NCBI GenBank assembly: GCA_944319815.1 | Contig: CALUEX010000048.1 | Span: 124,001-188,000 of the forward strand | Reading direction: 5' to 3' | Source: an uncultured Prevotella sp. | Lineage (GTDB): Bacteria > Bacteroidota > Bacteroidia > Bacteroidales > Bacteroidaceae | Length of the DNA: 64,000 bases | In this document: in pieces, positions 1 to 64,000 of the stretch | How the letters are laid out: each line of letters opens with the position of its first letter | Numbering within the stretch: the first letter of the stretch is position 1 | Translations under genes and position numbers: made by a program | Notes under the pieces: generated by a model | Told to the model about the DNA's origin: nothing | Database searches by the model: none | What the model saw: the letters and a program-made list of their open reading frames with translations, nothing else

Positions 1-678
<678 letters not shown>

Positions 679-810
679 TTATTTTAAAGGGTTAAAATAA
701 TTCCTTAAACTTTAAACTAAATACCTATATATTTATGCCATAAAAGCGGCCACACTTGGCTCTACAATCAACCATAACCAGACCGCCCGTAGGCTTTATC
801 TTTTCGAGCG

Positions 811-840
811 CAAAATTACAAAAAATATTTTATTACCAAA
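811..840 (-). promoter_or_regulatory. Bacteroidetes promoter of gap
   Basis: On the minus strand TTTG (837-840) is followed after 18 bp by TAATTTTG (811-818), matching the Bacteroidetes -33/-7 pattern. It predicts a start of transcription near 803 and a leader of about 130 nt before gap. Confidence 0.6.
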
Positions 841-967
841 GTAACTTTCCATATTAAATTATATAAAAAAGCCGTTACACCTCAAAACCTGACAATGCTT
901 TAGCGCTGATTAGTACGATATTGGAACATGGAGTTTACAAAACGAACGGGCGTAATACAATCGTTCA

Positions 968-1786
968 TTAGGCGTTTTCGGCGCTACTTGCCTTGCCGCT
1001 ATGTTTTACGACCCGTATACTCACTTCATACAGCAGGTAAAGTGGAAGTGTAACCAGCAACAGGCTCAATACGTCCTGCCCCGGCGTAATCATTGCCGCC
1101 ACCGTCAATATTGCGAGAAAGGCGTGTTTACGGTACCTGGCAAGTGCGACTGCATTTATTATCCCCATTTTACCCAAGATAAAAGAGATTATCGGCAACT
1201 GGAACACGACTCCCATCAACAGCGTTAGCGTCGTGAATGTTGACACATAGCTGTCGAGCGTTATCGTGCTCTCCACCCTATCGGACACGCTGTACGTGCC
1301 GAGAAACCTGAACGAGACGGGGAACAGCAAATAATAACTGACCAGCACACCTACCATAAAAAGGATGTAGACAGCGACAATGGCCTTAACCGAATACTTG
1401 CGCTCGTTCCCGATTAATGCAGGCGACACGAAACGGAACAATTCATATAGAATATACGGCGAGGCAACGAGCAGACCGATATAGACAGATGTTGTCAAAT
1501 GGGTCATAAACTGGCTTGACAGGTCAGTTGCTATCAACTTCACATGAAATTCAGGGAAACGGAAATCAGTCATGCCGACAGCCCTCGCAATACGCTCTAT
1601 CCATGAATAAGTGACAAAATCCCACTCGCTCGGGGCGAGCAGCACACGCCAAGTAACGTCCTTGAAACAAAAAACTATTACGGCAGCCGTGCAGCCCACC
1701 CCTAGCACGCGGAACACCATCCTGCGTAGCACTTCAAGATGCCCGCCGAAGGTCATCAAGTCGTCATTGCGGCCTTTGCGTCCCAT
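968..1786 (-). CDS. tatC: Sec-independent (twin-arginine) translocase subunit TatC
   Basis: TatC is the multispanning receptor of the twin-arginine pathway, which exports folded proteins across the inner membrane. The protein shows the N-terminal [10 protein letters not shown] signature (the TatC H-x-E-L-R-x-R region), then about six hydrophobic segments, including [20 protein letters not shown], typical of the family. The frame is open further upstream, but that extension overlaps tatA deeply and is rich in Arg/Lys. I place the start at 1786 (MGRKGRNDD), which has AAGG upstream and overlaps tatA by only 23 bp; the product is then 272 aa, a normal length. It is the last gene of the CXXX-peptide operon, which suggests a dedicated export role. 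No terminator is evident downstream. Confidence 0.93.
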
Positions 1787-2042
1787 CTTTTGCCTTGTTG
1801 ACGTCGTCGCCATTGGCCGTTGCGGCATCCGTCTTGGCTTTGTCGCCATCGCCTTGAATGTCGTCGTTTTCTGTGTTAATGGAGTTTTCCACGTCGTTCA
1901 CGCCTTTCTTGAACTCCTTTACTCCCTGGCCGAGGCCACGCATCATTTCCGGCAGTTTCTTGCCTCCGAACAGAAGTAATGCAATTCCGCCGATGAGCAA
2001 AAGCTCAGTAGTGCCGATAAATAATAGCTGTGTAGTCATCAT
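1764..2042 (-). CDS. tatA: Twin-arginine translocase pore subunit TatA/E
   Basis: A 92-residue protein with one N-terminal transmembrane helix ([14 protein letters not shown]), the diagnostic hinge [16 protein letters not shown], then an amphipathic helix and a charged, disordered tail ([17 protein letters not shown]). TatA oligomerises to form the Tat translocation path. It starts MM; the first ATG at 2042 overlaps the stop of the upstream helper gene as ATGA, which supports translational coupling. It also overlaps tatC. No tatB is present, as is usual in Bacteroidetes. Being embedded in a peptide-maturation operon is unusual and is discussed in the findings. Confidence 0.95.
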
Positions 2043-2314
2043 TGCCTAACTAAATAAATGTCACAAGTGTCGAAATTGATTTCCCAGTTGCCGTCATCGG
2101 CACTTTCCCATTTATACTTGTCACTCATCCTGTCCCACCAAGCCTGGAACTTGGTGCCTGTTGAACCGAGGTCAGTTACCAACTTCTCGTACAGTTCGGC
2201 GTTGTCTGCCGTCACAATCTTGGCCAACTCGTTCAGGCCGTTGCGGCGCTCGAACAATGCCTGTATTTCGTTACGTTCTTCGGGCGTAACACTCCCTACT
2301 AATTTCTTTACCAT
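2039..2314 (-). CDS. Small CXXX-repeat peptide modification system protein
   Basis: A 91-aa cytoplasmic-looking protein without signal peptide or membrane segment. It is helical in its first half ([19 protein letters not shown]) and ends with an aromatic, acidic region ([20 protein letters not shown]) and a single Cys near the C-terminus. I recognise it as the type annotated as 'CXXX repeat peptide modification system protein', always found beside the radical SAM genes; no biochemical function is known to me. It overlaps the upstream maturase by 7 bp and the downstream tatA by 4 bp, so it is co-translated with both. A precursor-binding or chaperone role is only a guess. Confidence 0.75.
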
Positions 2315-3249
2315 TCTTTTCTTACTTCAAAGGGGTCTAAATATTCTATTTTCCTTATTTCCGTACCGGGCATGAACGTGCCGTGTTGCCTTATGGCGGC
2401 AAGGAGACTGCGCGAGGCGTTGCGTTCCAAGTGCGCCACTACGCATTGTTCGTGCGACGGTGTGTTCACCTCAAGCGTGGTCTTGCGGTTAAGCCACACG
2501 CAGCGGCGGCACTGGTATGCGTCGCACTTGCGGCAGAGCGGAGCGTGGTCGAGCCTGTACAGCTGGGCGTTCTTTATGTCGAGGCCGCCGTCAAGGCTGC
2601 CTACGGCGTAGCCGTCGTCGCACAGGTAGAACGCGGGGCAGACATAAAACTTGCTGTCTGGGGCGAGCGTTATGTTGGTCTCCCCTGCCCCGCAGTTGTT
2701 CATCTTGTCGAGCATCATGCGGTCGGTCAGGATGTTCAGCTGCGGCGACTTGCCCCCGGCATACATCCGTTCAACGTCTTTTGCCAGACAGGCCAGCACG
2801 TCTTTGTATTTGGCGAAGTCATCATCCGTAAATGTTTCCACGTCCGTCAGCACAACGTTCAGGCGTGTGGCATTTTCCAACAAATTCACGATGGCGTCAT
2901 GCCCTGCGAACATTTCCTGCTTGGTTAACCGCAAAACGTAAGTTCCACCGTTACTGATAGTTACGCCTTTTTCTTCAACAATACCGTCAATAACGGTTAC
3001 GTCTGCGCCGTCGGCCTTGCTTGCAGGCTTTATTTTGCTGTGGTCGATGCTTTCTATTACTGCCGCATATTCTTCGGGCAGGTCATAGTCGGGATAGACA
3101 AACTGTATGTTCAGGTTCTCCTTCATGCCGTAAAGTATGCCGGCCTTCAACGTTTCTAACGGCATCAGGCGGCGTTCCTTGCGGTTGTTGCCGTAATGGC
3201 AGAACGACACGGCCGTGTCGTCAAGCAATATAATAAGGTATTGTACCAT
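2308..3249 (-). CDS. CXXX-repeat peptide maturase: SPASM-like protein lacking the radical SAM CX3CX2C motif
   Basis: The 313-aa product resembles the proteins annotated 'CXXX repeat peptide maturase'. Its N-terminal two thirds has alternating strands and helices, as in a radical SAM barrel, but has no CX3CX2C. The C-terminal third is Cys-rich: NNCGAGETNI, FYVCPAFYLC, then LCRKCDAYQCRRC and EQCVVAHL, the spacing expected of auxiliary 4Fe-4S binding in SPASM/Twitch domains. It lies 6 bp after the true radical SAM gene and overlaps the helper gene, so it is likely a partner subunit that binds the precursor or relays electrons. The fold assignment is inference; the absence of the canonical motif is seen directly. 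Confidence 0.75.
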   Translation of the reverse strand: MVQYLIILLDDTAVSFCHYGNNRKERRLMPLETLKAGILYGMKENLNIQFVYPDYDLPEEYAAVIESIDHSKIKPASKADGADVTVIDGIVEEKGVTISNGGTYVLRLTKQEMFAGHDAIVNLLENATRLNVVLTDVETFTDDDFAKYKDVLACLAKDVERMYAGGKSPQLNILTDRMMLDKMNNCGAGETNITLAPDSKFYVCPAFYLCDDGYAVGSLDGGLDIKNAQLYRLDHAPLCRKCDAYQCRRCVWLNRKTTLEVNTPSHEQCVVAHLERNASRSLLAAIRQHGTFMPGTEIRKIEYLDPFEVRKEW

Positions 3250-3255
3250 CTCCGT

Positions 3256-4467
3256 TCAGCATTTTGCAGGGTTCAACTTCGGTTTGTTCGTCTCGTACTC
3301 CTCGCGCGCCTCCTCAAGCTCCAACTTGCGGAACAGCTTGTTCCAGTAATAGTTGTTGGCCCTTACGCGCGCCTTGTGCATCAGGCAGATGGCCGTGGAG
3401 CGTTGGTAGATTGTTGGCGTGTCGGCAGCGTCGTAGTTCTCGCCCTGACACCAGGCGCAGCCCTCTGCCACCTCGCAGTCGATGCACTTCTGCGGCGACT
3501 GCGTGCAGCGGTCGAGCGTAAGGAAGGGGCGCAGCTTGTTTTTGTCTATGCCGTCACGTATGTTGCCTATTATCCACGCCTTCTTCTCGCGCAAGGAGTA
3601 TTGGGCGAAGCGCGTGCAGGGATAGAAGTTGCCCTCGGCGTCTACGGCGAGCATCTTGCCAGCCCCGCACCAGTTCTGGTTCTGCGTAACGCAGTCAAGC
3701 GGCTTGCCGAGATGGTCGGAGAAGAACGAACAGGCATAGTCCTTGTAATAACCGCCGTCGATTATGGCGTCGGCCAGTTGCATCAGCTGGTCTTCAAACA
3801 GGAGGTCGTCGTCTTTTTTCCACACGTCCTCGAAAACGCAGTTGATGTTTACCTCGTGTATGCCGAGACTGTACAAGTGGAGTACGCTCTCCTTTATGTA
3901 AGGCAGGTCCTCACTGCTGATTGTCACCTTTGTCCCGGCATTCGGGAACTGCTCAAGCCACAGCGGAATGTTGCGCACCACGTCAGCGTAAGAGCCGCGC
4001 CCGTCGCCCTTGTACACGCGGTTTAGGTCATGTTTCTTCTCCGTTCCGTCGATGGTTATGCCGATGGAGAGGTGCTCGCGGTTCTTCTTTATGAACCGCT
4101 GCACCTTGTCCGTGTGGTAGTTAATGCCGTTCGTTGAGAACGAGAAGCGATAAGAGTTAAACCAGTGGTGGTTACGCCTGAACATCTCCACCTTCAGGTA
4201 GTCGCAGATTCTGTCTATCAGGTCTATTTCCAAGAACGGCTCGCCGCCGATGAAGTCCCAAACGACGCTCTCCTCGCGCATATCCTCCTCGTGGTCGAGG
4301 ATATAGTCAATAGCCTGTTTTGCTACCTCCCAAGGCATCCGCTCTTTCGAGTTCTTCCCTACGAGGTAGCAATATTTACAGGCAAGCTGGCAGTCCTTCG
4401 TGACAATGAAAGTAATGCTTTTTGCAATACCCGACTGCCATCCTTTGTCATTTTCTTTTATTCTCAT
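3256..4467 (-). CDS. Radical SAM/SPASM peptide maturase, CXXX-repeat target family
   Basis: A 403-aa radical SAM enzyme. CQLACKYC (Cys26, Cys30, Cys33) binds the SAM-cleaving 4Fe-4S cluster, followed by the GGEPF motif near residue 74. The C-terminal SPASM region has NWCGAGK, FYPCTRF, DRCTQSPQKCIDCEVAEGCAWC and AICLMHKA, enough cysteines for two auxiliary clusters. Such enzymes install thioether or C-C crosslinks on ribosomal peptides. The two multi-cysteine precursors in the same operon are the obvious substrates, and thioether (sactipeptide-like or ranthipeptide-like) chemistry at the periodic cysteines is the natural inference. It follows the lipoprotein gene by 7 bp and precedes the SPASM-like partner by 6 bp. 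Confidence 0.93.
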   Translation of the reverse strand: MRIKENDKGWQSGIAKSITFIVTKDCQLACKYCYLVGKNSKERMPWEVAKQAIDYILDHEEDMREESVVWDFIGGEPFLEIDLIDRICDYLKVEMFRRNHHWFNSYRFSFSTNGINYHTDKVQRFIKKNREHLSIGITIDGTEKKHDLNRVYKGDGRGSYADVVRNIPLWLEQFPNAGTKVTISSEDLPYIKESVLHLYSLGIHEVNINCVFEDVWKKDDDLLFEDQLMQLADAIIDGGYYKDYACSFFSDHLGKPLDCVTQNQNWCGAGKMLAVDAEGNFYPCTRFAQYSLREKKAWIIGNIRDGIDKNKLRPFLTLDRCTQSPQKCIDCEVAEGCAWCQGENYDAADTPTIYQRSTAICLMHKARVRANNYYWNKLFRKLELEEAREEYETNKPKLNPAKC

Positions 4468-4474
4468 AATTCAC

Positions 4475-4927
4475 TTAACGAGTTACAATCGTGTATGTTA
4501 CGGGTGTCGTGCATGAATATCGGCTATTCCGACATTTCATGTAATAATATATGTACGTTCTTACGCCATAACCTGCATGGGATTTGTCGAAAGTAGTTTT
4601 TGTCTTTGTACTTGCATAGACCCTCATGGATTCCGCCTCGGTTAAGTCTGACCTTGACGGAGTGCTCGACGGTTTTGAAGAATATGCTTTCCAATACACC
4701 GTACAACTCATGTTCTCCGTCTTGTCGCCACCATTGTTAAACCTTGCACGCAAGGAGAAACCATCCAAGTCTGTAGTAGTCAGGTACTTGTCAAGCGAAG
4801 GTTCTCCTATTGTAGTTATATCTACATCTATGTCTGTTGAATCTTCTATTCTTATTTCGTCTTTCTCGCAACTTGTCATTAAGAATAGCACAAAACAAAA
4901 ACTTAATATATTTATTGCCTTTTTCAT
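4475..4927 (-). CDS. Putative lipoprotein of the CXXX-peptide operon
   Basis: I place the start at 4927 (MKKAINILSF), giving 150 aa, because it creates a lipoprotein signal: a Lys-rich start, a hydrophobic core and the lipobox LMTSC with Cys20. CEKDE follows the lipid Cys, an acidic patch like the surface-export signal of Bacteroidetes lipoproteins. The mature part is probably all-beta, with a C-terminal stretch of Tyr, Thr and three Cys (MSCTV, MKCRNSRYSC). I do not recognise a family. It sits 5 bp after the large precursor and 7 bp before the radical SAM gene, so it is surely co-expressed. It could anchor, protect or bind the exported peptide. No CXXX periodicity is present. Confidence 0.75.
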   Translation of the reverse strand: MKKAINILSFCFVLFLMTSCEKDEIRIEDSTDIDVDITTIGEPSLDKYLTTTDLDGFSLRARFNNGGDKTENMSCTVYWKAYSSKPSSTPSRSDLTEAESMRVYASTKTKTTFDKSHAGYGVRTYIYYYMKCRNSRYSCTTPVTYTIVTR

Positions 4928-4932
4928 AATTA

Positions 4933-6156
4933 TTATTTTGAACCATTTACACATGAAGATTGGCAGTTTGTGCTGCAAGCGTAACTGCAGTCGTGGTAGC
5001 AACGATTATAACACGTTTGTGCGCAACCCGAACAGTTTGTGCCGGCACTGACATACCTACAACTTCCTCCGCACGAGTCATTGCAAGTTCCGTAGCAATG
5101 GCTGTCGCAAGTTGCAGCACAGTTATACTCACACCTTTCTTTGCAACCGTTTGAACAAGTAGAAGAACAACCGGAACAAGAGCTACTGCTCGTTGAATTG
5201 TTAGCGCAATTTGAACTGCAACCACCACCACAAGTTGTTGGGCTTGCAGTTCCATCAGTCACGGGGCGTACACTCTCTTTACTATCTTGAATCGGAGTAT
5301 AATAATTTGTTTTCCCCGTGGAAAGATAATAATGGCTAAAAACATAGGCGGACGTTGATTTATAATTGCTTGATGTTAGACGTTCAAATGTTCCTGTCCA
5401 AAAAGAGGCAGACCTTCCAACGCCCAACCCCTCATCAACAAGTATGCTACCAGCTGCTGGCAAAAAGATGCTGCGCCCATTAATTTTACTTTTAAATTTA
5501 ATGCCTTTAACACCTTCATACGTGAACCATTCGCACGAGCAATTTTCAAGCAATTCGTCAAGTTCGTCTTTTGTCGGAAGTTTCCAATAATTACCCCACC
5601 TTTTTGTCGCAGGGTCAAAAGATGTTCCAGAAATGGAGTCTCCCGTTCCAAATCCATTTTCCAAAAGTTCTTTTTTTACAGAAGAATAGTTATCAATACT
5701 TCCTTCAACAAATTCCAGATATGAACCATACTGCTGTGGTCTTGATGCCCCTACATTATACCGTGCCCACTTTACGCTCAAGCCTAAATCAACATATTCA
5801 TACCCACCTATTTCTCCTGTTGCTTTTGAAATTTCGTCTTCATCCCCAGAGTCAGAATTGTTACTTGAATTGTTTTTGCAGGTATTAGAACAAGAAGTAT
5901 CACATCCTCCCGTGCAGTTATTGGCACAATTTGAGCACGTTGAAGACGACGATTGCCCTACACACGAAGACGAACAATCTGAAGCACAAGTGCCCGAACA
6001 GTCCATACATCCTGTAATATCATCGTCGTCACCGCCTCCACAACTTGTAAAGATGGAAGGCACTACTATCGCAGCCACAATAGGCAAAGTTCCCTTTGCT
6101 GCTTTCTTAAAGAACTCCCGACGATGCAGGAGTTCTCCGCTGTCATTTGCCTTCAT
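4933..6156 (-). CDS. Chimeric CXXX-repeat radical SAM target: Tat leader, lipobox, two Cys-repeat regions flanking a FISUMP/DUF1566-like domain
   Basis: 407 aa. The leader HRREFFKKAAKGTLPIVAAI matches the twin-arginine consensus, ends in the lipobox SIFTSC (Cys39) and is followed by GGGDDDD, like a surface-export signal. Residues 50-93 hold two runs of Cys every fourth residue, each opened by CxxC (C50/53 to 65; C74/77 to 93). Residues about 117-305 form a globular domain with YEYVDLGLSVKWA, NYWKLPTKDELDELL and ESVRPV, the signature of Bacteroidetes FISUMP/DUF1566-type domains. Residues 309-402 carry 22 further Cys at period four in three runs. Known CXXX-repeat targets are small peptides, so an embedded globular domain is odd. 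It lies 14 bp after the short precursor. It may be a displayed adhesin or structural protein whose arms are crosslinked. Confidence 0.85.
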   Translation of the reverse strand: MKANDSGELLHRREFFKKAAKGTLPIVAAIVVPSIFTSCGGGDDDDITGCMDCSGTCASDCSSSCVGQSSSSTCSNCANNCTGGCDTSCSNTCKNNSSNNSDSGDEDEISKATGEIGGYEYVDLGLSVKWARYNVGASRPQQYGSYLEFVEGSIDNYSSVKKELLENGFGTGDSISGTSFDPATKRWGNYWKLPTKDELDELLENCSCEWFTYEGVKGIKFKSKINGRSIFLPAAGSILVDEGLGVGRSASFWTGTFERLTSSNYKSTSAYVFSHYYLSTGKTNYYTPIQDSKESVRPVTDGTASPTTCGGGCSSNCANNSTSSSSCSGCSSTCSNGCKERCEYNCAATCDSHCYGTCNDSCGGSCRYVSAGTNCSGCAQTCYNRCYHDCSYACSTNCQSSCVNGSK

Positions 6157-6170
6157 GTAAAACTATATTG

Positions 6171-6494
6171 TCAACAACAATAAGCATAGCACTGAATTTG
6201 ACAGCCTGAAGCACAAGTTGCCGTACAATCATATCTACAGCCACCTTCACAACCGCTACGACAGCTATTACACAATCTTGCACAGGAAGAAGAACAATCA
6301 TAGGAACATATCCCCGTACAGCCAGAACCACAACCAACAGAACACATATACTGGCAACTCATTGGTTCTTTAGCCTGCGTTAACATCGGTACATTGGTAA
6401 ACAATACTGCACCTAATATTGGCAACACCCCCTTTACAGCTTTCTTAAAGAATTCCCTACGCGATTGGAGTTCTTCTTTTTTCTTGTTTCCCAT
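6171..6494 (-). CDS. CXXX-repeat radical SAM target peptide (RiPP precursor) with Tat-like leader
   Basis: 107 aa and first gene of the operon. The leader has SRREFFKKA (twin Arg at 12-13), a hydrophobic stretch GVLPILGAVLF and a possible signal peptidase site near AKEP. The core from Cys47 to the C-terminus has 17 Cys: eight at strict period four (47 to 75), a one-residue slip (CNSC), then eight more at period four (78 to 106) and a final Cys107. Gly, Ser, Ala, Tyr and Asp fill the gaps. This fits the family annotated as 'CXXX repeat radical SAM target'. It shares its leader motif (RREFFKKAxKGxLPI) with the following precursor, so both are probably recognised by the same maturase and exported by the same Tat system. 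Confidence 0.9.
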   Translation of the reverse strand: MGNKKKEELQSRREFFKKAVKGVLPILGAVLFTNVPMLTQAKEPMSCQYMCSVGCGSGCTGICSYDCSSSCARLCNSCRSGCEGGCRYDCTATCASGCQIQCYAYCC

Positions 6495-6564
6495 AATAAT
6501 AAAAGTTTAATTGGCCAACAGAACTCCCTAAGTTAGGCCGTAAATAATATAGTTTTGGATAAGA

Positions 6565-6850
6565 TACTAAAAAGGGCGTGAGAGTCCTACTTCTCGCCTA
6601 TCCCGACTTTCAGGCTCTCGCATTGCCTCTCTCCCAGGATAAGCAACGCAGTTAGCCCACGCCGTGACATATTATAAAAGGTATGGATACAACTTACCCA
6701 TACGAATATAATACATCCCACGTGGACGTTCCCGTTGCCGCACCTTCCGAGAGAGTTCAAATTTGCGAGATTTGAAAGTCAGAAGATAACGTCCGTAAAC
6801 GTCCTTTACCAGTAAATAACCCACAAGCCCTTACAACTGGACTAACTGAG
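6565..6850 (-). ncRNA. Structured 5' leader RNA of the CXXX-peptide operon, copy A, ending in a terminator-like stem
   Basis: Seen on the minus strand. A short stem (6799-6802 with 6789-6792), a 7-bp hairpin with loop CTCGCAA (TTCAAAT 6770-6776 with ATTTGAA 6756-6762), and a long terminal stem. In that stem GGCGTGGG (6656-6663) can pair with the CTCACGCC arm near 6574-6581, enclosing TGCGTTGC/GCAATGCG (6643-6650 with 6619-6626). A run of T follows the last stem. The same elements, with compensatory changes, occur at 45466-45771. It reads as a cis-regulatory leader with possible transcription attenuation; the ligand or signal is unknown. Confidence 0.7.
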
Positions 6851-6856
6851 TCGGCA

Positions 6857-6887
6857 CAAAGTTACGATTTTTTATGTTAAACGCAAA
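6857..6887 (-). promoter_or_regulatory. Promoter of the CXXX-peptide/tat operon
   Basis: On the minus strand TTTG (6884-6887), 19 bp, then TAACTTTG (6857-6864): an exact Bacteroidetes promoter. Transcription should start near 6850, giving a leader of about 355 nt before the first precursor. Confidence 0.75.
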
Positions 6888-7311
6888 GAATTTAACGTGA
6901 AAAACATAAATAAATTTCATGACGAATTTTATGATGAAAAATATGCAATGACGGCGTGACATTATGCTTGCATTCAGAAAATCCGCAGCAATCGGTAGGG
7001 ACACACGGCTCGTGTGTACGTCATAATCAAGGAATTACGCCAATGGCACGGGACAGCCCGTTGCGCCAGATTTGCAATCCGCCACAACGGTCAGGCTGCC
7101 CCTACTTTGTGGGTGAGAGGATTCCAGCTTAGTCAACGGCAATTAGGATGTTTGCCGGTATTCATATATTTATAAGCACCTTAGACTATATACATATGGC
7201 GAAATGGCGCAAAAACAAGGAACATTAAAAGCGGGCAACACAATAATTCTTTGACGCAAGAACTTTGGCTTATATTGCGCTGATTTTCAACCAATTAGGC
7301 AAATGCCATGT

Positions 7312-7378
7312 TTTGCGCCGTAAAAGGACACCTTTTACAACGTGATAAGCCACAAACGAGCCTGTAAAAGGGTACAAA
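7312..7378. repeat. Dispersed intergenic repeat of AAAAGG/CCTTTT words, copy 1
   Basis: The stretch GCCGTAAAAGGACACC...TTTTACAACGTGATAAG...GTAAAAGGGTAC resembles stretches near 26806-26850, 45317-45352 and 63586-63632. All combine a (G)CAAAAGG or GTAAAAGG word, a TTTTAC or CTTTTAC word and an AAAAGGGCA- or AAAAGGGTA-like word in gene-free DNA. Confidence 0.4.
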
Positions 7379-7512
7379 ATAGGTTCATCCGCAAACCTGT
7401 TGGATGAAAAAACTTTCACAGTAAAATCAAACATAAATTGAATACATCCACTGTAGGGACATAATTTAACGTGAGTTCGGCATAATGCAATATCTCATAA
7501 ATATGTGGGATA

Positions 7513-7633
7513 CTTTTTGTAGGGACATAATTTATTATGTACGAACGTTCTGAAAGAACGTATTTAATACGTCTTTGCTACCTTATACACCTCTTCGCGG
7601 CGTTCGGACATAATAAATTATGTCCCTACAAAG
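7513..7633. repeat. MITE-like inverted repeat element, copy 1
   Basis: Perfect 25-bp inverted arms (7516-7540 and 7608-7632) with the core GTAGGGACATAATTTATTAT flank a short AT-rich interior. The same arm core and a related interior occur at 63322-63436. A degraded further copy (about 7655-7780) and a lone end (about 7453-7466) lie alongside, so elements of this family have accumulated here. No coding capacity. Confidence 0.7.
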
Positions 7634-7921
7634 TGTAATTGTTTATACCGAACTCGCGTTAATTTATTATGTCCGCACGCCGCGGAGAGGCGTATAAGTA
7701 GGCTATGTCAATAAAAACGTTCTTCCTGAACTAAGGACACGATTGCGTCTTAATGGAGTAATCTTCAAAATTATGTCCCTACAGAGGGGTAATTTCCCAT
7801 ACCAATGTGGCATTAACTTTATACCGAACTGACATTAAAATATGGATGATAAAAACGAGCAATAATTGCAAAATATAAAATATACTTTGATAAAAATGAA
7901 CAAAGTCAGGTCTTTGGGAAG

Positions 7922-7966
7922 TGTATCAAAATGGAGTTAACTCCCTATTAACTCCATTTTGATACA
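7922..7966. terminator. Perfect 19-bp hairpin downstream of fbp
   Basis: TGTATCAAAATGGAGTTAA (7922-7940), a 7-nt spacer, and its exact reverse complement (7948-7966). It begins 37 bp beyond the fbp stop codon. No T-tract follows on the minus strand, so it may act as an RNA-stabilising 3' hairpin or a protein site rather than a classical terminator. Confidence 0.5.
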
Positions 7967-8002
7967 TCCTCGGATTGGGGCTTTACCCAAATTCGTCAGG
8001 CA

Positions 8003-9988
8003 TCACCGCCGCTCCTTAATGAAGCCGTGACGGTAGGCGTAAAGCAATTTTTCGAGGTCGGCTATTTGCCGCTTCAGCTCACGACCGATGTCAGTGTCGG
8101 CCACGAGCATCCTGTGGGCAGACATTTCCACTATCTGTGTGGTACTCTTAATGTCAGAACCGCGCAAGATTGCGTCCTCCGTGCTTGTGAACGGTTCGTG
8201 CTGAACGAGCTGGAAGCCCCGACTGTGGTAAACAAGGGTGTATCCGGCGATGCCCGTCTCCTTGTGATAGGCCTGGGAGAAACCGCCGTCGATGACCATG
8301 AGCTTGCCACCTGCTTTTATTGGGTTCTCGCCACTGGCTGCATGGACGGGCACATGGCCGTTGATGATGTGGCGGTTAGGGCCGGTTACGCCGTAGGCAT
8401 CAAGTATGACATCGCACACACTACCATCATCACGCAACTTAAAATAGTTGCCTTTTTCCTCCTTGTACGTTTCCTTGTCCTTGAGGAAATAACGCTCGAA
8501 AGTTGCCATCTTCGACTTGTCGAACAATACGGAGTCGCGCCCACACCAAAGATACAGGAAATAGTCTGTGGCAAAACGCTTTTCACTTGGGTCTGTATCG
8601 GACTGAAAAGCACTGCGGATGATACGGTCTACACGGTCCATAAGTTCGCGCCCCGCATACTTTTGCCCTTCGCCGAGTTCAACATCCTTGAGACTTCCGT
8701 CTGCATTGAGCGGCACGGAGGCATGGAAAAGCAGGTTGTCATTGATTATGGTGTAAAGCGAGCCATGGCTAAGCATTAGGCGAATATGCTTGTGCAGCTT
8801 CTCATTGACGGTAAACGAATGGGTAAGACGGTCAACAAGCACGGCTTCTTCGGGCGTAAGAGCGTAAGGGTCGGCAGGATTAACCGTCGGGAAATGGCAA
8901 CTTTTCATCTCGTATTCCTTATCGCCTACGCTACAAAGAGCACGGTTAAAGTCGATATTATTCAACAGCAAACGGTCTTCCATGCCCCATTCCGGATGGC
9001 GGGCAATGACGGCAGCCTCAACCTTGAACTGGATTACGGTTATGGCTTTGTGCATCTGGGCTGTAAGCCGACGTGTCTTGTCGTCAATCTCGGCACTGCC
9101 GCCAGTGGTGTTAGGCATGAACTCTGCACATGGGTCGTCGGCATAGTGTTCCATGGCGAACGTAGCCAAAGGCACAAGATTGATGCCATAACCTTCTTCG
9201 AGAGTTGTCAAGTTGGCGTAACGCAATGACAGGCGGATGACATTGCATACGCAGGCTTTGTTACCTGCACAGGCGCCCATCCAAAGTATGTCATGATTGC
9301 CCCACTGTATGTCCCAGTTGTGATAGCCGCCGAGAATGTCCATAATGATATGAGCCCCCGGGCCACGGTCGTAGACATCGCCAAGGATATGCAACAGGTC
9401 AATGGCAAGCCGCTGTATGACATGGGCTATGGCGATAATAAAATCGTCTGCACGCCCGATTGTTATGATTGTGCTGATGATTTCATTGACGTAGGCCGCC
9501 TTGTCTACGTCATCGGTGCGTTCGTGGAGCAATTCCTCTATAATATACGAGAAATCCTCTGGCAACGATTTCCTCACCTTGGAGCGTGTGTACTTGCTTG
9601 AAACATCACGACAGACGCGCACAAGCTGGTGGATGGTGATATGATACCAATCGTTAAGGTCTGGTTCGGCAGCCTTGACAAGCTCTAATTTTTCTTCTGG
9701 ATAATAGATAAGCGTACAGAGTTCCTTCTTCTCAGCCTCACGTAACTCGTTGCCGAAAATCTCGTTAACCTTACGCTTGATGTTGCCGGATGCATTCTTC
9801 AACACGTGCTGGAAAGACTTGTACTCACCGTGCAAGTCCGCCAAGAAATGCTCCGTACCCTTTGGCAAATTCAGTATTGCCTGTAAATTAATTATCTCCG
9901 TACTTGCATCAGCAATATTGGGGAATGACTGTGCCAACAAACGCAAATACCTTATGTCACCCTCTATTTCACTTGATGATGTTTTCAT
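8003..9988 (-). CDS. fbp: Fructose-1,6-bisphosphatase, class III
   Basis: The 661-aa length and sequence fit the Firmicutes/Bacteroidetes class III enzyme, a metallophosphoesterase that hydrolyses fructose-1,6-bisphosphate to fructose-6-phosphate in gluconeogenesis. Metal-binding blocks are visible: FLADLHGEYKSF, GDVYDRGPGAH and WGNHDILWMGA, with further His-containing motifs (NGHVPVHAASGENP, LVYHSRGFQLVQHEPF) near the C-terminus. The start at 9988 overlaps the stop of the upstream glycosyltransferase as ATGA, so it is translationally coupled to it. A perfect hairpin lies just after the stop codon. Placing a central carbon enzyme behind glycosyltransferases seems fortuitous, but it ends the long minus-strand run. 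Confidence 0.96.
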   Translation of the reverse strand: MKTSSSEIEGDIRYLRLLAQSFPNIADASTEIINLQAILNLPKGTEHFLADLHGEYKSFQHVLKNASGNIKRKVNEIFGNELREAEKKELCTLIYYPEEKLELVKAAEPDLNDWYHITIHQLVRVCRDVSSKYTRSKVRKSLPEDFSYIIEELLHERTDDVDKAAYVNEIISTIITIGRADDFIIAIAHVIQRLAIDLLHILGDVYDRGPGAHIIMDILGGYHNWDIQWGNHDILWMGACAGNKACVCNVIRLSLRYANLTTLEEGYGINLVPLATFAMEHYADDPCAEFMPNTTGGSAEIDDKTRRLTAQMHKAITVIQFKVEAAVIARHPEWGMEDRLLLNNIDFNRALCSVGDKEYEMKSCHFPTVNPADPYALTPEEAVLVDRLTHSFTVNEKLHKHIRLMLSHGSLYTIINDNLLFHASVPLNADGSLKDVELGEGQKYAGRELMDRVDRIIRSAFQSDTDPSEKRFATDYFLYLWCGRDSVLFDKSKMATFERYFLKDKETYKEEKGNYFKLRDDGSVCDVILDAYGVTGPNRHIINGHVPVHAASGENPIKAGGKLMVIDGGFSQAYHKETGIAGYTLVYHSRGFQLVQHEPFTSTEDAILRGSDIKSTTQIVEMSAHRMLVADTDIGRELKRQIADLEKLLYAYRHGFIKERR

Positions 9989-11238
9989 TGTATGTCAGAT
10001 TTATATAGTTTAACCTTTAACTGTTTTGCCTCCTTGCCGTCATGCGGCTCAGCAAACATGAAGCCTTCGCCAAGAGCGTAACGTTCTTTCATTATTTGGA
10101 GTAACCCCACGGCGTAGCGCGCCAAACCAACCTTACGCAATGCTGTCTCGACCGCAGCCTCGTCATAATCAGTAAAACGCAGGGCAAGACACACCTCCAC
10201 AAAATCGGCTCTACGAACTGCCCCATACCGTGCCTTAAGAATAAACCGCACTAACACTTCGCACAAGCTAAACTCCGTGGATTGTAAATCACAAGCGGAC
10301 TTCACCTTGGCAACCAAGCGCCCTGATTTACGTTCAACAAAATCGCGAGCTACATACGTATGCAAAGAGAACCGTTCTACCTTGTCCACCTCCAGCGGCG
10401 GCACGTTCACACCGGTAATATTTATGCCACGCATAACATGGCCAAGGACACCTTGGTCGGCAGAATGAAGCATTATCCGACGCCAAGCATTGGCATCAAG
10501 CTGTCGCATACGTAAAATGACGTCATCAGGAACTGCCACGTCAAGACGTCCATTAAAAGCTCCAGCCATTATAAGTCCGTCTTCTACAAGCAACTCGTCG
10601 GCCGTCATTTTCGGGAAAGGCTCACTGTCAGCAACTTTACGGTAAAGCTGCAACAACACGTCTGTCGTGAAAGCGGCACCGGCATCATCCGACGAGCTGA
10701 AAATATCTGTCATGACAACCCTGTCGTTAAGACTGCGCTTGGCTTTCCGGCCTGGATACCATCCAAACGTTGAAATGTCAGCTTCCTCTTGAGCACACAC
10801 AGCGTGCAATGCTCCTGCCCGCATTACCATATTACGCTGGAACAAAATATATTTCGGGAGCTTTGAAAACAAATAACACTTGGAAAAATGCCAAGGCTCA
10901 AGACCGCGCCAGGGTGTAAGCACTGTAGGAATACGCATCTTGTGGCATTCACGGAAAAGCCTGGCTGCCTGGAAATTCCAACACGTATGAATATGAACAA
11001 CGTCGGGCCTGACAACAGACAACACCCTACGCAACCTGCCATGCCATACTAATAAGGAAAGCCCTTGGGGACAAACATGGATGGCGGCCTCCCCAAGATT
11101 CACGTTGCAGGTAACAGACGTTAACACGTGTACCTCTGCACGCCCAGCCATATTCTTGACCAAACCAAGACAGTAGTTCAAAAGATAGGAACCTGAAGCT
11201 GCCTTAAGATTAGGTATGTAATGCAGCACTTTCATCAC
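9985..11238 (-). CDS. Glycosyltransferase family 4-like protein with an atypical C-terminal half
   Basis: 417 aa. The N-terminal about 170 residues look like the acceptor domain of a GT-B glycosyltransferase: MKVLHYIPNLKAASGSYLLNY, RPDVVHIHTCWNFQAARL and RIPTVLTPWRGLEPW. The second half has no recognisable nucleotide-sugar domain (no E-x7-E block); instead it is helical and charged, with repeated VEVCLALRF/VLVRFILKARY-like segments. It may therefore be an inactive, regulatory or divergent transferase. It starts at MM (11238 or 11235), 4 bp after the family 2 transferase, and overlaps fbp by 4 bp. A role in surface polysaccharide or glycolipid synthesis is likely from the neighbour. Confidence 0.75.
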   Translation of the reverse strand: MMKVLHYIPNLKAASGSYLLNYCLGLVKNMAGRAEVHVLTSVTCNVNLGEAAIHVCPQGLSLLVWHGRLRRVLSVVRPDVVHIHTCWNFQAARLFRECHKMRIPTVLTPWRGLEPWHFSKCYLFSKLPKYILFQRNMVMRAGALHAVCAQEEADISTFGWYPGRKAKRSLNDRVVMTDIFSSSDDAGAAFTTDVLLQLYRKVADSEPFPKMTADELLVEDGLIMAGAFNGRLDVAVPDDVILRMRQLDANAWRRIMLHSADQGVLGHVMRGINITGVNVPPLEVDKVERFSLHTYVARDFVERKSGRLVAKVKSACDLQSTEFSLCEVLVRFILKARYGAVRRADFVEVCLALRFTDYDEAAVETALRKVGLARYAVGLLQIMKERYALGEGFMFAEPHDGKEAKQLKVKLYKSDIQ

Positions 11239-11242
11239 AGAC

Positions 11243-12385
11243 TCATGATTTATGGCTTATAAATTCATTTTTGTCTGACAACTTATGCAACAAAGTGTAC
11301 TTGAGGTTGTGACACACAAGACGCACCTCAAAAGGTACGGCCAACCATACGGGCACTCTTACGCCAAAAACTTCCATAATATGCCTGGCGGCAAGTGTCC
11401 TGAACAACACAGGTAAAACTATAGCCACCACGGCAAACGGCAATATGACCCACCTCGAGGCTAATACAGCCCACACCAACGCAGCGGTTGATGCCAATAA
11501 ACAAACGCCAAGCGAAAGTACATCAGAAACAAATGCCGCACAATGTCGAAATCCTCGACTAAGATGACGACGTGTCTCAACGTGAAAGACATTCATGTCA
11601 TGCCATTTCTTTAATGACGGAGCTTCCTCTACAATGTAACTATCAGGAACAGTTGCCACCGCAACATTGGTGCCATCGGAATACTTGTTAACCAAGAACT
11701 CAAATTCTCCACGAAGATACTTGAGGTTGCCAAGAAAACCGTTACCGGCCATAAATATACTCTTCCTAAACATTAGATTGCATCCAGCCATTCCGTAAGC
11801 GCGTGCCCTGACTGCATCATGAAAATATGAACAGGAACGATGAAGGCGATAGAACCTTTTGAAACTACTTGCTTCATCAGCAAAGCCACTGTAACCTATA
11901 ACCATATCAATTCCATTACGGCAATGTGACGACATCTGCCTGAGCCATTGCCCAGAAACCGGACAGGCCGCTGCATCAGTGAGCAAAATCCATTCATTCT
12001 TTGCAGCCTTAACGCCTAAGGTTATCGCAAGTTTCCTCCTGCTCATATATCGAGACGAGTCCGGCACAAAAGTTGTGTATAAAAGAGGATTATCATTAAA
12101 CGACTTCAATACGTCAGCCGTTCCGTCTTCATCCCGGTCTACAACAACAATAACCTCGTATCCTGCAGGATAGTCTTGCGAAAGGTATACAGGCAGATTA
12201 GCCGAAAGGGCGTCTGCATTATTGTCAGATACCACTATCACCGAAATAGGCTTGCCTGCGTCAACATTTTCACCTTCCCCGTCATCACTCACAACATTCC
12301 TGCGCAATGTATCGGATAATGAAGACCACACGGTCAACAAAACCAATAACACGCTAACAGTTATTGCAATACTATCAAAAAACAT
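11243..12385 (-). CDS. Membrane-anchored glycosyltransferase family 2
   Basis: 380 aa with an N-terminal membrane anchor (IAITVSVLLVLLTVW), a GT-A domain and two or more C-terminal membrane segments (LGVCLLASTAALVWAVLA, VILPFAVVAIVLPVLF). The catalytic domain shows ISVIVVSDNN, YEVIVVVDRDEDGTADVL and WILLTDAAACPV in place of the usual D-x-D region, then GMAGCNLMFRKS and GEFEFLVNKY. It likely transfers a sugar from a nucleotide donor to a lipid or polysaccharide acceptor at the cytoplasmic membrane. It is followed after 4 bp by the GT4-like gene, and the two probably work together. Confidence 0.85.
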   Translation of the reverse strand: MFFDSIAITVSVLLVLLTVWSSLSDTLRRNVVSDDGEGENVDAGKPISVIVVSDNNADALSANLPVYLSQDYPAGYEVIVVVDRDEDGTADVLKSFNDNPLLYTTFVPDSSRYMSRRKLAITLGVKAAKNEWILLTDAAACPVSGQWLRQMSSHCRNGIDMVIGYSGFADEASSFKRFYRLHRSCSYFHDAVRARAYGMAGCNLMFRKSIFMAGNGFLGNLKYLRGEFEFLVNKYSDGTNVAVATVPDSYIVEEAPSLKKWHDMNVFHVETRRHLSRGFRHCAAFVSDVLSLGVCLLASTAALVWAVLASRWVILPFAVVAIVLPVLFRTLAARHIMEVFGVRVPVWLAVPFEVRLVCHNLKYTLLHKLSDKNEFISHKS

Positions 12386-12475
12386 AACTCCAGTACAATT
12401 TAAGTGAAGAACGAAAACTCGAAAAATGCATGAACATTTCTACCGTCATACAATTCTTAATTTCCACTTTACTTT

Positions 12476-13636
12476 TTATTGCATTTCCTCAAAAATATAT
12501 CCTTTTGGAAGAGGTCGGCAGTTATATTGCGACGCCATGATTTCTCCGTATGCCCCTGCTGAACGTATGGCAAGAATATCGCCACGATGGCACTCGTCCA
12601 AATCAATAGCCTTGGCAAAGACGTCGCTTGATTCGCATATCGGGCCGACTACATCGTATGTCTTTAACGGGCCGCCACTTGAAAGGTTCTCAATCTTATG
12701 GTAAGCCTGGTAAAGTGCGGGACGTATAAGGTCTGTCATGCCGGCATCCACTATGACAAACTGTTTAACTGCACCCTGCTTAACATAAAGCACCCTTGTG
12801 ACAAGGGTACCACACTGCCCAACAACGGAACGCCCCAACTCAAAATGCAACTTCTGTCCCTTGCGCAATTTCAGATGACGTGCATATGTAGCAAAATACG
12901 ACTTGAAGTCGGGAACAGGAACCCTGTTGGGATGTGTATAATCGATACCGAGTCCACCGCCAACATTTATGTTTTCTACCATAATCTTATGGGCTTCAAG
13001 CATATTTTGCAAATCGTTTATACGATTACACAAAGCAACAAAGTCCCCCATATCAAGAATTTGCGAACCTATATGGAAGTGCAATCCAACGAATTTCACA
13101 TTATCCATAGCCGCTGCTTTAGCTATCACGTCTTCCATATCACCCATTGCGATGCCAAACTTATTTTCAGCAAGGCCGGTTGTTATGTTTGCGTGTGTGT
13201 GTGCTCCGACATCAGGATTTATGCGGAAAGCCACATTTGCAACTGTCTTTTTACGATAAGCCAACTGATTAATGACCTCAAGTTCAGGCACACTCTCGAC
13301 ATTGAAACAAAATATACCTTTGTCCAAGCCTAACTCTATTTCCTTGTCGCTCTTACCAACACCGGCAAAGACAATCTTGCTTGGTTGGAAACCGGCAGTT
13401 AAAGCGGCCTGAATTTCTCCACCACTCACGCAATCGGCCCCCAATCCAGCTTGGCAAATGACGTTCAGTAACTTAGGATTAGCATTAGCCTTGACGGCAT
13501 AATGCACACAGAAACCTTCATACTTGCCTGCTTCCGCATTAATTATCTGCAATGTATGCCGCAGCAAGTCGGTATCATAATAATAAAACGGGGTCTCTAT
13601 ACCCTTGAACTTATCCAAAGGGAAAACACCTTTCAT
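12476..13636 (-). CDS. lysA: Diaminopimelate decarboxylase
   Basis: 386 aa, a fold-type III PLP enzyme that converts meso-diaminopimelate to L-lysine. The PLP-lysine region reads CVHYAVKANANPKLL. VGLHFHIGSQI, NINVGGGLGIDY and the C-terminal CESSDVFA with SAGAYGE follow the family order; the Cys of CESSD comes from the second subunit of the dimer active site. It lies 10 bp after lysC, so aspartate kinase and the last step of lysine synthesis are co-transcribed. The start at 13636 (MKGVFPLDKFKGIETPFYYY) fits family length. Confidence 0.96.
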   Translation of the reverse strand: MKGVFPLDKFKGIETPFYYYDTDLLRHTLQIINAEAGKYEGFCVHYAVKANANPKLLNVICQAGLGADCVSGGEIQAALTAGFQPSKIVFAGVGKSDKEIELGLDKGIFCFNVESVPELEVINQLAYRKKTVANVAFRINPDVGAHTHANITTGLAENKFGIAMGDMEDVIAKAAAMDNVKFVGLHFHIGSQILDMGDFVALCNRINDLQNMLEAHKIMVENINVGGGLGIDYTHPNRVPVPDFKSYFATYARHLKLRKGQKLHFELGRSVVGQCGTLVTRVLYVKQGAVKQFVIVDAGMTDLIRPALYQAYHKIENLSSGGPLKTYDVVGPICESSDVFAKAIDLDECHRGDILAIRSAGAYGEIMASQYNCRPLPKGYIFEEMQ

Positions 13637-13646
13637 TTTTTATAAC

Positions 13647-14969
13647 TTACTTATTACCAAATAACGTTTCACTAAGACTTTGCAACGCACGTTTTTTATC
13701 AGACTCGCGAACGAGGAAAGATATATTATAATTGCTTCCACCATACGAAATCATCCTGACCGGGATATTCTTCATGGCATCCGTAGCCAAAGTCTCAAAA
13801 CCAACATTGCTCCAATCCAAATCACCGACAACGCATATTATACACATATCACGGTCTACTGTAACCGTACCGTATTTTTTTAGTTCTGCAACTATGTCGC
13901 CAAGATGGGAATCGTTGTCAATGCTCATTGATACACCGACCTCGCTTGTCGCTATCATATCAATAGGAGTCTGATAGCTCTCGAATATCTCAAAAACCTT
14001 ACGCAAAAATCCTGTTGCCAACAGCATTCTGCTACTCTTTATCTTTATAGCCGTAATGTTGTCTTTAGCCGCAACAGCCTTTATCTTTCCCGCAACAATG
14101 TCATTATTGATAATAGTTCCTGGAGCTTTAGGGTCCATAGTGTTTAGTAGGCGCACTGGTATTCCTGCGAACTTGGCTGGTTGTACGCAAGTAGGATGCA
14201 GTATTTTCGCGCCGAAATAAGCCAACTCCGCAGCTTCCTCAAAATGCAACTGTCGCACAGCCTCAGTCTTTTCGACAATACGAGGGTCATTGTTGTGCAT
14301 TCCGTCTATATCCGTCCATATCTGTATCTCTTCTGCATTTATTGCCGCTCCGATAAGCGATGCCGTATAATCGCTGCCACCACGCTGCAAGTTATCTATT
14401 TCACCGTAAGCATTTCGGCAAATAAAGCCCTGTGTTATATATATCTGCCGACCTTGCTCCTGATTTAATAATTTGGTCAACTTGTCTTTAATATAAGGAG
14501 CATCCGGGTCGGCGTTTTTATCTGTTCTCATGAAATCAAGCGCAGACAACAACGTCGTCTGCACTCCGCACTCTTTAAGATAATTATTAACCATATTGGT
14601 ACTCATTATCTCGCCTTGCGCCACGATGCTCTTTTCCTCAAAACTGGTAAAAATATCCTTTGTGAAAGAACGCAAATAGTCAAACTCGCCATGCAAAAAA
14701 TTGCGTGTTTCCGTCTTCCATTCTTCCGTAGAATAAAGTTCGTCAACATGGCGCATATATGTTTTCTCAAGTCTGTTAATTACATCATTTGCACCTTCCG
14801 GATTTTTCCTATATAGATAGTCTGATATTTCAATCAATGAATTTGTTGTACCTGACATAGCTGACAGTACAACCAAAACAGGCTCTCCACTGCTTGTTAC
14901 TAATGAAGCAACATTTTTCATACGTTCCGGCGAACCGACGGACGTACCTCCAAATTTCATTACTATCAT
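13647..14969 (-). CDS. lysC: Aspartate kinase (monofunctional)
   Basis: 440 aa. It begins MIVMKFGGTSVGS, the amino-acid kinase phosphate-binding start, and carries the aspartate-binding block QRGGSDYTASLIGAA and WTDIDGMHNNDPRIV. Two C-terminal ACT domains (from about residue 295; ITAIKIKSSRML and DMCIICVVGDL) suggest feedback control by lysine or threonine. The enzyme phosphorylates aspartate, the first step to lysine, threonine and methionine. No homoserine dehydrogenase domain is fused, unlike the ThrA type. lysA follows within 10 bp. Confidence 0.96.
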   Translation of the reverse strand: MIVMKFGGTSVGSPERMKNVASLVTSSGEPVLVVLSAMSGTTNSLIEISDYLYRKNPEGANDVINRLEKTYMRHVDELYSTEEWKTETRNFLHGEFDYLRSFTKDIFTSFEEKSIVAQGEIMSTNMVNNYLKECGVQTTLLSALDFMRTDKNADPDAPYIKDKLTKLLNQEQGRQIYITQGFICRNAYGEIDNLQRGGSDYTASLIGAAINAEEIQIWTDIDGMHNNDPRIVEKTEAVRQLHFEEAAELAYFGAKILHPTCVQPAKFAGIPVRLLNTMDPKAPGTIINNDIVAGKIKAVAAKDNITAIKIKSSRMLLATGFLRKVFEIFESYQTPIDMIATSEVGVSMSIDNDSHLGDIVAELKKYGTVTVDRDMCIICVVGDLDWSNVGFETLATDAMKNIPVRMISYGGSNYNISFLVRESDKKRALQSLSETLFGNK

Positions 14970-15032
14970 ACTGTTATTTTATTTTGTTTTATCAAAAACT
15001 TGCATTATTAATCGTTAATAACGTAAATTCAC

Positions 15033-15734
15033 TCATTCTTCATCAATCATGCTCAACTTATTGTACTCGGACGTTACGTCACTAATACCTCCATCTTTGC
15101 ATTGATACACAATACCAGGATACTTGTCAAGCATGGGCAGGTTATGTGTTGACATTACCACTGCAGCACCCGTAAGGCTGATTTGTTTCAGAAGGCTCAC
15201 AATATTATCGGCCGTTTCCGGGTCAAGATTTCCCGTAGGCTCGTCTGCCACAATCATTTTGGGCTTATTAAGAATTGCACGCGCGATAGCAATACGCTGT
15301 TGTTCGCCACCCGACAGTTCATAAGGCATCTTCAGCTTCTTATCCATCATGCCCACAGCTTCAAGCACTTCATCTATGCGTTCATCGATGTCTTTCTTAT
15401 TTTTCCACCCTGTGGCTTTTAATACAAATTGCAAATTTTTGTATACACTACGGTCATGCAACAACTGGAAATCCTGGAAGATTATTCCCAATTCCTTGCG
15501 TAATGCAGGCACTTCCTTGCGTTTCATGCGTAACAAATTACGTCCCAACACTGTAGCTTCTTCGCCATTATGTATATCAAGTTCACAATAAAGAGTTTTC
15601 AGCAGACTACTCTTTCCAGACCCGACATGGCCTATTATATATATGAACTCCCCCTCATCCACATGAAAATCAACATTCGCAAGAACACAAATGTCGTCAT
15701 GGTAAATGCTAACATTTTTATATTCAACAAACAT
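15033..15734 (-). CDS. ftsE: Cell-division ABC transporter ATPase FtsE
   Basis: 233 aa, a single ABC ATPase domain: Walker A GHVGSGKSSLLK, signature LSGGEQQRIAIARA, Walker B KMIVADEPTGNLD and the switch His in VMSTHNL. The size, the phrase LGIIFQDFQLLHDRSVYKNL and the spacing fit FtsE, which with the membrane protein FtsX relays division signals to peptidoglycan hydrolases. ftsX is not in the neighbourhood, which is common in Bacteroidetes. It sits between hisIE and lysC in the same direction, with 20 and 63 bp gaps. A generic LolD-type ATPase is the alternative. Confidence 0.85.
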   Translation of the reverse strand: MFVEYKNVSIYHDDICVLANVDFHVDEGEFIYIIGHVGSGKSSLLKTLYCELDIHNGEEATVLGRNLLRMKRKEVPALRKELGIIFQDFQLLHDRSVYKNLQFVLKATGWKNKKDIDERIDEVLEAVGMMDKKLKMPYELSGGEQQRIAIARAILNKPKMIVADEPTGNLDPETADNIVSLLKQISLTGAAVVMSTHNLPMLDKYPGIVYQCKDGGISDVTSEYNKLSMIDEE

Positions 15735-15754
15735 ATTTCTTAACTTTTCGTCAA

Positions 15755-16369
15755 TTAATGTTTATGCCAGCCAGGCAAATGCCTATCTCTTAGCTCTTCA
15801 GCCACACGCTCTATACGCAGACCTTTAGCCGTAAGCAAAACTATCAAATGATAAAACATATCCGAGGCTTCATACACAAGCCTGTCATCAGTGCCGTTAA
15901 CAGCTTCTATAACTGTTTCAAGCGCTTCTTCACCAACTTTTTGCGCAATCCTGTTAAGCCCGTCCTTGAAAAGACTCGTCGTATATGAGCCTTCAGGCAT
16001 CTCCTCATGGCGTTTCTCTATAAAGTCCTGAAGTGACGACAAGAACATCAGAGGATTGGCCTTATTTTCCTCTCCCCAACACGTATCAGTTCCAGTATGG
16101 CACACGGGACCTTCAGGCATTGCTTCTATCAGCAAAGTGTCATTGTCGCAATCATTCTTGATGCTCACGACATTCAGGAAATTACCAGAACTCTCTCCTT
16201 TCGTCCAAAGGCATTTCCTGCTCCTGCTATAAAAAGTAACCTTCTTGGTTGCTACCGTCTTATTGTATGCTTCCTCGTTCATAAAACCAAGCATCAATAC
16301 TTTCATCGTATCGCTGTCTTGGACTATAACTGGCACGAGGCCGCCCATTTTCTCAAAATCTATGTTCAT
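15755..16369 (-). CDS. hisIE: Bifunctional phosphoribosyl-AMP cyclohydrolase / phosphoribosyl-ATP pyrophosphatase
   Basis: 204 aa with two domains. Residues 1 to about 105 are HisI (MLGFMNEEAYNKT, VTFYSRSRKCLWTKGESSGN, and the Zn/Mg-binding CDNDTLL and CHTGTDTCW). Residues about 110-204 are HisE (LQDFIEKRHEEMPEGSYT, KVGEEALETVIEAV, YEASDMFYHLIVLL). It catalyses the second and third steps of histidine synthesis in the cytoplasm. It is the last of four consecutive his genes here (hisH, hisA, hisF, hisIE); hisG, D, C and B are not in the window. Confidence 0.97.
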   Translation of the reverse strand: MNIDFEKMGGLVPVIVQDSDTMKVLMLGFMNEEAYNKTVATKKVTFYSRSRKCLWTKGESSGNFLNVVSIKNDCDNDTLLIEAMPEGPVCHTGTDTCWGEENKANPLMFLSSLQDFIEKRHEEMPEGSYTTSLFKDGLNRIAQKVGEEALETVIEAVNGTDDRLVYEASDMFYHLIVLLTAKGLRIERVAEELRDRHLPGWHKH

Positions 16370-16423
16370 ACCTAAAAGCTATTATCTTGTTACATGGCAA
16401 ACGTGCCAAGGCCTGACCATACG

Positions 16424-17191
16424 TCAAACCAACCTGACATTTATGCCCTCTCCATATAAATAACGCTTCAGCTCGGATATTCTTATATCACCGAAGTGAA
16501 AAACGCTTGCCGCTAATGCAGCATCTGCTTTTCCTTTTGTAAAAGCGTCCTTAAAATGCTCTTTTTTACCCGCACCACCACTCGCAATTACAGGTATACC
16601 CAATTCATCAGCAAGCCGTGCCAATGCGTCATTGGCAAACCCACATTTCACCCCGTCATGGTTCATGCTCGTAAACAGTATTTCGCCAGCACCACGTTCT
16701 TCAGCTTCTTTCGCCCAAGTAAACAGGCCGCGCTCTGTAACAATTCGTCCACCATTCATGTAGCACATCCATACACCGTCTTCACATTTTGCGTCAATGG
16801 CGCATACACATACTTGCGAACCGTACCTTGTAGCTATCTCATCTATCAACTCTGGACGGCGAAGAGCCGCGCTGTTCACACTCACTTTGTCGGCACCGGC
16901 ATTTAGCAGACGCTCGACATCCTTTATATCGTTCACCCCGCCCCCAACAGTAAACGGGATGTTTATTTCCTTAGCCACGCGGGTTACCACTTCAGTGAAA
17001 GTCGCGCGTCCCTCATTGCTTGCTGTTATATCAAGATATACTAATTCATCGGCACCGGCATCACTATACGCCTTGCCCAAGGCCACAGGGTCGCCAGCAT
17101 TGCGCAAATTGACAAAGTTCGTGCCCTTTACAGTCTGTCCGTCCTTAACGTCAAGACATGGAATAATCCGTTTCGCCAAACCTTTCGCCAT
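16424..17191 (-). CDS. hisF: Imidazole glycerol phosphate synthase, cyclase subunit
   Basis: 255 aa TIM barrel beginning [19 protein letters not shown], the usual HisF start with the catalytic Asp in [26 protein letters not shown] and [11 protein letters not shown] (second catalytic Asp) follow, ending with a phosphate-binding [11 protein letters not shown]. HisF uses ammonia from HisH to close the imidazole ring, releasing IGP and AICAR. It lies 20 bp after hisA and 54 bp before hisIE in the his cluster. Confidence 0.97.
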
Positions 17192-17211
17192 AATCTCAAT
17201 TGGTTATACGT

Positions 17212-17964
17212 TTAATTATCTTCAACGTTTTTGCACGCCATCATAGCTATGTCACTTATCATCGTGCGAACATCAACACGGCCTTCATAAATAGCCTTGC
17301 CGAAAACTACTGACGACACACATTCCCTGTCAAGACGCACGATGTCATCAAGGTTCGCCACGCCGCCACTCGCAATGAGATTGACCTGCGGAAAAGCCTT
17401 CACTATCCTTGCGTAAAGCCCGAATGCAGGACCTTGCAACATACCGTCTCTTGATATGTCCGTACAAAGTACGTTCTTCACGCCTTTATTTACATAATAT
17501 TCCAAAAAAGCGAGAATGTCCTCACACGTGTCGTCACGCCATCCGTTTATGCTTATCTTGCCGTTACGTGTGTCTGCACCGAGGATTATCCTGTCTGCCC
17601 CAAACTTGTCAAGCCAGCCGGCAAACAATTCTTTATGTGTCACGGCAACAGAACCGACAGTCACCATCGATGCACCTGCGTCAAACACTTTGCACACGTC
17701 GTCTTCAGTCTTTACGCCTCCTCCAAAATCAACCTTCAGGTTTGTGCGTCTCGTTATCTCCTTTAGCACACCTAAATTCACGACGTGCTTTGACTTTGCC
17801 CCGTCAAGGTCAACTACGTGAAGACGCTTAAATCCTGAAGACTCAAACAGTTCTGCCATATCAGCAGGAGACTCACCGTAAACGGTCTTTGCGTCATAAT
17901 CCCCTTTTGTCAAGCGAACACATTTGCCGTCTATTATATCTATTGCAGGTATCAGTTCTATCAT
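17212..17964 (-). CDS. hisA: ProFAR isomerase (1-(5-phosphoribosyl)-5-[(5-phosphoribosylamino)methylideneamino]imidazole-4-carboxamide isomerase)
   Basis: 250 aa TIM barrel paralogous to HisF. MIELIPAIDIIDGKCVRLTKGD carries the first catalytic Asp (AIDI), VDFGGGVKTEDD the first phosphate site, LCTDISRDGMLQGPA the second catalytic Asp, and LIASGGVANLDD the second phosphate site. It performs the Amadori rearrangement before HisF/HisH. Located between hisH (55 bp gap) and hisF (20 bp gap). Confidence 0.97.
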   Translation of the reverse strand: MIELIPAIDIIDGKCVRLTKGDYDAKTVYGESPADMAELFESSGFKRLHVVDLDGAKSKHVVNLGVLKEITRRTNLKVDFGGGVKTEDDVCKVFDAGASMVTVGSVAVTHKELFAGWLDKFGADRIILGADTRNGKISINGWRDDTCEDILAFLEYYVNKGVKNVLCTDISRDGMLQGPAFGLYARIVKAFPQVNLIASGGVANLDDIVRLDRECVSSVVFGKAIYEGRVDVRTMISDIAMMACKNVEDN

Positions 17965-18019
17965 TTTGTTGCGGTTTTTACGGTTCTTTAAATAATAACG
18001 TTCTGCGAACTTTACCTTT

Positions 18020-18619
18020 TCACCTTTTAACCTTCTCTATAAAGTTTCTAATCATCACACTCCCTGCATCACCACTTTTTTCAGGATGAAATTGCGTGGC
18101 ATAGAAATTATCTTTGTGCAATGATGCGCTGTAAGGCAAAATGTAGTCCGCCGTTGCTGCGGTAGAAGCGCATATAGGCACATAATAACTGTGAACGAAA
18201 TACGCATACACACCCTCAGCCAGCCCATCAAACAGCAGGGATTTCATGTCGTGCAATGAGTTCCACCCCATTGCCGGTACTTTGTCTTCATGTCGTTCTG
18301 GCCTAAACTTCAAGACATCCACATCAAACACACCAAGACAGTCCGTGTCACCTTCTTCCGAATGGCGGCACAACAGCTGTTGACCGATGCAAATACCCAA
18401 GACAGGCTGGCGCAACCCTTTTATTACCGCGTCAAGTCCCTTGCCATGCAAAAATGCCATCGCACTGGCTGCCTCACCTTGCCCCGGAAACACGACCCTG
18501 TCTGCCGACATTATCTGCTTGGCATCGTCTGTCAACGTGGGCTCTACGCCAAGGCGACGCAAGGCATTAACCACACTATACACATTACCTGCATTATATT
18601 TTATAACCACAACATCCAT
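18020..18619 (-). CDS. hisH: Imidazole glycerol phosphate synthase, glutaminase subunit
   Basis: 199 aa class I glutamine amidotransferase. The nucleophile elbow is PVLGICIGQQLLC, and the His-Glu pair lies in ATQFHPEKSG. The N-terminus VVIKYNAGNVYSVVNALRRLG is typical of HisH. It hydrolyses glutamine and channels ammonia to HisF, encoded two genes downstream. It is the first of the his genes in the window and follows purU by 61 bp. Confidence 0.96.
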   Translation of the reverse strand: MDVVVIKYNAGNVYSVVNALRRLGVEPTLTDDAKQIMSADRVVFPGQGEAASAMAFLHGKGLDAVIKGLRQPVLGICIGQQLLCRHSEEGDTDCLGVFDVDVLKFRPERHEDKVPAMGWNSLHDMKSLLFDGLAEGVYAYFVHSYYVPICASTAATADYILPYSASLHKDNFYATQFHPEKSGDAGSVMIRNFIEKVKR

Positions 18620-18680
18620 CTCTTCCTCTTATTTAATAAGTCCTTGAACGGGCTTGGAAAGACACCGCCGATTACGTCAC

Positions 18681-19544
18681 TTAACTAAATATTATCGTCT
18701 TGTTATTGTACGTCAATATCTTTCGTTCGATATGCTTTGTAACGGCTCGGCTCAAGACTATCTTCTCCAAGTCGCGTCCTTTCAGCACAAGGCTTTCAGG
18801 CGTGTCCTTGTGAGATATTCTCACCACGTCCTGCTCTATTATCGGACCAGCGTCAAGTTCCGTTGTCACATAATGGCTCGTAGCCCCTATTATCTTCACA
18901 CCGCGCTCCCATGCCTGGTGATACGGCTTAGCACCGATAAACGCGGGCAGGAACGAGTGGTGGATGTTTATTATATGGTGCGGATAGGCAGCTATCATCT
19001 GCTCACTTATTATCTGCATATAACGGGCAAGTACAATGAAGGTCACCCTTTCCTTTTTCAACAGCTCCATCTCGGCCTGTTCCACATCGGCCTTGTTTGA
19101 ATGGTCTTTCTTTATCGACCACACGTAGTAAGGTATGCCGAACTGCTCCGCCACATAGCGCAAGTCTTCATGGTTGCTAACGATACAAGGTATCTCAACG
19201 TTCCATTCACCTGCGTTATACCGTGCCAAGAGGTCATACAGGCAGTGGCTCATCTTGCTAACGAAGATTGCCATGCGCGGTTTCACGTCGTTAAAGTAAA
19301 GGTTGAACGTCATGTCATATCTTTTTGCATATAGTGTCTGGAAATATTCACCCAGTTTCTCGCGTGGGATAACGAAACCGTCAAGCTCCCACTCAAGCCT
19401 CATGAAGAACATCCCGTCTTGGCGGTCTACATACTGGTCAAGATACACAATGTTTCCATTGTTGTCCGTTATGAATTTTGTTATCTCCGTTATTATCCCT
19501 CGCTTGTCAGGACAGTGAAGCAGCAATATCGCAGTTGGTCTCAT
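18681..19544 (-). CDS. purU: Formyltetrahydrofolate deformylase
   Basis: 287 aa. The N-terminal ACT domain (AILLLHCPDKRGIITEITKF) is followed by a formyltransferase-type catalytic domain with ARYMQIISEQMI, NIHHSFLPAFIGAKPYHQA and the active-site Asp in TTELDAGPIIEQD. The enzyme hydrolyses 10-formyl-THF to formate and THF, balancing one-carbon units for purine synthesis. HisF releases AICAR, whose formylation uses 10-formyl-THF, so its position ahead of the his genes is sensible though not proof of coupling. A TACTTTTG -7 motif lies about 40 bp upstream. Confidence 0.95.
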   Translation of the reverse strand: MRPTAILLLHCPDKRGIITEITKFITDNNGNIVYLDQYVDRQDGMFFMRLEWELDGFVIPREKLGEYFQTLYAKRYDMTFNLYFNDVKPRMAIFVSKMSHCLYDLLARYNAGEWNVEIPCIVSNHEDLRYVAEQFGIPYYVWSIKKDHSNKADVEQAEMELLKKERVTFIVLARYMQIISEQMIAAYPHHIINIHHSFLPAFIGAKPYHQAWERGVKIIGATSHYVTTELDAGPIIEQDVVRISHKDTPESLVLKGRDLEKIVLSRAVTKHIERKILTYNNKTIIFS

Positions 19545-20046
19545 TAGCCTTAATCATTTTTACCTTTTACAATTTTACTTGCAAAAGTATAAAAAAACTT
19601 CGGATTATCAGCATTTAAGTCTTGTTTATTTTAATTATTGACTCAAAATGACAATACTAACCACTAAGACGCTGACATTTGTCAAATTTGAGCACTGCTC
19701 TATGCACTGCTGATATTGCTTTTTCCCATAACGTCCAACATTCACGGCAACCTTTTCTCTGAGCTCTCCATACCCATCATATAATATGTAAGGGAACGAA
19801 TTACGCCCAGCTTTTCAACGTGTTATGCAAAGATAACGCAAAAGTCTCAAACCTGCAAGAATAAAAGTGAATAAACGCAAACCAAGCATAAATGTACACA
19901 GACAAAAAATATGAATATCCGCTATCATTCTAATATTGCCCAATACATATAAACTGGACGTGCATATGTCTTAAACTCCTTAGCAACCGCAAGAAGCGAA
20001 AAACCACTTTAACTACTAATGAATGGGAGCTTTGCGGGCATTTATT
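19545..20046. other. Gene-free intergenic region between purU and the pectate lyase
   Basis: No coding frame. A minus-strand TACTTTTG -7 box (19582-19589) probably serves purU, but no TTTG is seen at the right distance. The remainder is AT-rich with nothing recognisable. Confidence 0.5.
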
Positions 20047-20085
20047 CAAAAAAAATCGGGCGCGTAATATAAATACGCACCCGAT
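20047..20085 (-). terminator. Intrinsic terminator of the pectate lyase gene
   Basis: On the minus strand ATCGGGTGCGTA pairs with TACGCGCCCGAT (one G-T pair) around a short AT loop and is followed by eight T. It lies about 27 bp past the stop of the pectate lyase. Confidence 0.85.
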
Positions 20086-20111
20086 ACAAAGATGATTAGT
20101 ATTGATTTAAA

Positions 20112-23100
20112 TTATTTTCCTGCCGGGACAAGCTCGATGAGGTAAATCTGTGTTTCCTTTGAGCCGCGAGTTATGTTGTGGTCTCCAGCTTCAACCGACG
20201 TAGTGGCAACAAAATAGTTGTCATTTGCTACACCTTCTATTTTCACATCATCAACTTCAATATCCGCCGGGTCTTTCTCGGCCTTGGTGAAATAAATGTT
20301 CAGCGTCATGGTAGCGTCAATGCTGAAAGCAATATTTGTCGCACTCTCCATCTTCACACCGTTTGTATATGTAACGCCGCCGACTGTCACTGGGCCGTTC
20401 TTGCTCGTCCAGCTCGGCTCGGCACCGTCTTTTGTGGCTACGAACATTGAATTTGATGCCGCCTTGCCGTCGAAATTGCAAGTGATGATTTCACCTGTCG
20501 CAGGAGTGTCAGGGTTTTCATCTTCACCTTCACCCGGATTTGGGTCTACGGGCTCTTCCTCATCACCCTCGTCAGGATTGGTGGTTTCACCCCCGTCCTT
20601 GCTTTCAAGGGCTACATAGAAGAGACAAGTCTCTACGCTGCCACCTTTTGTAATAGTGTACGACGTTCCGGCCTTCACATCCACTGTTATAATATAGCCG
20701 TCACCAGAGGCGGTGGCTACACCTGCAATGTCTTCACCGTTGACAGCCAAGCCTATTTCACCGTCAGAGTAATCGTCACGCTTGTCAAAATAGAGAGTCA
20801 TTGTCATATCTTCGGTAGGGGTAACCGTAAGCTCACCTGACGAGTTCATCTTCAGGCCTTCGCTGTAAGCCGTACCGTTGATTGTCATGGTTCCGCTCTT
20901 GTCAGCCTTTGCAGGTGAAGAACCTTCTGTAAATATGCCAGCATTATTGCTCTGAAGTTTACCACCTACAAATAAAGCGTAAATGTCGCCTTCGGTAACA
21001 ACAGGTGTTTCGGGCTCGTCCGGGTTATCCTCACCCTCATCGCCACCGGGGTTCGGATTAACCGGCTCGTCACCGCCTTCACCGCCCTGCTCTCCGCTTT
21101 CGGCATTCTCATCACCATAAATACCTACGAGTGAAGTCTTATAATTTTGTATTTTCGACTTCAAAGCTGTATTTACGCCATAATCCGCATCGTCCTTTGA
21201 ATTGTCAAAAGTCCATGTAAAATCGCCATGATTTAAACGGCCAGCACCATAAAAGCCCGTAACTATTGACGGAACATCCGCAGCTGCATCGATGGTGTAA
21301 CCATCAACATAGAATATGCTTGCATTCGTGTCAAAGTTATTATACGACGTGCCACCCTTCTTTGTCTTGACACCACTCGGCACCTGTTCGTTGCGTGACG
21401 TTGCCTCGTATGCGTCAAAATCTACGTTGTCCTCTTGATAAGTAACATACCTAAAGTTGCTTGACTTTTCTGCAAAAACGTTGTTGTAGGACTTGATTAT
21501 ACCTCCATCCTCGCCGCTGAATGTACCGTCATCACCACCTGCGATGTCACTGCCCTGCAATGAAATCATCATCGGCTTGTTCGTGTTACGGAAATAATTG
21601 CCCTCAACAAATATACTTGAGCCGCTTGTAGCACCTACTCCATACTTAGATATACCGTCATAATAGTTATTGTAAACGTGTATTGTCTTTGTCCTTACAC
21701 GAGGCATACGGGAGTCTGCATGGTCGAACCAGTTGTGATGATAGGTTTCATAATTATCGGTAGCCTCACTCTTCATTCCACAAAGAGAACACTTGCCACT
21801 GTCCCAGAAGTGGTTGTAAGAGAACGTGTTGAAAGAACCTTGGTCTTTTGTGTCAAGCGAACCGTCACCCTTAGCCTGGTCGCTGTCACCTCCAACACTG
21901 CCATAGAAGATGTCGTTATTGTGCACCCAGACACGGTAACCTTCTTTCAGCTGTATGCCATCGTCAGCAAACAACATCGTGGCAATGTTGCGTATCTCGA
22001 CACCGCTGACCTTTGAAAGGGTCATGCCCCAGCCGTACCATGTGGCATCGTCACCAATTCCCTCAAACGTCACATTTGCTTCTGTGTCTGCGCCCTTGCC
22101 CTTGAGTTGGAGCGAACCGGCCTCGCCCATCAACTGACCACCGTCAACATCTGAAATCTGGCCGATGAAACGGATTGCAAACGGACGTGTTTCCTTGCCT
22201 TTCTCAAAAGCCTGGAGGATTTCCCCAAGACCTGTGCGCTTCTCAAGACCAGACTTATTGCCGGTATTCATTTCGCACGTAATCGTATTGAAATTATCAT
22301 TAGTGATGTAAAGTACAACGGCATCCTTCTTCAGCGAACCGTCATTGTTATATGCGCCAACTCCTTCAGTGCGGTTAAAATGCGCATAGCCAGAACGGTC
22401 ATAGTTGACAACCGTCATGTTCTCGGCGATGCCTTCAACCCCATTTACTTCATTGCCGTCATTGTCAACAGCCACAACCTTTATTGCGTAATCGTTACCA
22501 GCCACAAGACCTACGATGTCCGCACGGGCGTATGAGCCATAGTCGCGAACAAGCTGCTGGTCTATCTTTGTCCAATCGGCAGCCTTTCCTCCTTTATAAT
22601 ATACATTATAAGAAGCTGCGCCGCTGTATTTCTCCCACTTTGCATAAAGAGACTCTTGCCAGCCCTTAGCTTCAGTTATCTTGATTTCGCCTTCCTGTAT
22701 GTCGCTGTCACCACCTTGCTGCTGAGCCACAGCGAAGTCGATATGGCTCACGCTGCGTGTGTAAGTGTCAACCCAATCGCCGGCAACGGGAGTTACGATT
22801 ACCGTACCTTCCGCCTTATTGAAGGCTATCTTTACGTCGTCCGTGTTATAATACTTGATTTCACCGCCTACCGTAAGACGTACCTGGTTTACTGCTGTGT
22901 TAAGGCTTACCGAATGGTCGTCGGTAACGTCGGGCTGGTCAGGGTCTATAGGCTCGCCGCCACCCTGCTGTGCATCTGAAACAGAAACGCTGTAAATATA
23001 CATACCGCCGACCAATGTCGTAAGTGTGACACTTCCGTCTGCGGCAACCGTACCTGTACAAGTCATTTCTTCTGACGAGATTGCGGCTTCGCCAAATCCT

Positions 23101-23552
23101 TGGGTGCCTGACAAATTAGTGGCATCAAGCCCACGCGCAGTTTCAGACTTACCGGTAAGACACTTAACCGTAACCACCTGACCTGCCTTAAGGCCATTAA
23201 TGGTCATCTGCACGCCTGTGCCATTAAGTTCAAGGCGTGAGCTTCCATAATTACATCTTACCTTGGCTTTGCCTTCTTCTTTTGCGCTCGGTGCACTGGC
23301 TGTAAACGTCAAGCCCTTGGCATAATCAAGCTCCGTGCCATTAGCTACCAGAGGGGCATTCTCCAATGCTCCGCCAATGTAACACCAACGGTCTGCCCCC
23401 AAGAGCCAGTTGTCGGCATCAGCCTGGCAAGCAGTCTTGTCTGCATCGCTCATGGTCGAGAAATCCCATGTTGTCTGTGCGTTTGCACCCGTCGCAAACA
23501 GGGCTACAAACCCTGCCAGCAACATATATAATAATGTATTTATCTTTTTCAT
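20112..23552 (-). CDS. Secreted multimodular pectate lyase, polysaccharide lyase family 1-like
   Basis: 1146 aa. A Sec signal (MKKINTLLYMLLAGFVALFATGANAQ) is followed by a beta module starting TTWDFS, and a fibronectin III-like region (residues about 295-380, YAKWEKYSGAASYNVYY). The parallel beta-helix lyase core (about 390-700) has IRFIGQISDV, GVEIRNIATML, ADDGIQLKEGYRVWVHNND and HHNWFDHADSRMPRVR, the PL1 catalytic-site block with its Arg. Acidic Pro/Glu/Asn linkers then separate two about 110-residue C-terminal modules related to each other (GDIYALFVGG..., GEIITCNFDG...). It would cut pectin or pectate by beta-elimination outside the cell. The upstream neighbour (4 bp) is a tiny secreted protein, and a strong terminator follows. 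Confidence 0.88.
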   Translation of the reverse strand: MKKINTLLYMLLAGFVALFATGANAQTTWDFSTMSDADKTACQADADNWLLGADRWCYIGGALENAPLVANGTELDYAKGLTFTASAPSAKEEGKAKVRCNYGSSRLELNGTGVQMTINGLKAGQVVTVKCLTGKSETARGLDATNLSGTQGFGEAAISSEEMTCTGTVAADGSVTLTTLVGGMYIYSVSVSDAQQGGGEPIDPDQPDVTDDHSVSLNTAVNQVRLTVGGEIKYYNTDDVKIAFNKAEGTVIVTPVAGDWVDTYTRSVSHIDFAVAQQQGGDSDIQEGEIKITEAKGWQESLYAKWEKYSGAASYNVYYKGGKAADWTKIDQQLVRDYGSYARADIVGLVAGNDYAIKVVAVDNDGNEVNGVEGIAENMTVVNYDRSGYAHFNRTEGVGAYNNDGSLKKDAVVLYITNDNFNTITCEMNTGNKSGLEKRTGLGEILQAFEKGKETRPFAIRFIGQISDVDGGQLMGEAGSLQLKGKGADTEANVTFEGIGDDATWYGWGMTLSKVSGVEIRNIATMLFADDGIQLKEGYRVWVHNNDIFYGSVGGDSDQAKGDGSLDTKDQGSFNTFSYNHFWDSGKCSLCGMKSEATDNYETYHHNWFDHADSRMPRVRTKTIHVYNNYYDGISKYGVGATSGSSIFVEGNYFRNTNKPMMISLQGSDIAGGDDGTFSGEDGGIIKSYNNVFAEKSSNFRYVTYQEDNVDFDAYEATSRNEQVPSGVKTKKGGTSYNNFDTNASIFYVDGYTIDAAADVPSIVTGFYGAGRLNHGDFTWTFDNSKDDADYGVNTALKSKIQNYKTSLVGIYGDENAESGEQGGEGGDEPVNPNPGGDEGEDNPDEPETPVVTEGDIYALFVGGKLQSNNAGIFTEGSSPAKADKSGTMTINGTAYSEGLKMNSSGELTVTPTEDMTMTLYFDKRDDYSDGEIGLAVNGEDIAGVATASGDGYIITVDVKAGTSYTITKGGSVETCLFYVALESKDGGETTNPDEGDEEEPVDPNPGEGEDENPDTPATGEIITCNFDGKAASNSMFVATKDGAEPSWTSKNGPVTVGGVTYTNGVKMESATNIAFSIDATMTLNIYFTKAEKDPADIEVDDVKIEGVANDNYFVATTSVEAGDHNITRGSKETQIYLIELVPAGK

Positions 23553-23556
23553 GGCA

Positions 23557-23931
23557 TCACTTGATTACTTGTTTCTTACCGTTAACAATATATAGACCCG
23601 CCGGCAGACCTTCCGTAGACGTACCAACATATTGGCCACTGATTGTATAAACACGCTTTACGACATCGGTGCTTTCCGCCCCTACTTCCGTGATGCCTGC
23701 AGGCGTATCGTCATTGCTATAGGCAAGGTCAATACTTACAAGCGACATATCCTCCGTCATGGGAGCAGCGCCGTCCAACTGCATGAGTACATCGTCACCC
23801 GAGAATGTCAACTCTGTGACAAAACCGCTAATTGGCGAGCCGTTAACGTACACAGTTTGTTCCGTGTCCGCATAGGCAAAGCCTCCTGATAGCACAGCTA
23901 ACAGGAAGGCGAACAAAGCCTTCTTTTTCAT
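23557..23931 (-). CDS. Short secreted protein with a sorting-tag-like C-terminus
   Basis: 124 aa. A Sec signal (MKKKALFAFLLAVLSGGFAYA) precedes about 70 residues of beta-rich sequence (VYVNGSPISGFVTELTFSGDDVLMQLDG) and a C-terminal segment VKRVYTISGQYVGTSTEG with LPAGLYIVNGKKQVIK. That ending is the common Bacteroidetes tail seen on many large secreted enzymes, related to type IX/Por sorting domains. Here it is almost the whole protein. It precedes the pectate lyase by 4 bp, and the lyase lacks such a tail. A TATCTTTG -7 box lies about 40 bp upstream at 23969-23976. Function unknown. Confidence 0.75.
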   Translation of the reverse strand: MKKKALFAFLLAVLSGGFAYADTEQTVYVNGSPISGFVTELTFSGDDVLMQLDGAAPMTEDMSLVSIDLAYSNDDTPAGITEVGAESTDVVKRVYTISGQYVGTSTEGLPAGLYIVNGKKQVIK

Positions 23932-24143
23932 AGTTAAATTTGTTTTTTGTTTGTAGATTAATTCATGGCAAAGATAGGGAAAAACTTTGAAAAATGATAA
24001 TAAAACAAGAAAAATTTATTATTATTTTTATAAATAGTCATAATATCCATGTTTTTAACACAAACCGGGCATCACCGTGCCTCGTCCGCCTTTTTGACCG
24101 GCGCAATAGTAGACAATGGTTTCAACCCTGCGGGCAAAATGAA

Positions 24144-24310
24144 TATAAGCCCGTCCTTAGTCTACCGTGCAGCCGGAAAAAGCCATGCATACACCGATTG
24201 AAAAAGGACGGACTTATATAAAACAAAAATTGATTGTCTCACGACAACCAATCTTTTATTAACCTTAATAATCTAATACCATGAAAAACACGATGCAAAG
24301 GTATGAATAA
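24144..24310 (+). promoter_or_regulatory. Orphan structured leader with a nine-codon ORF
   Basis: Two hairpins lie in tandem: a 16-bp inverted repeat with one mismatch (24144-24159 with 24204-24219), and ATTGATTGTC/GACAACCAAT (24229-24252) followed by TTTTATT. After it comes AATACC and a mini-ORF ATGAAAAACACGATGCAAAG... encoding MKNTMQRYE (24281-24310). The layout is that of a regulated leader and start region, but the expected long gene is absent; the next gene is on the opposite strand. Confidence 0.45.
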
Positions 24311-24351
24311 ATCTCATATCTGCAAAATATTCGAATGGAAATATCTTATTT

Positions 24352-24999
24352 TTAACACAATCTAAAAGTTTTACCGTTCCATTTAAAAGATTTTTGCTTA
24401 ATTATCGCTTTCATGTCATTTTGGACTTGTTTTGTAGTGAACGGGATGCCTAGTCCCAGAGTGAGAACCTCGCCCTTGGCGTCAAAACTCGCATTGACGA
24501 TTACAGGTTCAATGTTTTTCAACAATTCGCCATACCTTGCCTCGGCCATGGTGTCGGGGCGCACTGTAAGTGAAGAAAGCATGGCACCTGCATCACGCAT
24601 ATCGGGCAAGCCGAAATCACCGTCAAGCTCATTCCAACCTACCGTGTAAAACCTCACTTCACTCTCAGCCACGGGCGACGTGATCGTCTTCACAACACAT
24701 ATTATCTGCGTGGTGTCACCTGTAGAAAGCAGCTTTACTTGCAACATGGAACTTTCACTCAGCTCCATACGTGCAAAATCATCACTGACAGTCCATATCC
24801 GCATTGTGCCGTTAAGGGAATTTTTAATTTCCAACGAATCATTTTCACTGGAAAACCTACCTATCTCATCTCTACGGTCGTCGTCAATGTATGGTACAAT
24901 CTCCTTGGGAATTGTACGTAGCACGTTAGTTACCGTCACTTTTGCCATCGTTGACATACATATAAATAAGGTGGCAATAAATATTATCAATTTCTTCAT
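24352..24999 (-). CDS. DUF3256 family secreted protein
   Basis: 215 aa. A Sec signal (MKKLIIFIATLFICMSTMAK) precedes a Bacteroidetes-specific domain that I recognise as DUF3256. VLRTIPKEIVPYIDDDRRDEIGRF near the N-terminus and MKAIIKQKSFKWNGKTFRL at the C-terminus are characteristic. It is probably a periplasmic beta protein; no catalytic motif is visible and no function is known to me. It lies 77 bp downstream of the phenylacetate-CoA ligase gene, and the two are probably co-transcribed. Confidence 0.8.
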   Translation of the reverse strand: MKKLIIFIATLFICMSTMAKVTVTNVLRTIPKEIVPYIDDDRRDEIGRFSSENDSLEIKNSLNGTMRIWTVSDDFARMELSESSMLQVKLLSTGDTTQIICVVKTITSPVAESEVRFYTVGWNELDGDFGLPDMRDAGAMLSSLTVRPDTMAEARYGELLKNIEPVIVNASFDAKGEVLTLGLGIPFTTKQVQNDMKAIIKQKSFKWNGKTFRLC

Positions 25000-25076
25000 G
25001 ATTCTCTAATTACATAAAAACACTAATATACGAAAAAACTTCCAACACGTCCCTTCAGGTTCAGCATAGGCTTATG

Positions 25077-26393
25077 TCACCTTCGCAAGTCTTTCACCCT
25101 AACGGCCTTTCCGTCACTTGTTGGCAACGAACCTTTTTTCACCAACCTCACTTTGGGCGTAAGCAGGATTTCGTCTTTCAGGGCTCGCTGTATGTTTCTC
25201 GTCATGTTTTGCAACTCGGGAAAGACATCCGTCTGCATATCGTCAAGCTCCACTTCGACAGTCATCAAGTCTGCATCCCCCACTGTCTCAAGCACTATAA
25301 GATAATTTGAGCCCAAACCAGGATATTGAGCCAGGATTTTCTCCACCTGCATCGGGAACACGTTGACGCCCTTGATTATGAACATATCGTCTGTACGCCC
25401 CTTGATGCGGTCGATGCGCCTATGCGTCCTACCGCACGAGCATTGGCCGGGGATAATGCGCGTAAGGTCACGGGTGCGGTAACGGATTATCGGCATCATC
25501 GTTCGGTCAAGCGTGGTAAGCACCATCTCACCGTATTCTCCGTCGGGCACGGGTTCAAGGGTGTCAGGGTCTACTATTTCTACGATGTAGTTGTCCTCCC
25601 AAAGGTGCATCCCGTCTTGACGTTTGCACTCAAAGGCAACACCCGGCCCATTCATCTCCGTCATGCCGAAACTGTTGTACGCCTTGACACCGAGCAGTTG
25701 CTCTATACGCCGTCGTTGCTCCTCCGTGTGCGGCTCTGCACCAATAAACAGGGTACGCAACTTTGTGGAACGCGGGTCGATGCCTTCTTCACGGAACACC
25801 TCGGCCAACCTTACGGCATAACTCGGAATGGCATGGAGGCAGGTGGTGCCGAAATCACGGATAAACATAATCTGCCTCTTGCTATTACCGGCTGCAGCCG
25901 GCACCGTGGTTGCCCCCAAACGCTCAGCGCCGTACTGGAAACCAAGACCGCCCGTAAACATCCCGTAACCGGAACTATTCTGGAACACATCCGTATTACG
26001 GCAGCCGACCATATACATATTCCTTGCCACCATGTTGGCCCAAGAGTCAATGTCGTGACGTGAATACACGACGACGGTAGGATGCCCCGTTGTCCCGCTT
26101 GACGAGTGGATGCGTATGGCATCTTTCATATCGCCGCCTACCAAGCCAAAGGGATAATTATCACGTAGGTCTTGCTTCGTCGTGAAAGGGAACCTCCTAA
26201 TATCGTCAACGCTCTTTATTGCCTCAGGCGTTATGCCATGTTCACGAAGCCTACGCCCATAAAACGGTGAACGCAACGCTATCTCGACAGTGCGCCGTAG
26301 CTTATCGACTTGCAACTGCCGCAACTCGTTGCGCGGCATGGTCTCTATTTCCGGCTGCCAATATTCTCCATCCATATTCGTTCCAGTTTTCAT
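25077..26393 (-). CDS. paaK: Phenylacetate--CoA ligase
   Basis: 438 aa of the adenylate-forming superfamily. The P-loop-like motif reads SSSGTTGHPTVVVYS, with GAEPHTEEQRR and YNSFGMTEMNGPGVAFEC as the ATP and acyl sites, YRTRDLTRI for ribose binding and a C-terminal domain RTDDMFIIKGVNVFP. It activates phenylacetate or other aryl acids with ATP and CoA. In gut Bacteroidales such ligases act in aromatic amino-acid fermentation. The start could be MKTGTN (26393) or, more like the family, MDGEYWQPEIE at 26375. Confidence 0.93.
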   Translation of the reverse strand: MKTGTNMDGEYWQPEIETMPRNELRQLQVDKLRRTVEIALRSPFYGRRLREHGITPEAIKSVDDIRRFPFTTKQDLRDNYPFGLVGGDMKDAIRIHSSSGTTGHPTVVVYSRHDIDSWANMVARNMYMVGCRNTDVFQNSSGYGMFTGGLGFQYGAERLGATTVPAAAGNSKRQIMFIRDFGTTCLHAIPSYAVRLAEVFREEGIDPRSTKLRTLFIGAEPHTEEQRRRIEQLLGVKAYNSFGMTEMNGPGVAFECKRQDGMHLWEDNYIVEIVDPDTLEPVPDGEYGEMVLTTLDRTMMPIIRYRTRDLTRIIPGQCSCGRTHRRIDRIKGRTDDMFIIKGVNVFPMQVEKILAQYPGLGSNYLIVLETVGDADLMTVEVELDDMQTDVFPELQNMTRNIQRALKDEILLTPKVRLVKKGSLPTSDGKAVRVKDLRR

Positions 26394-27131
26394 TACACTG
26401 CGCTACACGGTATTGACGGCCAAGCCTTAACATAACAAAGAATTAAGCCGCAAAGCCATAAAAACCGCACAACCGTAACTTTTTCAACGTGCAATATTAC
26501 GATTTTATTTTGACATAGGCAATTAAAAACCAACTTAACTGAACATAAACATCAATATTATTGTTAAATATTACAAACATAGTTATCGTGTGAAATATTA
26601 TTTGACGCATCGAGAAGGTCGTCGGCCAAGTTAACGGCTGAGTTGCAGCCGAATTACTCCATTTTTGCAGATATTACATAAACGCCTGTAAACCAAAGTT
26701 TTAAACCACGAACAGATTTAGACTGAACACTATCAAAACAACAAAACAGGTGAATTTATGCCACAATAGGCCGTATTTTACTTTTCTCAATGCCGCAAAA
26801 TGCGATGCAAAAGGTATCCTATAACAAGACAAAAGGGCACGTTTCACAAAACAACAAGCCATAAAAAGCCACAAAGACGACCATCATCAAGACATTTTAC
26901 GACCTTTAACGGCACGGCTGTTCCTATTTTTACGATTTACGGTGTAATAGAAAAAGAAAAGGCGACAAGCACCATCTATATAAATATTGTTAAGCCCCAT
27001 CAAGGCACGTAGCCATTGGCACGATGATTGTTCGAATGTGCGTTTTCCACCGAAAAACACCACCAAAACAAGCGTAAACAGGCCTCAATAATAAAAAATA
27101 TAAAGAATTGGATAAAATTTTGCCAAAAACA
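26394..27131. other. Gene-free region before the tRNA genes
   Basis: About 740 bp without a credible coding frame. One copy of the AAAAGG/CCTTTT dispersed repeat lies near 26806-26850. Nothing else is recognisable before the tRNA promoter. Confidence 0.5.
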
Positions 27132-27163
27132 TTTGTAGGAACAAAAATAAATGCTTACCTTTG
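27132..27163 (+). promoter_or_regulatory. Promoter of the tRNA-Ser/tRNA-Glu unit
   Basis: TTTG (27132-27135), 20 bp, then TACCTTTG (27156-27163), 44 bp before the first tRNA. Good Bacteroidetes consensus. Confidence 0.7.
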
Positions 27164-27207
27164 CAACCGCATTTGAGCGAGAATGCTTCGGTACAATAAA
27201 CCGGAAA

Positions 27208-27295
27208 GGAAGTTTGGGTGAGTGGCTGAAACCAGCAGTTTGCTAAACTGCCGTGCGAGTTTATCGTACCGGGGGTTCGAATCCCCCAGCTTCCG
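27208..27295 (+). tRNA. tRNA-Ser (anticodon GCU)
   Basis: An 88-nt class II tRNA. GGAAGTT pairs with AGCTTCC; the anticodon loop TTTGCTAA gives GCU. It has a long variable arm and the T-arm GGGGGTTCGAATCCCCC. The discriminator is G, and the 3' CCA is not encoded. Confidence 0.95.
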
Positions 27296-27329
27296 CATAC
27301 ATTATGGAGCGTAACAAAATATTCAATAT

Positions 27330-27404
27330 GGTGGATTCATCTAACGGTTAGGATACAAGATTCTCAATCTTGGCATAGGGGTTCGATTCCCCTATCCACT
27401 ACCA
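27330..27404 (+). tRNA. tRNA-Glu (anticodon CUC)
   Basis: Acceptor GGTGGAT pairs with ATCCACT. The anticodon stem-loop CAAGA-TTCTCAA-TCTTG gives CUC, and the T-arm is AGGGGTTCGATTCCCCT. The CCA end is encoded (27402-27404), unlike in the neighbouring tRNA-Ser. Confidence 0.93.
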
Positions 27405-27453
27405 AAGAAGTCATAAGGTTAGTCTCACACGCCTTATGACTTCTTTCTTTTTT
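27404..27453 (+). terminator. Terminator of the tRNA unit
   Basis: AAAGAAGTCATAAGG (27404-27418) and its exact reverse complement (27432-27446) form a 15-bp stem followed by a T-rich tract, directly after tRNA-Glu. Confidence 0.9.
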
Positions 27454-27531
27454 ATACAAATCCACATGATGTAATAAAATGAATGTATTGTTATAACAAT
27501 AACGGATTACATTGCAAACTCCATAAAAATA

Positions 27532-27569
27532 ATAAAAAGTGGTGCAAGGAAATAGTTTCCTTGCACCAC
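27532..27569 (-). terminator. Terminator of the glucan phosphorylase gene
   Basis: GGTGCAAGGAAA, a 3-nt loop, and TTTCCTTGCACC form a perfect 12-bp stem. On the minus strand it is followed by ACTTTTTATTATTTTT, about 43 bp after the stop codon. Confidence 0.88.
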
Positions 27570-27611
27570 CGAACATTGAATGTTTATTATCTTACTGGTT
27601 CGTTGGGACGA

Positions 27612-30167
27612 TTAAAGCCACTTAACATAACAGAAATCCTGACGATGAGGCAGGTTGTCATTCTTAGGATACATCCTTACGCCTGTCTTGTAAGTTCCAG
27701 CTTCTGAAGCCTCAACGGTTGCCTCGAACGTATAAAGATTGCCCTCATGCTTAATGAGCTTGAACGGGAACACATTGGATATTCTCTCCTCACCGTCCTT
27801 GTCTGTTGTGACAGAAACGAATTCAAGGCCTATTGCATCATTGAGTCCTTGCTCATCGATAACAAACCGCATTTTGTATTCAACTCCTGTCTCCATACCT
27901 GAAGAAGGCATATTCGTCTCTTTTGACACAACCGTCATCGAATCCCAACGCTCGGCGACAGTTTCCTTCCACTGTGCGATGTCCTTTGCCAACCTGTTGT
28001 CATTTGCCGACAACTTCTTAAAGCGTGCAGCTTCCTTGACATAGAACTTGCTGTAATAATCATCAAGCTGGCGCTTCATCGTATAATGTGGAGCTATCGT
28101 TGCGATGGAGTTCTTTATTACCTTTATCCAACCTTCACTGTAGCCTGCTTCATTCTTGTTATAATACAAAGGTATTATCTCATTTTCAAGCAAGCCATAG
28201 ATTGTGGCAGCGTCCAACTGGTCTTGGTAACCCTGGTTCTTGTAAGTGCGTTTCTCCGTCAAAGCCCATCCGGCACCCTCACGGTAGCCTTCAAGCCACC
28301 AGCCATCAAGCACTGAAAGATTAACGACACCATTCATCTCGGCCTTCTCACCGGATGTACCTGAAGCCTCAAGAGGACGTGTCGGAGTATTCATCCAAAT
28401 GTCAACGCCGGATACAAGGCGGCGCGCAAGCTGCATATCATAATCCTCAAGGAAGATAATTTTACCGAGGAATTCGGGACGTTGGCTTATCTCAAAAATC
28501 CTCTTTATCAAGCCTTGGCCAGCCCCGTCAGCAGGATGTGCCTTACCGGCAAACAAGAACTGCACAGGATGTTCTGGATTATTGACAATCTTAGAGAGAC
28601 GGTCAAGGTCGGTAAAAAGCAGGTGGGCACGCTTGTACGTTGCAAAACGGCGGCAGAAACCAATCATGAGCGCATTGGGATTAATCTTCTCCAACAATGA
28701 GACAACACGTGCAGGGTCACCTTGGTTCTTCAACCACGTTTCACGGAACTTGTCACGGATATAGTCAGTCAACTTCTTTTTCAGGGCCATACGTGTGTCC
28801 CAAATAACGTTGTCCGGCACATTATAAATGGCGTGCCATATAGACTCGTTACTTTGGTCTGCCATGAATGACTTATCGAAATACTGTGAGTAGAGCTTGC
28901 GCCATTCTGTTGCTGCCCATGTGGGGAAATGCACACCGTTGGTAACGTATCCCACATGGTTCTCCTCCGGATAATATCCCTTCCATATCCCAGAGAACAT
29001 CTTTTGGCTAACCCAACCGTGGAGCTTGCTTACGCCGTTCACTTCCTGGCAGGTATTGCAAGCAAACGTCGACATACAGAACTTTTCGTTATGGTCTTCA
29101 GGGTTAGTGCGTCCCATTCCGATAAACTCGTCCCAGGTAATTCCGAGTATTGAAGGATAACCTCCCATATACTTGCCGAATAAGCCTTCGTCAAAATAAT
29201 CATGGCCGGCAGGCACTGGAGTATGCACCGTATAAAGAGAGGATGCACGAACAAGCTCAAGAGCCTGGTTGAAAGTTAGACCGCCCTGTACGTAATCGCA
29301 GAGACGTTGCAAGTTGCAAAGTGCGGCATGACCCTCGTTACAGTGATATACATCTTTCTTTATTCCGAGTTTCTTCAACGTAAGGATACCACCAATTCCC
29401 AAAAGGATTTCCTGCTTCAGGCGGTTCTCCCAATCACCACCGTAAAGGGAATGGGTTATCGGCTTGTCAAAATCAGAGTTCATCTCGTTGTCCGTATCGA
29501 GAAGATACAGGGAAATACGGCCAACATTCACACGCCAAACATACGCATGGACAAGATAATTAACATAAGGAACGTCTACTACTAAAGGCTTCCCGTCGGC
29601 ATCAAGCTGACGCTCTATAGGCAGCGAGTTGAAGTTCTGTGCCTCATAATTGGCAATCTGCTGACCGTCCATACTGAGCGATTGCTTGAAATATCCATAC
29701 CTATAAAGAAATCCGACAGCGCACATATCCACATTACTGTCAGATGCCTCTTTCAGATAGTCGCCGGCAAGCATTCCGAGACCACCAGAATATATCTTCA
29801 AGACTTGGTTTATACCATACTCCATGCTGAAGTAAGCCACAGAAGGACGCTTCTTGTCCGGTTTTACGTCCATATATTTACGGAACAGTGAATAGACATC
29901 CTTCACCTGCTTCATTATAGCTTTGTCACGCACGATTTCCTCCTTGCGGTCATAGCTAAGGCGCTCAAGCAGCAGGACAGGATTGCGTCCTACCTCTTCG
30001 TACAGTTTTTCGTCAAGACTTCTCCACAAGTCTCTTGCCTCGTAGTTCCAAGCCCACCACATATTATGCGAAAGCTCGTCCAAACATTTCAGTTGTTCCG
30101 GCAATCTTGATTTAACCGTTACCTCCTTCCATTGAGGAGCATTGACGTAATCAGCTTTAATTTTCAT
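27612..30167 (-). CDS. glgP: Alpha-glucan (glycogen) phosphorylase, GT35
   Basis: 851 aa of the shorter 'alpha-glucan family phosphorylase' type. The N-terminus [20 protein letters not shown], then [64 protein letters not shown] and [17 protein letters not shown] are characteristic. The PLP region lies near [21 protein letters not shown]. It releases glucose-1-phosphate from glycogen or maltodextrins. It follows the glycogen synthase gene by 103 bp, so synthesis and breakdown are encoded together. A C-terminal about 100-residue beta region ([20 protein letters not shown]) extends the core. Confidence 0.93.
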
Positions 30168-30270
30168 AATCTATACAAATTCAATGAATACTCGTATTTT
30201 AACTAAACATTAAGAAGCAAGAATTAAAAAGGCAAGCTTTTGGGATATAGTTCTTATACGCAAGACTCTC

Positions 30271-31950
30271 TTAATTCCCGGCTTCTTGCTTTTTGCATTT
30301 ACGTTCCTCCGCACGCCTTAGGGCAAAATCGTATGCCTCGTAATAATACTTTATAAAATTGCTCCAAAGAGCTTTCTTCGAAAGTTTTTCAGCGTTGTCA
30401 CGTGATTTTTTCACCTCGGCAGGCGTAAAGTTTGAATAATCCGAAACGGTTTCCTTAATCCTGTCTGCTACTTCTGAATAGTTATAGTCCGTGCGATGGA
30501 TTACCTTGACACCGTCAATTATCTCACCTGGATGGCCTATCTCCGAATTAGCCCACAGACCGAAACCGGCCAAGTCTGACGTAATGCAAGGAACCTTGAA
30601 GGCTATAGCCTCAAGCGGGGTGTAGCCCCACGGTTCATAATAAGAAGGATATATGCATAGGTCGTTGCCTAACACAAGGTCGTAATACTTCATGTTGAAA
30701 ATGCCGTCCGTACCATTCAAATAGCTCGGCAAGAATATCAATTTAACGTTGTCATCCTTGCGATTTTGCATATCAAGGTATTTCAGCATATCGAGCACGT
30801 TGTCGTGACTCATATTGTGCAGCCAGTGAGTTATCATAGGCACGTGCAAAGGTGTGTCAAACGTCTTGCCCGACTTCAAACGGTCAATCAAGTCTTGGCG
30901 CGGTTCGCCTACCCATCCAGGCACGTCGATAAAGGCAAGCACTTTCTTATGCAAACGGCTGTCCCTCAAGAGGCGGTTCATCGCCTCGATGTAGACATCC
31001 ACGCCCTTGTTCCTGAACTCATAGCGGCCACTGGTAGAAACCACAAGTGTCTCTTTGTCGTCAAACTCAACGCCCAAAAGTGCATTTGCCACCTCGAACA
31101 TACGTATACGGGCAAGGTTGCGCTTGCGCGTAAACTGTGCTCCTTTAGGAACAAAATCATCCTCAAAACCATTCGGGAGGACAAAATCCACCTGCTTGTC
31201 GAGAAGTTCCTTACATTCATTTGCCGTTATCTCGCTCACCGTAGTGAAACAATCAACATATTTAGCCGTCTGTTTCTCGATGGAATGCTTGCTTTGCATA
31301 TTCAGTTCCCATGCCATTTGGTCGCCGTTATAAGCAAACAAATAGTCATACAGCGGTTTATTGTTACCGGCTATGCTGCGGCCTATGCTCGTGGCATGGG
31401 TGGTGAAGATTGTCGCGACCTGCGGCAGTTTTTCGTTGATATAAAGCAGACCAAGCCCTGTCATCCACTCGTTGCCGTGGTAAATAACACGGGCTGAAGC
31501 GTCAAGGTAAAACTTGTAGAAGCTCTCAACCACCTTGGCTGCACCATAAGAGAACATTGAAGCCTCATCATAGTCTCCATAGGCATGAAGGCTGTCAACC
31601 TGGTAAAGCTCCCACAACTTGGTGTAAATATCGTTCTTGTCCTTGAAGTATTGCGTGAAGTCAACCAATATCGACACGGGCTCTCCCGGAACCTTCCAAC
31701 GGCCCACCCTTACTGCAAGGCCCTCTTTCAAGGCTTGCTCACGCCATTCAACAAAAAGAGAGCGGTCTTCATTAAAATACAGGCTGTTGGCTTCAGCCAA
31801 GTCCGGACCTATAAAAATTATCCTGTCGTGCAAAGCGTCTTGCAGTGTCTTGGCACGTGTAGAAAGGACTGTATAAATACCACCTACTTTATTGCAGACT
31901 TCCCAACTTGACTCAAACACATAGTCGGGAGATAAAAAACCTGTCTCCAT
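30271..31950 (-). CDS. Glycogen synthase, GT3 (eukaryote-like) type
   Basis: 559 aa. FESSWEVCNKVGGIYTVLSTRAKTLQD is the donor-binding start of GT3/GT5 synthases, and its overall layout (IYHGNEWMTGLGLLY, TIFTTHATSIGRSIAGNN, LPNGFEDDFVPKG, STSGRYEFRNKGVDVYIEAM) matches the eukaryote-like GT3 enzymes found in Bacteroidetes. YPSYYEPWGYTPLEAIAF carries the E-x7-E catalytic pair. It elongates alpha-1,4-glucan from UDP- or ADP-glucose. A TATCTTTG -7 box lies about 35 bp upstream. It precedes glgP. Confidence 0.92.
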   Translation of the reverse strand: METGFLSPDYVFESSWEVCNKVGGIYTVLSTRAKTLQDALHDRIIFIGPDLAEANSLYFNEDRSLFVEWREQALKEGLAVRVGRWKVPGEPVSILVDFTQYFKDKNDIYTKLWELYQVDSLHAYGDYDEASMFSYGAAKVVESFYKFYLDASARVIYHGNEWMTGLGLLYINEKLPQVATIFTTHATSIGRSIAGNNKPLYDYLFAYNGDQMAWELNMQSKHSIEKQTAKYVDCFTTVSEITANECKELLDKQVDFVLPNGFEDDFVPKGAQFTRKRNLARIRMFEVANALLGVEFDDKETLVVSTSGRYEFRNKGVDVYIEAMNRLLRDSRLHKKVLAFIDVPGWVGEPRQDLIDRLKSGKTFDTPLHVPMITHWLHNMSHDNVLDMLKYLDMQNRKDDNVKLIFLPSYLNGTDGIFNMKYYDLVLGNDLCIYPSYYEPWGYTPLEAIAFKVPCITSDLAGFGLWANSEIGHPGEIIDGVKVIHRTDYNYSEVADRIKETVSDYSNFTPAEVKKSRDNAEKLSKKALWSNFIKYYYEAYDFALRRAEERKCKKQEAGN

Positions 31951-32676
31951 TATCCTAATTACAGATATTTTTTTAAACGGTGCAAAGATAATAAAATTCG
32001 CCCAACCTTACATCTGCGACACGCAAAAAAATCACAAACGTACCGTTTTTCTTGATTTATATAAAAAGCGGTGAGCAATGGTAAATCTTATTTACAAACG
32101 AGCCACAAGCACATTGAGCACCGCGACACGAAATGGCAATGTTTTGCTTACATCCTGAATTACAATGGCTTTTCACAACGGCATCATTTTCAAACAAAAC
32201 AAATTTTCGGGCAAATACGCGATTTTCAGGCGTGCAATTCCAAGTCCCTAACTCACAATATGTTACATGAAAACTTGCGAATTTGTGCAATAAAAACAAC
32301 CGACACAATCGTCAAATACGACATAAACGTGTCCAAAAGGTCATCTATTACACCGTCAAAGATGGCCTCCGTCTACCATAAAAAGCACATTCTACATAAG
32401 AAAAAGCACTAAAACGAGCGGTCACATGGTAACAAAAAGAACAAAACAATGCGCCAAACGTTACGAATAGGACAACCCATGGCACCACAAAAATCCTATT
32501 TCAACCGAAAAAGGCGACAATGGAGAAATGACAAAATGAAAGGCATCCGTATATGGCACGTTTACAAACGACACAAAGACAAAAAAGCACGACTCACCGA
32601 CAATACGGCAAACAAGCCGCCAAGGGACATTCATGACAACGATAAAAATATACCGCAAAAAAATAATGGCATAATA
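31951..32676. other. Gene-free divergent intergenic region
   Basis: Between the divergent glycogen synthase and clpC genes. It holds the -7 box of the former near its edge; otherwise it is AT-rich with no supported gene or repeat. Confidence 0.5.
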
Positions 32677-32705
32677 TTTGCATAATAAAAAAATGTGTAT
32701 CTTTG
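32677..32705 (+). promoter_or_regulatory. Probable clpC promoter
   Basis: TTTG (32677-32680), 17 bp, then TATCTTTG (32698-32705). The spacing is 2 bp shorter than ideal. It implies a leader of about 230 nt before clpC. Confidence 0.55.
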
Positions 32706-32940
32706 CAAGGTAAGTTGCATTCGGTGAACCGTAAATAAAATCAATCAAAATCCGTTTGCATAACCTGGGTAACAGAGAGAACCAAGCGACGAGACACACT
32801 GCATAAACGGCACAGGCTTTTTGACAGGTATTACGGCAAAGCACGACAACGGCCGAAGGTAAAAAGACAGACAGGCAAAAGACTGACAAAACCTGAACAC
32901 AGCCAAGTGCATGACTATTAAACATGAAAAGGAGAAGTAC

Positions 32941-35484
32941 ATGACCAGTCAATTTTCACCAAAAGTATCGCAAATACTGGCGTTCAGCCGCGAGGAAGCA
33001 GCACGGTTAGCCAGTAGGTCGGTTGGGCCTGAGCACTTATTGCTCGGCATCCTGCGCGACCAGACCGGCCCCGTGCATGAATTATTTGTAAAATCAGACA
33101 TCAATTTCCAATCAGTTAAAAACGAACTTGAACAGAAGGTGCGCGAAGAAGACTTCACGCAACCACTCCATACGCACGAGCTGGTGCTTAACGAGAAGGC
33201 CAGCAACATCCTGAAGTTAGCCGTCCTCGAAGCACGTATACAATCAACCCAAATGGTTGACGAGCAACATCTGCTGCTCGCCATACTGCACGACCACGTG
33301 AACAATGGAGCTAAGGAGGTTCTTGAATTTAACAACATGAACTACGAAGACGCATTGACATACTTCCAACAAAAGGCAAACACCGCCACCGACGGTATAA
33401 CCATGCCTGACAAAGACGAAGACGAGGAGGACGGGATGCTTAACATCAACGGCAAGAACTCGCAAAAATCTAAGCCAACAGGAACGGCGACAAGTACGCC
33501 AAAACAGGCAGGCAAAACTCCCGTATTAGACAATTTTGGCACTGACCTGACCAAGGCGGCCGCCGAAGGGAAACTCGACCCGGTGGTTGGAAGAGAGCGT
33601 GAAATACAAAGAGTGACCGAAATACTTTGTCGGCGCAAGAAAAACAACCCTATCCTTATTGGAGAACCCGGTGTAGGCAAAAGCGCAATCGTTGAAGGTT
33701 TGGCACAAATGATTGTGAAGCATCACACATCGCCCGTTCTTTTCAACAAGCGCATAATCAACCTTGACATGGGGGCCATAGTTGCAGGGACAAAGTACCG
33801 TGGACAATTCGAGGAGCGCATACGTGCTTTAATAAAGGAAATAGAGCAAAATCCTGATGTCGTAATCTTCATCGACGAAATCCACACACTCATCGGAGCC
33901 GGTTCAACGCCAGGTTCGATGGACGCCGCCAATATGCTGAAACCGGCTCTGGCAAGGGGCACAATACAGTGCATTGGAGCTACGACACTTGACGAATACC
34001 GCAACTCAATAGAGAAAGACGGTGCGCTTGAACGCCGCTTCCAGAAGGTCATGATTGAGCCAACAACGGCGGAAGAGACCGTCACCATACTCAACAACAT
34101 TAAGGAACGGTATGAATACCACCATCATGTGGCATACTCCGAAGATGCCATATTGGCGTGTGTCAAACTGACAGACAGGTATGTAACTGACAGGGCCTTT
34201 CCTGACAAAGCCATCGACGCACTTGACGAAGTGGGCGCACGGGTGCACCTTAAAAATGCACAAATGCCTCCGGAAATAAGCGAAAAGGAGAAGGAAATCA
34301 GTTATGTGAAGGAGAAGAAACAGGCTGCCGTAAGGAACCAGAACTTCGAGTTGGCTGCCAGCTACAGGGACAAGCAGACCGAATTGGAGGCAGAACTTGC
34401 CCAGTTGCAAGAGCAATGGAGCAACAACGAAATAGGCAACCGAGACACAATAACCGAAGCTGACGTTGCCGACGTGGTGTCGATGATTACCGGTGTGCCT
34501 GTACAGAGGATGGCGGAAGCCGAAGGCGTAAGACTGAAAAACATGGGCGAAGAACTCAAGAAATACGTTATCGCCCAAGACAACGCCATAGAGAAGATGG
34601 TAAAAGCCATACAACGTAACCGCGTAGGGCTGAAAGAGCCTAACCATCCCATCGGTGCATTCATGTTCCTTGGCCCTACCGGAGTGGGCAAGACGTACCT
34701 TGCCAAGAAGTTGGCAGAGTATATGTTCGGCAGCAGTGACGCCTTGATACGCATCGACATGAGCGAATACAGCGAGAGCTTCAACACCTCAAGGCTGATA
34801 GGAGCACCTCCGGGATATGTCGGCTACGAAGAAGGCGGGCAACTGACGGAGAGAGTTCGCCGCCACCCCTACTCCATCGTGCTGCTCGATGAAATAGAGA
34901 AAGCCCATGGCAACGTGTTCAATATGTTGCTGCAAGTGCTCGACGAAGGACGCCTGACAGACGGGAACGGTCGGCTGATAGACTTCCGGAACACCGTCAT
35001 AATAATGACAAGTAACGCCGGAACACGCCAACTCAAGGAGTTCGGGCGTGGCGTAGGCTTCACCGCCGGCGGCAGTATGGGCCTCAGCCTGGACGAGAGC
35101 GACAAGGAATATGCACGCAGCATTATCCAGAAAAGCCTCAGCAAACAGTTCAGCCCGGAGTTCCTTAACCGATTGGACGAAATCATAACATTCGACCAAC
35201 TTGACCTTGAGGCCATAAAGAAAATCATCGACATCGAGTTGAAAGGCTTGAACAAGCGCATAGAGGAACTTGGATACAAGCTGGAAATCACCGACAGGGC
35301 CAAGGAGTTTGTCGCAGTCAAGGGCTACGATGTACAGTTTGGTGCCCGTCCGTTAAAGCGAGCCATACAGAATTACATCGAAGACGGGGTTTGCGAAATG
35401 CTGCTCGCAGGCAAGCTGAACGCAGGAGACACCATCCACGTTGACAAAAACGAGGCAAAAGAAGAGCTGACTTTTAATAATTAA
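32941..35484 (+). CDS. clpC: ATP-dependent Clp protease ATP-binding subunit ClpC
   Basis: 847 aa from the ATG at 32941, which has a clear AAAAGGAG ribosome site 8-10 nt upstream; an in-frame ATG at 32911 is less likely. The domain order is: N-domain (FSPKVSQILAFSREEAARLAS) with two repeats, AAA+ domain 1 (Walker A GEPGVGKSAIVEG, Walker B VVIFIDEIHTL), a UVR-type coiled middle region (EKEKEISYVKEKKQAAV), then AAA+ domain 2 (GPTGVGKTYLAKK, SIVLLDEIEKAH) and a D2-small C-terminal domain. ClpC unfolds proteins for ClpP and acts in stress and quality control. It appears monocistronic; a perfect 33-bp inverted repeat overlaps and follows its stop codon. Confidence 0.97.
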   Translation: MTSQFSPKVSQILAFSREEAARLASRSVGPEHLLLGILRDQTGPVHELFVKSDINFQSVKNELEQKVREEDFTQPLHTHELVLNEKASNILKLAVLEARIQSTQMVDEQHLLLAILHDHVNNGAKEVLEFNNMNYEDALTYFQQKANTATDGITMPDKDEDEEDGMLNINGKNSQKSKPTGTATSTPKQAGKTPVLDNFGTDLTKAAAEGKLDPVVGREREIQRVTEILCRRKKNNPILIGEPGVGKSAIVEGLAQMIVKHHTSPVLFNKRIINLDMGAIVAGTKYRGQFEERIRALIKEIEQNPDVVIFIDEIHTLIGAGSTPGSMDAANMLKPALARGTIQCIGATTLDEYRNSIEKDGALERRFQKVMIEPTTAEETVTILNNIKERYEYHHHVAYSEDAILACVKLTDRYVTDRAFPDKAIDALDEVGARVHLKNAQMPPEISEKEKEISYVKEKKQAAVRNQNFELAASYRDKQTELEAELAQLQEQWSNNEIGNRDTITEADVADVVSMITGVPVQRMAEAEGVRLKNMGEELKKYVIAQDNAIEKMVKAIQRNRVGLKEPNHPIGAFMFLGPTGVGKTYLAKKLAEYMFGSSDALIRIDMSEYSESFNTSRLIGAPPGYVGYEEGGQLTERVRRHPYSIVLLDEIEKAHGNVFNMLLQVLDEGRLTDGNGRLIDFRNTVIIMTSNAGTRQLKEFGRGVGFTAGGSMGLSLDESDKEYARSIIQKSLSKQFSPEFLNRLDEIITFDQLDLEAIKKIIDIELKGLNKRIEELGYKLEITDRAKEFVAVKGYDVQFGARPLKRAIQNYIEDGVCEMLLAGKLNAGDTIHVDKNEAKEELTFNN

Positions 35485-35573
35485 TGATTAAGGGTTAAGA
35501 ATTAAGAAAATATGCACTGGTTGTTTAAAAGCCCAAGGTAATTTTCTTAATTCTTAACCCTTAATCATTAATT
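35479..35573. repeat. Long intergenic inverted repeat after clpC
   Basis: Perfect 33-bp arms (35479-35511 and 35541-35573) built of GGGTTAAGAATTAAG words, overlapping the clpC stop codon and lying between convergent genes. It may act as a bidirectional terminator. It belongs to a family of such repeats in this window. Confidence 0.8.
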
Positions 35574-35593
35574 TTCCTCCCTTAAAATCTTTA

Positions 35594-36487
35594 TTACCTT
35601 ACCGTTATGTGAAAGCATCCCTGCTTCACCTCATATTTCACATAACAACGTTTCTTTTCGCGCATATCACGCAGCACCTCACTGAGCACCCACTTCAAGG
35701 TGTCATTGCGCACGGCACGGCGTGGCCGGCCTTCAAAAGGACTGACGGTCTTGTACCTGTTATAACAAATGTCAAACGTCGTACCATAAAGATGGCATGA
35801 ATTTTCGGTAGCATTGGGGTTGTATCCCCTTAATTTTTTCACATCAACACGCGAACGGAGCACGCTTGTCACTATTATCTGGTGCAACGGTATGCCCTTA
35901 ATTTGCAAACTGTCATAATATGCACGGCCAATGTCGTTGAGCAACACCGCGGCGCGTGGCACAAGGTAAGGTATGCTGTTATGCAAAGGGTCTACGTGGA
36001 AATACGGACTCGCACCTACAAAAACAAGTTCTTTCTTGCGCTTTTCGGCATCACGACGGTCAGCCACTGGTTCAACACCGTGAGTGCTTGCCGCCAACAA
36101 CTGCACGTCGTTGTTGTCAGGGAAGGTACGACTGAAGCCGGGCACACTGTTAATACGATGCTTCAACTGACGCCCCTTGTCATCAAAAAAGTAGGTCAAG
36201 GGAAACTCGGCCGATGCTCCTGAAGCCTGTTGCCATATCCTGAGACTGTCCGCCACAGGCTGTTCAACCGGTTGAGATACGACCTTTGATGTGTCAGCTA
36301 CGGCAACAACATCTTTTTTCCCGTTTGCAACAGACGGGAAGAACAGGCGAACTAACGCCAAGACCAAGACGACGGCCGAAAAAGCGGCCAGATATTTATT
36401 TTTCGCCACATACCTGCGCAAAGCCCTATAAAGGGCCTTGAGCACTGCGACAAGGGTGTCTTTAAACATAACAAATTTTCCTCTCAT
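35594..36487 (-). CDS. DUF5715 family protein with a peptidase M15-like motif
   Basis: 297 aa. One N-terminal membrane anchor (LAAFSAVVLVLALVRLFF) precedes a mature domain facing the periplasm. The C-terminal third reads IIVTSVLRSRVDV...LRGYNPNATENSCHLYGTTFDICY and ends CFHITVR. The S-x-H-x2-G-x3-D pattern (His232, Asp239) plus a distal His293 matches the zinc ligands of D-Ala-D-Ala carboxypeptidase/M15 peptidases, so a peptidoglycan-peptide cutting role is plausible. The first ATG overlaps the upstream stop as ATGA; an internal ATG at 36469 (MFKDTL) has GAGGAAA before it and may be the real start. Confidence 0.75.
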   Translation of the reverse strand: MRGKFVMFKDTLVAVLKALYRALRRYVAKNKYLAAFSAVVLVLALVRLFFPSVANGKKDVVAVADTSKVVSQPVEQPVADSLRIWQQASGASAEFPLTYFFDDKGRQLKHRINSVPGFSRTFPDNNDVQLLAASTHGVEPVADRRDAEKRKKELVFVGASPYFHVDPLHNSIPYLVPRAAVLLNDIGRAYYDSLQIKGIPLHQIIVTSVLRSRVDVKKLRGYNPNATENSCHLYGTTFDICYNRYKTVSPFEGRPRRAVRNDTLKWVLSEVLRDMREKKRCYVKYEVKQGCFHITVR

Positions 36488-37482
36488 TTGCCAGAGGCTT
36501 CAGCCTCGCTGCGGATAACCTCGATTATGCGTTCCGAGAGCCATGGACTTGGCTGTTGCCTATAGTCCTTGCATATCGCAATGGCAAAATTGTCCGCAAG
36601 GCATTCTTCTGGATTTATCACGTAATCGGTATTTTTCCCTACCAAATCATAAAAGTCGGTTGCACGTTCAAGTGGCACAATCACGGTCTTGCCATCACGC
36701 TTCACAGGATTAAAACTACCGTCAAGCGGTATAAGGCCTATCTTCATATAATCAAAGAACGAGCCGCCCGCGTAATCGCGCTCCGAATAAATCACCATCG
36801 TATAAGGGGCTTTCACGCCTTCGACGGTCAACATTGCGTAACTGTCGTAACGGTTAACGTCAGGGTTGGATATACGTCTGTCGGTAACGTCTTTAGAGAA
36901 ACTTATCTCCTTCCCGAGAACGGTGAAGCCTATAACCGAATACATCGCTTTCCTGAACCCAGGGTTGTCGCGCGTCAAGACATGGAACGTCTCGTGCGCC
37001 ACGAGCCATGCAAGCCTGTCAGTTGAAACCTTCTTCAAAACGCTTTCGCTGACACAAATGATGTTGCCGCGCGTGTATGCCCCTGCACCGCCTTCTTCCT
37101 CCATCGTCGTCTTAACCAAAGTGAACTCTTTTGGCAACGGCAGGCGAAGGCCCTTGGACGAAAGGCTGTCGTCAAAAATGCTGAAAGCCTTGAGCAAAGA
37201 GTCCTTATCGGCCTCAGTAAAATCGCGTGTACACTTCTTCAGGATACCCATGATTTCCGCACGAGTAGCACCCGGCTTCCCGACACGGGCTTCTATGTCA
37301 AACCGTCCCCAGTTGTCGGTGTTCTTGTCCGGGGTGGACAACATAGTGCTTGCCTCAACCGAATCAACAAAATGCAGGACAAATTTATTCATATCACCAT
37401 CGGCCATTACCTGTATCGACCCGAAACCGAACAAGCAAGACATAGCCAAAGTTCTCAACTTAAACATTACTTTCATAGCCAT
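36484..37482 (-). CDS. Putative secreted zinc metallopeptidase (HExxH)
   Basis: 332 aa with a signal peptide (MAMKVMFKLRTLAMSCLFGFGSIQVMA). LAWLVAHETFHVLTRDNPGF holds the HExxH zinc motif (His163, Glu164, His167), and NPEECLADNFAIAICKD about 135 residues later offers a Glu as third ligand, the gluzincin arrangement. The N-terminal region is helical and charged. I do not recognise a named family. It is translationally coupled (4-nt overlap) to the DUF5715 protein, so two envelope-located metallopeptidase-like proteins are made together. A TACCTTTG -7 box lies about 25 bp upstream. Confidence 0.72.
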   Translation of the reverse strand: MAMKVMFKLRTLAMSCLFGFGSIQVMADGDMNKFVLHFVDSVEASTMLSTPDKNTDNWGRFDIEARVGKPGATRAEIMGILKKCTRDFTEADKDSLLKAFSIFDDSLSSKGLRLPLPKEFTLVKTTMEEEGGAGAYTRGNIICVSESVLKKVSTDRLAWLVAHETFHVLTRDNPGFRKAMYSVIGFTVLGKEISFSKDVTDRRISNPDVNRYDSYAMLTVEGVKAPYTMVIYSERDYAGGSFFDYMKIGLIPLDGSFNPVKRDGKTVIVPLERATDFYDLVGKNTDYVINPEECLADNFAIAICKDYRQQPSPWLSERIIEVIRSEAEASGK

Positions 37483-37994
37483 TATTCAAGATAAAACAAA
37501 TCTGAGGGCAAAGGTAAGCAAAAAACTCGACACTCGACGTAAAAGCCGGCAAGTTTTGCTTGCTAAAAATAAATGGCATCGCAACAGGCTCAACTTACGT
37601 GGGTATGGCAATAACAAAAACGCACTACCAAGAGCAACGGGAACAGTCCCTCGACAAAGGATAAACCTTTAGATGTGCCCCATTGCGTATATAACTGTAA
37701 ACCAAAGACTTAACAACGGCATGACGAAACGTGGCAAAACGCTCGACAAAACATGGCTTCTTGAACGGCCAAAGGCCACATATTGCAAGACAAAACACCA
37801 CAAAACGCAAAACATTAAAATTTAGCACGTCCCACATACAGCGCCAACAAACGATGCCATTGTTGCCACCCCCAACGCAACAAGCCCGACCATCGCGCTC
37901 AGACTGAAAAATTATACACATAAAAGAAAGGAAAAACAATGCATATTTAAAAAAAATCCGTAATTTTGCAAAACAATTCAAATAATAAAGAACA
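37483..37994. other. Gene-free divergent intergenic region before phoH
   Basis: Contains a minus-strand TACCTTTG box close to the metallopeptidase gene and a plus-strand TAATTTTG box (37961-37968) for phoH. No further gene is supported. Confidence 0.5.
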
Positions 37995-38972
37995 TTGATA
38001 GAGAAGCACATCGTACTTGAAGACATCGACCCCGTAGTGCTATACGGGGCGGGAAACTCCTACCTACAAATCATAAAGGCATTATACCCTAAACTCAGGA
38101 TTGTGGCCCGCGACAACGTCATACGTGTGCTCGGCGACGAGGAGCTGATGGCGGCCTTCGAGGAAAACATCGAGAAATTGAGGAGGCACGTGCTGAAATA
38201 CAACTCAATCAATGAAGAAGACATAATTGACATAATAAAAGGACGAAAGACGAAAGACGACACGTCAAAGGACGTCGTGGTCTACAACATATCAGGAAAG
38301 CCTATTAAAAGCCGCAGCGAAAACCAACAAAGGCTCATCGACGCATACGAGAAAAACGATATGGTGTTCGCCGTTGGCCCTGCCGGCACGGGCAAGACAT
38401 ATCTTGGCATAGCCCTCGCCGTAAGGGCGCTGAAAGAGAAAACGGCGAAAAAAATAATACTGAGCCGTCCCGCGGTGGAGGCAGGAGAAAAGCTCGGGTT
38501 CCTGCCTGGTGACATGAAAGATAAGATTGACCCGTACCTGCAACCGCTATATGACGCCCTTGAGGATATGCTGCCGGCCGTAAAGCTGCAAGATATGCTT
38601 GAGAAAAACATCATACAGATAGCCCCGCTCGCATTCATGAGGGGGCGCACCCTGAACGACGCCGTGGTTATTCTCGACGAGGCGCAGAACACGACTACCG
38701 CCCAAATCAAGATGTTCCTGACGCGAATGGGATGGAACACAAAAATGATTATCACCGGCGACCTTACCCAGGTGGACTTGCCGCACGGTACGCAAAGCGG
38801 ATTGAGATGTGCGATTGACATATTAAAAAATGTGGAAGGCATCTCTATCGTAAGGCTTGACGGAAAGGACATCGTAAGGCACAAGCTCGTCACACGCATA
38901 GTGCAGGCATTCGACCAAGCCGACCGTGAACAGGCAAAGGCCGCCACGGAAAGAAGCAAGGAGGCAAATTGA
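37995..38972 (+). CDS. PhoH family ATPase
   Basis: 325 aa. An N-terminal KH-like region (VLYGAGNSYLQIIKALYPKLRIVARDNVIRVLG) is followed by the PhoH P-loop domain: Walker A FAVGPAGTGKTYLGIALAV, LSRPAVEAGEKLGFLPGD and Walker B DAVVILDEAQNTTTAQIKMFLTRMG. PhoH proteins are RNA-associated ATPases of uncertain role, often tied to RNA turnover. The family start MIEK... is encoded with TTG at 37995; no suitable ATG exists nearby. A TAATTTTG promoter box lies 27-34 bp before it. It begins a plus-strand run with purC, menG, aroE, purM, prfA and pyrF. Confidence 0.92.
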   Translation: MIEKHIVLEDIDPVVLYGAGNSYLQIIKALYPKLRIVARDNVIRVLGDEELMAAFEENIEKLRRHVLKYNSINEEDIIDIIKGRKTKDDTSKDVVVYNISGKPIKSRSENQQRLIDAYEKNDMVFAVGPAGTGKTYLGIALAVRALKEKTAKKIILSRPAVEAGEKLGFLPGDMKDKIDPYLQPLYDALEDMLPAVKLQDMLEKNIIQIAPLAFMRGRTLNDAVVILDEAQNTTTAQIKMFLTRMGWNTKMIITGDLTQVDLPHGTQSGLRCAIDILKNVEGISIVRLDGKDIVRHKLVTRIVQAFDQADREQAKAATERSKEAN

Positions 38973-39036
38973 CAACAATACCGCTGCAAGACGCGCAATG
39001 AAATACGGATTGCAGTAGGCATAAAATACAACGACA

Positions 39037-39984
39037 ATGAAAGCATTAACGAGAACAGATTTCCATTTTGATGGACAAAAAAGTGTTTACCACGGAAAAG
39101 TACGCGACGTTTACAACATCAACGACGACATAATCGTCATGATTGCGACCGACAGGATTTCAGCATTCGACGTCATCCTGCCCAAGGGCATACCTTTCAA
39201 GGGACAGGTGCTGAACCAAATCGCGGCCAAGTTCCTCGACCAGACAAAGGACATCTGCCCCAACTGGAAACTCGCCACGCCAGACCCGATGGTTACGGTA
39301 GGACTGAAATGTGAAGGCTTCCGCGTCGAGATGATTATACGCTCAATCCTCACAGGCTCTGCTTGGCGTGAATACCAGAAAGGCTGCCGCGAGCTGTGCG
39401 GAGTGAAACTGCCCGACGGGATGAGGGAAAACCAGCGTTTCCCCGAACCAATCATCACCCCGACAACCAAGGCTGACGAAGGCCATGACATGAACATCTC
39501 CAAGGAGGAAATCATCGCGCAGGGCATCGTAAGCAAGGAAGACTACGAGGTTATGGAAGACTACACCCGCAAAATCTTCGCCCGCGGACAGGAGATTGCA
39601 GCCAAGCACGGTCTCATCCTCGTTGACACGAAATACGAGTTCGGCAAGCGCGACGGCAAGGTTTACCTCATCGACGAGGTGCACACGCCCGACAGCAGCC
39701 GCTATTTCTATGCCGACGGATACGAAGAAAAGTTCGAGAAAGGCGAGCCACAGCGCCAGCTCTCAAAGGAATTCGTGCGCCAATGGCTCATTGAGCACAA
39801 CTTCATGAACGAGCCGGGACAAGTTATGCCGGAGATAACCGACGAATACGCAGAAAGCGTTAGCGAGCGTTACATTGAGCTGTTCGAGCACATTACGGGT
39901 GACAAGTTCGACAAAGCGACCGAGGAAGGCGACATCGCGGCGCGCATAGAGAAGAACGTTAAGGAATATCTTAAAACACTCTGA
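39037..39984 (+). CDS. purC: Phosphoribosylaminoimidazole-succinocarboxamide synthase (SAICAR synthase)
   Basis: 315 aa. [26 protein letters not shown] is the ATP-binding start of Pur[45 protein letters not shown] and the substrate block [18 protein letters not shown] follow. The length fits the longer, eukaryote/Bacteroidetes-like form. It joins CAIR and aspartate in purine synthesis. It lies 64 bp after phoH. Confidence 0.97.
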
Positions 39985-39996
39985 CAATAATTAAAT

Positions 39997-40093
39997 TTGA
40001 GAATTAAGAATTGAAAATTATAATTACCTTTGCTTTTTGAAATTGGCGTTACGCTGAAAAAGCAAGCCATAAAATTCAATTCTTAATTCTCAA
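39997..40093. repeat. Intergenic inverted repeat between purC and menG
   Basis: TTGAGAATTAAGAATTGAA (39997-40015) and its exact reverse complement (40075-40093), 19 bp, within longer imperfect arms. It uses the same GAATTAAGAA words as the repeat after clpC. Confidence 0.7.
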
Positions 40094-40107
40094 CTTTCAA
40101 TTACGAT

Positions 40108-40845
40108 ATGGCCTACAAGCAGGAGACAATCACGCCATACGGCAATGGCATGGAAAAGAGCAAACAGGTGGAGACGATGTTTGACAACATCGCACATTCA
40201 TACGACTTGCTCAACCACCGGCTGTCCTTCGGGATTGACATCCTTTGGAGAAAGACAGCCATAAGGCAACTGGCTCCATACAAGCCGTCGGCCATATTAG
40301 ATATAGCCACAGGCACAGGCGACTTTGCCATAATGGCTGCAAAAAAATTGCGCCCTGACACGGTTGTAGGCATAGACATCTCTGAAGGAATGATGCTTAT
40401 AGGCAAGGAAAAGGCAAAAAGGGAAGGCTTGGGAAACGTCATTTCCTTTAAAAAGGAAGACTGTGAACATCTATCTTTCCCTGATAACAGCTTTGATGCC
40501 ATAACTACCGCCTTCGGCATAAGGAACTTCCAGAACCTTGACAAATGCCTGAAAGAGATGTGCAGAGTGCTGAAAAACGGAGGCAAATTAAGCATTCTGG
40601 AACTCAGCAGGCCATTGCGTTTCCCCATGAAACAGTTATTTTGGCTCTATTCGCACACCCTACTGCCGATTTACGGGAAACTTATTTCAAAAGACACAGA
40701 AGCATATACCTACCTCATATCGACCATTGAGTCTTTCCCACAAGGAGAAGAAATGGTCGTAATATTCAAGAAAGCCGGATTTTCGGGAGCAAAGTTCAAG
40801 CGTCTGACGTTTGGCATCTGTACTTGTTATTTCGCGATAAAATAA
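40108..40845 (+). CDS. menG: Demethylmenaquinone methyltransferase
   Basis: 245 aa class I SAM methyltransferase of the UbiE/MenG type. [28 protein letters not shown] is the family start, [16 protein letters not shown] the SAM site (motif I), and [40 protein letters not shown] the UbiE signature. It adds the last methyl group to menaquinone, the respiratory quinone of anaerobic Bacteroidales. aroE follows after 10 bp, and both draw on chorismate metabolism. Confidence 0.96.
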
Positions 40846-40855
40846 ATTAAGCATC

Positions 40856-41602
40856 ATGGATAAATACGGACTGATAGGCTATCCGCTGGGCCATTCGTTC
40901 TCAATAAGCTATTTCAACGAGAAATTCGAGAACGAGAACATCAACGCGGAATACATCAATTTCGAAATTCCAACAATCGACGAGCTGCCTGAAATCCTGG
41001 CTTCAAACCCTGAGCTGAAGGGACTGAACGTTACCATACCATACAAGGAAAAGGTTATCAGCTTCCTCGATTCCGTAAGCCCTGAGGCAAGAGCCATAGG
41101 GGCTGTCAACGTCATACGCATCGAGCACAAAGGAAAAGACGCTATCTTAAAGGGGTATAACAGTGACGTCATCGGATTTACGAAAAGCATCGAACCGCTG
41201 CTCGAGCGTTTCCACAAGAAAGCATTGATACTCGGCACGGGCGGAGCGTCGAAAGCCATAAACTACGGACTTAAGTCCTTAGGGCTTGAAACGGTATTCG
41301 TAAGCAGGTATGAACGCCCAGGAACAATACAATATGAAAAAATAACACCGGACGTAATAAACGAATATAATGTTATAGTTAACTGCACTCCATGCGGAAT
41401 GTATCCCCATATAGACGAATGCCCGCTGCTTCCATACGAGGCAATGAACAGCAAAACGTTGTTATATGACCTGCTCTACAACCCAGACCAAACCCTGTTC
41501 ATGAAGAGAGGTGCCGAACACGGGGCTACAGTAAAGAACGGCCTGGAGATGCTTTTGCTGCAAGCGTTCGCAAGTTGGGAGTTCTGGAACGAGGGGAAAT
41601 AA
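40856..41602 (+). CDS. aroE: Shikimate dehydrogenase
   Basis: 248 aa. YGLIGYPLGHSFSISYFNEKF is the shikimate-binding start (S-x-S). GLNVTIPYKEKV contains the catalytic Lys, and ALILGTGGASKAINYGL is the NADP site. NCTPCGMYPHIDECP and LLYDLLYNPDQTLFM complete the pattern. It reduces 3-dehydroshikimate to shikimate. It is slightly shorter than E. coli AroE, as is usual in Bacteroidetes. Ten bp separate it from menG. Confidence 0.96.
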   Translation: MDKYGLIGYPLGHSFSISYFNEKFENENINAEYINFEIPTIDELPEILASNPELKGLNVTIPYKEKVISFLDSVSPEARAIGAVNVIRIEHKGKDAILKGYNSDVIGFTKSIEPLLERFHKKALILGTGGASKAINYGLKSLGLETVFVSRYERPGTIQYEKITPDVINEYNVIVNCTPCGMYPHIDECPLLPYEAMNSKTLLYDLLYNPDQTLFMKRGAEHGATVKNGLEMLLLQAFASWEFWNEGK

Positions 41603-41682
41603 CGTAAGAAACAAAGACTGTACAAAGGTTCACGATATTAAACATCTGCAACCCAAGCCGTAATACATAAAGACATAAAAAC

Positions 41683-42852
41683 ATGAATTCAAGCAACCGC
41701 TATATGATGCGCGGCGTATCTGCCGCTAAAGAGGACGTACACAACGCCATAAAGAATATAGACAAAGGCATATTTCCACAGGCTTTCTGCAAGATTATAC
41801 CTGACATTCTCGGCGGAGACCCTGAATATTGCAACATCATGCACGCCGACGGAGCCGGCACAAAGTCGTCATTGGCATACACATACTGGAAAGAGACGGG
41901 CGACCTGAGTGTCTGGAAAGGCATAGCACAAGACGCCTTAATCATGAATACGGACGACTTGCTCTGCGTAGGAGCCGTTGACAACATCTTGGTTTCAAGT
42001 ACAATTGGCAGAAACAAGATGCTTGTGCCTGGCGAAGTAATATCCGCCATCATCAACGGCACTGACGAATTATTGGCCAATATGCACGAAATGGGCATCG
42101 GAATTTATGCGACTGGAGGCGAGACTGCCGACGTTGGTGACCTTGTTAGGACTATAATCGTTGACTCTACCGTGACTTGCAGGATGAAAAGGAGTGACGT
42201 AATCAACAACGCCAACATACGTCCCGGCGACGTAATCGTAGGCCTTGCCTCGTTCGGGCAAGCCACATACGAAGACCGTTACAACGGAGGTATGGGCAGC
42301 AACGGACTTACCAGCGCACGCCACGACGTCTTCTCGAAGTACATAGCACGGAAATATCCCGAGAGTTACGACCACGCCGTGCCTGAAGAACTTGTCTACA
42401 GCGGCAGCTATGAACTGACGGACACCATTCCTGACGTACCTGTCAACGTGGGCCAGTTAGTGCTCTCGCCGACACGCACATACGCTCCGGTAATAAAGAA
42501 GATGCTCGACGAGCTGAGGCCGGAAATCCACGGAATGGTGCATTGCACGGGCGGAGCACAGACAAAGGTGCTGCACTTCGTCGGCGACAACTGCCGCGTG
42601 GTAAAAGACAATATGTTCCCCGTTCCTCCGTTGTTCAAGCTCATCAAGGAACAAAGCGGCACTGACTGGCAAGAAATGTACAAGGTGTTCAACATGGGAC
42701 ACCGTATGGAAATCTACGTTAGTCCCGAAACGGCCGACAAAGTAATAGCCATCAGCAAGAGCTTCAACATTGACGCACAAGTAATCGGCCATATCGAGGA
42801 AGGACAAAAGAGCCTTACTATCAAGTCGGAGTTTGGGGAATTTAATTATTAA
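41683..42852 (+). CDS. purM: Phosphoribosylformylglycinamidine cyclo-ligase (AIR synthase)
   Basis: 389 aa, the longer divergent AIR synthase of Bacteroidetes. NIMHADGAGTKSSLAYTYW corresponds to the GTK motif, ALIMNTDDLLCVGAV to the Mg/ATP site, and YATGGETADVGDLVRTIIVD and IVGLASFGQATYEDRYNGGMGSNGL follow. HGMVHCTGGAQTKVLHFVGDNC is the C-terminal signature. It closes the imidazole ring in purine synthesis. The divergence from PurM of other phyla (no HITGGG) is real, but length and motif order support the call. Confidence 0.92.
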   Translation: MNSSNRYMMRGVSAAKEDVHNAIKNIDKGIFPQAFCKIIPDILGGDPEYCNIMHADGAGTKSSLAYTYWKETGDLSVWKGIAQDALIMNTDDLLCVGAVDNILVSSTIGRNKMLVPGEVISAIINGTDELLANMHEMGIGIYATGGETADVGDLVRTIIVDSTVTCRMKRSDVINNANIRPGDVIVGLASFGQATYEDRYNGGMGSNGLTSARHDVFSKYIARKYPESYDHAVPEELVYSGSYELTDTIPDVPVNVGQLVLSPTRTYAPVIKKMLDELRPEIHGMVHCTGGAQTKVLHFVGDNCRVVKDNMFPVPPLFKLIKEQSGTDWQEMYKVFNMGHRMEIYVSPETADKVIAISKSFNIDAQVIGHIEEGQKSLTIKSEFGEFNY

Positions 42853-42867
42853 TCTTATTTCTATGGG

Positions 42868-42983
42868 TTAAAAGTTATGTAGCTAAGAAGTCAATACCGT
42901 ACTTTAAAGACATTCACTCATGCCATATATGGCGCAAACGACAATGCATTTGTCTTAACTCCTTGACTACATAACTTCTTAAC
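42868..42983. repeat. Intergenic inverted repeat between purM and prfA
   Basis: Imperfect 24-26-bp arms near 42868-42892 and 42957-42983 (AAGTTATGTAG core). The right arm, AACTCCTTGACTACATAACT and onward, is nearly identical to the right arm of the repeat between prfA and pyrF. Confidence 0.65.
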
Positions 42984-43007
42984 TACATTTATATAACAAA
43001 CAGTACA

Positions 43008-44120
43008 ATGCCTGACAACAACAGCATATTAGAGAAACTTGAAGGACTTGAGAGCCGTTACGAGGAGGTGGCAACGCTAATCACCGACCCTGCCGTCATT
43101 TCCGACCAGGAAAGATACGTGCGACTGACACGCGAATACAAAGACCTCGACGACATAATGAAAGCCCGCAAGAAATACATTGCGTGCCTTAACTCCATCA
43201 AAGAAGCCAAGGACATTCTCGCAAACGAGAGCGACCCAGACCTGAAAGAGATGGCTCGCGAGGAGCTACAGGCTAACGAGGAGCTGCAACCTAAGATTGA
43301 AGAGGAAATCAAGATGGCCCTTGTGCCGAAAGACCCGGAGGACGCCAAGAACGTGCAAATGGAGATACGAGCCGGTACGGGAGGAGACGAGGCCGCACTG
43401 TTCGCCGGCGACTTGTTCCAGATGTACAAGAAATTCTGCGACAGCATGGGCTGGACGCTGTCGGTGACGAGCGTGAGCGAAGGTGCGGTTGGAGGCTACA
43501 AGGAGATTGATTTTGCCGTGAGTGGCGACAACGTTTATGGCACGCTGAAATACGAGTCGGGCGTGCACCGAGTGCAGCGCGTGCCGGCCACCGAAACGCA
43601 AGGCCGTATGCACACCAGCGCGGCGACCGTAGCCGTACTGCCAGAGGCTGACAAGTTCGAGGTGAACATCAACGAGGGCGACATCAAGTGGGACACGTTC
43701 CGCAGTTCGGGTGCCGGCGGACAGAACGTCAATAAAGTGGAGTCCGGCGTGCGTCTGCGCTATCCGTGGAAGAACCCGAACACTGGCGAGGTGGAGGAAA
43801 TACTCATTGAATGTACCGAAACACGCGACCAGCCCAAGAACAAGGAGCGTGCCCTGTCTCGTCTCCGTACTTTCATCTATGACCGCGAACACCAAAAGTA
43901 TATCGACGACATAGCCAGCCGCCGCAAGACGCTCGTCTCGACAGGCGACCGCAGTGCAAAAATCCGCACGTACAACTTCCAGCAAGGCCGCGTGACCGAC
44001 CATCGCATAGGCTACACAACGCACGACCTGCAGGGCTTCCTCAGCGGCAACATCAAGGACATGATTGACGCCTTGACCGTAGCCGAGAACGCCGAAAGGA
44101 TGAAAGAAGCGGAACTTTAA
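43008..44120 (+). CDS. prfA: Peptide chain release factor 1
   Basis: 370 aa. The coiled N-terminal domain (ILEKLEGLESRYEEVATL) is followed by the ribosome-binding core MEIRAGTGGDEAALFAGDLF, RVQRVPATETQGRMHTSAATVAVLP and the peptidyl-hydrolysis motif SSGAGGQNVNKVESGVRL. In the RF1-specific region the stop-codon reader appears as R-V-P-A-T-E. It releases peptides at UAA and UAG. It sits between two intergenic inverted repeats in the purM-prfA-pyrF row. Confidence 0.97.
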   Translation: MPDNNSILEKLEGLESRYEEVATLITDPAVISDQERYVRLTREYKDLDDIMKARKKYIACLNSIKEAKDILANESDPDLKEMAREELQANEELQPKIEEEIKMALVPKDPEDAKNVQMEIRAGTGGDEAALFAGDLFQMYKKFCDSMGWTLSVTSVSEGAVGGYKEIDFAVSGDNVYGTLKYESGVHRVQRVPATETQGRMHTSAATVAVLPEADKFEVNINEGDIKWDTFRSSGAGGQNVNKVESGVRLRYPWKNPNTGEVEEILIECTETRDQPKNKERALSRLRTFIYDREHQKYIDDIASRRKTLVSTGDRSAKIRTYNFQQGRVTDHRIGYTTHDLQGFLSGNIKDMIDALTVAENAERMKEAEL

Positions 44121-44128
44121 TTTTTACT

Positions 44129-44266
44129 GGGAGTTAAGGAGGTATGGAGTAACGGAGTCAAGGAGTTAAGACAAATGCAAATCTTATTGCCAACAAGGTA
44201 GTATTAAAGCAATGCAGGTATTGCCTTAACTCCTTAACTACATAACTTCTTAACTCCCATAACCAA
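44129..44266. repeat. Intergenic inverted repeat between prfA and pyrF
   Basis: Long imperfect arms of GGGAGTTAAG words (about 44129-44175 against 44224-44266). The right arm shares AACTCCTT(A/G)ACTACATAACT with the preceding repeat at 42957-42983. Confidence 0.65.
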
Positions 44267-44277
44267 ATAAAACGAAT

Positions 44278-45105
44278 ATGACCAGACAACAGCTTATCGA
44301 ACAGATTTTCGCGAAGAAAACATTTCTTTGCGTAGGACTTGACACTGACATCAAGAAAATACCTGAGCACTTGCTCAACAGTGACGACCCGATTTTCGAT
44401 TTCAACAAGGCCATCATTGACGCCACCGCCGACTACTGCGTGGCTTACAAGCCCAACCTCGCCTTCTACGAGTGTATGGGTACGAAGGGCATTGCCTCGT
44501 TTGAACGCACGGTGAGCTACTTGAAGGAGAAATATCCCAACCATTTCATCATAGCCGATGCAAAGCGCGGTGACATTGGCAACACGTCGGCAATGTACGC
44601 ACGCACGTTCTTCGAGGAGTACGACCTCGACGCACTCACCGTTGCGCCATATATGGGCGAAGACAGCGTTACCCCATTCCTCGGCTACGACGGCAAGTGG
44701 GTCATCCTCTTGGCACTGACGAGCAACAAAGGCTCGCACGACTTCCAGCTGACCGAGGACGAAAACGGCGAACGCCTCTTCGAGAAGGTCATCCGCAAGT
44801 CGCAAGCCTGGGCTGGTGACGACCGCATGATGTACGTCGTAGGGGCAACCCAAGGCGAGATGTTCAAGGATATACGTGCCATAGCACCAACCCACTTCCT
44901 TCTCGTCCCAGGCGTAGGAGCACAGGGCGGCAGCCTTCAAGAGGTATGCAAGTATGGCATGACACCAGACTGCGGACTAATCGTCAACAGCAGCCGCGGC
45001 ATAATATACGCGTCGAACGGCAAAGACTTTGCCGAAGTTGCTGCAGCAAAGGCTCAAGAATTACAAGCCGAAATGGCCGCAGAACTTGACAAAATCCAAC
45101 ATTAA
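44278..45105 (+). CDS. pyrF: Orotidine 5'-phosphate decarboxylase
   Basis: 275 aa, the longer OMP decarboxylase type. [42 protein letters not shown] (catalytic Asp-Lys-Asp array), [16 protein letters not shown] and [11 protein letters not shown] appear in order. It makes UMP in pyrimidine synthesis. Strong intrinsic terminator 29 bp after the stop. Confidence 0.97.
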
Positions 45106-45133
45106 CGGCAACATTCCACACACCGAACGCACA

Positions 45134-45172
45134 CGCCCGCAAGGCTGCTAATCCAGCTTTGCGGGCGTTTTT
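45134..45172 (+). terminator. Intrinsic terminator of pyrF
   Basis: CGCCCGCAAGGCTG (45134-45147) pairs with CAGCTTTGCGGGCG (45154-45167) around a 6-nt loop and is followed by TTTTT. Confidence 0.92.
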
Positions 45173-45267
45173 CCGTTATATAAGACGAAAGAATGAAGAA
45201 ATAAATAACCCATACAGGCCAAGCAATTAAAATCCACCGCGTAACTCGTTCATTTTCAATACATTGC

Positions 45268-45306
45268 CAAGAGGGCGTGTTTTGCATTGCAAAACACGCC
45301 CTCTTG
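45268..45306. repeat. 39-bp near-perfect palindrome
   Basis: Nineteen-bp arms (45268-45286 and 45288-45306) meet at a single unpaired base, around CAAGAGGGCGTGTTTTGCA. A second stem, GTGCCCTTTTGC/GCGAAAAGGCAC-like, follows at about 45317-45343. No T-tract; it lies outside any transcript end I can define. Confidence 0.75.
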
Positions 45307-45428
45307 CATTCCCACTCGTGCCCTTTTGCAAAGCGAAAAGGCACGTTTTACAAATACCATACAATCAAACACGCTTATCACCCAAGAACAAAATAATACT
45401 CAAAATAAAGACATTTAATGAGTTTTAT

Positions 45429-45459
45429 TTTGCAATACGCCTGATTTGCACTATCTTTG
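45429..45459 (+). promoter_or_regulatory. Promoter of the mosaic lipoprotein
   Basis: TTTG (45429-45432), exactly 19 bp, TATCTTTG (45452-45459). Predicted transcript start about 45466, leaving a leader of roughly 395 nt. Confidence 0.78.
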
Positions 45460-45465
45460 CAATGT

Positions 45466-45771
45466 TCCCCTTGCAGAAGCCGCGTAAGTGGCGGAGCGAG
45501 GGAACTATATATAGGAAAGGCGTTTATCTGACGCTTTGTGCTTGACACTCTGAAATCTCGCACGTTTCAACCTTGTCAATGACAAAGCGACGGTAGATGC
45601 CCTATGTGGGTATGTACAGCCCTTATTGTGCGCATTCACTTTTGGCGGATGTGCTGATTAAGGTGTCATACATATCGGCGTGGGCTTCTGCGTTGCTCGT
45701 TTCGACAAGGTGGGCAATGCGAGAGCCTCAGAGTGTGGGACGGGTAACGGATGAGAACTCCCACGCTTTTT
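45466..45771 (+). ncRNA. Structured 5' leader RNA, copy B, ending in a terminator-like stem
   Basis: It opens with a GTTCCC/GGGAAC hairpin (45464-about 45504). Then come GCGT/ACGC (45520-45523 with 45531-45534) and TGAAA/TTTCA enclosing TCTCGCACG (45551-45569). GCGTGGG (45678-45684) pairs with CCCACGC (45760-45766) and encloses TGCGTTGC/GCAATGCG (45689-45696 with 45714-45721). TTTTT follows. It has the same order of elements, with compensatory pairs, as copy A upstream of the CXXX-peptide operon. The following gene starts about 90 nt later. Confidence 0.7.
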
Positions 45772-45862
45772 CGTATATAGCCGTTAACTATCGACATTTT
45801 CGTTCGGGTTGGGATGTTTCCGAATTGTTAGTAACACGTTAAAACATAAAACATAAAACACA

Positions 45863-47188
45863 ATGAAACAATGTTTATTATTCTTGCTTTCATTACTTTG
45901 CATTACCACTGCGTGCAGTAATGATGACAACAACGGCTACGGCGATAGTAGTGCGGCTCGTTCAATCCATGTTAAAAATGCAGGTACGCTCCCAGACCTT
46001 ATCAGTGAATACGAAATGTATAAAATTACTGACCTTAAAGTATCTGGCGTCTTGAACGGAACTGATATTATAATCTTACGCAAAATGGCAGGATGCGATG
46101 AACAAGGAAAGCAAACAGGAGGCATTCTCGCAAATCTTGATATGTCAGATACAAAAATTGTTCCTGGCGGAGAATCTTATTACGGAAGATACCAAACAGA
46201 TTATGACATTATAAACAGATATATGTTCTACGAATGCGCATCGCTAAAGTCCATAATCTTACCAAATAGCGTAACTACAATCAAGTCAGTTGCATTTGCA
46301 GATTGCGATAATCTTAAATCTGTAACATTACCCTCAAACATACATAAACTTGCAGTGCTTTTTAATACTGACTATAATGACTATGAAAATTACCCGTTAA
46401 TTTACATATTTTCATCCACGCCACCTGAACTATCAGACTATGCACCAAATCAAAGCGGAATTCTGTATGTTCCCAAAGGTTGCCGCAAAAAATACATCAA
46501 TAGCGATTGGGGCGATATTTTCGAAATAATATTGGAAGAAGGAGAGACCATTGACGACATATCTGAAAACGAAGAAGACTCTGAAAACGAAGAAGACGAC
46601 CACGGTCTTTCACCCGAAGTTGAAAGCTCCTACCGTACCTCTATTTCGGGAAGTTACTTCGGCAGTACGGGCGGCAACTGGCAGCTGGAAAACAAAATCT
46701 ATTTCTACAATGACACGATAGACGGCAAGACGGTAGCTGAAAAGACGGACTCCGTCGTGAATGTAATAGGCCGTTTCAGCACAGACTCAACCTTCACTAT
46801 CAGCAATGTGCCCGGCCGTGTGCTCGCAAAGGAGTTCCCCGATGAGTACAGCGACATGAAGAAGGCCATCGAGGACGGTCCGGCGCAGATAATCAATGGT
46901 TGGTATATCATAAACAACGTTGCCGAGGACGGTGCTGCATTGATTGTGGCCGGCGAGGTTACCTTCCCGTCGCTGACATACGGCGGCACGACCCATAACG
47001 ACATTCGCATCGAGTTCTTGCAGTCACTGGCGGCATTTGGCTACATCAGCGGGCGTAAGGCTGTTGAACTCCAGATGTATGTAGGTTCGGTTTATGAGGG
47101 CGAAAACAAGCTGTTCGAAATCTACGACGGCCAGTCTTATGGCATTGAGCAAGCCAAGGCGCAGCTCTTGGTTAGGGTTGTTAGATAA
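45863..47188 (+). CDS. Lipoprotein with BspA-like leucine-rich repeats and a separate C-terminal domain
   Basis: 441 aa. The lipobox is ITTACSNDDNN with lipid Cys18, followed by an Asp-rich surface-export-like patch. Residues about 120-165 contain BspA/LRR_5 repeats (YMFYECASLKSIILPNSVTTI, AFADCDNLKSVTLPSNI). An acidic linker, DISENEEDSENEEDDHG, coded by a perfect 18-bp tandem repeat at 46562-46597, joins a C-terminal beta-rich domain (SISGSYFGSTGGNWQLENKIYFY...) that I cannot assign with confidence. The first half is AT-rich and the second half visibly more GC-rich, as if two genes were joined at the linker. It is preceded by a structured leader and is likely a surface adhesin or binding protein. 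Confidence 0.8.
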   Translation: MKQCLLFLLSLLCITTACSNDDNNGYGDSSAARSIHVKNAGTLPDLISEYEMYKITDLKVSGVLNGTDIIILRKMAGCDEQGKQTGGILANLDMSDTKIVPGGESYYGRYQTDYDIINRYMFYECASLKSIILPNSVTTIKSVAFADCDNLKSVTLPSNIHKLAVLFNTDYNDYENYPLIYIFSSTPPELSDYAPNQSGILYVPKGCRKKYINSDWGDIFEIILEEGETIDDISENEEDSENEEDDHGLSPEVESSYRTSISGSYFGSTGGNWQLENKIYFYNDTIDGKTVAEKTDSVVNVIGRFSTDSTFTISNVPGRVLAKEFPDEYSDMKKAIEDGPAQIINGWYIINNVAEDGAALIVAGEVTFPSLTYGGTTHNDIRIEFLQSLAAFGYISGRKAVELQMYVGSVYEGENKLFEIYDGQSYGIEQAKAQLLVRVVR

Positions 47189-47220
47189 ATTCAAACGAGA
47201 ATCCAATGGCACAACATACA

Positions 47221-47265
47221 TACGTTGAGAGGCCTTGCCCATCTTGGGCAAGGCCTCTCAACGTA
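47221..47265. terminator. Perfect 20-bp hairpin between convergent genes
   Basis: TACGTTGAGAGGCCTTGCCC, five bases, and its exact reverse complement (47246-47265). It lies 32 bp past the lipoprotein stop and 16 bp past the DUF3127 stop on the other strand, so it probably ends both transcripts, although T-tracts are missing. Confidence 0.75.
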
Positions 47266-47281
47266 TTGTCAGCATTCAAAG

Positions 47282-47713
47282 TTAGAATGGCAGGTCGTCT
47301 TCGCTTTCGCTTTCAGACTGCGGAGGGAACGGAGCGGCCTCTTGGGCGGGTGCTGCGGGAGCAGCCGGCTGTGCCGACGGAGCGGGTGCGGGCTGGTCGA
47401 ACGGCATGGGCTGAACGGGAGCCTGAGCTGCAGCGTTAGGGTCAATGCGCTCAACCTTCCATGCACGGATGGAGTTGAACCAACGGCCTTGGTACTCGTG
47501 TGCGTCGATGTCGAAACTTACGCGAAGCTCCTCACCTATTTGTATGTTGAACAGCTGGATTTTGTCAGCACCGAACACATTGAAACAGCAACGACGAGGA
47601 TACTGTTCGTGAGTTTCTATGACGTAATCCTGAGACTTCCACTGCGTGCCAGTCCTTGCCGAAACTCCTTCCCTTGCAGGGACGACTGCTATGATTTTAC
47701 CTTCTATTTCCAT
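47282..47713 (-). CDS. DUF3127 protein: OB-fold-like domain with an SSB-type acidic tail
   Basis: 143 aa from the ATG at 47713 (MEIEGKIIAVVPAREG); the upstream extension is AT-rich and unlike the family. The N-terminal about 85 residues (TGTQWKSQDYVIETHEQYPRR, CFNVFGADKIQ, IQIGEELRVSFDIDAHEYQGRWFNSIRAWKVERI) resemble an OB fold. A Pro/Ala/Gln-rich disordered linker leads to the last residues SESEDDLPF, very like the C-terminal tip of bacterial SSB. That tip recruits repair and replication enzymes. This predicts a single-strand-binding or SSB-competing role. It lies beside dnaN, on the opposite strand. Confidence 0.82.
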   Translation of the reverse strand: MEIEGKIIAVVPAREGVSARTGTQWKSQDYVIETHEQYPRRCCFNVFGADKIQLFNIQIGEELRVSFDIDAHEYQGRWFNSIRAWKVERIDPNAAAQAPVQPMPFDQPAPAPSAQPAAPAAPAQEAAPFPPQSESESEDDLPF

Positions 47714-47993
47714 AAAACGTTTGTTAGTGTTATTAATTTTTTTGATTGCGAAATTAGTAAAATACTCGTGAATAAAGAAATTTTTGCACATTTTTTTTGT
47801 TTTGCCGTTTGCTTTTTCGTATTTTTGTATCCTGTTTGGACTGGAGGCAAGCCGCCAAACTTATGTGTGTGGCAAAGCCGTAAACTAACAGGCCTTATGC
47901 CAAGTGCAAACGAGCTATATGGCTAATACCCTAACATGATTGCCATTGCACTTGCCAACCAATTTAAAGAAAGACATAACATAAAATAGTGAT

Positions 47994-49115
47994 ATGAGAC
48001 TTACAATATCAAGCACATCGTTGGCAAATCGCCTTTCGGCTTTGTCAAAGGTTTTCAGCAGCAAGAACACTATGCCCATTCTGGGATGTTACTTGTTTGA
48101 AGTAAAAAACAATCTGCTGACCATAACAGCTTCAGACAGCGAGAATGTAATGACTACGCAAGTACCCCTTGACGAAGCTGACAGTGAAGGTGTATTCGCC
48201 ATAAACAACCGTACTATTCTCGATGCAGTGAAAGAGCTGCCCGAACAGCCCCTGACGTTGGACGTCGATATGTCGTCGTTCGCCGTGAAAGTAATTTACC
48301 AGAACGGTATGTATAACTTCACGGCTCAAGACGGAGCTGAATTTCCGCGTCTGCAACCACTGCAAGACGATGCCGCCACAATCATAATCGACTCAAAGAC
48401 ATTGCTGAACGACATAACCCACTCTATCTTCGCCACTGCCAACGAGGAGTTAAGGCCTGTAATGAACGGCATCTATTTCGACCTGAACCAAAACGGGCTC
48501 GCTATAGTAGCAAGCGACGGGCACGAGTTGGTGCGCACGACCAACAAGAGCATAACCGCCGAGACCCCAATGTCGTTCATAATGCCAAAGAAGCCTGCAA
48601 ACCTGCTGAAAAGCGTGTTGACGAAAAGCGAAGACGAAGTAATAATAAGGTTTAACGGACGTAACGCAAGTATATCATATCCCGACGGGTCGTTGACTTG
48701 CCGACTGATAGAAGGACGCTACCCGAACTACAACTCGGTAATCCCGCAGGACAATCCTTACCAGCTGACCATAGACCGCATGGTGCTTATCGGCGTCATC
48801 CGCCGCGTATTGCCTTTCGCAAGCAGCATCCAGCAAGTACGCCTACACATAGAAATGGGCAAGGCTGTCATTTCATCTGAAGACATTGACTTCTACACAA
48901 GCGCAAAAGAGGAAATAACCTGCGACTATACAGGTATACCCATGGACATAGGTTTCAAGGGCACATCACTTATGGAAATACTGAACAACCTCGACTGTGA
49001 AGAGGTGACACTGAAACTTGCCGACCCTAGCCGTCCGTGCCTCATCCTGCCGACACAGCAGCCTGAAAACGAAGAGGTGCTGATGCTCATAATGCCAATG
49101 TTGCTGAATGACTGA
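47994..49115 (+). CDS. dnaN: DNA polymerase III beta subunit (sliding clamp)
   Basis: 373 aa with the three-domain clamp layout. MRLTISSTSLANRLSALSKVFSSKNTMPILGCYLFEV starts domain 1, and FPRLQPL precedes domain 2. VMNGIYFDLNQNGLAIVASDGHELVRT and RLIEGRYPNYNSVIPQ follow, and it ends PCLILPTQQPENEEVLMLIMPMLLND in the usual clamp fashion. It encircles DNA and tethers polymerase III. Next are an exonuclease gene (130 bp away) and coaBC. dnaA is not adjacent. Confidence 0.97.
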   Translation: MRLTISSTSLANRLSALSKVFSSKNTMPILGCYLFEVKNNLLTITASDSENVMTTQVPLDEADSEGVFAINNRTILDAVKELPEQPLTLDVDMSSFAVKVIYQNGMYNFTAQDGAEFPRLQPLQDDAATIIIDSKTLLNDITHSIFATANEELRPVMNGIYFDLNQNGLAIVASDGHELVRTTNKSITAETPMSFIMPKKPANLLKSVLTKSEDEVIIRFNGRNASISYPDGSLTCRLIEGRYPNYNSVIPQDNPYQLTIDRMVLIGVIRRVLPFASSIQQVRLHIEMGKAVISSEDIDFYTSAKEEITCDYTGIPMDIGFKGTSLMEILNNLDCEEVTLKLADPSRPCLILPTQQPENEEVLMLIMPMLLND

Positions 49116-49128
49116 TTGTTGCATTAGA

Positions 49129-49214
49129 CTTTACGGTTATTGTGGAATGAGGTCGTAAGGCCTTCGTATTGTAAACCTACATGAACATGACCCCAAAATC
49201 CTATAACCGTAAAG
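49129..49214. repeat. Short intergenic inverted repeat between dnaN and the exonuclease gene
   Basis: CTTTACGGTTAT (49129-49140) and its exact complement ATAACCGTAAAG (49203-49214). Confidence 0.55.
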
Positions 49215-49244
49215 CCAAACAACCGCATAACCACATATTAAACA

Positions 49245-50099
49245 ATGAAACTCAACTTGACTAAGCCCCTGATTGTCTTCGACCTCGAGACAACGGGGCT
49301 TGACCTTGTAAAGGACAGAATCATACAAATATCATACATCAAGGTTTACCCGGACGACAGGGAAGAAAGAAAAAACATATTTATAAATCCCGAAAGGCCA
49401 ATTCCTGCCGACGTGGCACAACTTACAGGCATAAGTGATGCAGACGTCAAGGATGCGCCTACGTTCAAGAGCATTGCCACCGAACTGGAAAACAAGTTCA
49501 AGGGATGCGACTTTGCCGGCTTCAACTCAAACCACTTCGACGTGCCTATGCTCGCCGAGGAATTTTTACGTGCAGGCATCGACTTCGATTTCTCAAAATG
49601 CAGACTTATCGACGTCCAGACCATCTTCCATAAGATGGAACGCCGCAATCTTGCAGCTGCATATAAGTTCTATTGTGGGCGAAAGATGGAAGAGGACTTC
49701 ACGGCACATAAAGCTGACCAAGACACCGAAGCTACATACCGTGTACTGCAGGGCGAGCTGGATATGTATGCCCCCGGGAAACAGGAAGAACCGGAACGAC
49801 AGCTAAACAACGACATGGACGAGCTGGCCGAGTTCTCAAAGATGAACAACAATGTAGACTTTGCCGGACGCATTATCTGGAAAGAGATGAAAGACAAGGA
49901 CGGCAACACGCTGACTGACGCAGCGGGAAAGCCACGAATGTATGAAGTGTTCAACTTCGGCAAATACAAGGGTTGGGGCGTTGCCGACGTGCTGCATCGC
50001 GACCCGGGATATTACAGCTGGATGTTGAGCAGTGACTTTACGTATAACACAAAGCAGGTGCTCACAAGAATACGCTTAAGGGAGTTCAACAAGAACTAA
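49245..50099 (+). CDS. 3'-5' exonuclease, DNA polymerase III epsilon-like (DEDDh)
   Basis: 284 aa. The exonuclease domain has VFDLETTGLDLVKDRIIQISYI (Exo I, Asp-x-Glu), FAGFNSNHFDVPMLAEEFLRAG (Exo II) and AHKADQDTEATYRVL (Exo III, His-x4-Asp). The C-terminal about 70 residues (FNFGKYKGWGVADVLHRDPGYYSWML) form the small DUF3820-like module often fused to such nucleases. It probably proofreads or processes DNA 3' ends. The position after dnaN supports a role in replication. Confidence 0.92.
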   Translation: MKLNLTKPLIVFDLETTGLDLVKDRIIQISYIKVYPDDREERKNIFINPERPIPADVAQLTGISDADVKDAPTFKSIATELENKFKGCDFAGFNSNHFDVPMLAEEFLRAGIDFDFSKCRLIDVQTIFHKMERRNLAAAYKFYCGRKMEEDFTAHKADQDTEATYRVLQGELDMYAPGKQEEPERQLNNDMDELAEFSKMNNNVDFAGRIIWKEMKDKDGNTLTDAAGKPRMYEVFNFGKYKGWGVADVLHRDPGYYSWMLSSDFTYNTKQVLTRIRLREFNKN

Positions 50100-50106
50100 A
50101 AAGTCC

Positions 50107-50168
50107 AAGAGTTAAGACCATATCCTTATTAAACGACCATCATTGAAAAGGATATGTTCTTAGCTCTT
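50107..50168. repeat. Intergenic inverted repeat between the exonuclease and coaBC
   Basis: AAGAGTTAAGACCATATCCTT (50107-50127) pairs with AAGGATATGTTCTTAGCTCTT (50148-50168), 21 bp with few mismatches; same word style as other intergenic repeats here. Confidence 0.65.
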
Positions 50169-50196
50169 AATCATTAAAAACATAAACAAAAACGCC

Positions 50197-51402
50197 ATGT
50201 TGAAAGGTAAGAAAATCGTTCTCGGAATAACAGGAAGCATCGCCGCATATAAGGCGTGCCTAATTATACGCGGACTGATAAAGCAGGGCGCGGAAGTGCA
50301 AACCGTGATAACCCCGGCCGGAAAAGAGTTCATCACGCCCATCACCCTGTCAGCATTAACACACAAGCCTGTGATTAGCGAGTTCTTCTCGCAACGTGAC
50401 GGTACGTGGAATTCACACGTTGACTTAGGGCTTTGGGCTGACGCTATGCTTATAGCCCCATGCACGGCAAGCACTATAGGGAAAATGGCCAATGGCATAG
50501 CCGACAATATGCTCATCACGACTTACCTCTCAATGAAAGCGCCTGTATTCATTGCCCCTGCAATGGACCTTGATATGTATGCTCACCCTTCAACTCAGCA
50601 GAACCTTGACAGGCTACGGTCTTACGGGAACATCATAATAGAGCCGCAAAGCGGTTTTCTTGCCAGTGGGCTGGAAGGGAAAGGACGCATGGAAGAACCT
50701 GACGAGATAGTCAAGACACTCGACAGATTTTTCTACGAAAAGAAAAACGAACTTCAGGGAAAAAAGATAATGATAACCGCAGGGCCCACATACGAAAAGA
50801 TTGACCCTGTAAGGTTTATCGGCAACTATTCAAGCGGTAAAATGGGTTATGCCTTAGCCGAAGAATGCGCAAAGCGCGGAGCTGAAGTAACACTGATTAG
50901 CGGCCCTGTAAGCATTGATTGCCAGGAAAAGATACATCGCATAAACGTGGAAAGTTGCCAAGAAATGTATAATGCATCAATAGAGGCCTTCCCGTATTGT
51001 GACGCGGCCATACTTTGTGCCGCAGTGGCAGATTTCAAGCCAGAAACAGCTGCAAGCAAAAAAATAAAGCGCGGAAAAGACGACCTCATAATACGTCTAA
51101 GTCCAACGCACGACATCGCAGCCGAACTCGGCAGAAGAAAAAACTGGCAACAGGTTTTAATCGGGTTTGCCTTGGAGACCGACAATGAAGATGCGAACGC
51201 AAAAGGGAAATTAGAAAAAAAGCATTTTGATTTCATCGTGCTCAACTCAACACGCAACGAGGGAACTACATTCAGGACTGACGACAACCAAATAAAAATA
51301 ATATCAAAATCGGCTGTCAAAGAATACGAAAAGAAAAGCAAGCATGAAGTAGCGTGCGACATAATCGACGAAATGTCCGTCTTAATCCACCAAAACAACT
51401 AA
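50197..51402 (+). CDS. coaBC: Phosphopantothenoylcysteine decarboxylase / phosphopantothenate--cysteine ligase
   Basis: 401 aa bifunctional enzyme of coenzyme A synthesis. The N-terminal flavoprotein CoaC domain has ITGSIAAYKACLIIRGL, the catalytic His in WNSHVDLGLWADAMLIAPCTASTIGKMANGIADN, and APAMDLDMYAHP. The CoaB half begins ITAGPTYEKIDPVRFIGNYSSGKMGYALAEE and carries the Lys-rich CTP site near AASKKIKRGKDDLI. The domain order and length are standard. It is followed by the DUF4835 gene after 13 bp and then recN. Confidence 0.97.
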   Translation: MLKGKKIVLGITGSIAAYKACLIIRGLIKQGAEVQTVITPAGKEFITPITLSALTHKPVISEFFSQRDGTWNSHVDLGLWADAMLIAPCTASTIGKMANGIADNMLITTYLSMKAPVFIAPAMDLDMYAHPSTQQNLDRLRSYGNIIIEPQSGFLASGLEGKGRMEEPDEIVKTLDRFFYEKKNELQGKKIMITAGPTYEKIDPVRFIGNYSSGKMGYALAEECAKRGAEVTLISGPVSIDCQEKIHRINVESCQEMYNASIEAFPYCDAAILCAAVADFKPETAASKKIKRGKDDLIIRLSPTHDIAAELGRRKNWQQVLIGFALETDNEDANAKGKLEKKHFDFIVLNSTRNEGTTFRTDDNQIKIISKSAVKEYEKKSKHEVACDIIDEMSVLIHQNN

Positions 51403-51415
51403 AACCAACAACCCT

Positions 51416-52333
51416 ATGCAAACAGGAAAATTGAGACTCGCATTATCATTTTTGTGCCTGTTAGCCATATTCACGAAGTCCTACGCACAAGAACTTTCGG
51501 CGAAAGTCACCATAAACCACAACCAAATACAAGGAACAGACGCAAGCGTTTTCGACAACTTACAGGAAACGCTTGAACAATTCATCAACGATAAACAATG
51601 GACTTCGCTGCAATTCCAAAAGAACGAAAGAATTGTCTGCAATTTCAACATTACCGTAACAAAATATGACCAATCTTCAAACCTATTTACGTGTACGGCC
51701 TTGATACAAGCCAACAGGCCCGTATACAACTCGGCTTACACGTCCATCTTATACAACAACCAAGACGGGGACTTCAACTTTGAATTTGCCCAATTCGACC
51801 AGTTGACCTTCAACGAAGAAATGGTAGACAATCAACTTACGGCACTAATAGCCTATTACGCCTACCTAATAATCGGGCTTGACCTTGACAGTTTTTCCCC
51901 CATGGGCGGAGAAGACGTCCTGCAACGATGCATGAACCTTGTAAATAACGCCCAAAACCTGAACTTCACCGGATGGAAAGCATTTGAGAACGACCGCAAC
52001 AGGTTCGCTATCATAAACGACTATCTAGACGGGGCAATGCAGCCTTTCAGACAACTACAATACGACTATTACCGCACTGGGCTTGACGAAATGGCCAACA
52101 ATGCCGACCGTGGACGCACAAACATATCTACAGCATTAGAGACCCACCTGAAAAAGGTACACGAAGACAAACCGCTCAGTATGCTGCCACAAATATGGAC
52201 GGACTACAAGAAGGACGAACTCAGTAACATATATAAAGGTAAAGGTACACAAAAAGAGAAAGAAGCCATTTACGAGATATTGTTCTCAATAAATGCGTCA
52301 CAAAGCAACTATTGGGACAAGATAAAAGAATAA
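51416..52333 (+). CDS. DUF4835/PorD-like secretion-associated protein
   Basis: 305 aa with a Sec signal (LALSFLCLLAIFTKSYAQ). The mature part ELSAKVTINHNQIQGTDASVFDNLQETLEQFINDKQWT and YAYLIIGLDLDSFSPMGGEDVLQ matches the DUF4835 family, whose member PorD is linked to the type IX secretion system of Bacteroidetes. The location is probably periplasmic or outer membrane. It sits between coaBC (13 bp) and recN (18 bp), the common Bacteroidetes order, so co-transcription is likely. The exact role in secretion is not established. Confidence 0.85.
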   Translation: MQTGKLRLALSFLCLLAIFTKSYAQELSAKVTINHNQIQGTDASVFDNLQETLEQFINDKQWTSLQFQKNERIVCNFNITVTKYDQSSNLFTCTALIQANRPVYNSAYTSILYNNQDGDFNFEFAQFDQLTFNEEMVDNQLTALIAYYAYLIIGLDLDSFSPMGGEDVLQRCMNLVNNAQNLNFTGWKAFENDRNRFAIINDYLDGAMQPFRQLQYDYYRTGLDEMANNADRGRTNISTALETHLKKVHEDKPLSMLPQIWTDYKKDELSNIYKGKGTQKEKEAIYEILFSINASQSNYWDKIKE

Positions 52334-52351
52334 ACAACAACCGTTGAAAAA

Positions 52352-54031
52352 ATGCTGAAACAACTATACATCAACAACTTCACGCTGATAGACACTCTTG
52401 ACATACAGCTTAACCCAGGTTTTTCCGTAATAACAGGCGAAACAGGCGCAGGCAAAAGCATCATACTCGGTGCTATCAATTTACTGCTCGGACAACGCGC
52501 TGACACAAAGTGCATAAAACACGACACACATAAATGCATCATAGAAGCGCACTTCGACATCAGCCGCTATGGTATGGAAAACTTTTTCAACGACAATGGT
52601 ATCGACTATGATGCTGACGACTGCATACTTAGGCGAGAAATTAGCCCCACAGGAAAAAGCCGGGCTTTCATCAACGACACTCCTGTTACACTGTTAACAA
52701 TGCGGACTCTTGGAAGCCAACTGATAGATATACACAGCCAACACCAAAACCTATTACTGAATGAAGAAAACTTCCAGCTTAACGTAATAGACATTATTGC
52801 TGAAGACAAACCGCTGTTGATTAAATACAAAGAACACTTTTCAGAATTGAAGGCAGTGAGGAGAGAAATTCAGAAAATGCGCGACGAAGCTGAAGAAAAC
52901 AAGAAGAATGAAGACTTCATGCGGTTTCAATTAAAAGAGCTAATGGATGCTGGGCTTCAACCGGAAATGCAAGAAGAGCTTGAACACGAAAGCGATATGC
53001 TCAGTCATGTCGAAGAAATAAAAACCGCCCTCTACAGTGTAGAAAACATATTAGAGAATGGCAACAACTCAAATGACGGTGATGACGGTGTGACCAACAG
53101 GCTTAAAGAAGCAGTGCGCTCATTAGAAAACATCGTTGACATATTTCCTGAGACAAAGTCGCTAGCCGAGCGCATGGAAAGTTGCTACATCGAGCTGAAA
53201 GACATCTTGCAAGAAATAAGCACGGAAGCAGCTAATATTGATTTCGACCCCAAACGCCTTGAACAGGTAAATTCAATGCTTGACAAAATCTACTCACTCG
53301 AGCACAAGCACAACGTAACGACAATAAACGAGTTGCTTATTTTACAAAAGGATTTGGAAACAAAACTCAACAATATAGATAATAGTGACGAAGAAATATC
53401 CAAATTACTCAAGAAAGAACAGGTATTATCCGACGAATGTGAACGTTTAGCGGACGAGCTGACGGCTATACGAACAAAGTCAGCTAAAAAGATTGAGAAA
53501 GAAATGCCCGAAAGGCTAATTGCATTAGGCATACCCAAAGTGCGTTTTGCAGTCAATATTGAAAACAAGGAGCTAGGCAACGACGGACACGACAGGGTAT
53601 CGTTCATGTTCAGTGCAAATACCAGCACTCCTATGCAGCCCGTAGCACAGGTCGCTTCAGGAGGTGAAATAGCGCGAGTCATGCTTTCGCTCAAAGCAAT
53701 GATAAGTGGTGCCGTAAAACTGCCTACAATCATATTCGATGAAATAGACACTGGCGTAAGCGGTAAGATTGCAGAAAAAATGGCAGACATAATGCAGGCT
53801 ATGGCTCATTCTGAACGACAGGTCATAAGCATTACGCACTTACCACAAATTGCAGCCAAAGGTTCAACCCACTACAAAGTATATAAAGAAGAAAGTAGCA
53901 GTGGCACAATAAGTAGTATGCGACAACTGTCAAATGACGAACGCATCAAAGAAATAGCCCAGATGCTAAGTGGCTCAAAAATAACCGAAGCTGCCATAAG
54001 CAATGCAAAAGAATTACTGAAAGTGGAATAA
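52352..54031 (+). CDS. recN: DNA repair protein RecN
   Basis: 559 aa SMC-like ATPase. MLKQLYINNFTLIDTLDIQLNPGFSVITGETGAGKSIILGAINLLLGQR is the typical N-terminus with Walker A. Long coiled coils follow (about 160-370), then ASGGEIARVMLSLKAMIS (signature), PTIIFDEIDTGVSGKIAEKMADIM (Walker B and D-loop) and ITHLPQIAAKGSTHYKVYK. It acts early in double-strand break repair. It is downstream of the PorD-like gene by 18 bp. Confidence 0.97.
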   Translation: MLKQLYINNFTLIDTLDIQLNPGFSVITGETGAGKSIILGAINLLLGQRADTKCIKHDTHKCIIEAHFDISRYGMENFFNDNGIDYDADDCILRREISPTGKSRAFINDTPVTLLTMRTLGSQLIDIHSQHQNLLLNEENFQLNVIDIIAEDKPLLIKYKEHFSELKAVRREIQKMRDEAEENKKNEDFMRFQLKELMDAGLQPEMQEELEHESDMLSHVEEIKTALYSVENILENGNNSNDGDDGVTNRLKEAVRSLENIVDIFPETKSLAERMESCYIELKDILQEISTEAANIDFDPKRLEQVNSMLDKIYSLEHKHNVTTINELLILQKDLETKLNNIDNSDEEISKLLKKEQVLSDECERLADELTAIRTKSAKKIEKEMPERLIALGIPKVRFAVNIENKELGNDGHDRVSFMFSANTSTPMQPVAQVASGGEIARVMLSLKAMISGAVKLPTIIFDEIDTGVSGKIAEKMADIMQAMAHSERQVISITHLPQIAAKGSTHYKVYKEESSSGTISSMRQLSNDERIKEIAQMLSGSKITEAAISNAKELLKVE

Positions 54032-54078
54032 AAAACCACCACAACGCAAGAAAAAACACTGTAAACGAATATAAATAA

Positions 54079-55758
54079 TTGAAAATGAAACACATAACAA
54101 CAATAATTGCAACAATAATCATCAGCTGCCTGCATTGCTTTGCCCAATCTGACGCTGTAAAAGAAGCCGCTAAGTCAGTATTCAAATTGACCACATACAA
54201 TGCTGACGGCACAGTATTGAGCGAAAGCAACGGCGTTTTTACTTCACAGGACGGCACGGCTATAAGTTCACTAAAACCATTCATAGGAGCAGCAAAAGCC
54301 ATCATAACCGATACAAAAGGGAAACAGGCAGAGGTCACAAGAATGCTCGGAGCCAACGAACTTTACGATATAGCAAAATTCAAGGTGGATAGAGAAAAGA
54401 CCACGCCCATCACCTTTTCCACGGTTCCCTCGAAAAACGGCGATGCAGTATGGCTCATAACATACGATGACAAAGGAACTGCGCAACCAATCGGAGCTAC
54501 CGTAAAAAGCGTGGAAACATTCATGGATAAATATTCATATTACATCATCATGGCGCAAGCTCCAGACAAATCGGAAGCCTGTCCGTTCGTGAATGACAAC
54601 GGACAGATAATCGGCCTGATGAAACGTTCAAACTCGTCATTAGACATTCATGCCGTGGATGCAAACTTTGCAATGAGCCTTGCAACAACGGGGTTGTCAC
54701 TTAATGACCCCGTGCTACGCCAAATTGGCATTGCGCCAGCACTGCCCAATGATAAAGACCAGGCACTCCTGACGCTTATTATGGCCGAACAAGGCAACGA
54801 CTCCACTAAACTTACCGCCATCGTGAACGACTTTTTGGCAAAATACCCAGACCTTACTGACGGATATACAGCCAAAGCTCGTATGCAAGTAAACAAAAAT
54901 GACTTTAAAGGTGCAAACGAGACGATGGAGGAAGCCATAAAAAGAGCCAGCAGTAAGGATATGGCCCATGCCGAATACGGAAGACTTATATACAACAACT
55001 TGGTTAACAACGCCAACCAAAATATTCCAGAATGGACGCTTGACAAAGCTGAAGAAGAAACGGACAAGGCCTTTGCCATAAATCCATTGCCTACATACAA
55101 GCACCAAAAGGCCCAGATAACGTTTGCCAAAGGAAAATACCAAGAGGCCTACGATGTTTTCACAGAACTGTTAAACTCACAAATGAGAAATCCTGAATTA
55201 TTCTATGAAGCATCCCAATGCAAAGTCATGTTAAAAGCTCCTGAAAGCGAAATAATTGCATTGCTTGACAGTGCGATAAACAATACCGACAGTTTGCGGA
55301 TGAATGAAGCCGCACCTTACTTCCTCGCACGTGCCGAAGCATACAACGCTTTAGACAGTTTCCGCTTGGCTGTATTCGACTACACCCGTTATGAAATACT
55401 TGTAGGACATCCGCTTGAAGCACAATTTTATTATATCCGAAGCAAAACCGAGATAAAAGCCAAGTTATACAAACAAGCCTTGGGCGATATGGCTGCCGCC
55501 ATCATCCGTGCACCACAAGAACCAACTTATTATGCCGAAATGGCATCATTACAGTTAAGGGTCAATCTGCATGACGATGCGATAAAGACAGCCCAACGAT
55601 GCATAGAACTGGCTCCAGAATATTCAGATGGTTATCTGATACTTGGATTGGCCCAAATAAGTAAGGGTGACAAGAATACCGGCATGGCCAACCTTGATAA
55701 AGCAAAACAGCTTGGCAATCCGCAAGCCCAGCCACTGATTGACAAATACTCTAAATAA
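54079..55758 (+). CDS. Secreted protein: degenerate trypsin-like domain plus TPR repeats
   Basis: 559 aa. After a signal peptide (TTIIATIIISCLHCFAQ) residues about 25-220 have the beta-barrel layout of HtrA-like proteases (VFKLTTYNADGTVLSESNGVFTSQDGTAISS, DIAKFKVD). Where GNSGGP is expected, however, there is SEACPFVNDNGQIIGLM, so the catalytic Ser context is lost. Residues about 230-559 are tetratricopeptide repeats (YTAKARMQVNKNDFKGANETM, GYLILGLAQISKGDKNTGMANLDKAKQLG). It is likely a periplasmic scaffold rather than an enzyme. It follows recN by 47 bp; transcription may end at the hairpin at 55772. Confidence 0.78.
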   Translation: MKMKHITTIIATIIISCLHCFAQSDAVKEAAKSVFKLTTYNADGTVLSESNGVFTSQDGTAISSLKPFIGAAKAIITDTKGKQAEVTRMLGANELYDIAKFKVDREKTTPITFSTVPSKNGDAVWLITYDDKGTAQPIGATVKSVETFMDKYSYYIIMAQAPDKSEACPFVNDNGQIIGLMKRSNSSLDIHAVDANFAMSLATTGLSLNDPVLRQIGIAPALPNDKDQALLTLIMAEQGNDSTKLTAIVNDFLAKYPDLTDGYTAKARMQVNKNDFKGANETMEEAIKRASSKDMAHAEYGRLIYNNLVNNANQNIPEWTLDKAEEETDKAFAINPLPTYKHQKAQITFAKGKYQEAYDVFTELLNSQMRNPELFYEASQCKVMLKAPESEIIALLDSAINNTDSLRMNEAAPYFLARAEAYNALDSFRLAVFDYTRYEILVGHPLEAQFYYIRSKTEIKAKLYKQALGDMAAAIIRAPQEPTYYAEMASLQLRVNLHDDAIKTAQRCIELAPEYSDGYLILGLAQISKGDKNTGMANLDKAKQLGNPQAQPLIDKYSK

Positions 55759-55771
55759 AATAAAGGCATAC

Positions 55772-55811
55772 AAGGATTAAGAAGATTTACTTTAAAATCT
55801 CCTTAATCCTT
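55772..55811. terminator. Hairpin between convergent genes
   Basis: AAGGATTAAGAAGATTT (55772-55788) and AAATCTCCTTAATCCTT (55795-55811): 17 bp with one mismatch. It is 13 bp from each flanking stop codon; probable shared terminator. Confidence 0.75.
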
Positions 55812-55825
55812 AAATATTAAAGTTC

Positions 55826-56446
55826 TTAAATTCCACTTTCCTCGTCACGAAGGTGCGGCAATGATATATGGAACTTAACCGCCATTAGGCGAACAACAAC
55901 AACAATAGTGAAACTGATTATTGCCGTCATTTCCACCCCCAGTCCCAATTCCTGGCAAACATAGTATGCCAATCCACCGAACATACACGCTATGGCATAA
56001 ATTTCTTTACGGAAAATCAATGGCACCTCGTTAATCAGGACATCACGTATCACACCGCCTGCAGCTCCTGTTATACAACCCATAATTATGGCCACCCAGA
56101 AAGGGAAACCTTCATATAAGGTTTTTTGCAATCCAGCCACAGTGAACAATGCTAAGCCAAGCGTATCAAACAAGAACCACGTGTTCGTAAACTTAACTAT
56201 TGCTTTCTTGAATACGATAACTGTCAACAAGGCTACAGCCGTACATACCATATACACAGAATTTGTCATCCAGAAAGGTATGACACCAAGCATGACATCC
56301 CTTATTGTGCCACCTCCGATAGCTGTAGCAAGGCCTACAACATACCCACCAAACCAGTCGAACTTCTTTGACGCAGCCCAGCGTATGCCAGATATTGCAA
56401 AAGCAAACGTGCCAAGAAATTCGATTACAAGCTGCACTGTCTCCAT
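55826..56446 (-). CDS. TRIC/UPF0126 family membrane channel
   Basis: 206 aa with six or seven transmembrane helices. It is built of two similar halves, each with a Gly-rich motif: GFAISGIRWAASKKFDWFG...AIGGGTIRDVMLG and GCITGAAGGVIRDVLINEVPLIFRKEIYA. The paired GGGxxRD motifs identify the UPF0126 family, prokaryotic relatives of trimeric intracellular cation channels that pass K+. It overlaps the dehydrogenase stop by one base, so the two are co-translated. Confidence 0.92.
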   Translation of the reverse strand: METVQLVIEFLGTFAFAISGIRWAASKKFDWFGGYVVGLATAIGGGTIRDVMLGVIPFWMTNSVYMVCTAVALLTVIVFKKAIVKFTNTWFLFDTLGLALFTVAGLQKTLYEGFPFWVAIIMGCITGAAGGVIRDVLINEVPLIFRKEIYAIACMFGGLAYYVCQELGLGVEMTAIISFTIVVVVRLMAVKFHISLPHLRDEESGI

Positions 56447-57405
56447 CAGCTTACCACGTTGACAGGTGAACCACTGAAAAATGCCTTAACATTTGCCGCA
56501 GCCACTGCCATCAAACGTCGGCGAGCCGCTAACGTAGCCCATGCTATGTGCGGAGTTATATAAGCATTTGGCGCCTTGAACAACGGGTTGTCAGCTCTTG
56601 GAGGCTCTTCACGCATTACGTCCGCAGCATACCCACCAAGCTGTCCTGACTCAAGGGCTTCAGCCACGTCTTCTTCATTGACAAGCCTGCCACGCCCCGT
56701 GTTTATAAGCAACGCTCCAGGCTTCATGCGGCTGATGGTAGTTTTATTCATCATTTCAGTTGTCTTGTCAGTCAACGGACAATGGAGAGTCAGTATATCG
56801 CTGATTCCTAAAAGGCCGCTGAAAGTGGTCTTCTGTATCCCCGACGGCAAATCAGCTGAGTTTTTACTTGTACAAGCAAAAACGTCCATACCAAAATCAC
56901 GGGCTATACACGCCACTTTATAACCTATATTACCCAATCCCACTATTCCTAAAGTATGGCCAGCCAGCTCATCGAGATGCGTATCCCAATAACAAAAATC
57001 AACCGAGGCACTCCATTTTCCCTCACGGTTTTCCCTGGCATAGTGCGCCACACGGTTAGTCATATTCAATATATGGGCAAAAGTCATCTGCACCACGCTG
57101 TTTGTACTATACGCAGGCACATTGGTTACGACGATGCCACGCTTACGCGCAGCCTCAACATCCACAACATTATATCCCGTAGCCAGCACCCCAACATATT
57201 TCAGGTTACTTAAAGCGTCCATCACCTCTTCCGTTATAACCACCTTGTTGGTCAATATGGCATCGGCATTTTTCGCCCTCTCCACCACGTCACCGGCATT
57301 GGTACGGTCATACACCGTTACCTCACCACATTCTTCAAGCGCTTCCCACGACAAGTCGCCGGGGTTTACGCTATATCCATCCAATACAACAATCTTCATA
57401 TCCAT
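56446..57405 (-). CDS. D-2-hydroxyacid dehydrogenase (glycerate/hydroxypyruvate type)
   Basis: 319 aa. VGVLATGYNVVDVEAARKRGIVVTNVP starts the family core. GIVGLGNIGYKVACIARDFGMDVFA is the NAD-binding Rossmann motif, LINTGRGRLVNEEDVAEALESG contains the catalytic Arg region, AADVMREEPP the Glu, and ITPHIAWATLAARRRL the catalytic His. It reduces 2-keto acids such as hydroxypyruvate; the precise substrate cannot be told. The gene follows rarA by 51 bp and overlaps the TRIC channel gene. Confidence 0.92.
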   Translation of the reverse strand: MDMKIVVLDGYSVNPGDLSWEALEECGEVTVYDRTNAGDVVERAKNADAILTNKVVITEEVMDALSNLKYVGVLATGYNVVDVEAARKRGIVVTNVPAYSTNSVVQMTFAHILNMTNRVAHYARENREGKWSASVDFCYWDTHLDELAGHTLGIVGLGNIGYKVACIARDFGMDVFACTSKNSADLPSGIQKTTFSGLLGISDILTLHCPLTDKTTEMMNKTTISRMKPGALLINTGRGRLVNEEDVAEALESGQLGGYAADVMREEPPRADNPLFKAPNAYITPHIAWATLAARRRLMAVAAANVKAFFSGSPVNVVS

Positions 57406-57456
57406 TTATTTCATTTATAACTAATAAGCTGAAAATATTTAAGCCATGAACCTATC

Positions 57457-58734
57457 TCATTTTTCCCTAAACCGTTCTCCCCAACAAGCAAGCATACGTT
57501 GATACATCCGTTCCTCTGTAGGAGAATGCTGCGCGTGCCATAACCGCTCGCCCTGCAAGGCGTCAGGCAAATACTGCTGCACGACAAAGTTTCCGGGGTA
57601 ATCATGAGCGTATTTATACCCATCATGATAACCAAGTTCTGCCATTAGCTTGGTCGGCGCGTTGCGTAAGTGCAGCGGTACAGGCTGGTTACCCGTCTTC
57701 TTTACCAAGCTCAATGCCTCTGCAATACCATTATAAGCCGAATTGCTCTTGGCGCTGGTCGCCAAATACACCGTAGCTTCAGCCAAAGGTATACGCCCCT
57801 CGGGCCATCCTATCTTATTAACTGCATCAAAAGCTGCATTGGCGAGCAGCAAGGCATTAGGATTAGCCAACCCTATGTCCTCGGAAGCGCTTATCACCAG
57901 CCTACGGGCTATGAACTTCGGGTCTTCGCCCCCCTCAATCATTCTCGCCAGCCAATACAAGGCTGCGTCAGGGTCAGACCCTCGGATACTCTTGATGAAC
58001 GCCGACACTATGTCATAATGCATCTCTCCGTCCTTGTCATAAGCCAACGGATTTTGTTGTAGGCATTCTTCCACCAAATTGTCGGTTATCTCTATCGTAC
58101 CGCCTTTAGCTGCACCGACGACCAATTCCAATGTATTCAGCAATTTACGTGCATCGCCCCCACTGTACCTCAACAATGCCCCGGTCTCTTTCAGTCGTAT
58201 GTCAAGTTTTTTAAGCTCCGTGTCTTCTGTCACGGCACGATGCAGCAATCCCAATAAGTCATCTTTGTCGAGTGGCTTCAGTACATATAGCTGGCAACGT
58301 GAAAGCAAAGGCCTTATCACCTCGAACGACGGGTTCTCCGTAGTGGCCCCGATAAGCGTCACCACGCCCTGCTCCACTGCTGCCAGCAACGAATCCTGCT
58401 GGCTCTTGCTAAACCGATGTATCTCGTCAATGAATAATATCGGTGCATTCGCATTAAAAAAGCCTGAATGCTTAGCCCTGTCTATAACGTCCCTCACCTC
58501 CTTCACGCCGCTCGACACTGCGCTCAGGGTATAAAATGGCACTTTCAACTCGTTGGCTACTATCAACGCCAGCGTGGTTTTGCCAACCCCCGGAGGCCCC
58601 CATAGTATGAACGACACCGCCCTGCCCGACATTATCATGTTGCGCAAGACGGCGTTATCTCCCACAAGGTGCTTCTGTCCGACATATTCGTCAAGCGACC
58701 TGGGCCTCAATCTTTCTGCCAAAGGTTTAACCAT
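57457..58734 (-). CDS. rarA: Replication-associated recombination protein A (RarA/MgsA)
   Basis: 425 aa from the ATG at 58734 (MVKPLAERLRPRSLDEYVGQKHL), the family start; the longer frame upstream is unsupported. The AAA+ core has FILWGPPGVGKTTLALIVAN (Walker A), PILFIDEIHRFSKSQQDSLL (Walker B), GATTENPSFEVIRPLLSRC, and a C-terminal tetramerisation region AASEDIGLANPNALLLA. RarA acts at stalled forks. A TACTTTTG box lies only about 10 nt before the ATG, so the mRNA may be nearly leaderless. Confidence 0.96.
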   Translation of the reverse strand: MVKPLAERLRPRSLDEYVGQKHLVGDNAVLRNMIMSGRAVSFILWGPPGVGKTTLALIVANELKVPFYTLSAVSSGVKEVRDVIDRAKHSGFFNANAPILFIDEIHRFSKSQQDSLLAAVEQGVVTLIGATTENPSFEVIRPLLSRCQLYVLKPLDKDDLLGLLHRAVTEDTELKKLDIRLKETGALLRYSGGDARKLLNTLELVVGAAKGGTIEITDNLVEECLQQNPLAYDKDGEMHYDIVSAFIKSIRGSDPDAALYWLARMIEGGEDPKFIARRLVISASEDIGLANPNALLLANAAFDAVNKIGWPEGRIPLAEATVYLATSAKSNSAYNGIAEALSLVKKTGNQPVPLHLRNAPTKLMAELGYHDGYKYAHDYPGNFVVQQYLPDALQGERLWHAQHSPTEERMYQRMLACWGERFREK

Positions 58735-58854
58735 AATAATATTGCAAAAGTAAGAAATATATCGCATTAAGCAAAAATTATCACCCAAAAACTTGCCGTT
58801 AAAGGATAATGTATTACTTTTGCAACACCCATATTAAACCCCTAACCGCAAGAA

Positions 58855-59631
58855 ATGAGAATAACCATCCTACAGACAGACGCAAAGTGGGCTTGTCCCG
58901 ACGTCAACGTGGCTGCGGCAGAAGCTCTCATCGAAAGCGCTCCACAATCAGACTTATACGTTCTACCGGAAATGTGGGCGACAGGATTTGCCGCCACCAC
59001 GCCTGACGTGGCTTGCACAAACGCCCCTCTACGGTGGATGCAGATTGCAGCCAAGCGCAAAGACGCTGCCGTATGTGGAGGAGGAGCTGTAAAAGAGGAT
59101 GATGGGACTTACCGCAACAGGTTGTATTTCGTAACCCCCGACGGCATGACAGAATATTACGACAAACGTCACCTGTTCACGCCTGGAGGCGAGCACCTGC
59201 ATTACACACCCGGTTCAAGGCGCATCGTGGTAAACTATAGGGGCGTGCGGTTCCTCTTGTTGACGTGCTATGACCTGCGATTTCCCGCATGGATGCGCTA
59301 CGACGGCGACTATGATGCCATCATCTTTGCCGCCAACTGGCCTGAAAGCAGGCAGGAAGTATGGCTTACGCTGCTCAAGGCGAGGGCCATTGAGAACCAA
59401 TGTTACGTAATCGGGGCTAACCGCATAGGCCACGACCCGCAGTGTACTTACGCAGGAGGCAGCGCTATTATCACCCCTAAAGGCAACATCATTGCTACTG
59501 ACGACAGACAAGAGGCACAAACGGTGACGGCCGACATCGACATGGAAGAACTGAGGAGCTTCAGGGCCAAATTCCCTGTGCTTGACGACCGGGACACGGT
59601 AATGCTGACGCAAACGTCACGACACCATTAA
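58855..59631 (+). CDS. Nitrilase-superfamily amidohydrolase, omega-amidase-like
   Basis: 258 aa. The Glu-Lys-Cys triad is visible: Glu in LYVLPEMWATGF, Lys in MTEYYDKRHLFTPGGEH and Cys in FLLLTCYDLRFPAWM. RAIENQCYVIGANRIGHD is the usual later block. It is closest in motifs to the omega-amidase/YafV branch, which clears alpha-ketoglutaramate from transamination. A TACTTTTG promoter box (58815-58822) precedes it. It is divergent from rarA. Confidence 0.9.
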   Translation: MRITILQTDAKWACPDVNVAAAEALIESAPQSDLYVLPEMWATGFAATTPDVACTNAPLRWMQIAAKRKDAAVCGGGAVKEDDGTYRNRLYFVTPDGMTEYYDKRHLFTPGGEHLHYTPGSRRIVVNYRGVRFLLLTCYDLRFPAWMRYDGDYDAIIFAANWPESRQEVWLTLLKARAIENQCYVIGANRIGHDPQCTYAGGSAIITPKGNIIATDDRQEAQTVTADIDMEELRSFRAKFPVLDDRDTVMLTQTSRHH

Positions 59632-59673
59632 AACATCGCAACCAACAAATACAGATAAAAAACAAAATGAAAT

Positions 59674-60480
59674 ATGAAAACCATCGACAAGAAATCACTC
59701 ACACTTAAGACACTCAACAAGAGTAACATCTGGGACGTGCAAGAGAGCGACATCTTCAGGATGCTCGAAGCGGCGGAGAAAGATGCCGACATCAAGGACA
59801 ACATCCGTCACTATATAGATATTGTAAAAAGCGCGTTCGACCTCGAAGAAATAAAGACCGAACGGCCGGAGGTTGCCAAGAAGTATGAAGCCCGTGGCTA
59901 CAAAACGGGCACCATGCGCGCCGCAGACGGGCACGAAATGAACATTGCCATAAAGAAGCGTCCCATCATGCGCGTCACAGACCTTACTTACGAGAACATA
60001 CGCCACATCACTGCCGAAAAGCTAATGGAGGTGCTCGACAGGAACTTCGGAGGAGGCTGGGACTCTCTCTCCCAGAGCATACAGGACATCATCCAGAGCG
60101 GCTTCGACATCAGCACCACTACCCTACCTAAAGACCGTCTACATAAGCCGGGCGGTATGTACGAGAAGAAAGTGGCCGACGGTTTCGCCGTACTCGAAAT
60201 ACCAAAGGGTGCATGGATTGAAGCTATCTTTGCCAAACTAAAGCCGGAAACTGAGAAGCCGCACGTCAAGTATGACGAGGACATGGCCAAGAAATACGGT
60301 TCTGACGACGAAGATGACGACGAGGACCTGCCTGAGGAGCGCGACACTTACAGCGACCCTGATGATGACGACTTCGACGAGGACAAGCTGACCGAGGAAA
60401 GTTATCGCACAACAATAGAAGCAGACCCGGAAGACCTCGACCTCGCAGCCGAAGACGTTACCGACGACGACGATTACTAA
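59674..60480 (+). CDS. Hypothetical protein with a long acidic C-terminal tail
   Basis: 268 aa without signal or membrane segment. Residues 1-190 are mixed and rather basic (MKTIDKKSLTLKTLNKSNIW, KRPIMRVTDLTYENIRHITAEKLMEVLDRNFGGGWDSLSQSIQDII). The last about 65 residues are mostly Asp and Glu (GSDDEDDDEDLPEERD, DPDDDDFDEDKL, DDDDY). I do not recognise a family, although acidic tails of this kind occur on DNA- or histone-like-binding and chaperone proteins. It follows the amidase by 42 bp and is followed by a long terminator-like repeat. Function unknown. Confidence 0.7.
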   Translation: MKTIDKKSLTLKTLNKSNIWDVQESDIFRMLEAAEKDADIKDNIRHYIDIVKSAFDLEEIKTERPEVAKKYEARGYKTGTMRAADGHEMNIAIKKRPIMRVTDLTYENIRHITAEKLMEVLDRNFGGGWDSLSQSIQDIIQSGFDISTTTLPKDRLHKPGGMYEKKVADGFAVLEIPKGAWIEAIFAKLKPETEKPHVKYDEDMAKKYGSDDEDDDEDLPEERDTYSDPDDDDFDEDKLTEESYRTTIEADPEDLDLAAEDVTDDDDY

Positions 60481-60483
60481 TTC

Positions 60484-60660
60484 TCTTAGCAGACGAGGGA
60501 CGAGCAAACAAGGGACAAGCTAATAAGCAACGGAAGTAAAAAGTAAACGAGTAGATAGGGCAAATCGCCTTGTCTACTCGTTTACTTTTTGCATATACGA
60601 ACTTTGCTTGTTGGCTCGTCTCTCGTCCCTTGTCTGCTCGTCCCTTGTCTGCTTGTTTGC
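60484..60660. repeat. Nested intergenic inverted repeat between convergent genes
   Basis: The inner arms AAAAAGTAAACGAGTAGA... pair with ...TCTACTCGTTTACTTTTT (about 60538-60592). The outer arms are built of repeated words such as AAGGGACGAGC and AGCAAACAAGGGACAAGC with their complements. T-tracts on both sides fit a bidirectional terminator. Confidence 0.75.
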
Positions 60661-60667
60661 TAAAAAG

Positions 60668-61792
60668 CTAAAAAGCCGACTTCCTTCTATTGCACTCACG
60701 ACAGAGCATCTGGCAGTTCTCCTTAACGGTGCGGCCGCCTTCTTTCCATGGAGTTATGTGGTCGCCCTCCATAAACTCATAGTCAAACTCCTTGCCGCAG
60801 ATAGCGCACTTGTGGCCTTGTTCCTCCCACACGGCTAACTTTATGTCGTCGGGGAAGGCGCGCAGGTCGAGCCAATGCTCGTCACCTGTCAATACGTAGG
60901 GTATGATGCCGGTCTGGCGTTGTATTTCGCTGTCGCGCATCAAGGTGGATATGCGGCGGCCAAGTGCTGCGGTGTCGAGCGTCTCGCTGCCGAACTTGTC
61001 GTAAAGCATTGCCCAGTCGAGGCCCTTCATTATTTTCTTGAACTTCCTTGGGTCGAAGTTCGTGATTGCCCAGTTGAGCACATTCTGGAAGTAAGTCCAC
61101 AGGTTGTTGGCGTTCGGGTCGTGCTGGTGCACTGCCATATAGCCTACGGCTGTCTGCCGTTTACCGCCTCGCGTCTCATGGTCGGCCATCCATTCCAATG
61201 CCTTTTTCAGGTAATCCTGGCGTATAGCCGTACCGTTAACCAAGTCGCGCCCCAAGCGGTAAGCCCCGCAGTTAGACTTCGAGAAATGCCGCTTTGCGTC
61301 CGACACGAACGGCCCTGCATACACGGCGTTGTTTATTTCCTGCTCATTGAGCGGCTTACCGGCAATGTTAATAGTCTTGAACCACTCCAACTTTTCCGAC
61401 GGCTCGCCCTCGCATACGTACACGGTCAACTTATAGTCAAGTATTTTCTTCTGTATGTCTCCCGGTTGGTTAAAGAAGTTCTTGAAATCATACGAGAACG
61501 CCCCGGCCACATATTCGCACAGCGAGAGCGTGCGCTGCTGGCCGTCCATCACCTCGTATGGGCACTCGGCGTCGTCGCCACGCTTCACCCAATACATCAC
61601 GTTCAGCGGATAGCCGTTCAGCACAGTGGTTATTACGGCCTGTTGCTCCTTCTCGTTGTAGATGAACTCGCGCTGATATGGCGGCCTTATGTCAAGCCTT
61701 CCGCCGTAACCGCGCACTCCATTCTCGTCGTTATTCACGTATCCGTTGGTTATTTCGCCAACGGTCACTTCTATTTGCTTAATTGTCATCAT
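60668..61792 (-). CDS. DUF262 and HNH endonuclease protein
   Basis: 374 aa. The N-terminal DUF262 domain has RLDIRPPYQREFIYNEKEQQAVI, LNVMYWV and the ParB-like nucleotide-handling motif YEVMDGQQRTLSL. The C-terminal HNH nuclease has WEEQGHKCAICGKEFDYEFMEGDHITPWKEGGRTVKENCQMLCRECNRRKS, with two CxxC pairs for zinc and the DHI-N-C catalytic pattern. DUF262-HNH proteins (GmrSD-, SspE- or BrxU-like) are nucleotide-dependent defence nucleases. It lies 26 bp downstream of an EcoRI-type methyltransferase, making a likely restriction partner. The start could be either of the two initial Met. Confidence 0.88.
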   Translation of the reverse strand: MMTIKQIEVTVGEITNGYVNNDENGVRGYGGRLDIRPPYQREFIYNEKEQQAVITTVLNGYPLNVMYWVKRGDDAECPYEVMDGQQRTLSLCEYVAGAFSYDFKNFFNQPGDIQKKILDYKLTVYVCEGEPSEKLEWFKTINIAGKPLNEQEINNAVYAGPFVSDAKRHFSKSNCGAYRLGRDLVNGTAIRQDYLKKALEWMADHETRGGKRQTAVGYMAVHQHDPNANNLWTYFQNVLNWAITNFDPRKFKKIMKGLDWAMLYDKFGSETLDTAALGRRISTLMRDSEIQRQTGIIPYVLTGDEHWLDLRAFPDDIKLAVWEEQGHKCAICGKEFDYEFMEGDHITPWKEGGRTVKENCQMLCRECNRRKSAF

Positions 61793-61818
61793 GTGTTTAA
61801 GGTTTTAAGGTTATGAGG

Positions 61819-62895
61819 TTATAGGGTTTTGGGGTGCTTGTTGCGGATAAAGACTCTACTATATTGCCGTTTTCCATTTACGATACCACACCCTCCCCTA
61901 TCGTCAGGATGAATGGTGTAACCAATTCTATTCAATACTTCCTTGGGAGTTGACGCTCGCGTGTTTCCACTCGCTTGCCATACTATTTCAAATTGATTGG
62001 GACAATATTTATCAAGGAATGTTATTGGAACTCCCATCAACCCTGAATAATCGCAAGGTATGTCTTGAGTTCTGTTTACATTTATTGCATCATAATTTTC
62101 ATACTTTGGATATTCTTCAGGAGAATAATGACAGACCAAATCTAATTCTTCATTTCGTTTCGGTATCTCTAAATTCGTAAACCAATGAACGCCAGAGACC
62201 CTAATCATACCTTCACGATGGTCACTTGCTGTTGCTACATCTTCATACGGAGAAAAGAAATGTGCTGCAGCTCCCTTAAAACCATATCCAAACCATACTT
62301 TATTGTTTATTATCAAAGGAAAAATATCTTTATATATGGCATTCCCTTGTTTTCCTATTATCAGAAACTTTTTATCATACTTCACAAGCTGCCCTATATA
62401 CTCACGGAACAAGGAGAACGGAGGATTGGTGACAACAATATCTGCCTGTTTTAGCAATTCGATGCACTCACGAGAGCGGAAATCTCCTGTTTCAAGCGTG
62501 GAAATCACGTTCTTGTCATTCTTCAACAAATATTGCACATCCGAAAGGTCTACTGCCCCGTCGCCGTTCAAATCTTTCACCTCGGTAATTTCCACTTTAT
62601 AGGCAATTCGTTTGGGTTCTTCATCATCCCATTTGAACAGCAACGGCAGTTCATTGCCTTGTACGGGTGAGCCGTTATAGCAGGTACAGATGAGCTTTCG
62701 CAGCCCAAGCTGGTTGAAACGCAAGGCAAAATACTTGAAAAAGTTGCTTTCGTAAGGGTCATCACAGTTGCAAAGTACCGTCTTACCACGAAAATGCGAC
62801 CAGTAATGTTGCAGCTCGCGCTCAATATCGGACATCTGCGTATAAAACTCGTCCTTCTTGGCGCGCTTTGCCAAATTAAGGTTTTTGTTTGCCAT
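61819..62895 (-). CDS. Adenine-specific DNA methyltransferase, EcoRI family
   Basis: 358 aa. The N-terminus AKKDEFYTQMSDIERELQHYWSHFRGKTVLCNCDDPYESNFFKYFALRFNQLGLRKLICTCYN is plainly like M.EcoRI, and VVTNPPFSLFREYI is the N6-adenine catalytic motif (NPPF). GKQGNAIYKDIFPLI and MGVPITFLDKYCPNQFEIV follow. By family it may methylate GAATTC, but specificity is not proven. Residues 108-119 (DLNGDGAVDLSD) form an EF-hand or dockerin-like calcium loop within the domain. The middle of the gene is more AT-rich than its neighbours, hinting at transfer. It heads the operon with the DUF262-HNH gene. Confidence 0.93.
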   Translation of the reverse strand: MANKNLNLAKRAKKDEFYTQMSDIERELQHYWSHFRGKTVLCNCDDPYESNFFKYFALRFNQLGLRKLICTCYNGSPVQGNELPLLFKWDDEEPKRIAYKVEITEVKDLNGDGAVDLSDVQYLLKNDKNVISTLETGDFRSRECIELLKQADIVVTNPPFSLFREYIGQLVKYDKKFLIIGKQGNAIYKDIFPLIINNKVWFGYGFKGAAAHFFSPYEDVATASDHREGMIRVSGVHWFTNLEIPKRNEELDLVCHYSPEEYPKYENYDAINVNRTQDIPCDYSGLMGVPITFLDKYCPNQFEIVWQASGNTRASTPKEVLNRIGYTIHPDDRGGCGIVNGKRQYSRVFIRNKHPKTL

Positions 62896-62900
62896 AGTAA

Positions 62901-62926
62901 TGATAGTTTACAAGCATAAACTATCA
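62901..62926 (-). promoter_or_regulatory. 10-bp hairpin just upstream of the methyltransferase start
   Basis: TGATAGTTTA (62901-62910), 6-nt loop, TAAACTATCA (62917-62926), ending five bases before the ATG. In RNA it would cover the ribosome-binding region; in DNA it is an operator-like palindrome. Confidence 0.6.
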
Positions 62927-62942
62927 ATCACTTACGCGCAAT

Positions 62943-63150
62943 AAAAAAGGTGTGAGCTTTCTTATTGCGTTCTGCGAGGTAGCGTAGGAATGAAACCCCT
63001 TATCACCATAATAAGCACTCACACCCTATCGGTGGAGCATCGCCCATTATTGGTGATAAAGGAACATCCTCTACGTGATTTCCTTATCTATTATCCGGCA
63101 GTTCTTATATCACTTAAAGTTTCCTACGCTTTTAGCAGAACGCGAAATAA
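62943..63150 (-). ncRNA. Structured leader with terminator and alternative pairing, upstream of the methyltransferase operon
   Basis: Minus strand. GGTGTGAG (63018-63025) pairs with CTCACACC (62949-62956), extended by CTTATT/AATAAG, and is followed by TTTTTT: a terminator. The alternative long stem pairs GCGTTCTGC (63135-63143 side) with 62967-62975 and 63121-63130 with 62981-62990 (10 bp). It cannot fully coexist with the terminator. A further stem pairs about 62998-63012 with 63046-63061. The arrangement is that of an attenuator or riboswitch-like RNA. Confidence 0.65.
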
Positions 63151-63237
63151 TAGCTAATGCTTCTTTATTTCTAATATGTCGTTATAAATCTTTCTTTCTA
63201 TTTTTTGCTTTTATTTTTTATGTTTCGTTACTATCTG

Positions 63238-63268
63238 CAAAGGTAAAGAATATTTCCTGAACGACAAA
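63238..63268 (-). promoter_or_regulatory. Promoter of the methyltransferase/HNH operon
   Basis: Minus strand TTTG (63265-63268), exactly 19 bp, TACCTTTG (63238-63245). Predicted transcript start near 63230, giving a leader of about 335 nt. Confidence 0.78.
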
Positions 63269-63321
63269 AAAACAAACATTACTTTTATAAATTATGAATG
63301 TCTGCGATTAGCAAACATCCA

Positions 63322-63436
63322 CCGTAGGGACATAATTCATTATGTCCGCACGCCACGAAGGGGCGTATGTTGACAAACAATACTGCGTAATACGTTTCTG
63401 CGAAACGTGCGGACATAATGAATTATGTCCCTACGG
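63322..63436. repeat. MITE-like inverted repeat element, copy 2
   Basis: Perfect 31-bp terminal inverted repeats (63322-63352 and 63406-63436), CCGTAGGGACATAATTCATT and onward. They surround about 53 bp with the interior words GCCACGAAGGGGCGTAT and AATACGTTTCTG, also found in diverged form in copy 1 near 7.5 kb. Confidence 0.78.
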
Positions 63437-63463
63437 TAGGCGGTTTGCAGTTTTTCGTTAAAT

Positions 63464-63550
63464 AAATAAAGAGCAACGGTTTGCAGTTTACGGCTCTTCA
63501 TTATACAAATAAAGAACAACGGTCAACTTGTTTACGGTTCTTCGTTATAC
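63464..63550 (+). repeat. Two tandem covarying hairpin repeats
   Basis: Two adjacent about 43-bp units share AATAAAGA(G/A)CAACGGT...TTTACGG(C/T)TCTTC(A/G)TTATACA. In unit 1 AAGAGC pairs with GCTCTT; in unit 2 AAGAAC pairs with GTTCTT, so a base change is matched on the other arm. Confidence 0.6.
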
Positions 63551-63585
63551 AAACAATGAATAACATAAATCCCGTTTGCGCCAAA

Positions 63586-63632
63586 CAACGTTGCAAAAGG
63601 ATACCTTTTACGCGATAAAAGGGCATCTTTTA
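63586..63632. repeat. Dispersed intergenic AAAAGG/CCTTTT repeat, another copy
   Basis: GCAAAAGGATACCTTTTACG followed by CGATAAAAGGGCATC and TTTTAC, resembling the stretches at 7312-7378, 26806-26850 and 45317-45352. Confidence 0.45.
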
Positions 63633-63734
63633 CTGGCTAAAAGGAGGCATATTGAGAACACGTTGACTATCAACGAATTACGGGAACGGCACAAATGGAA
63701 TTTAAATTTGCCGTTGCATTTCTTGCGGTTTTGC

Positions 63735-63765
63735 TTTGCGTTTATTGGAATTTTGCATACCTTTG
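63735..63765 (+). promoter_or_regulatory. Promoter of the cobalamin-riboswitch transcript
   Basis: TTTG (63735-63738), exactly 19 bp, TACCTTTG (63758-63765), immediately upstream of the riboswitch. Confidence 0.78.
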
Positions 63766-63772
63766 CACACGC

Positions 63773-63935
63773 TGATTGGTTCACGCATGAGTGATTAAAA
63801 GGGAAACGAGTGAAAATCCCGTACAGTCCCGCTGCTGTGAGCTGTCATTATCGCGACGGACAACACGCCACTGGCACAGTTTTTTAGCCGGGAAGGCAGT
63901 CCGACGAGGACAGCGTAGTCAGAAGACCTGCCGTC
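63773..63935 (+). promoter_or_regulatory. Cobalamin (adenosylcobalamin) riboswitch
   Basis: The conserved core is present in order: AAAAGGGAAACGAGTGAAAA, CCCGTACAGTCCCGCTGCTGTGA, GCCACTGGCAC, AGCCGGGAAGGCAG and AGTCAGAAGACCTGCC (the B12 box region). It turns down expression when cobalamin is plentiful. The controlled gene begins beyond the window; a TonB-dependent B12 receptor or cobalamin pathway gene is expected. Confidence 0.93.
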
Positions 63936-64000
63936 AGTTATGTCTAATTCACCGCTTCGAGGAAGGTGGTGTATTATATGCTTACGATATTGACACGTTA

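Follow-up and report, generated by a model that had tools for sequence, protein, structure and literature searches.

A gut Bacteroidales operon that appears to export radical SAM-modified cysteine-repeat peptides through a co-operonic minimal Tat translocase

The window, i.e. the whole stretch of 64,000 nucleotides that was analysed, carries eight tightly packed genes on the minus strand between positions 968 and 6494 (Table 1). The initial annotation had described this arrangement; the eight genes are confirmed, and so is their packing with gaps of at most 14 bp or overlaps. The widest gap (14 bp) separates the two precursor genes and is followed by gaps of 5 bp between precursor 2 and the lipoprotein gene (ATG at 4927), 7 bp before the radical SAM gene and 6 bp before the TIGR04119 gene, and then by overlaps of 7 and 4 bp; tatA and tatC also overlap, the start of tatC being uncertain. 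The radical SAM enzyme, its partner and the small helper score above the NCBIfam cut-offs of their CXXX-system families, as TatA and TatC do for the Tat translocase families. All parts originally listed are present, but conservation does not extend to the lipoprotein gene, which has relatives in 3 of 80 related loci. When the neighbouring ORFs of these 80 loci were clustered, few families recurred in at least 10 of them, and TatC is one of these.

Table 1. Genes and leader features of the operon (window coordinates; NCBIfam cut-offs in brackets)
Feature	Position	Strand	Basis
Precursor 1, 107 aa, CXXX-repeat core, soluble type (TQA before core)	6171..6494	-	TIGR04117 below cut-off; sequence
Tat-type leader of precursor 1: SRREFFKK, then LP-containing hydrophobic stretch	6372..6494	-	sequence; motif statistics
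Precursor 2, 407 aa: CXXX arm, Cys-poor middle domain, CXXX arm	4933..6156	-	sequence
Tat-type leader of precursor 2, with lipobox FTS/C at its end, then GGGDDDD	6043..6156	-	sequence
Lipoprotein, 150 aa, ordinary signal without RR (by eye)	4475..4927	-	sequence
Radical SAM/SPASM peptide maturase, TIGR04115	3256..4467	-	665.7 bits (350)
TIGR04119 partner: SPASM-like, invariant Cys, no CX3CX2C	2308..3249	-	240.4 bits (150); Cys columns
TIGR04116 small helper, 91 aa	2039..2314	-	103.6 bits (50)
tatA	1764..2042	-	tatAE model TIGR01411, 65.9 bits (53.9); PF02416, E 1.7e-15
tatC; true start may be downstream of 1849, e.g. near 1786 or 1756	968..1849	-	PF00902, 194.5 bits; TIGR00945, 150 bits (132.7)

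The precursor model TIGR04117 gives 40.8 bits for precursor 1, under its cut-off of 50, and 7.3 bits (E 4.8) for precursor 2; among eight scanned relatives it exceeds the cut-off once (L112, 51.7 bits). The repeat pattern as such is clear. In the core regions of 166 precursors with a twin-arginine (RR) leader, neighbouring cysteines lie exactly four residues apart in 86.3% of cases, as opposed to 10.4% after shuffling, a spacing well beyond chance. X3 is mostly Ser, Thr or Gly, acidic residues are few, and up to 62 cysteines occur in one precursor among the loci compared. The middle domain of precursor 2, which holds its largest cysteine gap (113 residues), weakly resembles PF07603 (E 0.0073, below cut-off). 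A locus that had been considered as an orphan tat locus with a precursor (L172, genome G401) was discarded, the match being only to a protein like this Cys-poor domain.

Both window precursors carry the leaders quoted in the initial annotation, SRREFFKKA and HRREFFKKA. An RR followed by any residue and a hydrophobic one is present in 168 of 176 Cys-repeat ORFs, 166 by our rule and two (L095 and L105, whose RRKFFK/RREFFK lies deeper inside an ORF that starts too early) beyond its 75-residue limit. The other eight of the ten ORFs that fail the rule comprise a real precursor without RR (L044), a disturbed motif (L073 at -1016) and six that by eye resemble fragments or chance ORFs. The 166 include at least one non-precursor (L073 at -6015) and two cases in which the pattern caught an upstream RR, at -481 in L080, where the real motif follows, and at -1675 in L065, where it begins ...LQSR. 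All six Arg codons are used at both RR positions. The initial annotation had proposed scoring the leaders as Tat signals: 158 of the 166 RR precursors pass an approximate TATFIND-like rule, compared with 11 of 963 control ORFs, a comparison that somewhat favours the precursors since they alone, their starts being uncertain, were trimmed to 16 residues before the RR. By sequence rule the leaders thus combine the features of Tat substrates, namely the RR, an uncharged hydrophobic stretch and a processing site.

The 162 unique leaders end in an AxA-like site (106), a lipobox (43) or otherwise (13); that of precursor 1 is likely cut after TQA. At least two acidic residues stand among the six that follow the lipobox Cys in 33 of the 43 lipobox leaders. 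According to PMC5080379, the surface lipoprotein export signal of Bacteroidota is a lipobox followed by a K-(D/E)2-like sequence; the run after the lipobox of precursor 2 is acidic without the K of this published consensus. The lipobox ends, found in about a quarter of the leaders and often followed by acids, suggest that part of the products may be anchored at the surface.

An ABC exporter lies beside the enzyme gene in five loci (L044, L178, L182, L183 and L184), and in all five the precursor has no RR. Ahead of the repeats, the mean hydropathy of the best 16-residue segment in these precursors ranges from -1.0 to 0.72, against a median of 1.89 after the RR in the 166 Tat-type precursors; the L182 precursor has a 19-residue uncharged run that is weakly hydrophobic. 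Four of the ABC-linked genomes (G481, G570, G785 and G037) still have tatC. The precursors of L178 and L182-L184 hold too few cysteines for the Cys-repeat ORF filter and come from a separate inspection of these loci, and that of L044 scores 33.4 bits with TIGR04118 (cut-off 35). Only one further locus among the 97 searched, L070, has an ABC exporter of this kind in its neighbourhood; it is not adjacent, lying some 4.3 kb upstream of the gene for the enzyme. The statement that such peptide systems usually rely on an ABC exporter with a leader peptidase holds in part: some distant relatives have the exporter, with precursors lacking a Tat leader, but a protease was seen only beside L044. This natural swap of exporter and leader is the best evidence for the proposed Tat route. 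RR conservation, codon variety and the ABC-linked precursors together make it unlikely that the peptides leave by Sec with an RR that arose by chance.

The leaders of modified peptides are often recognition sites of the modifying enzymes, and the RR could be part of such a site, with export by Sec or otherwise and tatAC linked for another reason. Consistent with this, the leader holds more than a Tat signal: Phe at +4 and Pro at +13 occur in 93% and 91% of 161 leaders, as opposed to Phe at +4 in 1 of 18 and Pro at +12 to +14 in none of 18 ordinary Tat signals from operon-bearing genomes. Yet the five ABC-linked loci keep TIGR04115, but their precursors lack both the RR and a similar hydrophobic stretch; three loci (L182-L184) retain the LP motif. 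After the RR comes an h-region like that of signal peptides, and 149 of the 162 unique leaders then finish with an AxA-like site or a lipobox. We regard enzyme recognition as a very improbable explanation of the RR.

Linkage to tat was surveyed in two samples. Among 393 evenly sampled Bacteroidales genomes, 12 encode TIGR04115 and nine of these have tatA-tatC after TIGR04116; among the 80 nearest named loci (the best 80 of 404 relatives, an uneven sample), the pair is adjacent in 54 of the 71 with enough sequence, tatA following TIGR04116 at a median of 26.5 bp. The counts for these near relatives, like those of their Cys-repeat ORFs and leaders, retain two loci that share one contig, judging by its length and their position (L040/L082), two from one genome (L069/L116) and a nearly identical pair (L091/L094). 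Carriers in culture include Xylanibacter caecicola and X. rarus. The 17 loci without an adjacent pair still have RR leaders, so general Tat must be able to serve them. Outside the Bacteroidales, tat linkage was found in none of six Bacteroidota loci with enough sequence (L180-L184 and L205), nor at an Anaerococcus plasmid locus. On the enzyme tree the exporter labels are scattered (Tat-linked, 22 changes versus 29 when shuffled), suggesting loss or gain of the linked pair on several occasions. Two loci titled Clostridia/Clostridium (L061 and L062), whose enzymes are 83 and 82% identical to that of the window, may be misbinned and were counted as loci only.

One finding had been named in advance as speaking against the idea of a dedicated exporter, namely adjacency in this genome alone together with another full tat locus elsewhere. 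Adjacency is widespread, but the genome does have a second tatA-tatC, with its own Tat-signal protein two genes on. The word "dedicated" consequently rests on phylogeny and linkage and not on this being the only Tat. Operon TatCs, that of the window among them, are largely set apart from the others (5 changes versus 34 shuffled, none of 500 shuffles as low), and every TatC found lies in a CXXX operon in 15 of 42 genomes with a linked operon. A genome-wide TatC search that covered the genomes of 33 of the 54 tat-linked and all 17 unlinked loci found none in one genome with RR leaders (G398). A difference (E or D) at the residue after HL in TatC was dropped as evidence, since our alignment is one position off what we take to be the signal-binding residue.

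These data also bear on the possibility that the operon pair is a second general Tat translocase that settled there. Among the 14 genomes that have no TatC but the operon's, five carry ordinary Tat signals above cut-off, so that the operon TatC is not exclusive, and 8 of the 12 genomes with two TatC matches among 198 do not have the operon, although some of these matches may be one split gene. Against it stand the separate grouping of operon TatCs, a locus (L065) in which a precursor sits between tatA and tatC, and seven of the 14 operon-only genomes in which the ordinary Tat-signal model TIGR01409 has no match at all, a count that concerns ordinary signals only, since the model does not match the CXXX leaders in the window. 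We consider a general translocase rather unlikely.

Cysteines C26, C30 and C33 (CX3CX2C) of TIGR04115 are invariant in 12 sequences, and among solved structures 5wgg (E 7.8e-32) alone is related to it at E 1e-10 or better. The window enzyme scores 204 bits with the PapB model NF047865, below the cut-off of 340 for PapB-type ranthipeptides, and 119.9 bits with the SCIFF maturase model, also below cut-off. TIGR04119 matches the C-terminal part of 5wgg at E 0.00037 and may have a degenerate radical SAM fold; for TIGR04116 the search of solved structures gave nothing convincing (best E 0.22). One could also imagine that the CXXX proteins are loaded with metals or clusters in the cytoplasm and use Tat for this reason, their cysteines being free thiols and the radical SAM enzyme doing something else. 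Tat typically carries cofactor proteins (PMC6708511), and the cysteine content is very high; nevertheless, TIGR04115 resembles thioether-forming enzymes and the cores are rich in Ser, Gly and Thr, and we judge metal loading improbable.

With a probability that we put at roughly three in four, the locus encodes a radical SAM peptide system together with a minimal Tat translocase (TatAC) in the same operon, and the earlier interpretation, cytoplasmic crosslinking followed by Tat export of the folded peptide, is supported. The sequences themselves show the operon, its families and conserved linkage, the leader motifs, the separate TatC lineages and the swap of exporter and leader; the crosslink chemistry, dependence on Tat, surface display and role of the system are inferred. 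The gut Bacteroidales operon appears to crosslink Cys-rich peptides inside the cell and to ship them out folded via a private Tat. The precursor would be made with a two-signal leader, a Tat motif [SN]RRxFFK plus [LI]P some 12 residues after the second Arg. TIGR04115, with TIGR04119 and TIGR04116, would act in the cytoplasm on the core, in which every fourth residue is a Cys; thioether crosslinks are the most likely modification and would yield a compact folded cargo for the operon TatAC. Ordinary signal peptidases would then remove the leader, either after AxA to give a soluble periplasmic form or at the lipobox to give a lipoprotein, often with acids after the Cys resembling the Bacteroidota surface-export signal.

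We lean slightly towards a broader reading, in which radical SAM-crosslinked peptides and long Cys-repeat proteins form a natural class whose members are exported fully folded via a private Tat, part of them as surface lipoproteins. On this reading a change of leader fitted the same modification core to an ABC exporter in other lineages, and the signals for export and for enzyme recognition would be separable modules. If true, modified peptides would have a natural export route that accepts folded, crosslinked cargo and needs no peptide-specific ABC exporter or protease, which would explain how long crosslinked repeats with up to 62 cysteines leave the cell and could be put to use in displaying such peptides on gut bacteria. 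With the Tat/ABC swap one can cleanly test which parts of the leader are for export and which for the enzyme.

As the initial annotation had recognized, the component families were already named: the NCBIfam CXXX systems (TIGR04114, TIGR04115, TIGR04116, TIGR04117 and TIGR04119, with TIGR04118 for L044) comprise the same enzyme, partner, helper and precursor families. Their model titles name no exporter, whereas among the loci studied here most Bacteroidales members have a linked Tat pair and some other members an ABC exporter. Haft and Basu reportedly surveyed radical SAM targets. Among the open-licence PMC papers listed, most of them judged by title and the start of the abstract, none was on Tat paired with a radical SAM peptide system, and within that literature we found no mention of TIGR04115, 04116, 04117, 04119 or "CXXX repeat peptide". 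PapB of the freyrasin ranthipeptide system, likewise a radical SAM/SPASM maturase and a relative of TIGR04115, forms thioethers within Cys-X3-Asp/Glu motifs (PMC9413430); the window system differs by a Cys every four residues, few acids, a Tat leader and two extra partners. In the qhp system of quinohemoprotein amine dehydrogenase, radical SAM thioether crosslinking also takes place in the cytoplasm before export (PMC7876137), an order that we propose here from sequence. There QhpE removes the leader and the ABC protein QhpF exports, and the window operon has neither; L044 has a QhpE-like protease (111 bits, cut-off 165) beside its ABC exporter. Tat has reportedly carried the modified peptide nisin in phage display (Hetrick et al., as cited in PMC11048544), an engineered fusion as opposed to a natural operon. 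The system would also be a rare case of Tat tied to one cargo class. Bacillus subtilis TatAdCd is a minimal TatAC co-expressed with a single known cargo, PhoD, beside a second TatAC (PMC6708511); its cargo is one protein, whereas the operon TatAC of the window would carry a whole family of Cys-repeat peptides that come with modifying enzymes of their own.

The close packing of the eight genes described in the initial annotation was confirmed (see table), and six of them were named by NCBIfam and Pfam, precursor 1 only below cut-off. Precursor 2 had barely any family match, yet its Cys repeat is obvious; the lipoprotein gene had no NCBIfam or Pfam match above cut-off. The radical SAM enzyme (TIGR04115) keeps CX3CX2C and additional Cys residues in 12 of 12 aligned relatives, and its nearest solved structure is 5wgg, which is CteB according to PMC7876137. 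Invariant Cys columns in its alignment and a weak match to the C-terminal part of 5wgg (E 0.00037) make the partner TIGR04119 resemble a SPASM-type domain that lacks the motif for SAM binding. Among related loci (L-numbers), TIGR04115 is fused to TIGR04119 in L044 and L178, and TIGR04119 to the small helper TIGR04116 in L180 and, judged from coordinates, L181; these fusions support a single modification complex.

Features of the operon and elsewhere in the window
Feature	Position	Strand	Evidence
Eight consecutive genes	6494-968	minus	intergenic gaps no longer than 14 bp, or overlaps
Radical SAM maturase	operon	minus	TIGR04115, 665.7 bits
Partner	operon	minus	TIGR04119, 240.4 bits
Helper	operon	minus	TIGR04116, 103.6 bits
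tatA	operon	minus	65.9 bits
tatC	operon	minus	TIGR00945, 150.0 bits; PF00902, 194.5 bits
Precursor 1	operon	minus	TIGR04117, 40.8 bits (below cut-off of 50)
FopS-family sRNA (Bacteroidetes)	24220-24291	minus	RF04319, 74 bits
tRNA-Ser(gct) and tRNA-Glu(ctc), tandem	27208-27404	plus	
Cobalamin riboswitch, at window end	63760-63949	plus	RF00174, 98.2 bits

The adjacency of tatA and tatC extends well beyond the source genome. Of 393 evenly sampled Bacteroidales genomes, 12 had TIGR04115 above cut-off, and in nine of these, the window's included, both tat genes lie downstream of TIGR04116. The nearest 80 named loci of 404 found gave 71 that could be scored, nine ending too early; 54 carry the pair after TIGR04116 and 17 lack it. 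Two of the latter (L102, L110) retain tatA alone, and for two others (L075, L091) a further CXXX operon, this one with tatAC, is present elsewhere in the genome. A median of 26.5 bp separates TIGR04116 from tatA; L065 has a precursor gene interposed between tatA and tatC. When 1069 neighbouring ORFs from the 80 loci were clustered, and same-strand families present in at least 10 loci considered, we recovered the enzyme (77 loci), precursors (74), TIGR04119 (73), TIGR04116 (54), TatC (50) and TatA (11, most short genes having been filtered out). The only other such family, in 10 of the 80 loci, was a small helix-turn-helix-like protein, by eye a regulator (~110 aa, ~3.7 kb upstream of the enzyme).

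The leaders were compared in 176 non-overlapping Cys-repeat ORFs from 94 loci. A twin-arginine motif (RR) followed by x-hydrophobic lies within the first 75 residues of 166, and further in for two more; among the remaining eight, the L044 precursor is the only clear intact one, the motif is disturbed in that of L073 at -1016, and six look by eye like fragments or chance ORFs. Each of the two Arg positions draws on all six Arg codons, so RR is maintained at the protein level. Scored as Tat signals by an approximate, TATFIND-like rule, 158 of the 166 passed, versus 11 of 963 control ORFs (one itself a precursor), the precursors being trimmed to 16 residues before RR and the controls left untrimmed. 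Set against 18 ordinary Tat signals from eight operon-bearing genomes (one, L204, a doubtful match), 93% of 161 CXXX leaders have Phe at +4 (1/18 ordinary signals; Leu in 13/18), and 91% have Pro at +13 (Pro at +12 to +14 in 0/18). The CXXX leader thus carries Tat information plus something specific to these peptides.

The proposal that this Tat exporter is dedicated was supported by phylogeny and linkage, with the qualification that another tatA-tatC pair is present in the source genome, at C1. A quick-method tree of 108 TatCs (65 operon, 43 others) required five label changes against a shuffled mean of 34, with 0 of 500 shuffles as low, and a single branch (99% SH-aLRT) unites 53 operon TatCs. 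The TatC of that second pair groups with non-operon TatCs, and the product of a gene two positions further on bears an ordinary Tat signal. Sixty-one genomes (G-numbers) were searched for TatC, 42 of them carrying a Tat-linked operon in the loci used; the operon TatC is the sole one in 14 of the 42, positions being checked for loci-derived genomes and taken from coordinates for G383, G378 and G039. In a fifteenth, Xylanibacter caecicola (G440), all three TatCs found lie inside CXXX-tat operons (L124, L145, L146). A second TatC apparently missing from some of these 15 may reflect assembly gaps, as completeness is known for three genomes only (100, 97 and 88%). TatC was present somewhere in 16 of the 17 genomes whose fetched locus has no Tat pair, and was undetected in G398. 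Ordinary Tat signals (TIGR01409) were above cut-off in five of the 14 operon-only genomes, matched only below cut-off in two and were absent from seven; the operon Tat is thus tied to CXXX cargo, with no exclusivity implied. Near the TatC N-terminus, the residue after HL is Glu in 60/65 operon TatCs and Asp in 34/43 others.

In distant relatives, exporter type and leader type change together. At L044 (Bacteroidales) the enzyme has as neighbours an ABC exporter and a subtilisin protease resembling QhpE (111 bits, cut-off 165), a hybrid arrangement that combines qhp-type export with CXXX modification; the locus (6576-12088) also encodes TIGR04116 and a TIGR04118-like precursor beside the fused enzyme. 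Profile search placed an ABC exporter downstream of TIGR04119 in L182-L184, from another Bacteroidota family, where TIGR04116 was undetected with the window's protein as query. In L178 an ABC transporter lies downstream of the enzyme; this locus is 1-10346 of the Anaerococcus prevotii conjugative plasmid pAPRE01, with a class III lanthipeptide cluster adjacent. Four exporter queries from CXXX systems, run by tblastn against 98 loci including L184 itself, found an ABC exporter elsewhere only in L070, where it is not adjacent to the enzyme gene but lies ~4.3 kb upstream. All five ABC-linked precursors (56-94 aa) lack RR, and their best 16-residue mean hydropathy before the repeats ranges from -1.0 to 0.72, whereas the 166 Tat-type precursors have a median of 1.89 after RR (ninth-lowest 1.55); the L182 precursor does have a 19-residue uncharged run. 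Four of these genomes (G481, G570, G785, G037) have a tatC, so in them a missing Tat does not explain the absence of RR. Loci with neither neighbour (L041, L042, L180, L181, L205) keep RR leaders, with tatC elsewhere in the genome (G389, G259, G480, G698, G932). The L182-L184 precursors retain K-T-L-P-G; persistence there of the [LI]P motif, ~12 residues after the second Arg in Tat-type leaders, despite the absence of RR suggests that it may serve the modifying enzyme, although L044 and L178 have no clear copy. Mapping the ABC label onto the enzyme tree requires three changes, but the branches concerned are long, which makes the number of independent swaps uncertain.

The component families of the CXXX system are already named. 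What we call new is a radical SAM peptide system with a natural, co-inherited Tat exporter, and an exporter swap at lineage level. In the searched text of a 2023 paper surveying RiPP clusters in Bacteroidales (PMC10352776), which reports peptidase-containing ABC transporters in all curated clusters but two, the words "Tat" and "CXXX" are absent, as is "Tat" from that of two reviews (PMC8326336, PMC8172795). TatAdCd/PhoD of B. subtilis is a precedent for a Tat bound to one cargo (PMC6708511); more than one tatC was recorded in ~5% of species (PMC3827258), and nisin has been displayed artificially via Tat (PMC11048544).

Neighbouring Cys residues are four apart in 84.7% of 3304 pairs and, within core regions only, in 86.3% (10.4% shuffled). 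The enzyme family points to crosslinking of these cores. The enzyme scored 204 bits against the PapB model, below cut-off; PapB substrates bear Cys-X3-Asp/Glu motifs (PMC9413430), whereas residues between the CXXX cysteines are mostly Ser, Gly and Thr and acids are rare.

The 162 unique leaders end in an AxA-like site (106), a lipobox (43) or neither by rule (13, some resembling lipoboxes by eye); the window's two precursors have one of each of the first two. In 33 of the 43 lipobox leaders, acidic residues occupy two or more of the six positions that follow the lipid Cys, a pattern resembling the K-(D/E)2 signal for lipoprotein export in Bacteroidota (PMC5080379), and we infer that some products may be surface lipoproteins. 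A Cys-poor middle region separates two CXXX arms in precursor 2, where it weakly resembles PF07603, and likewise in the long precursors of L051, L102 and L110.
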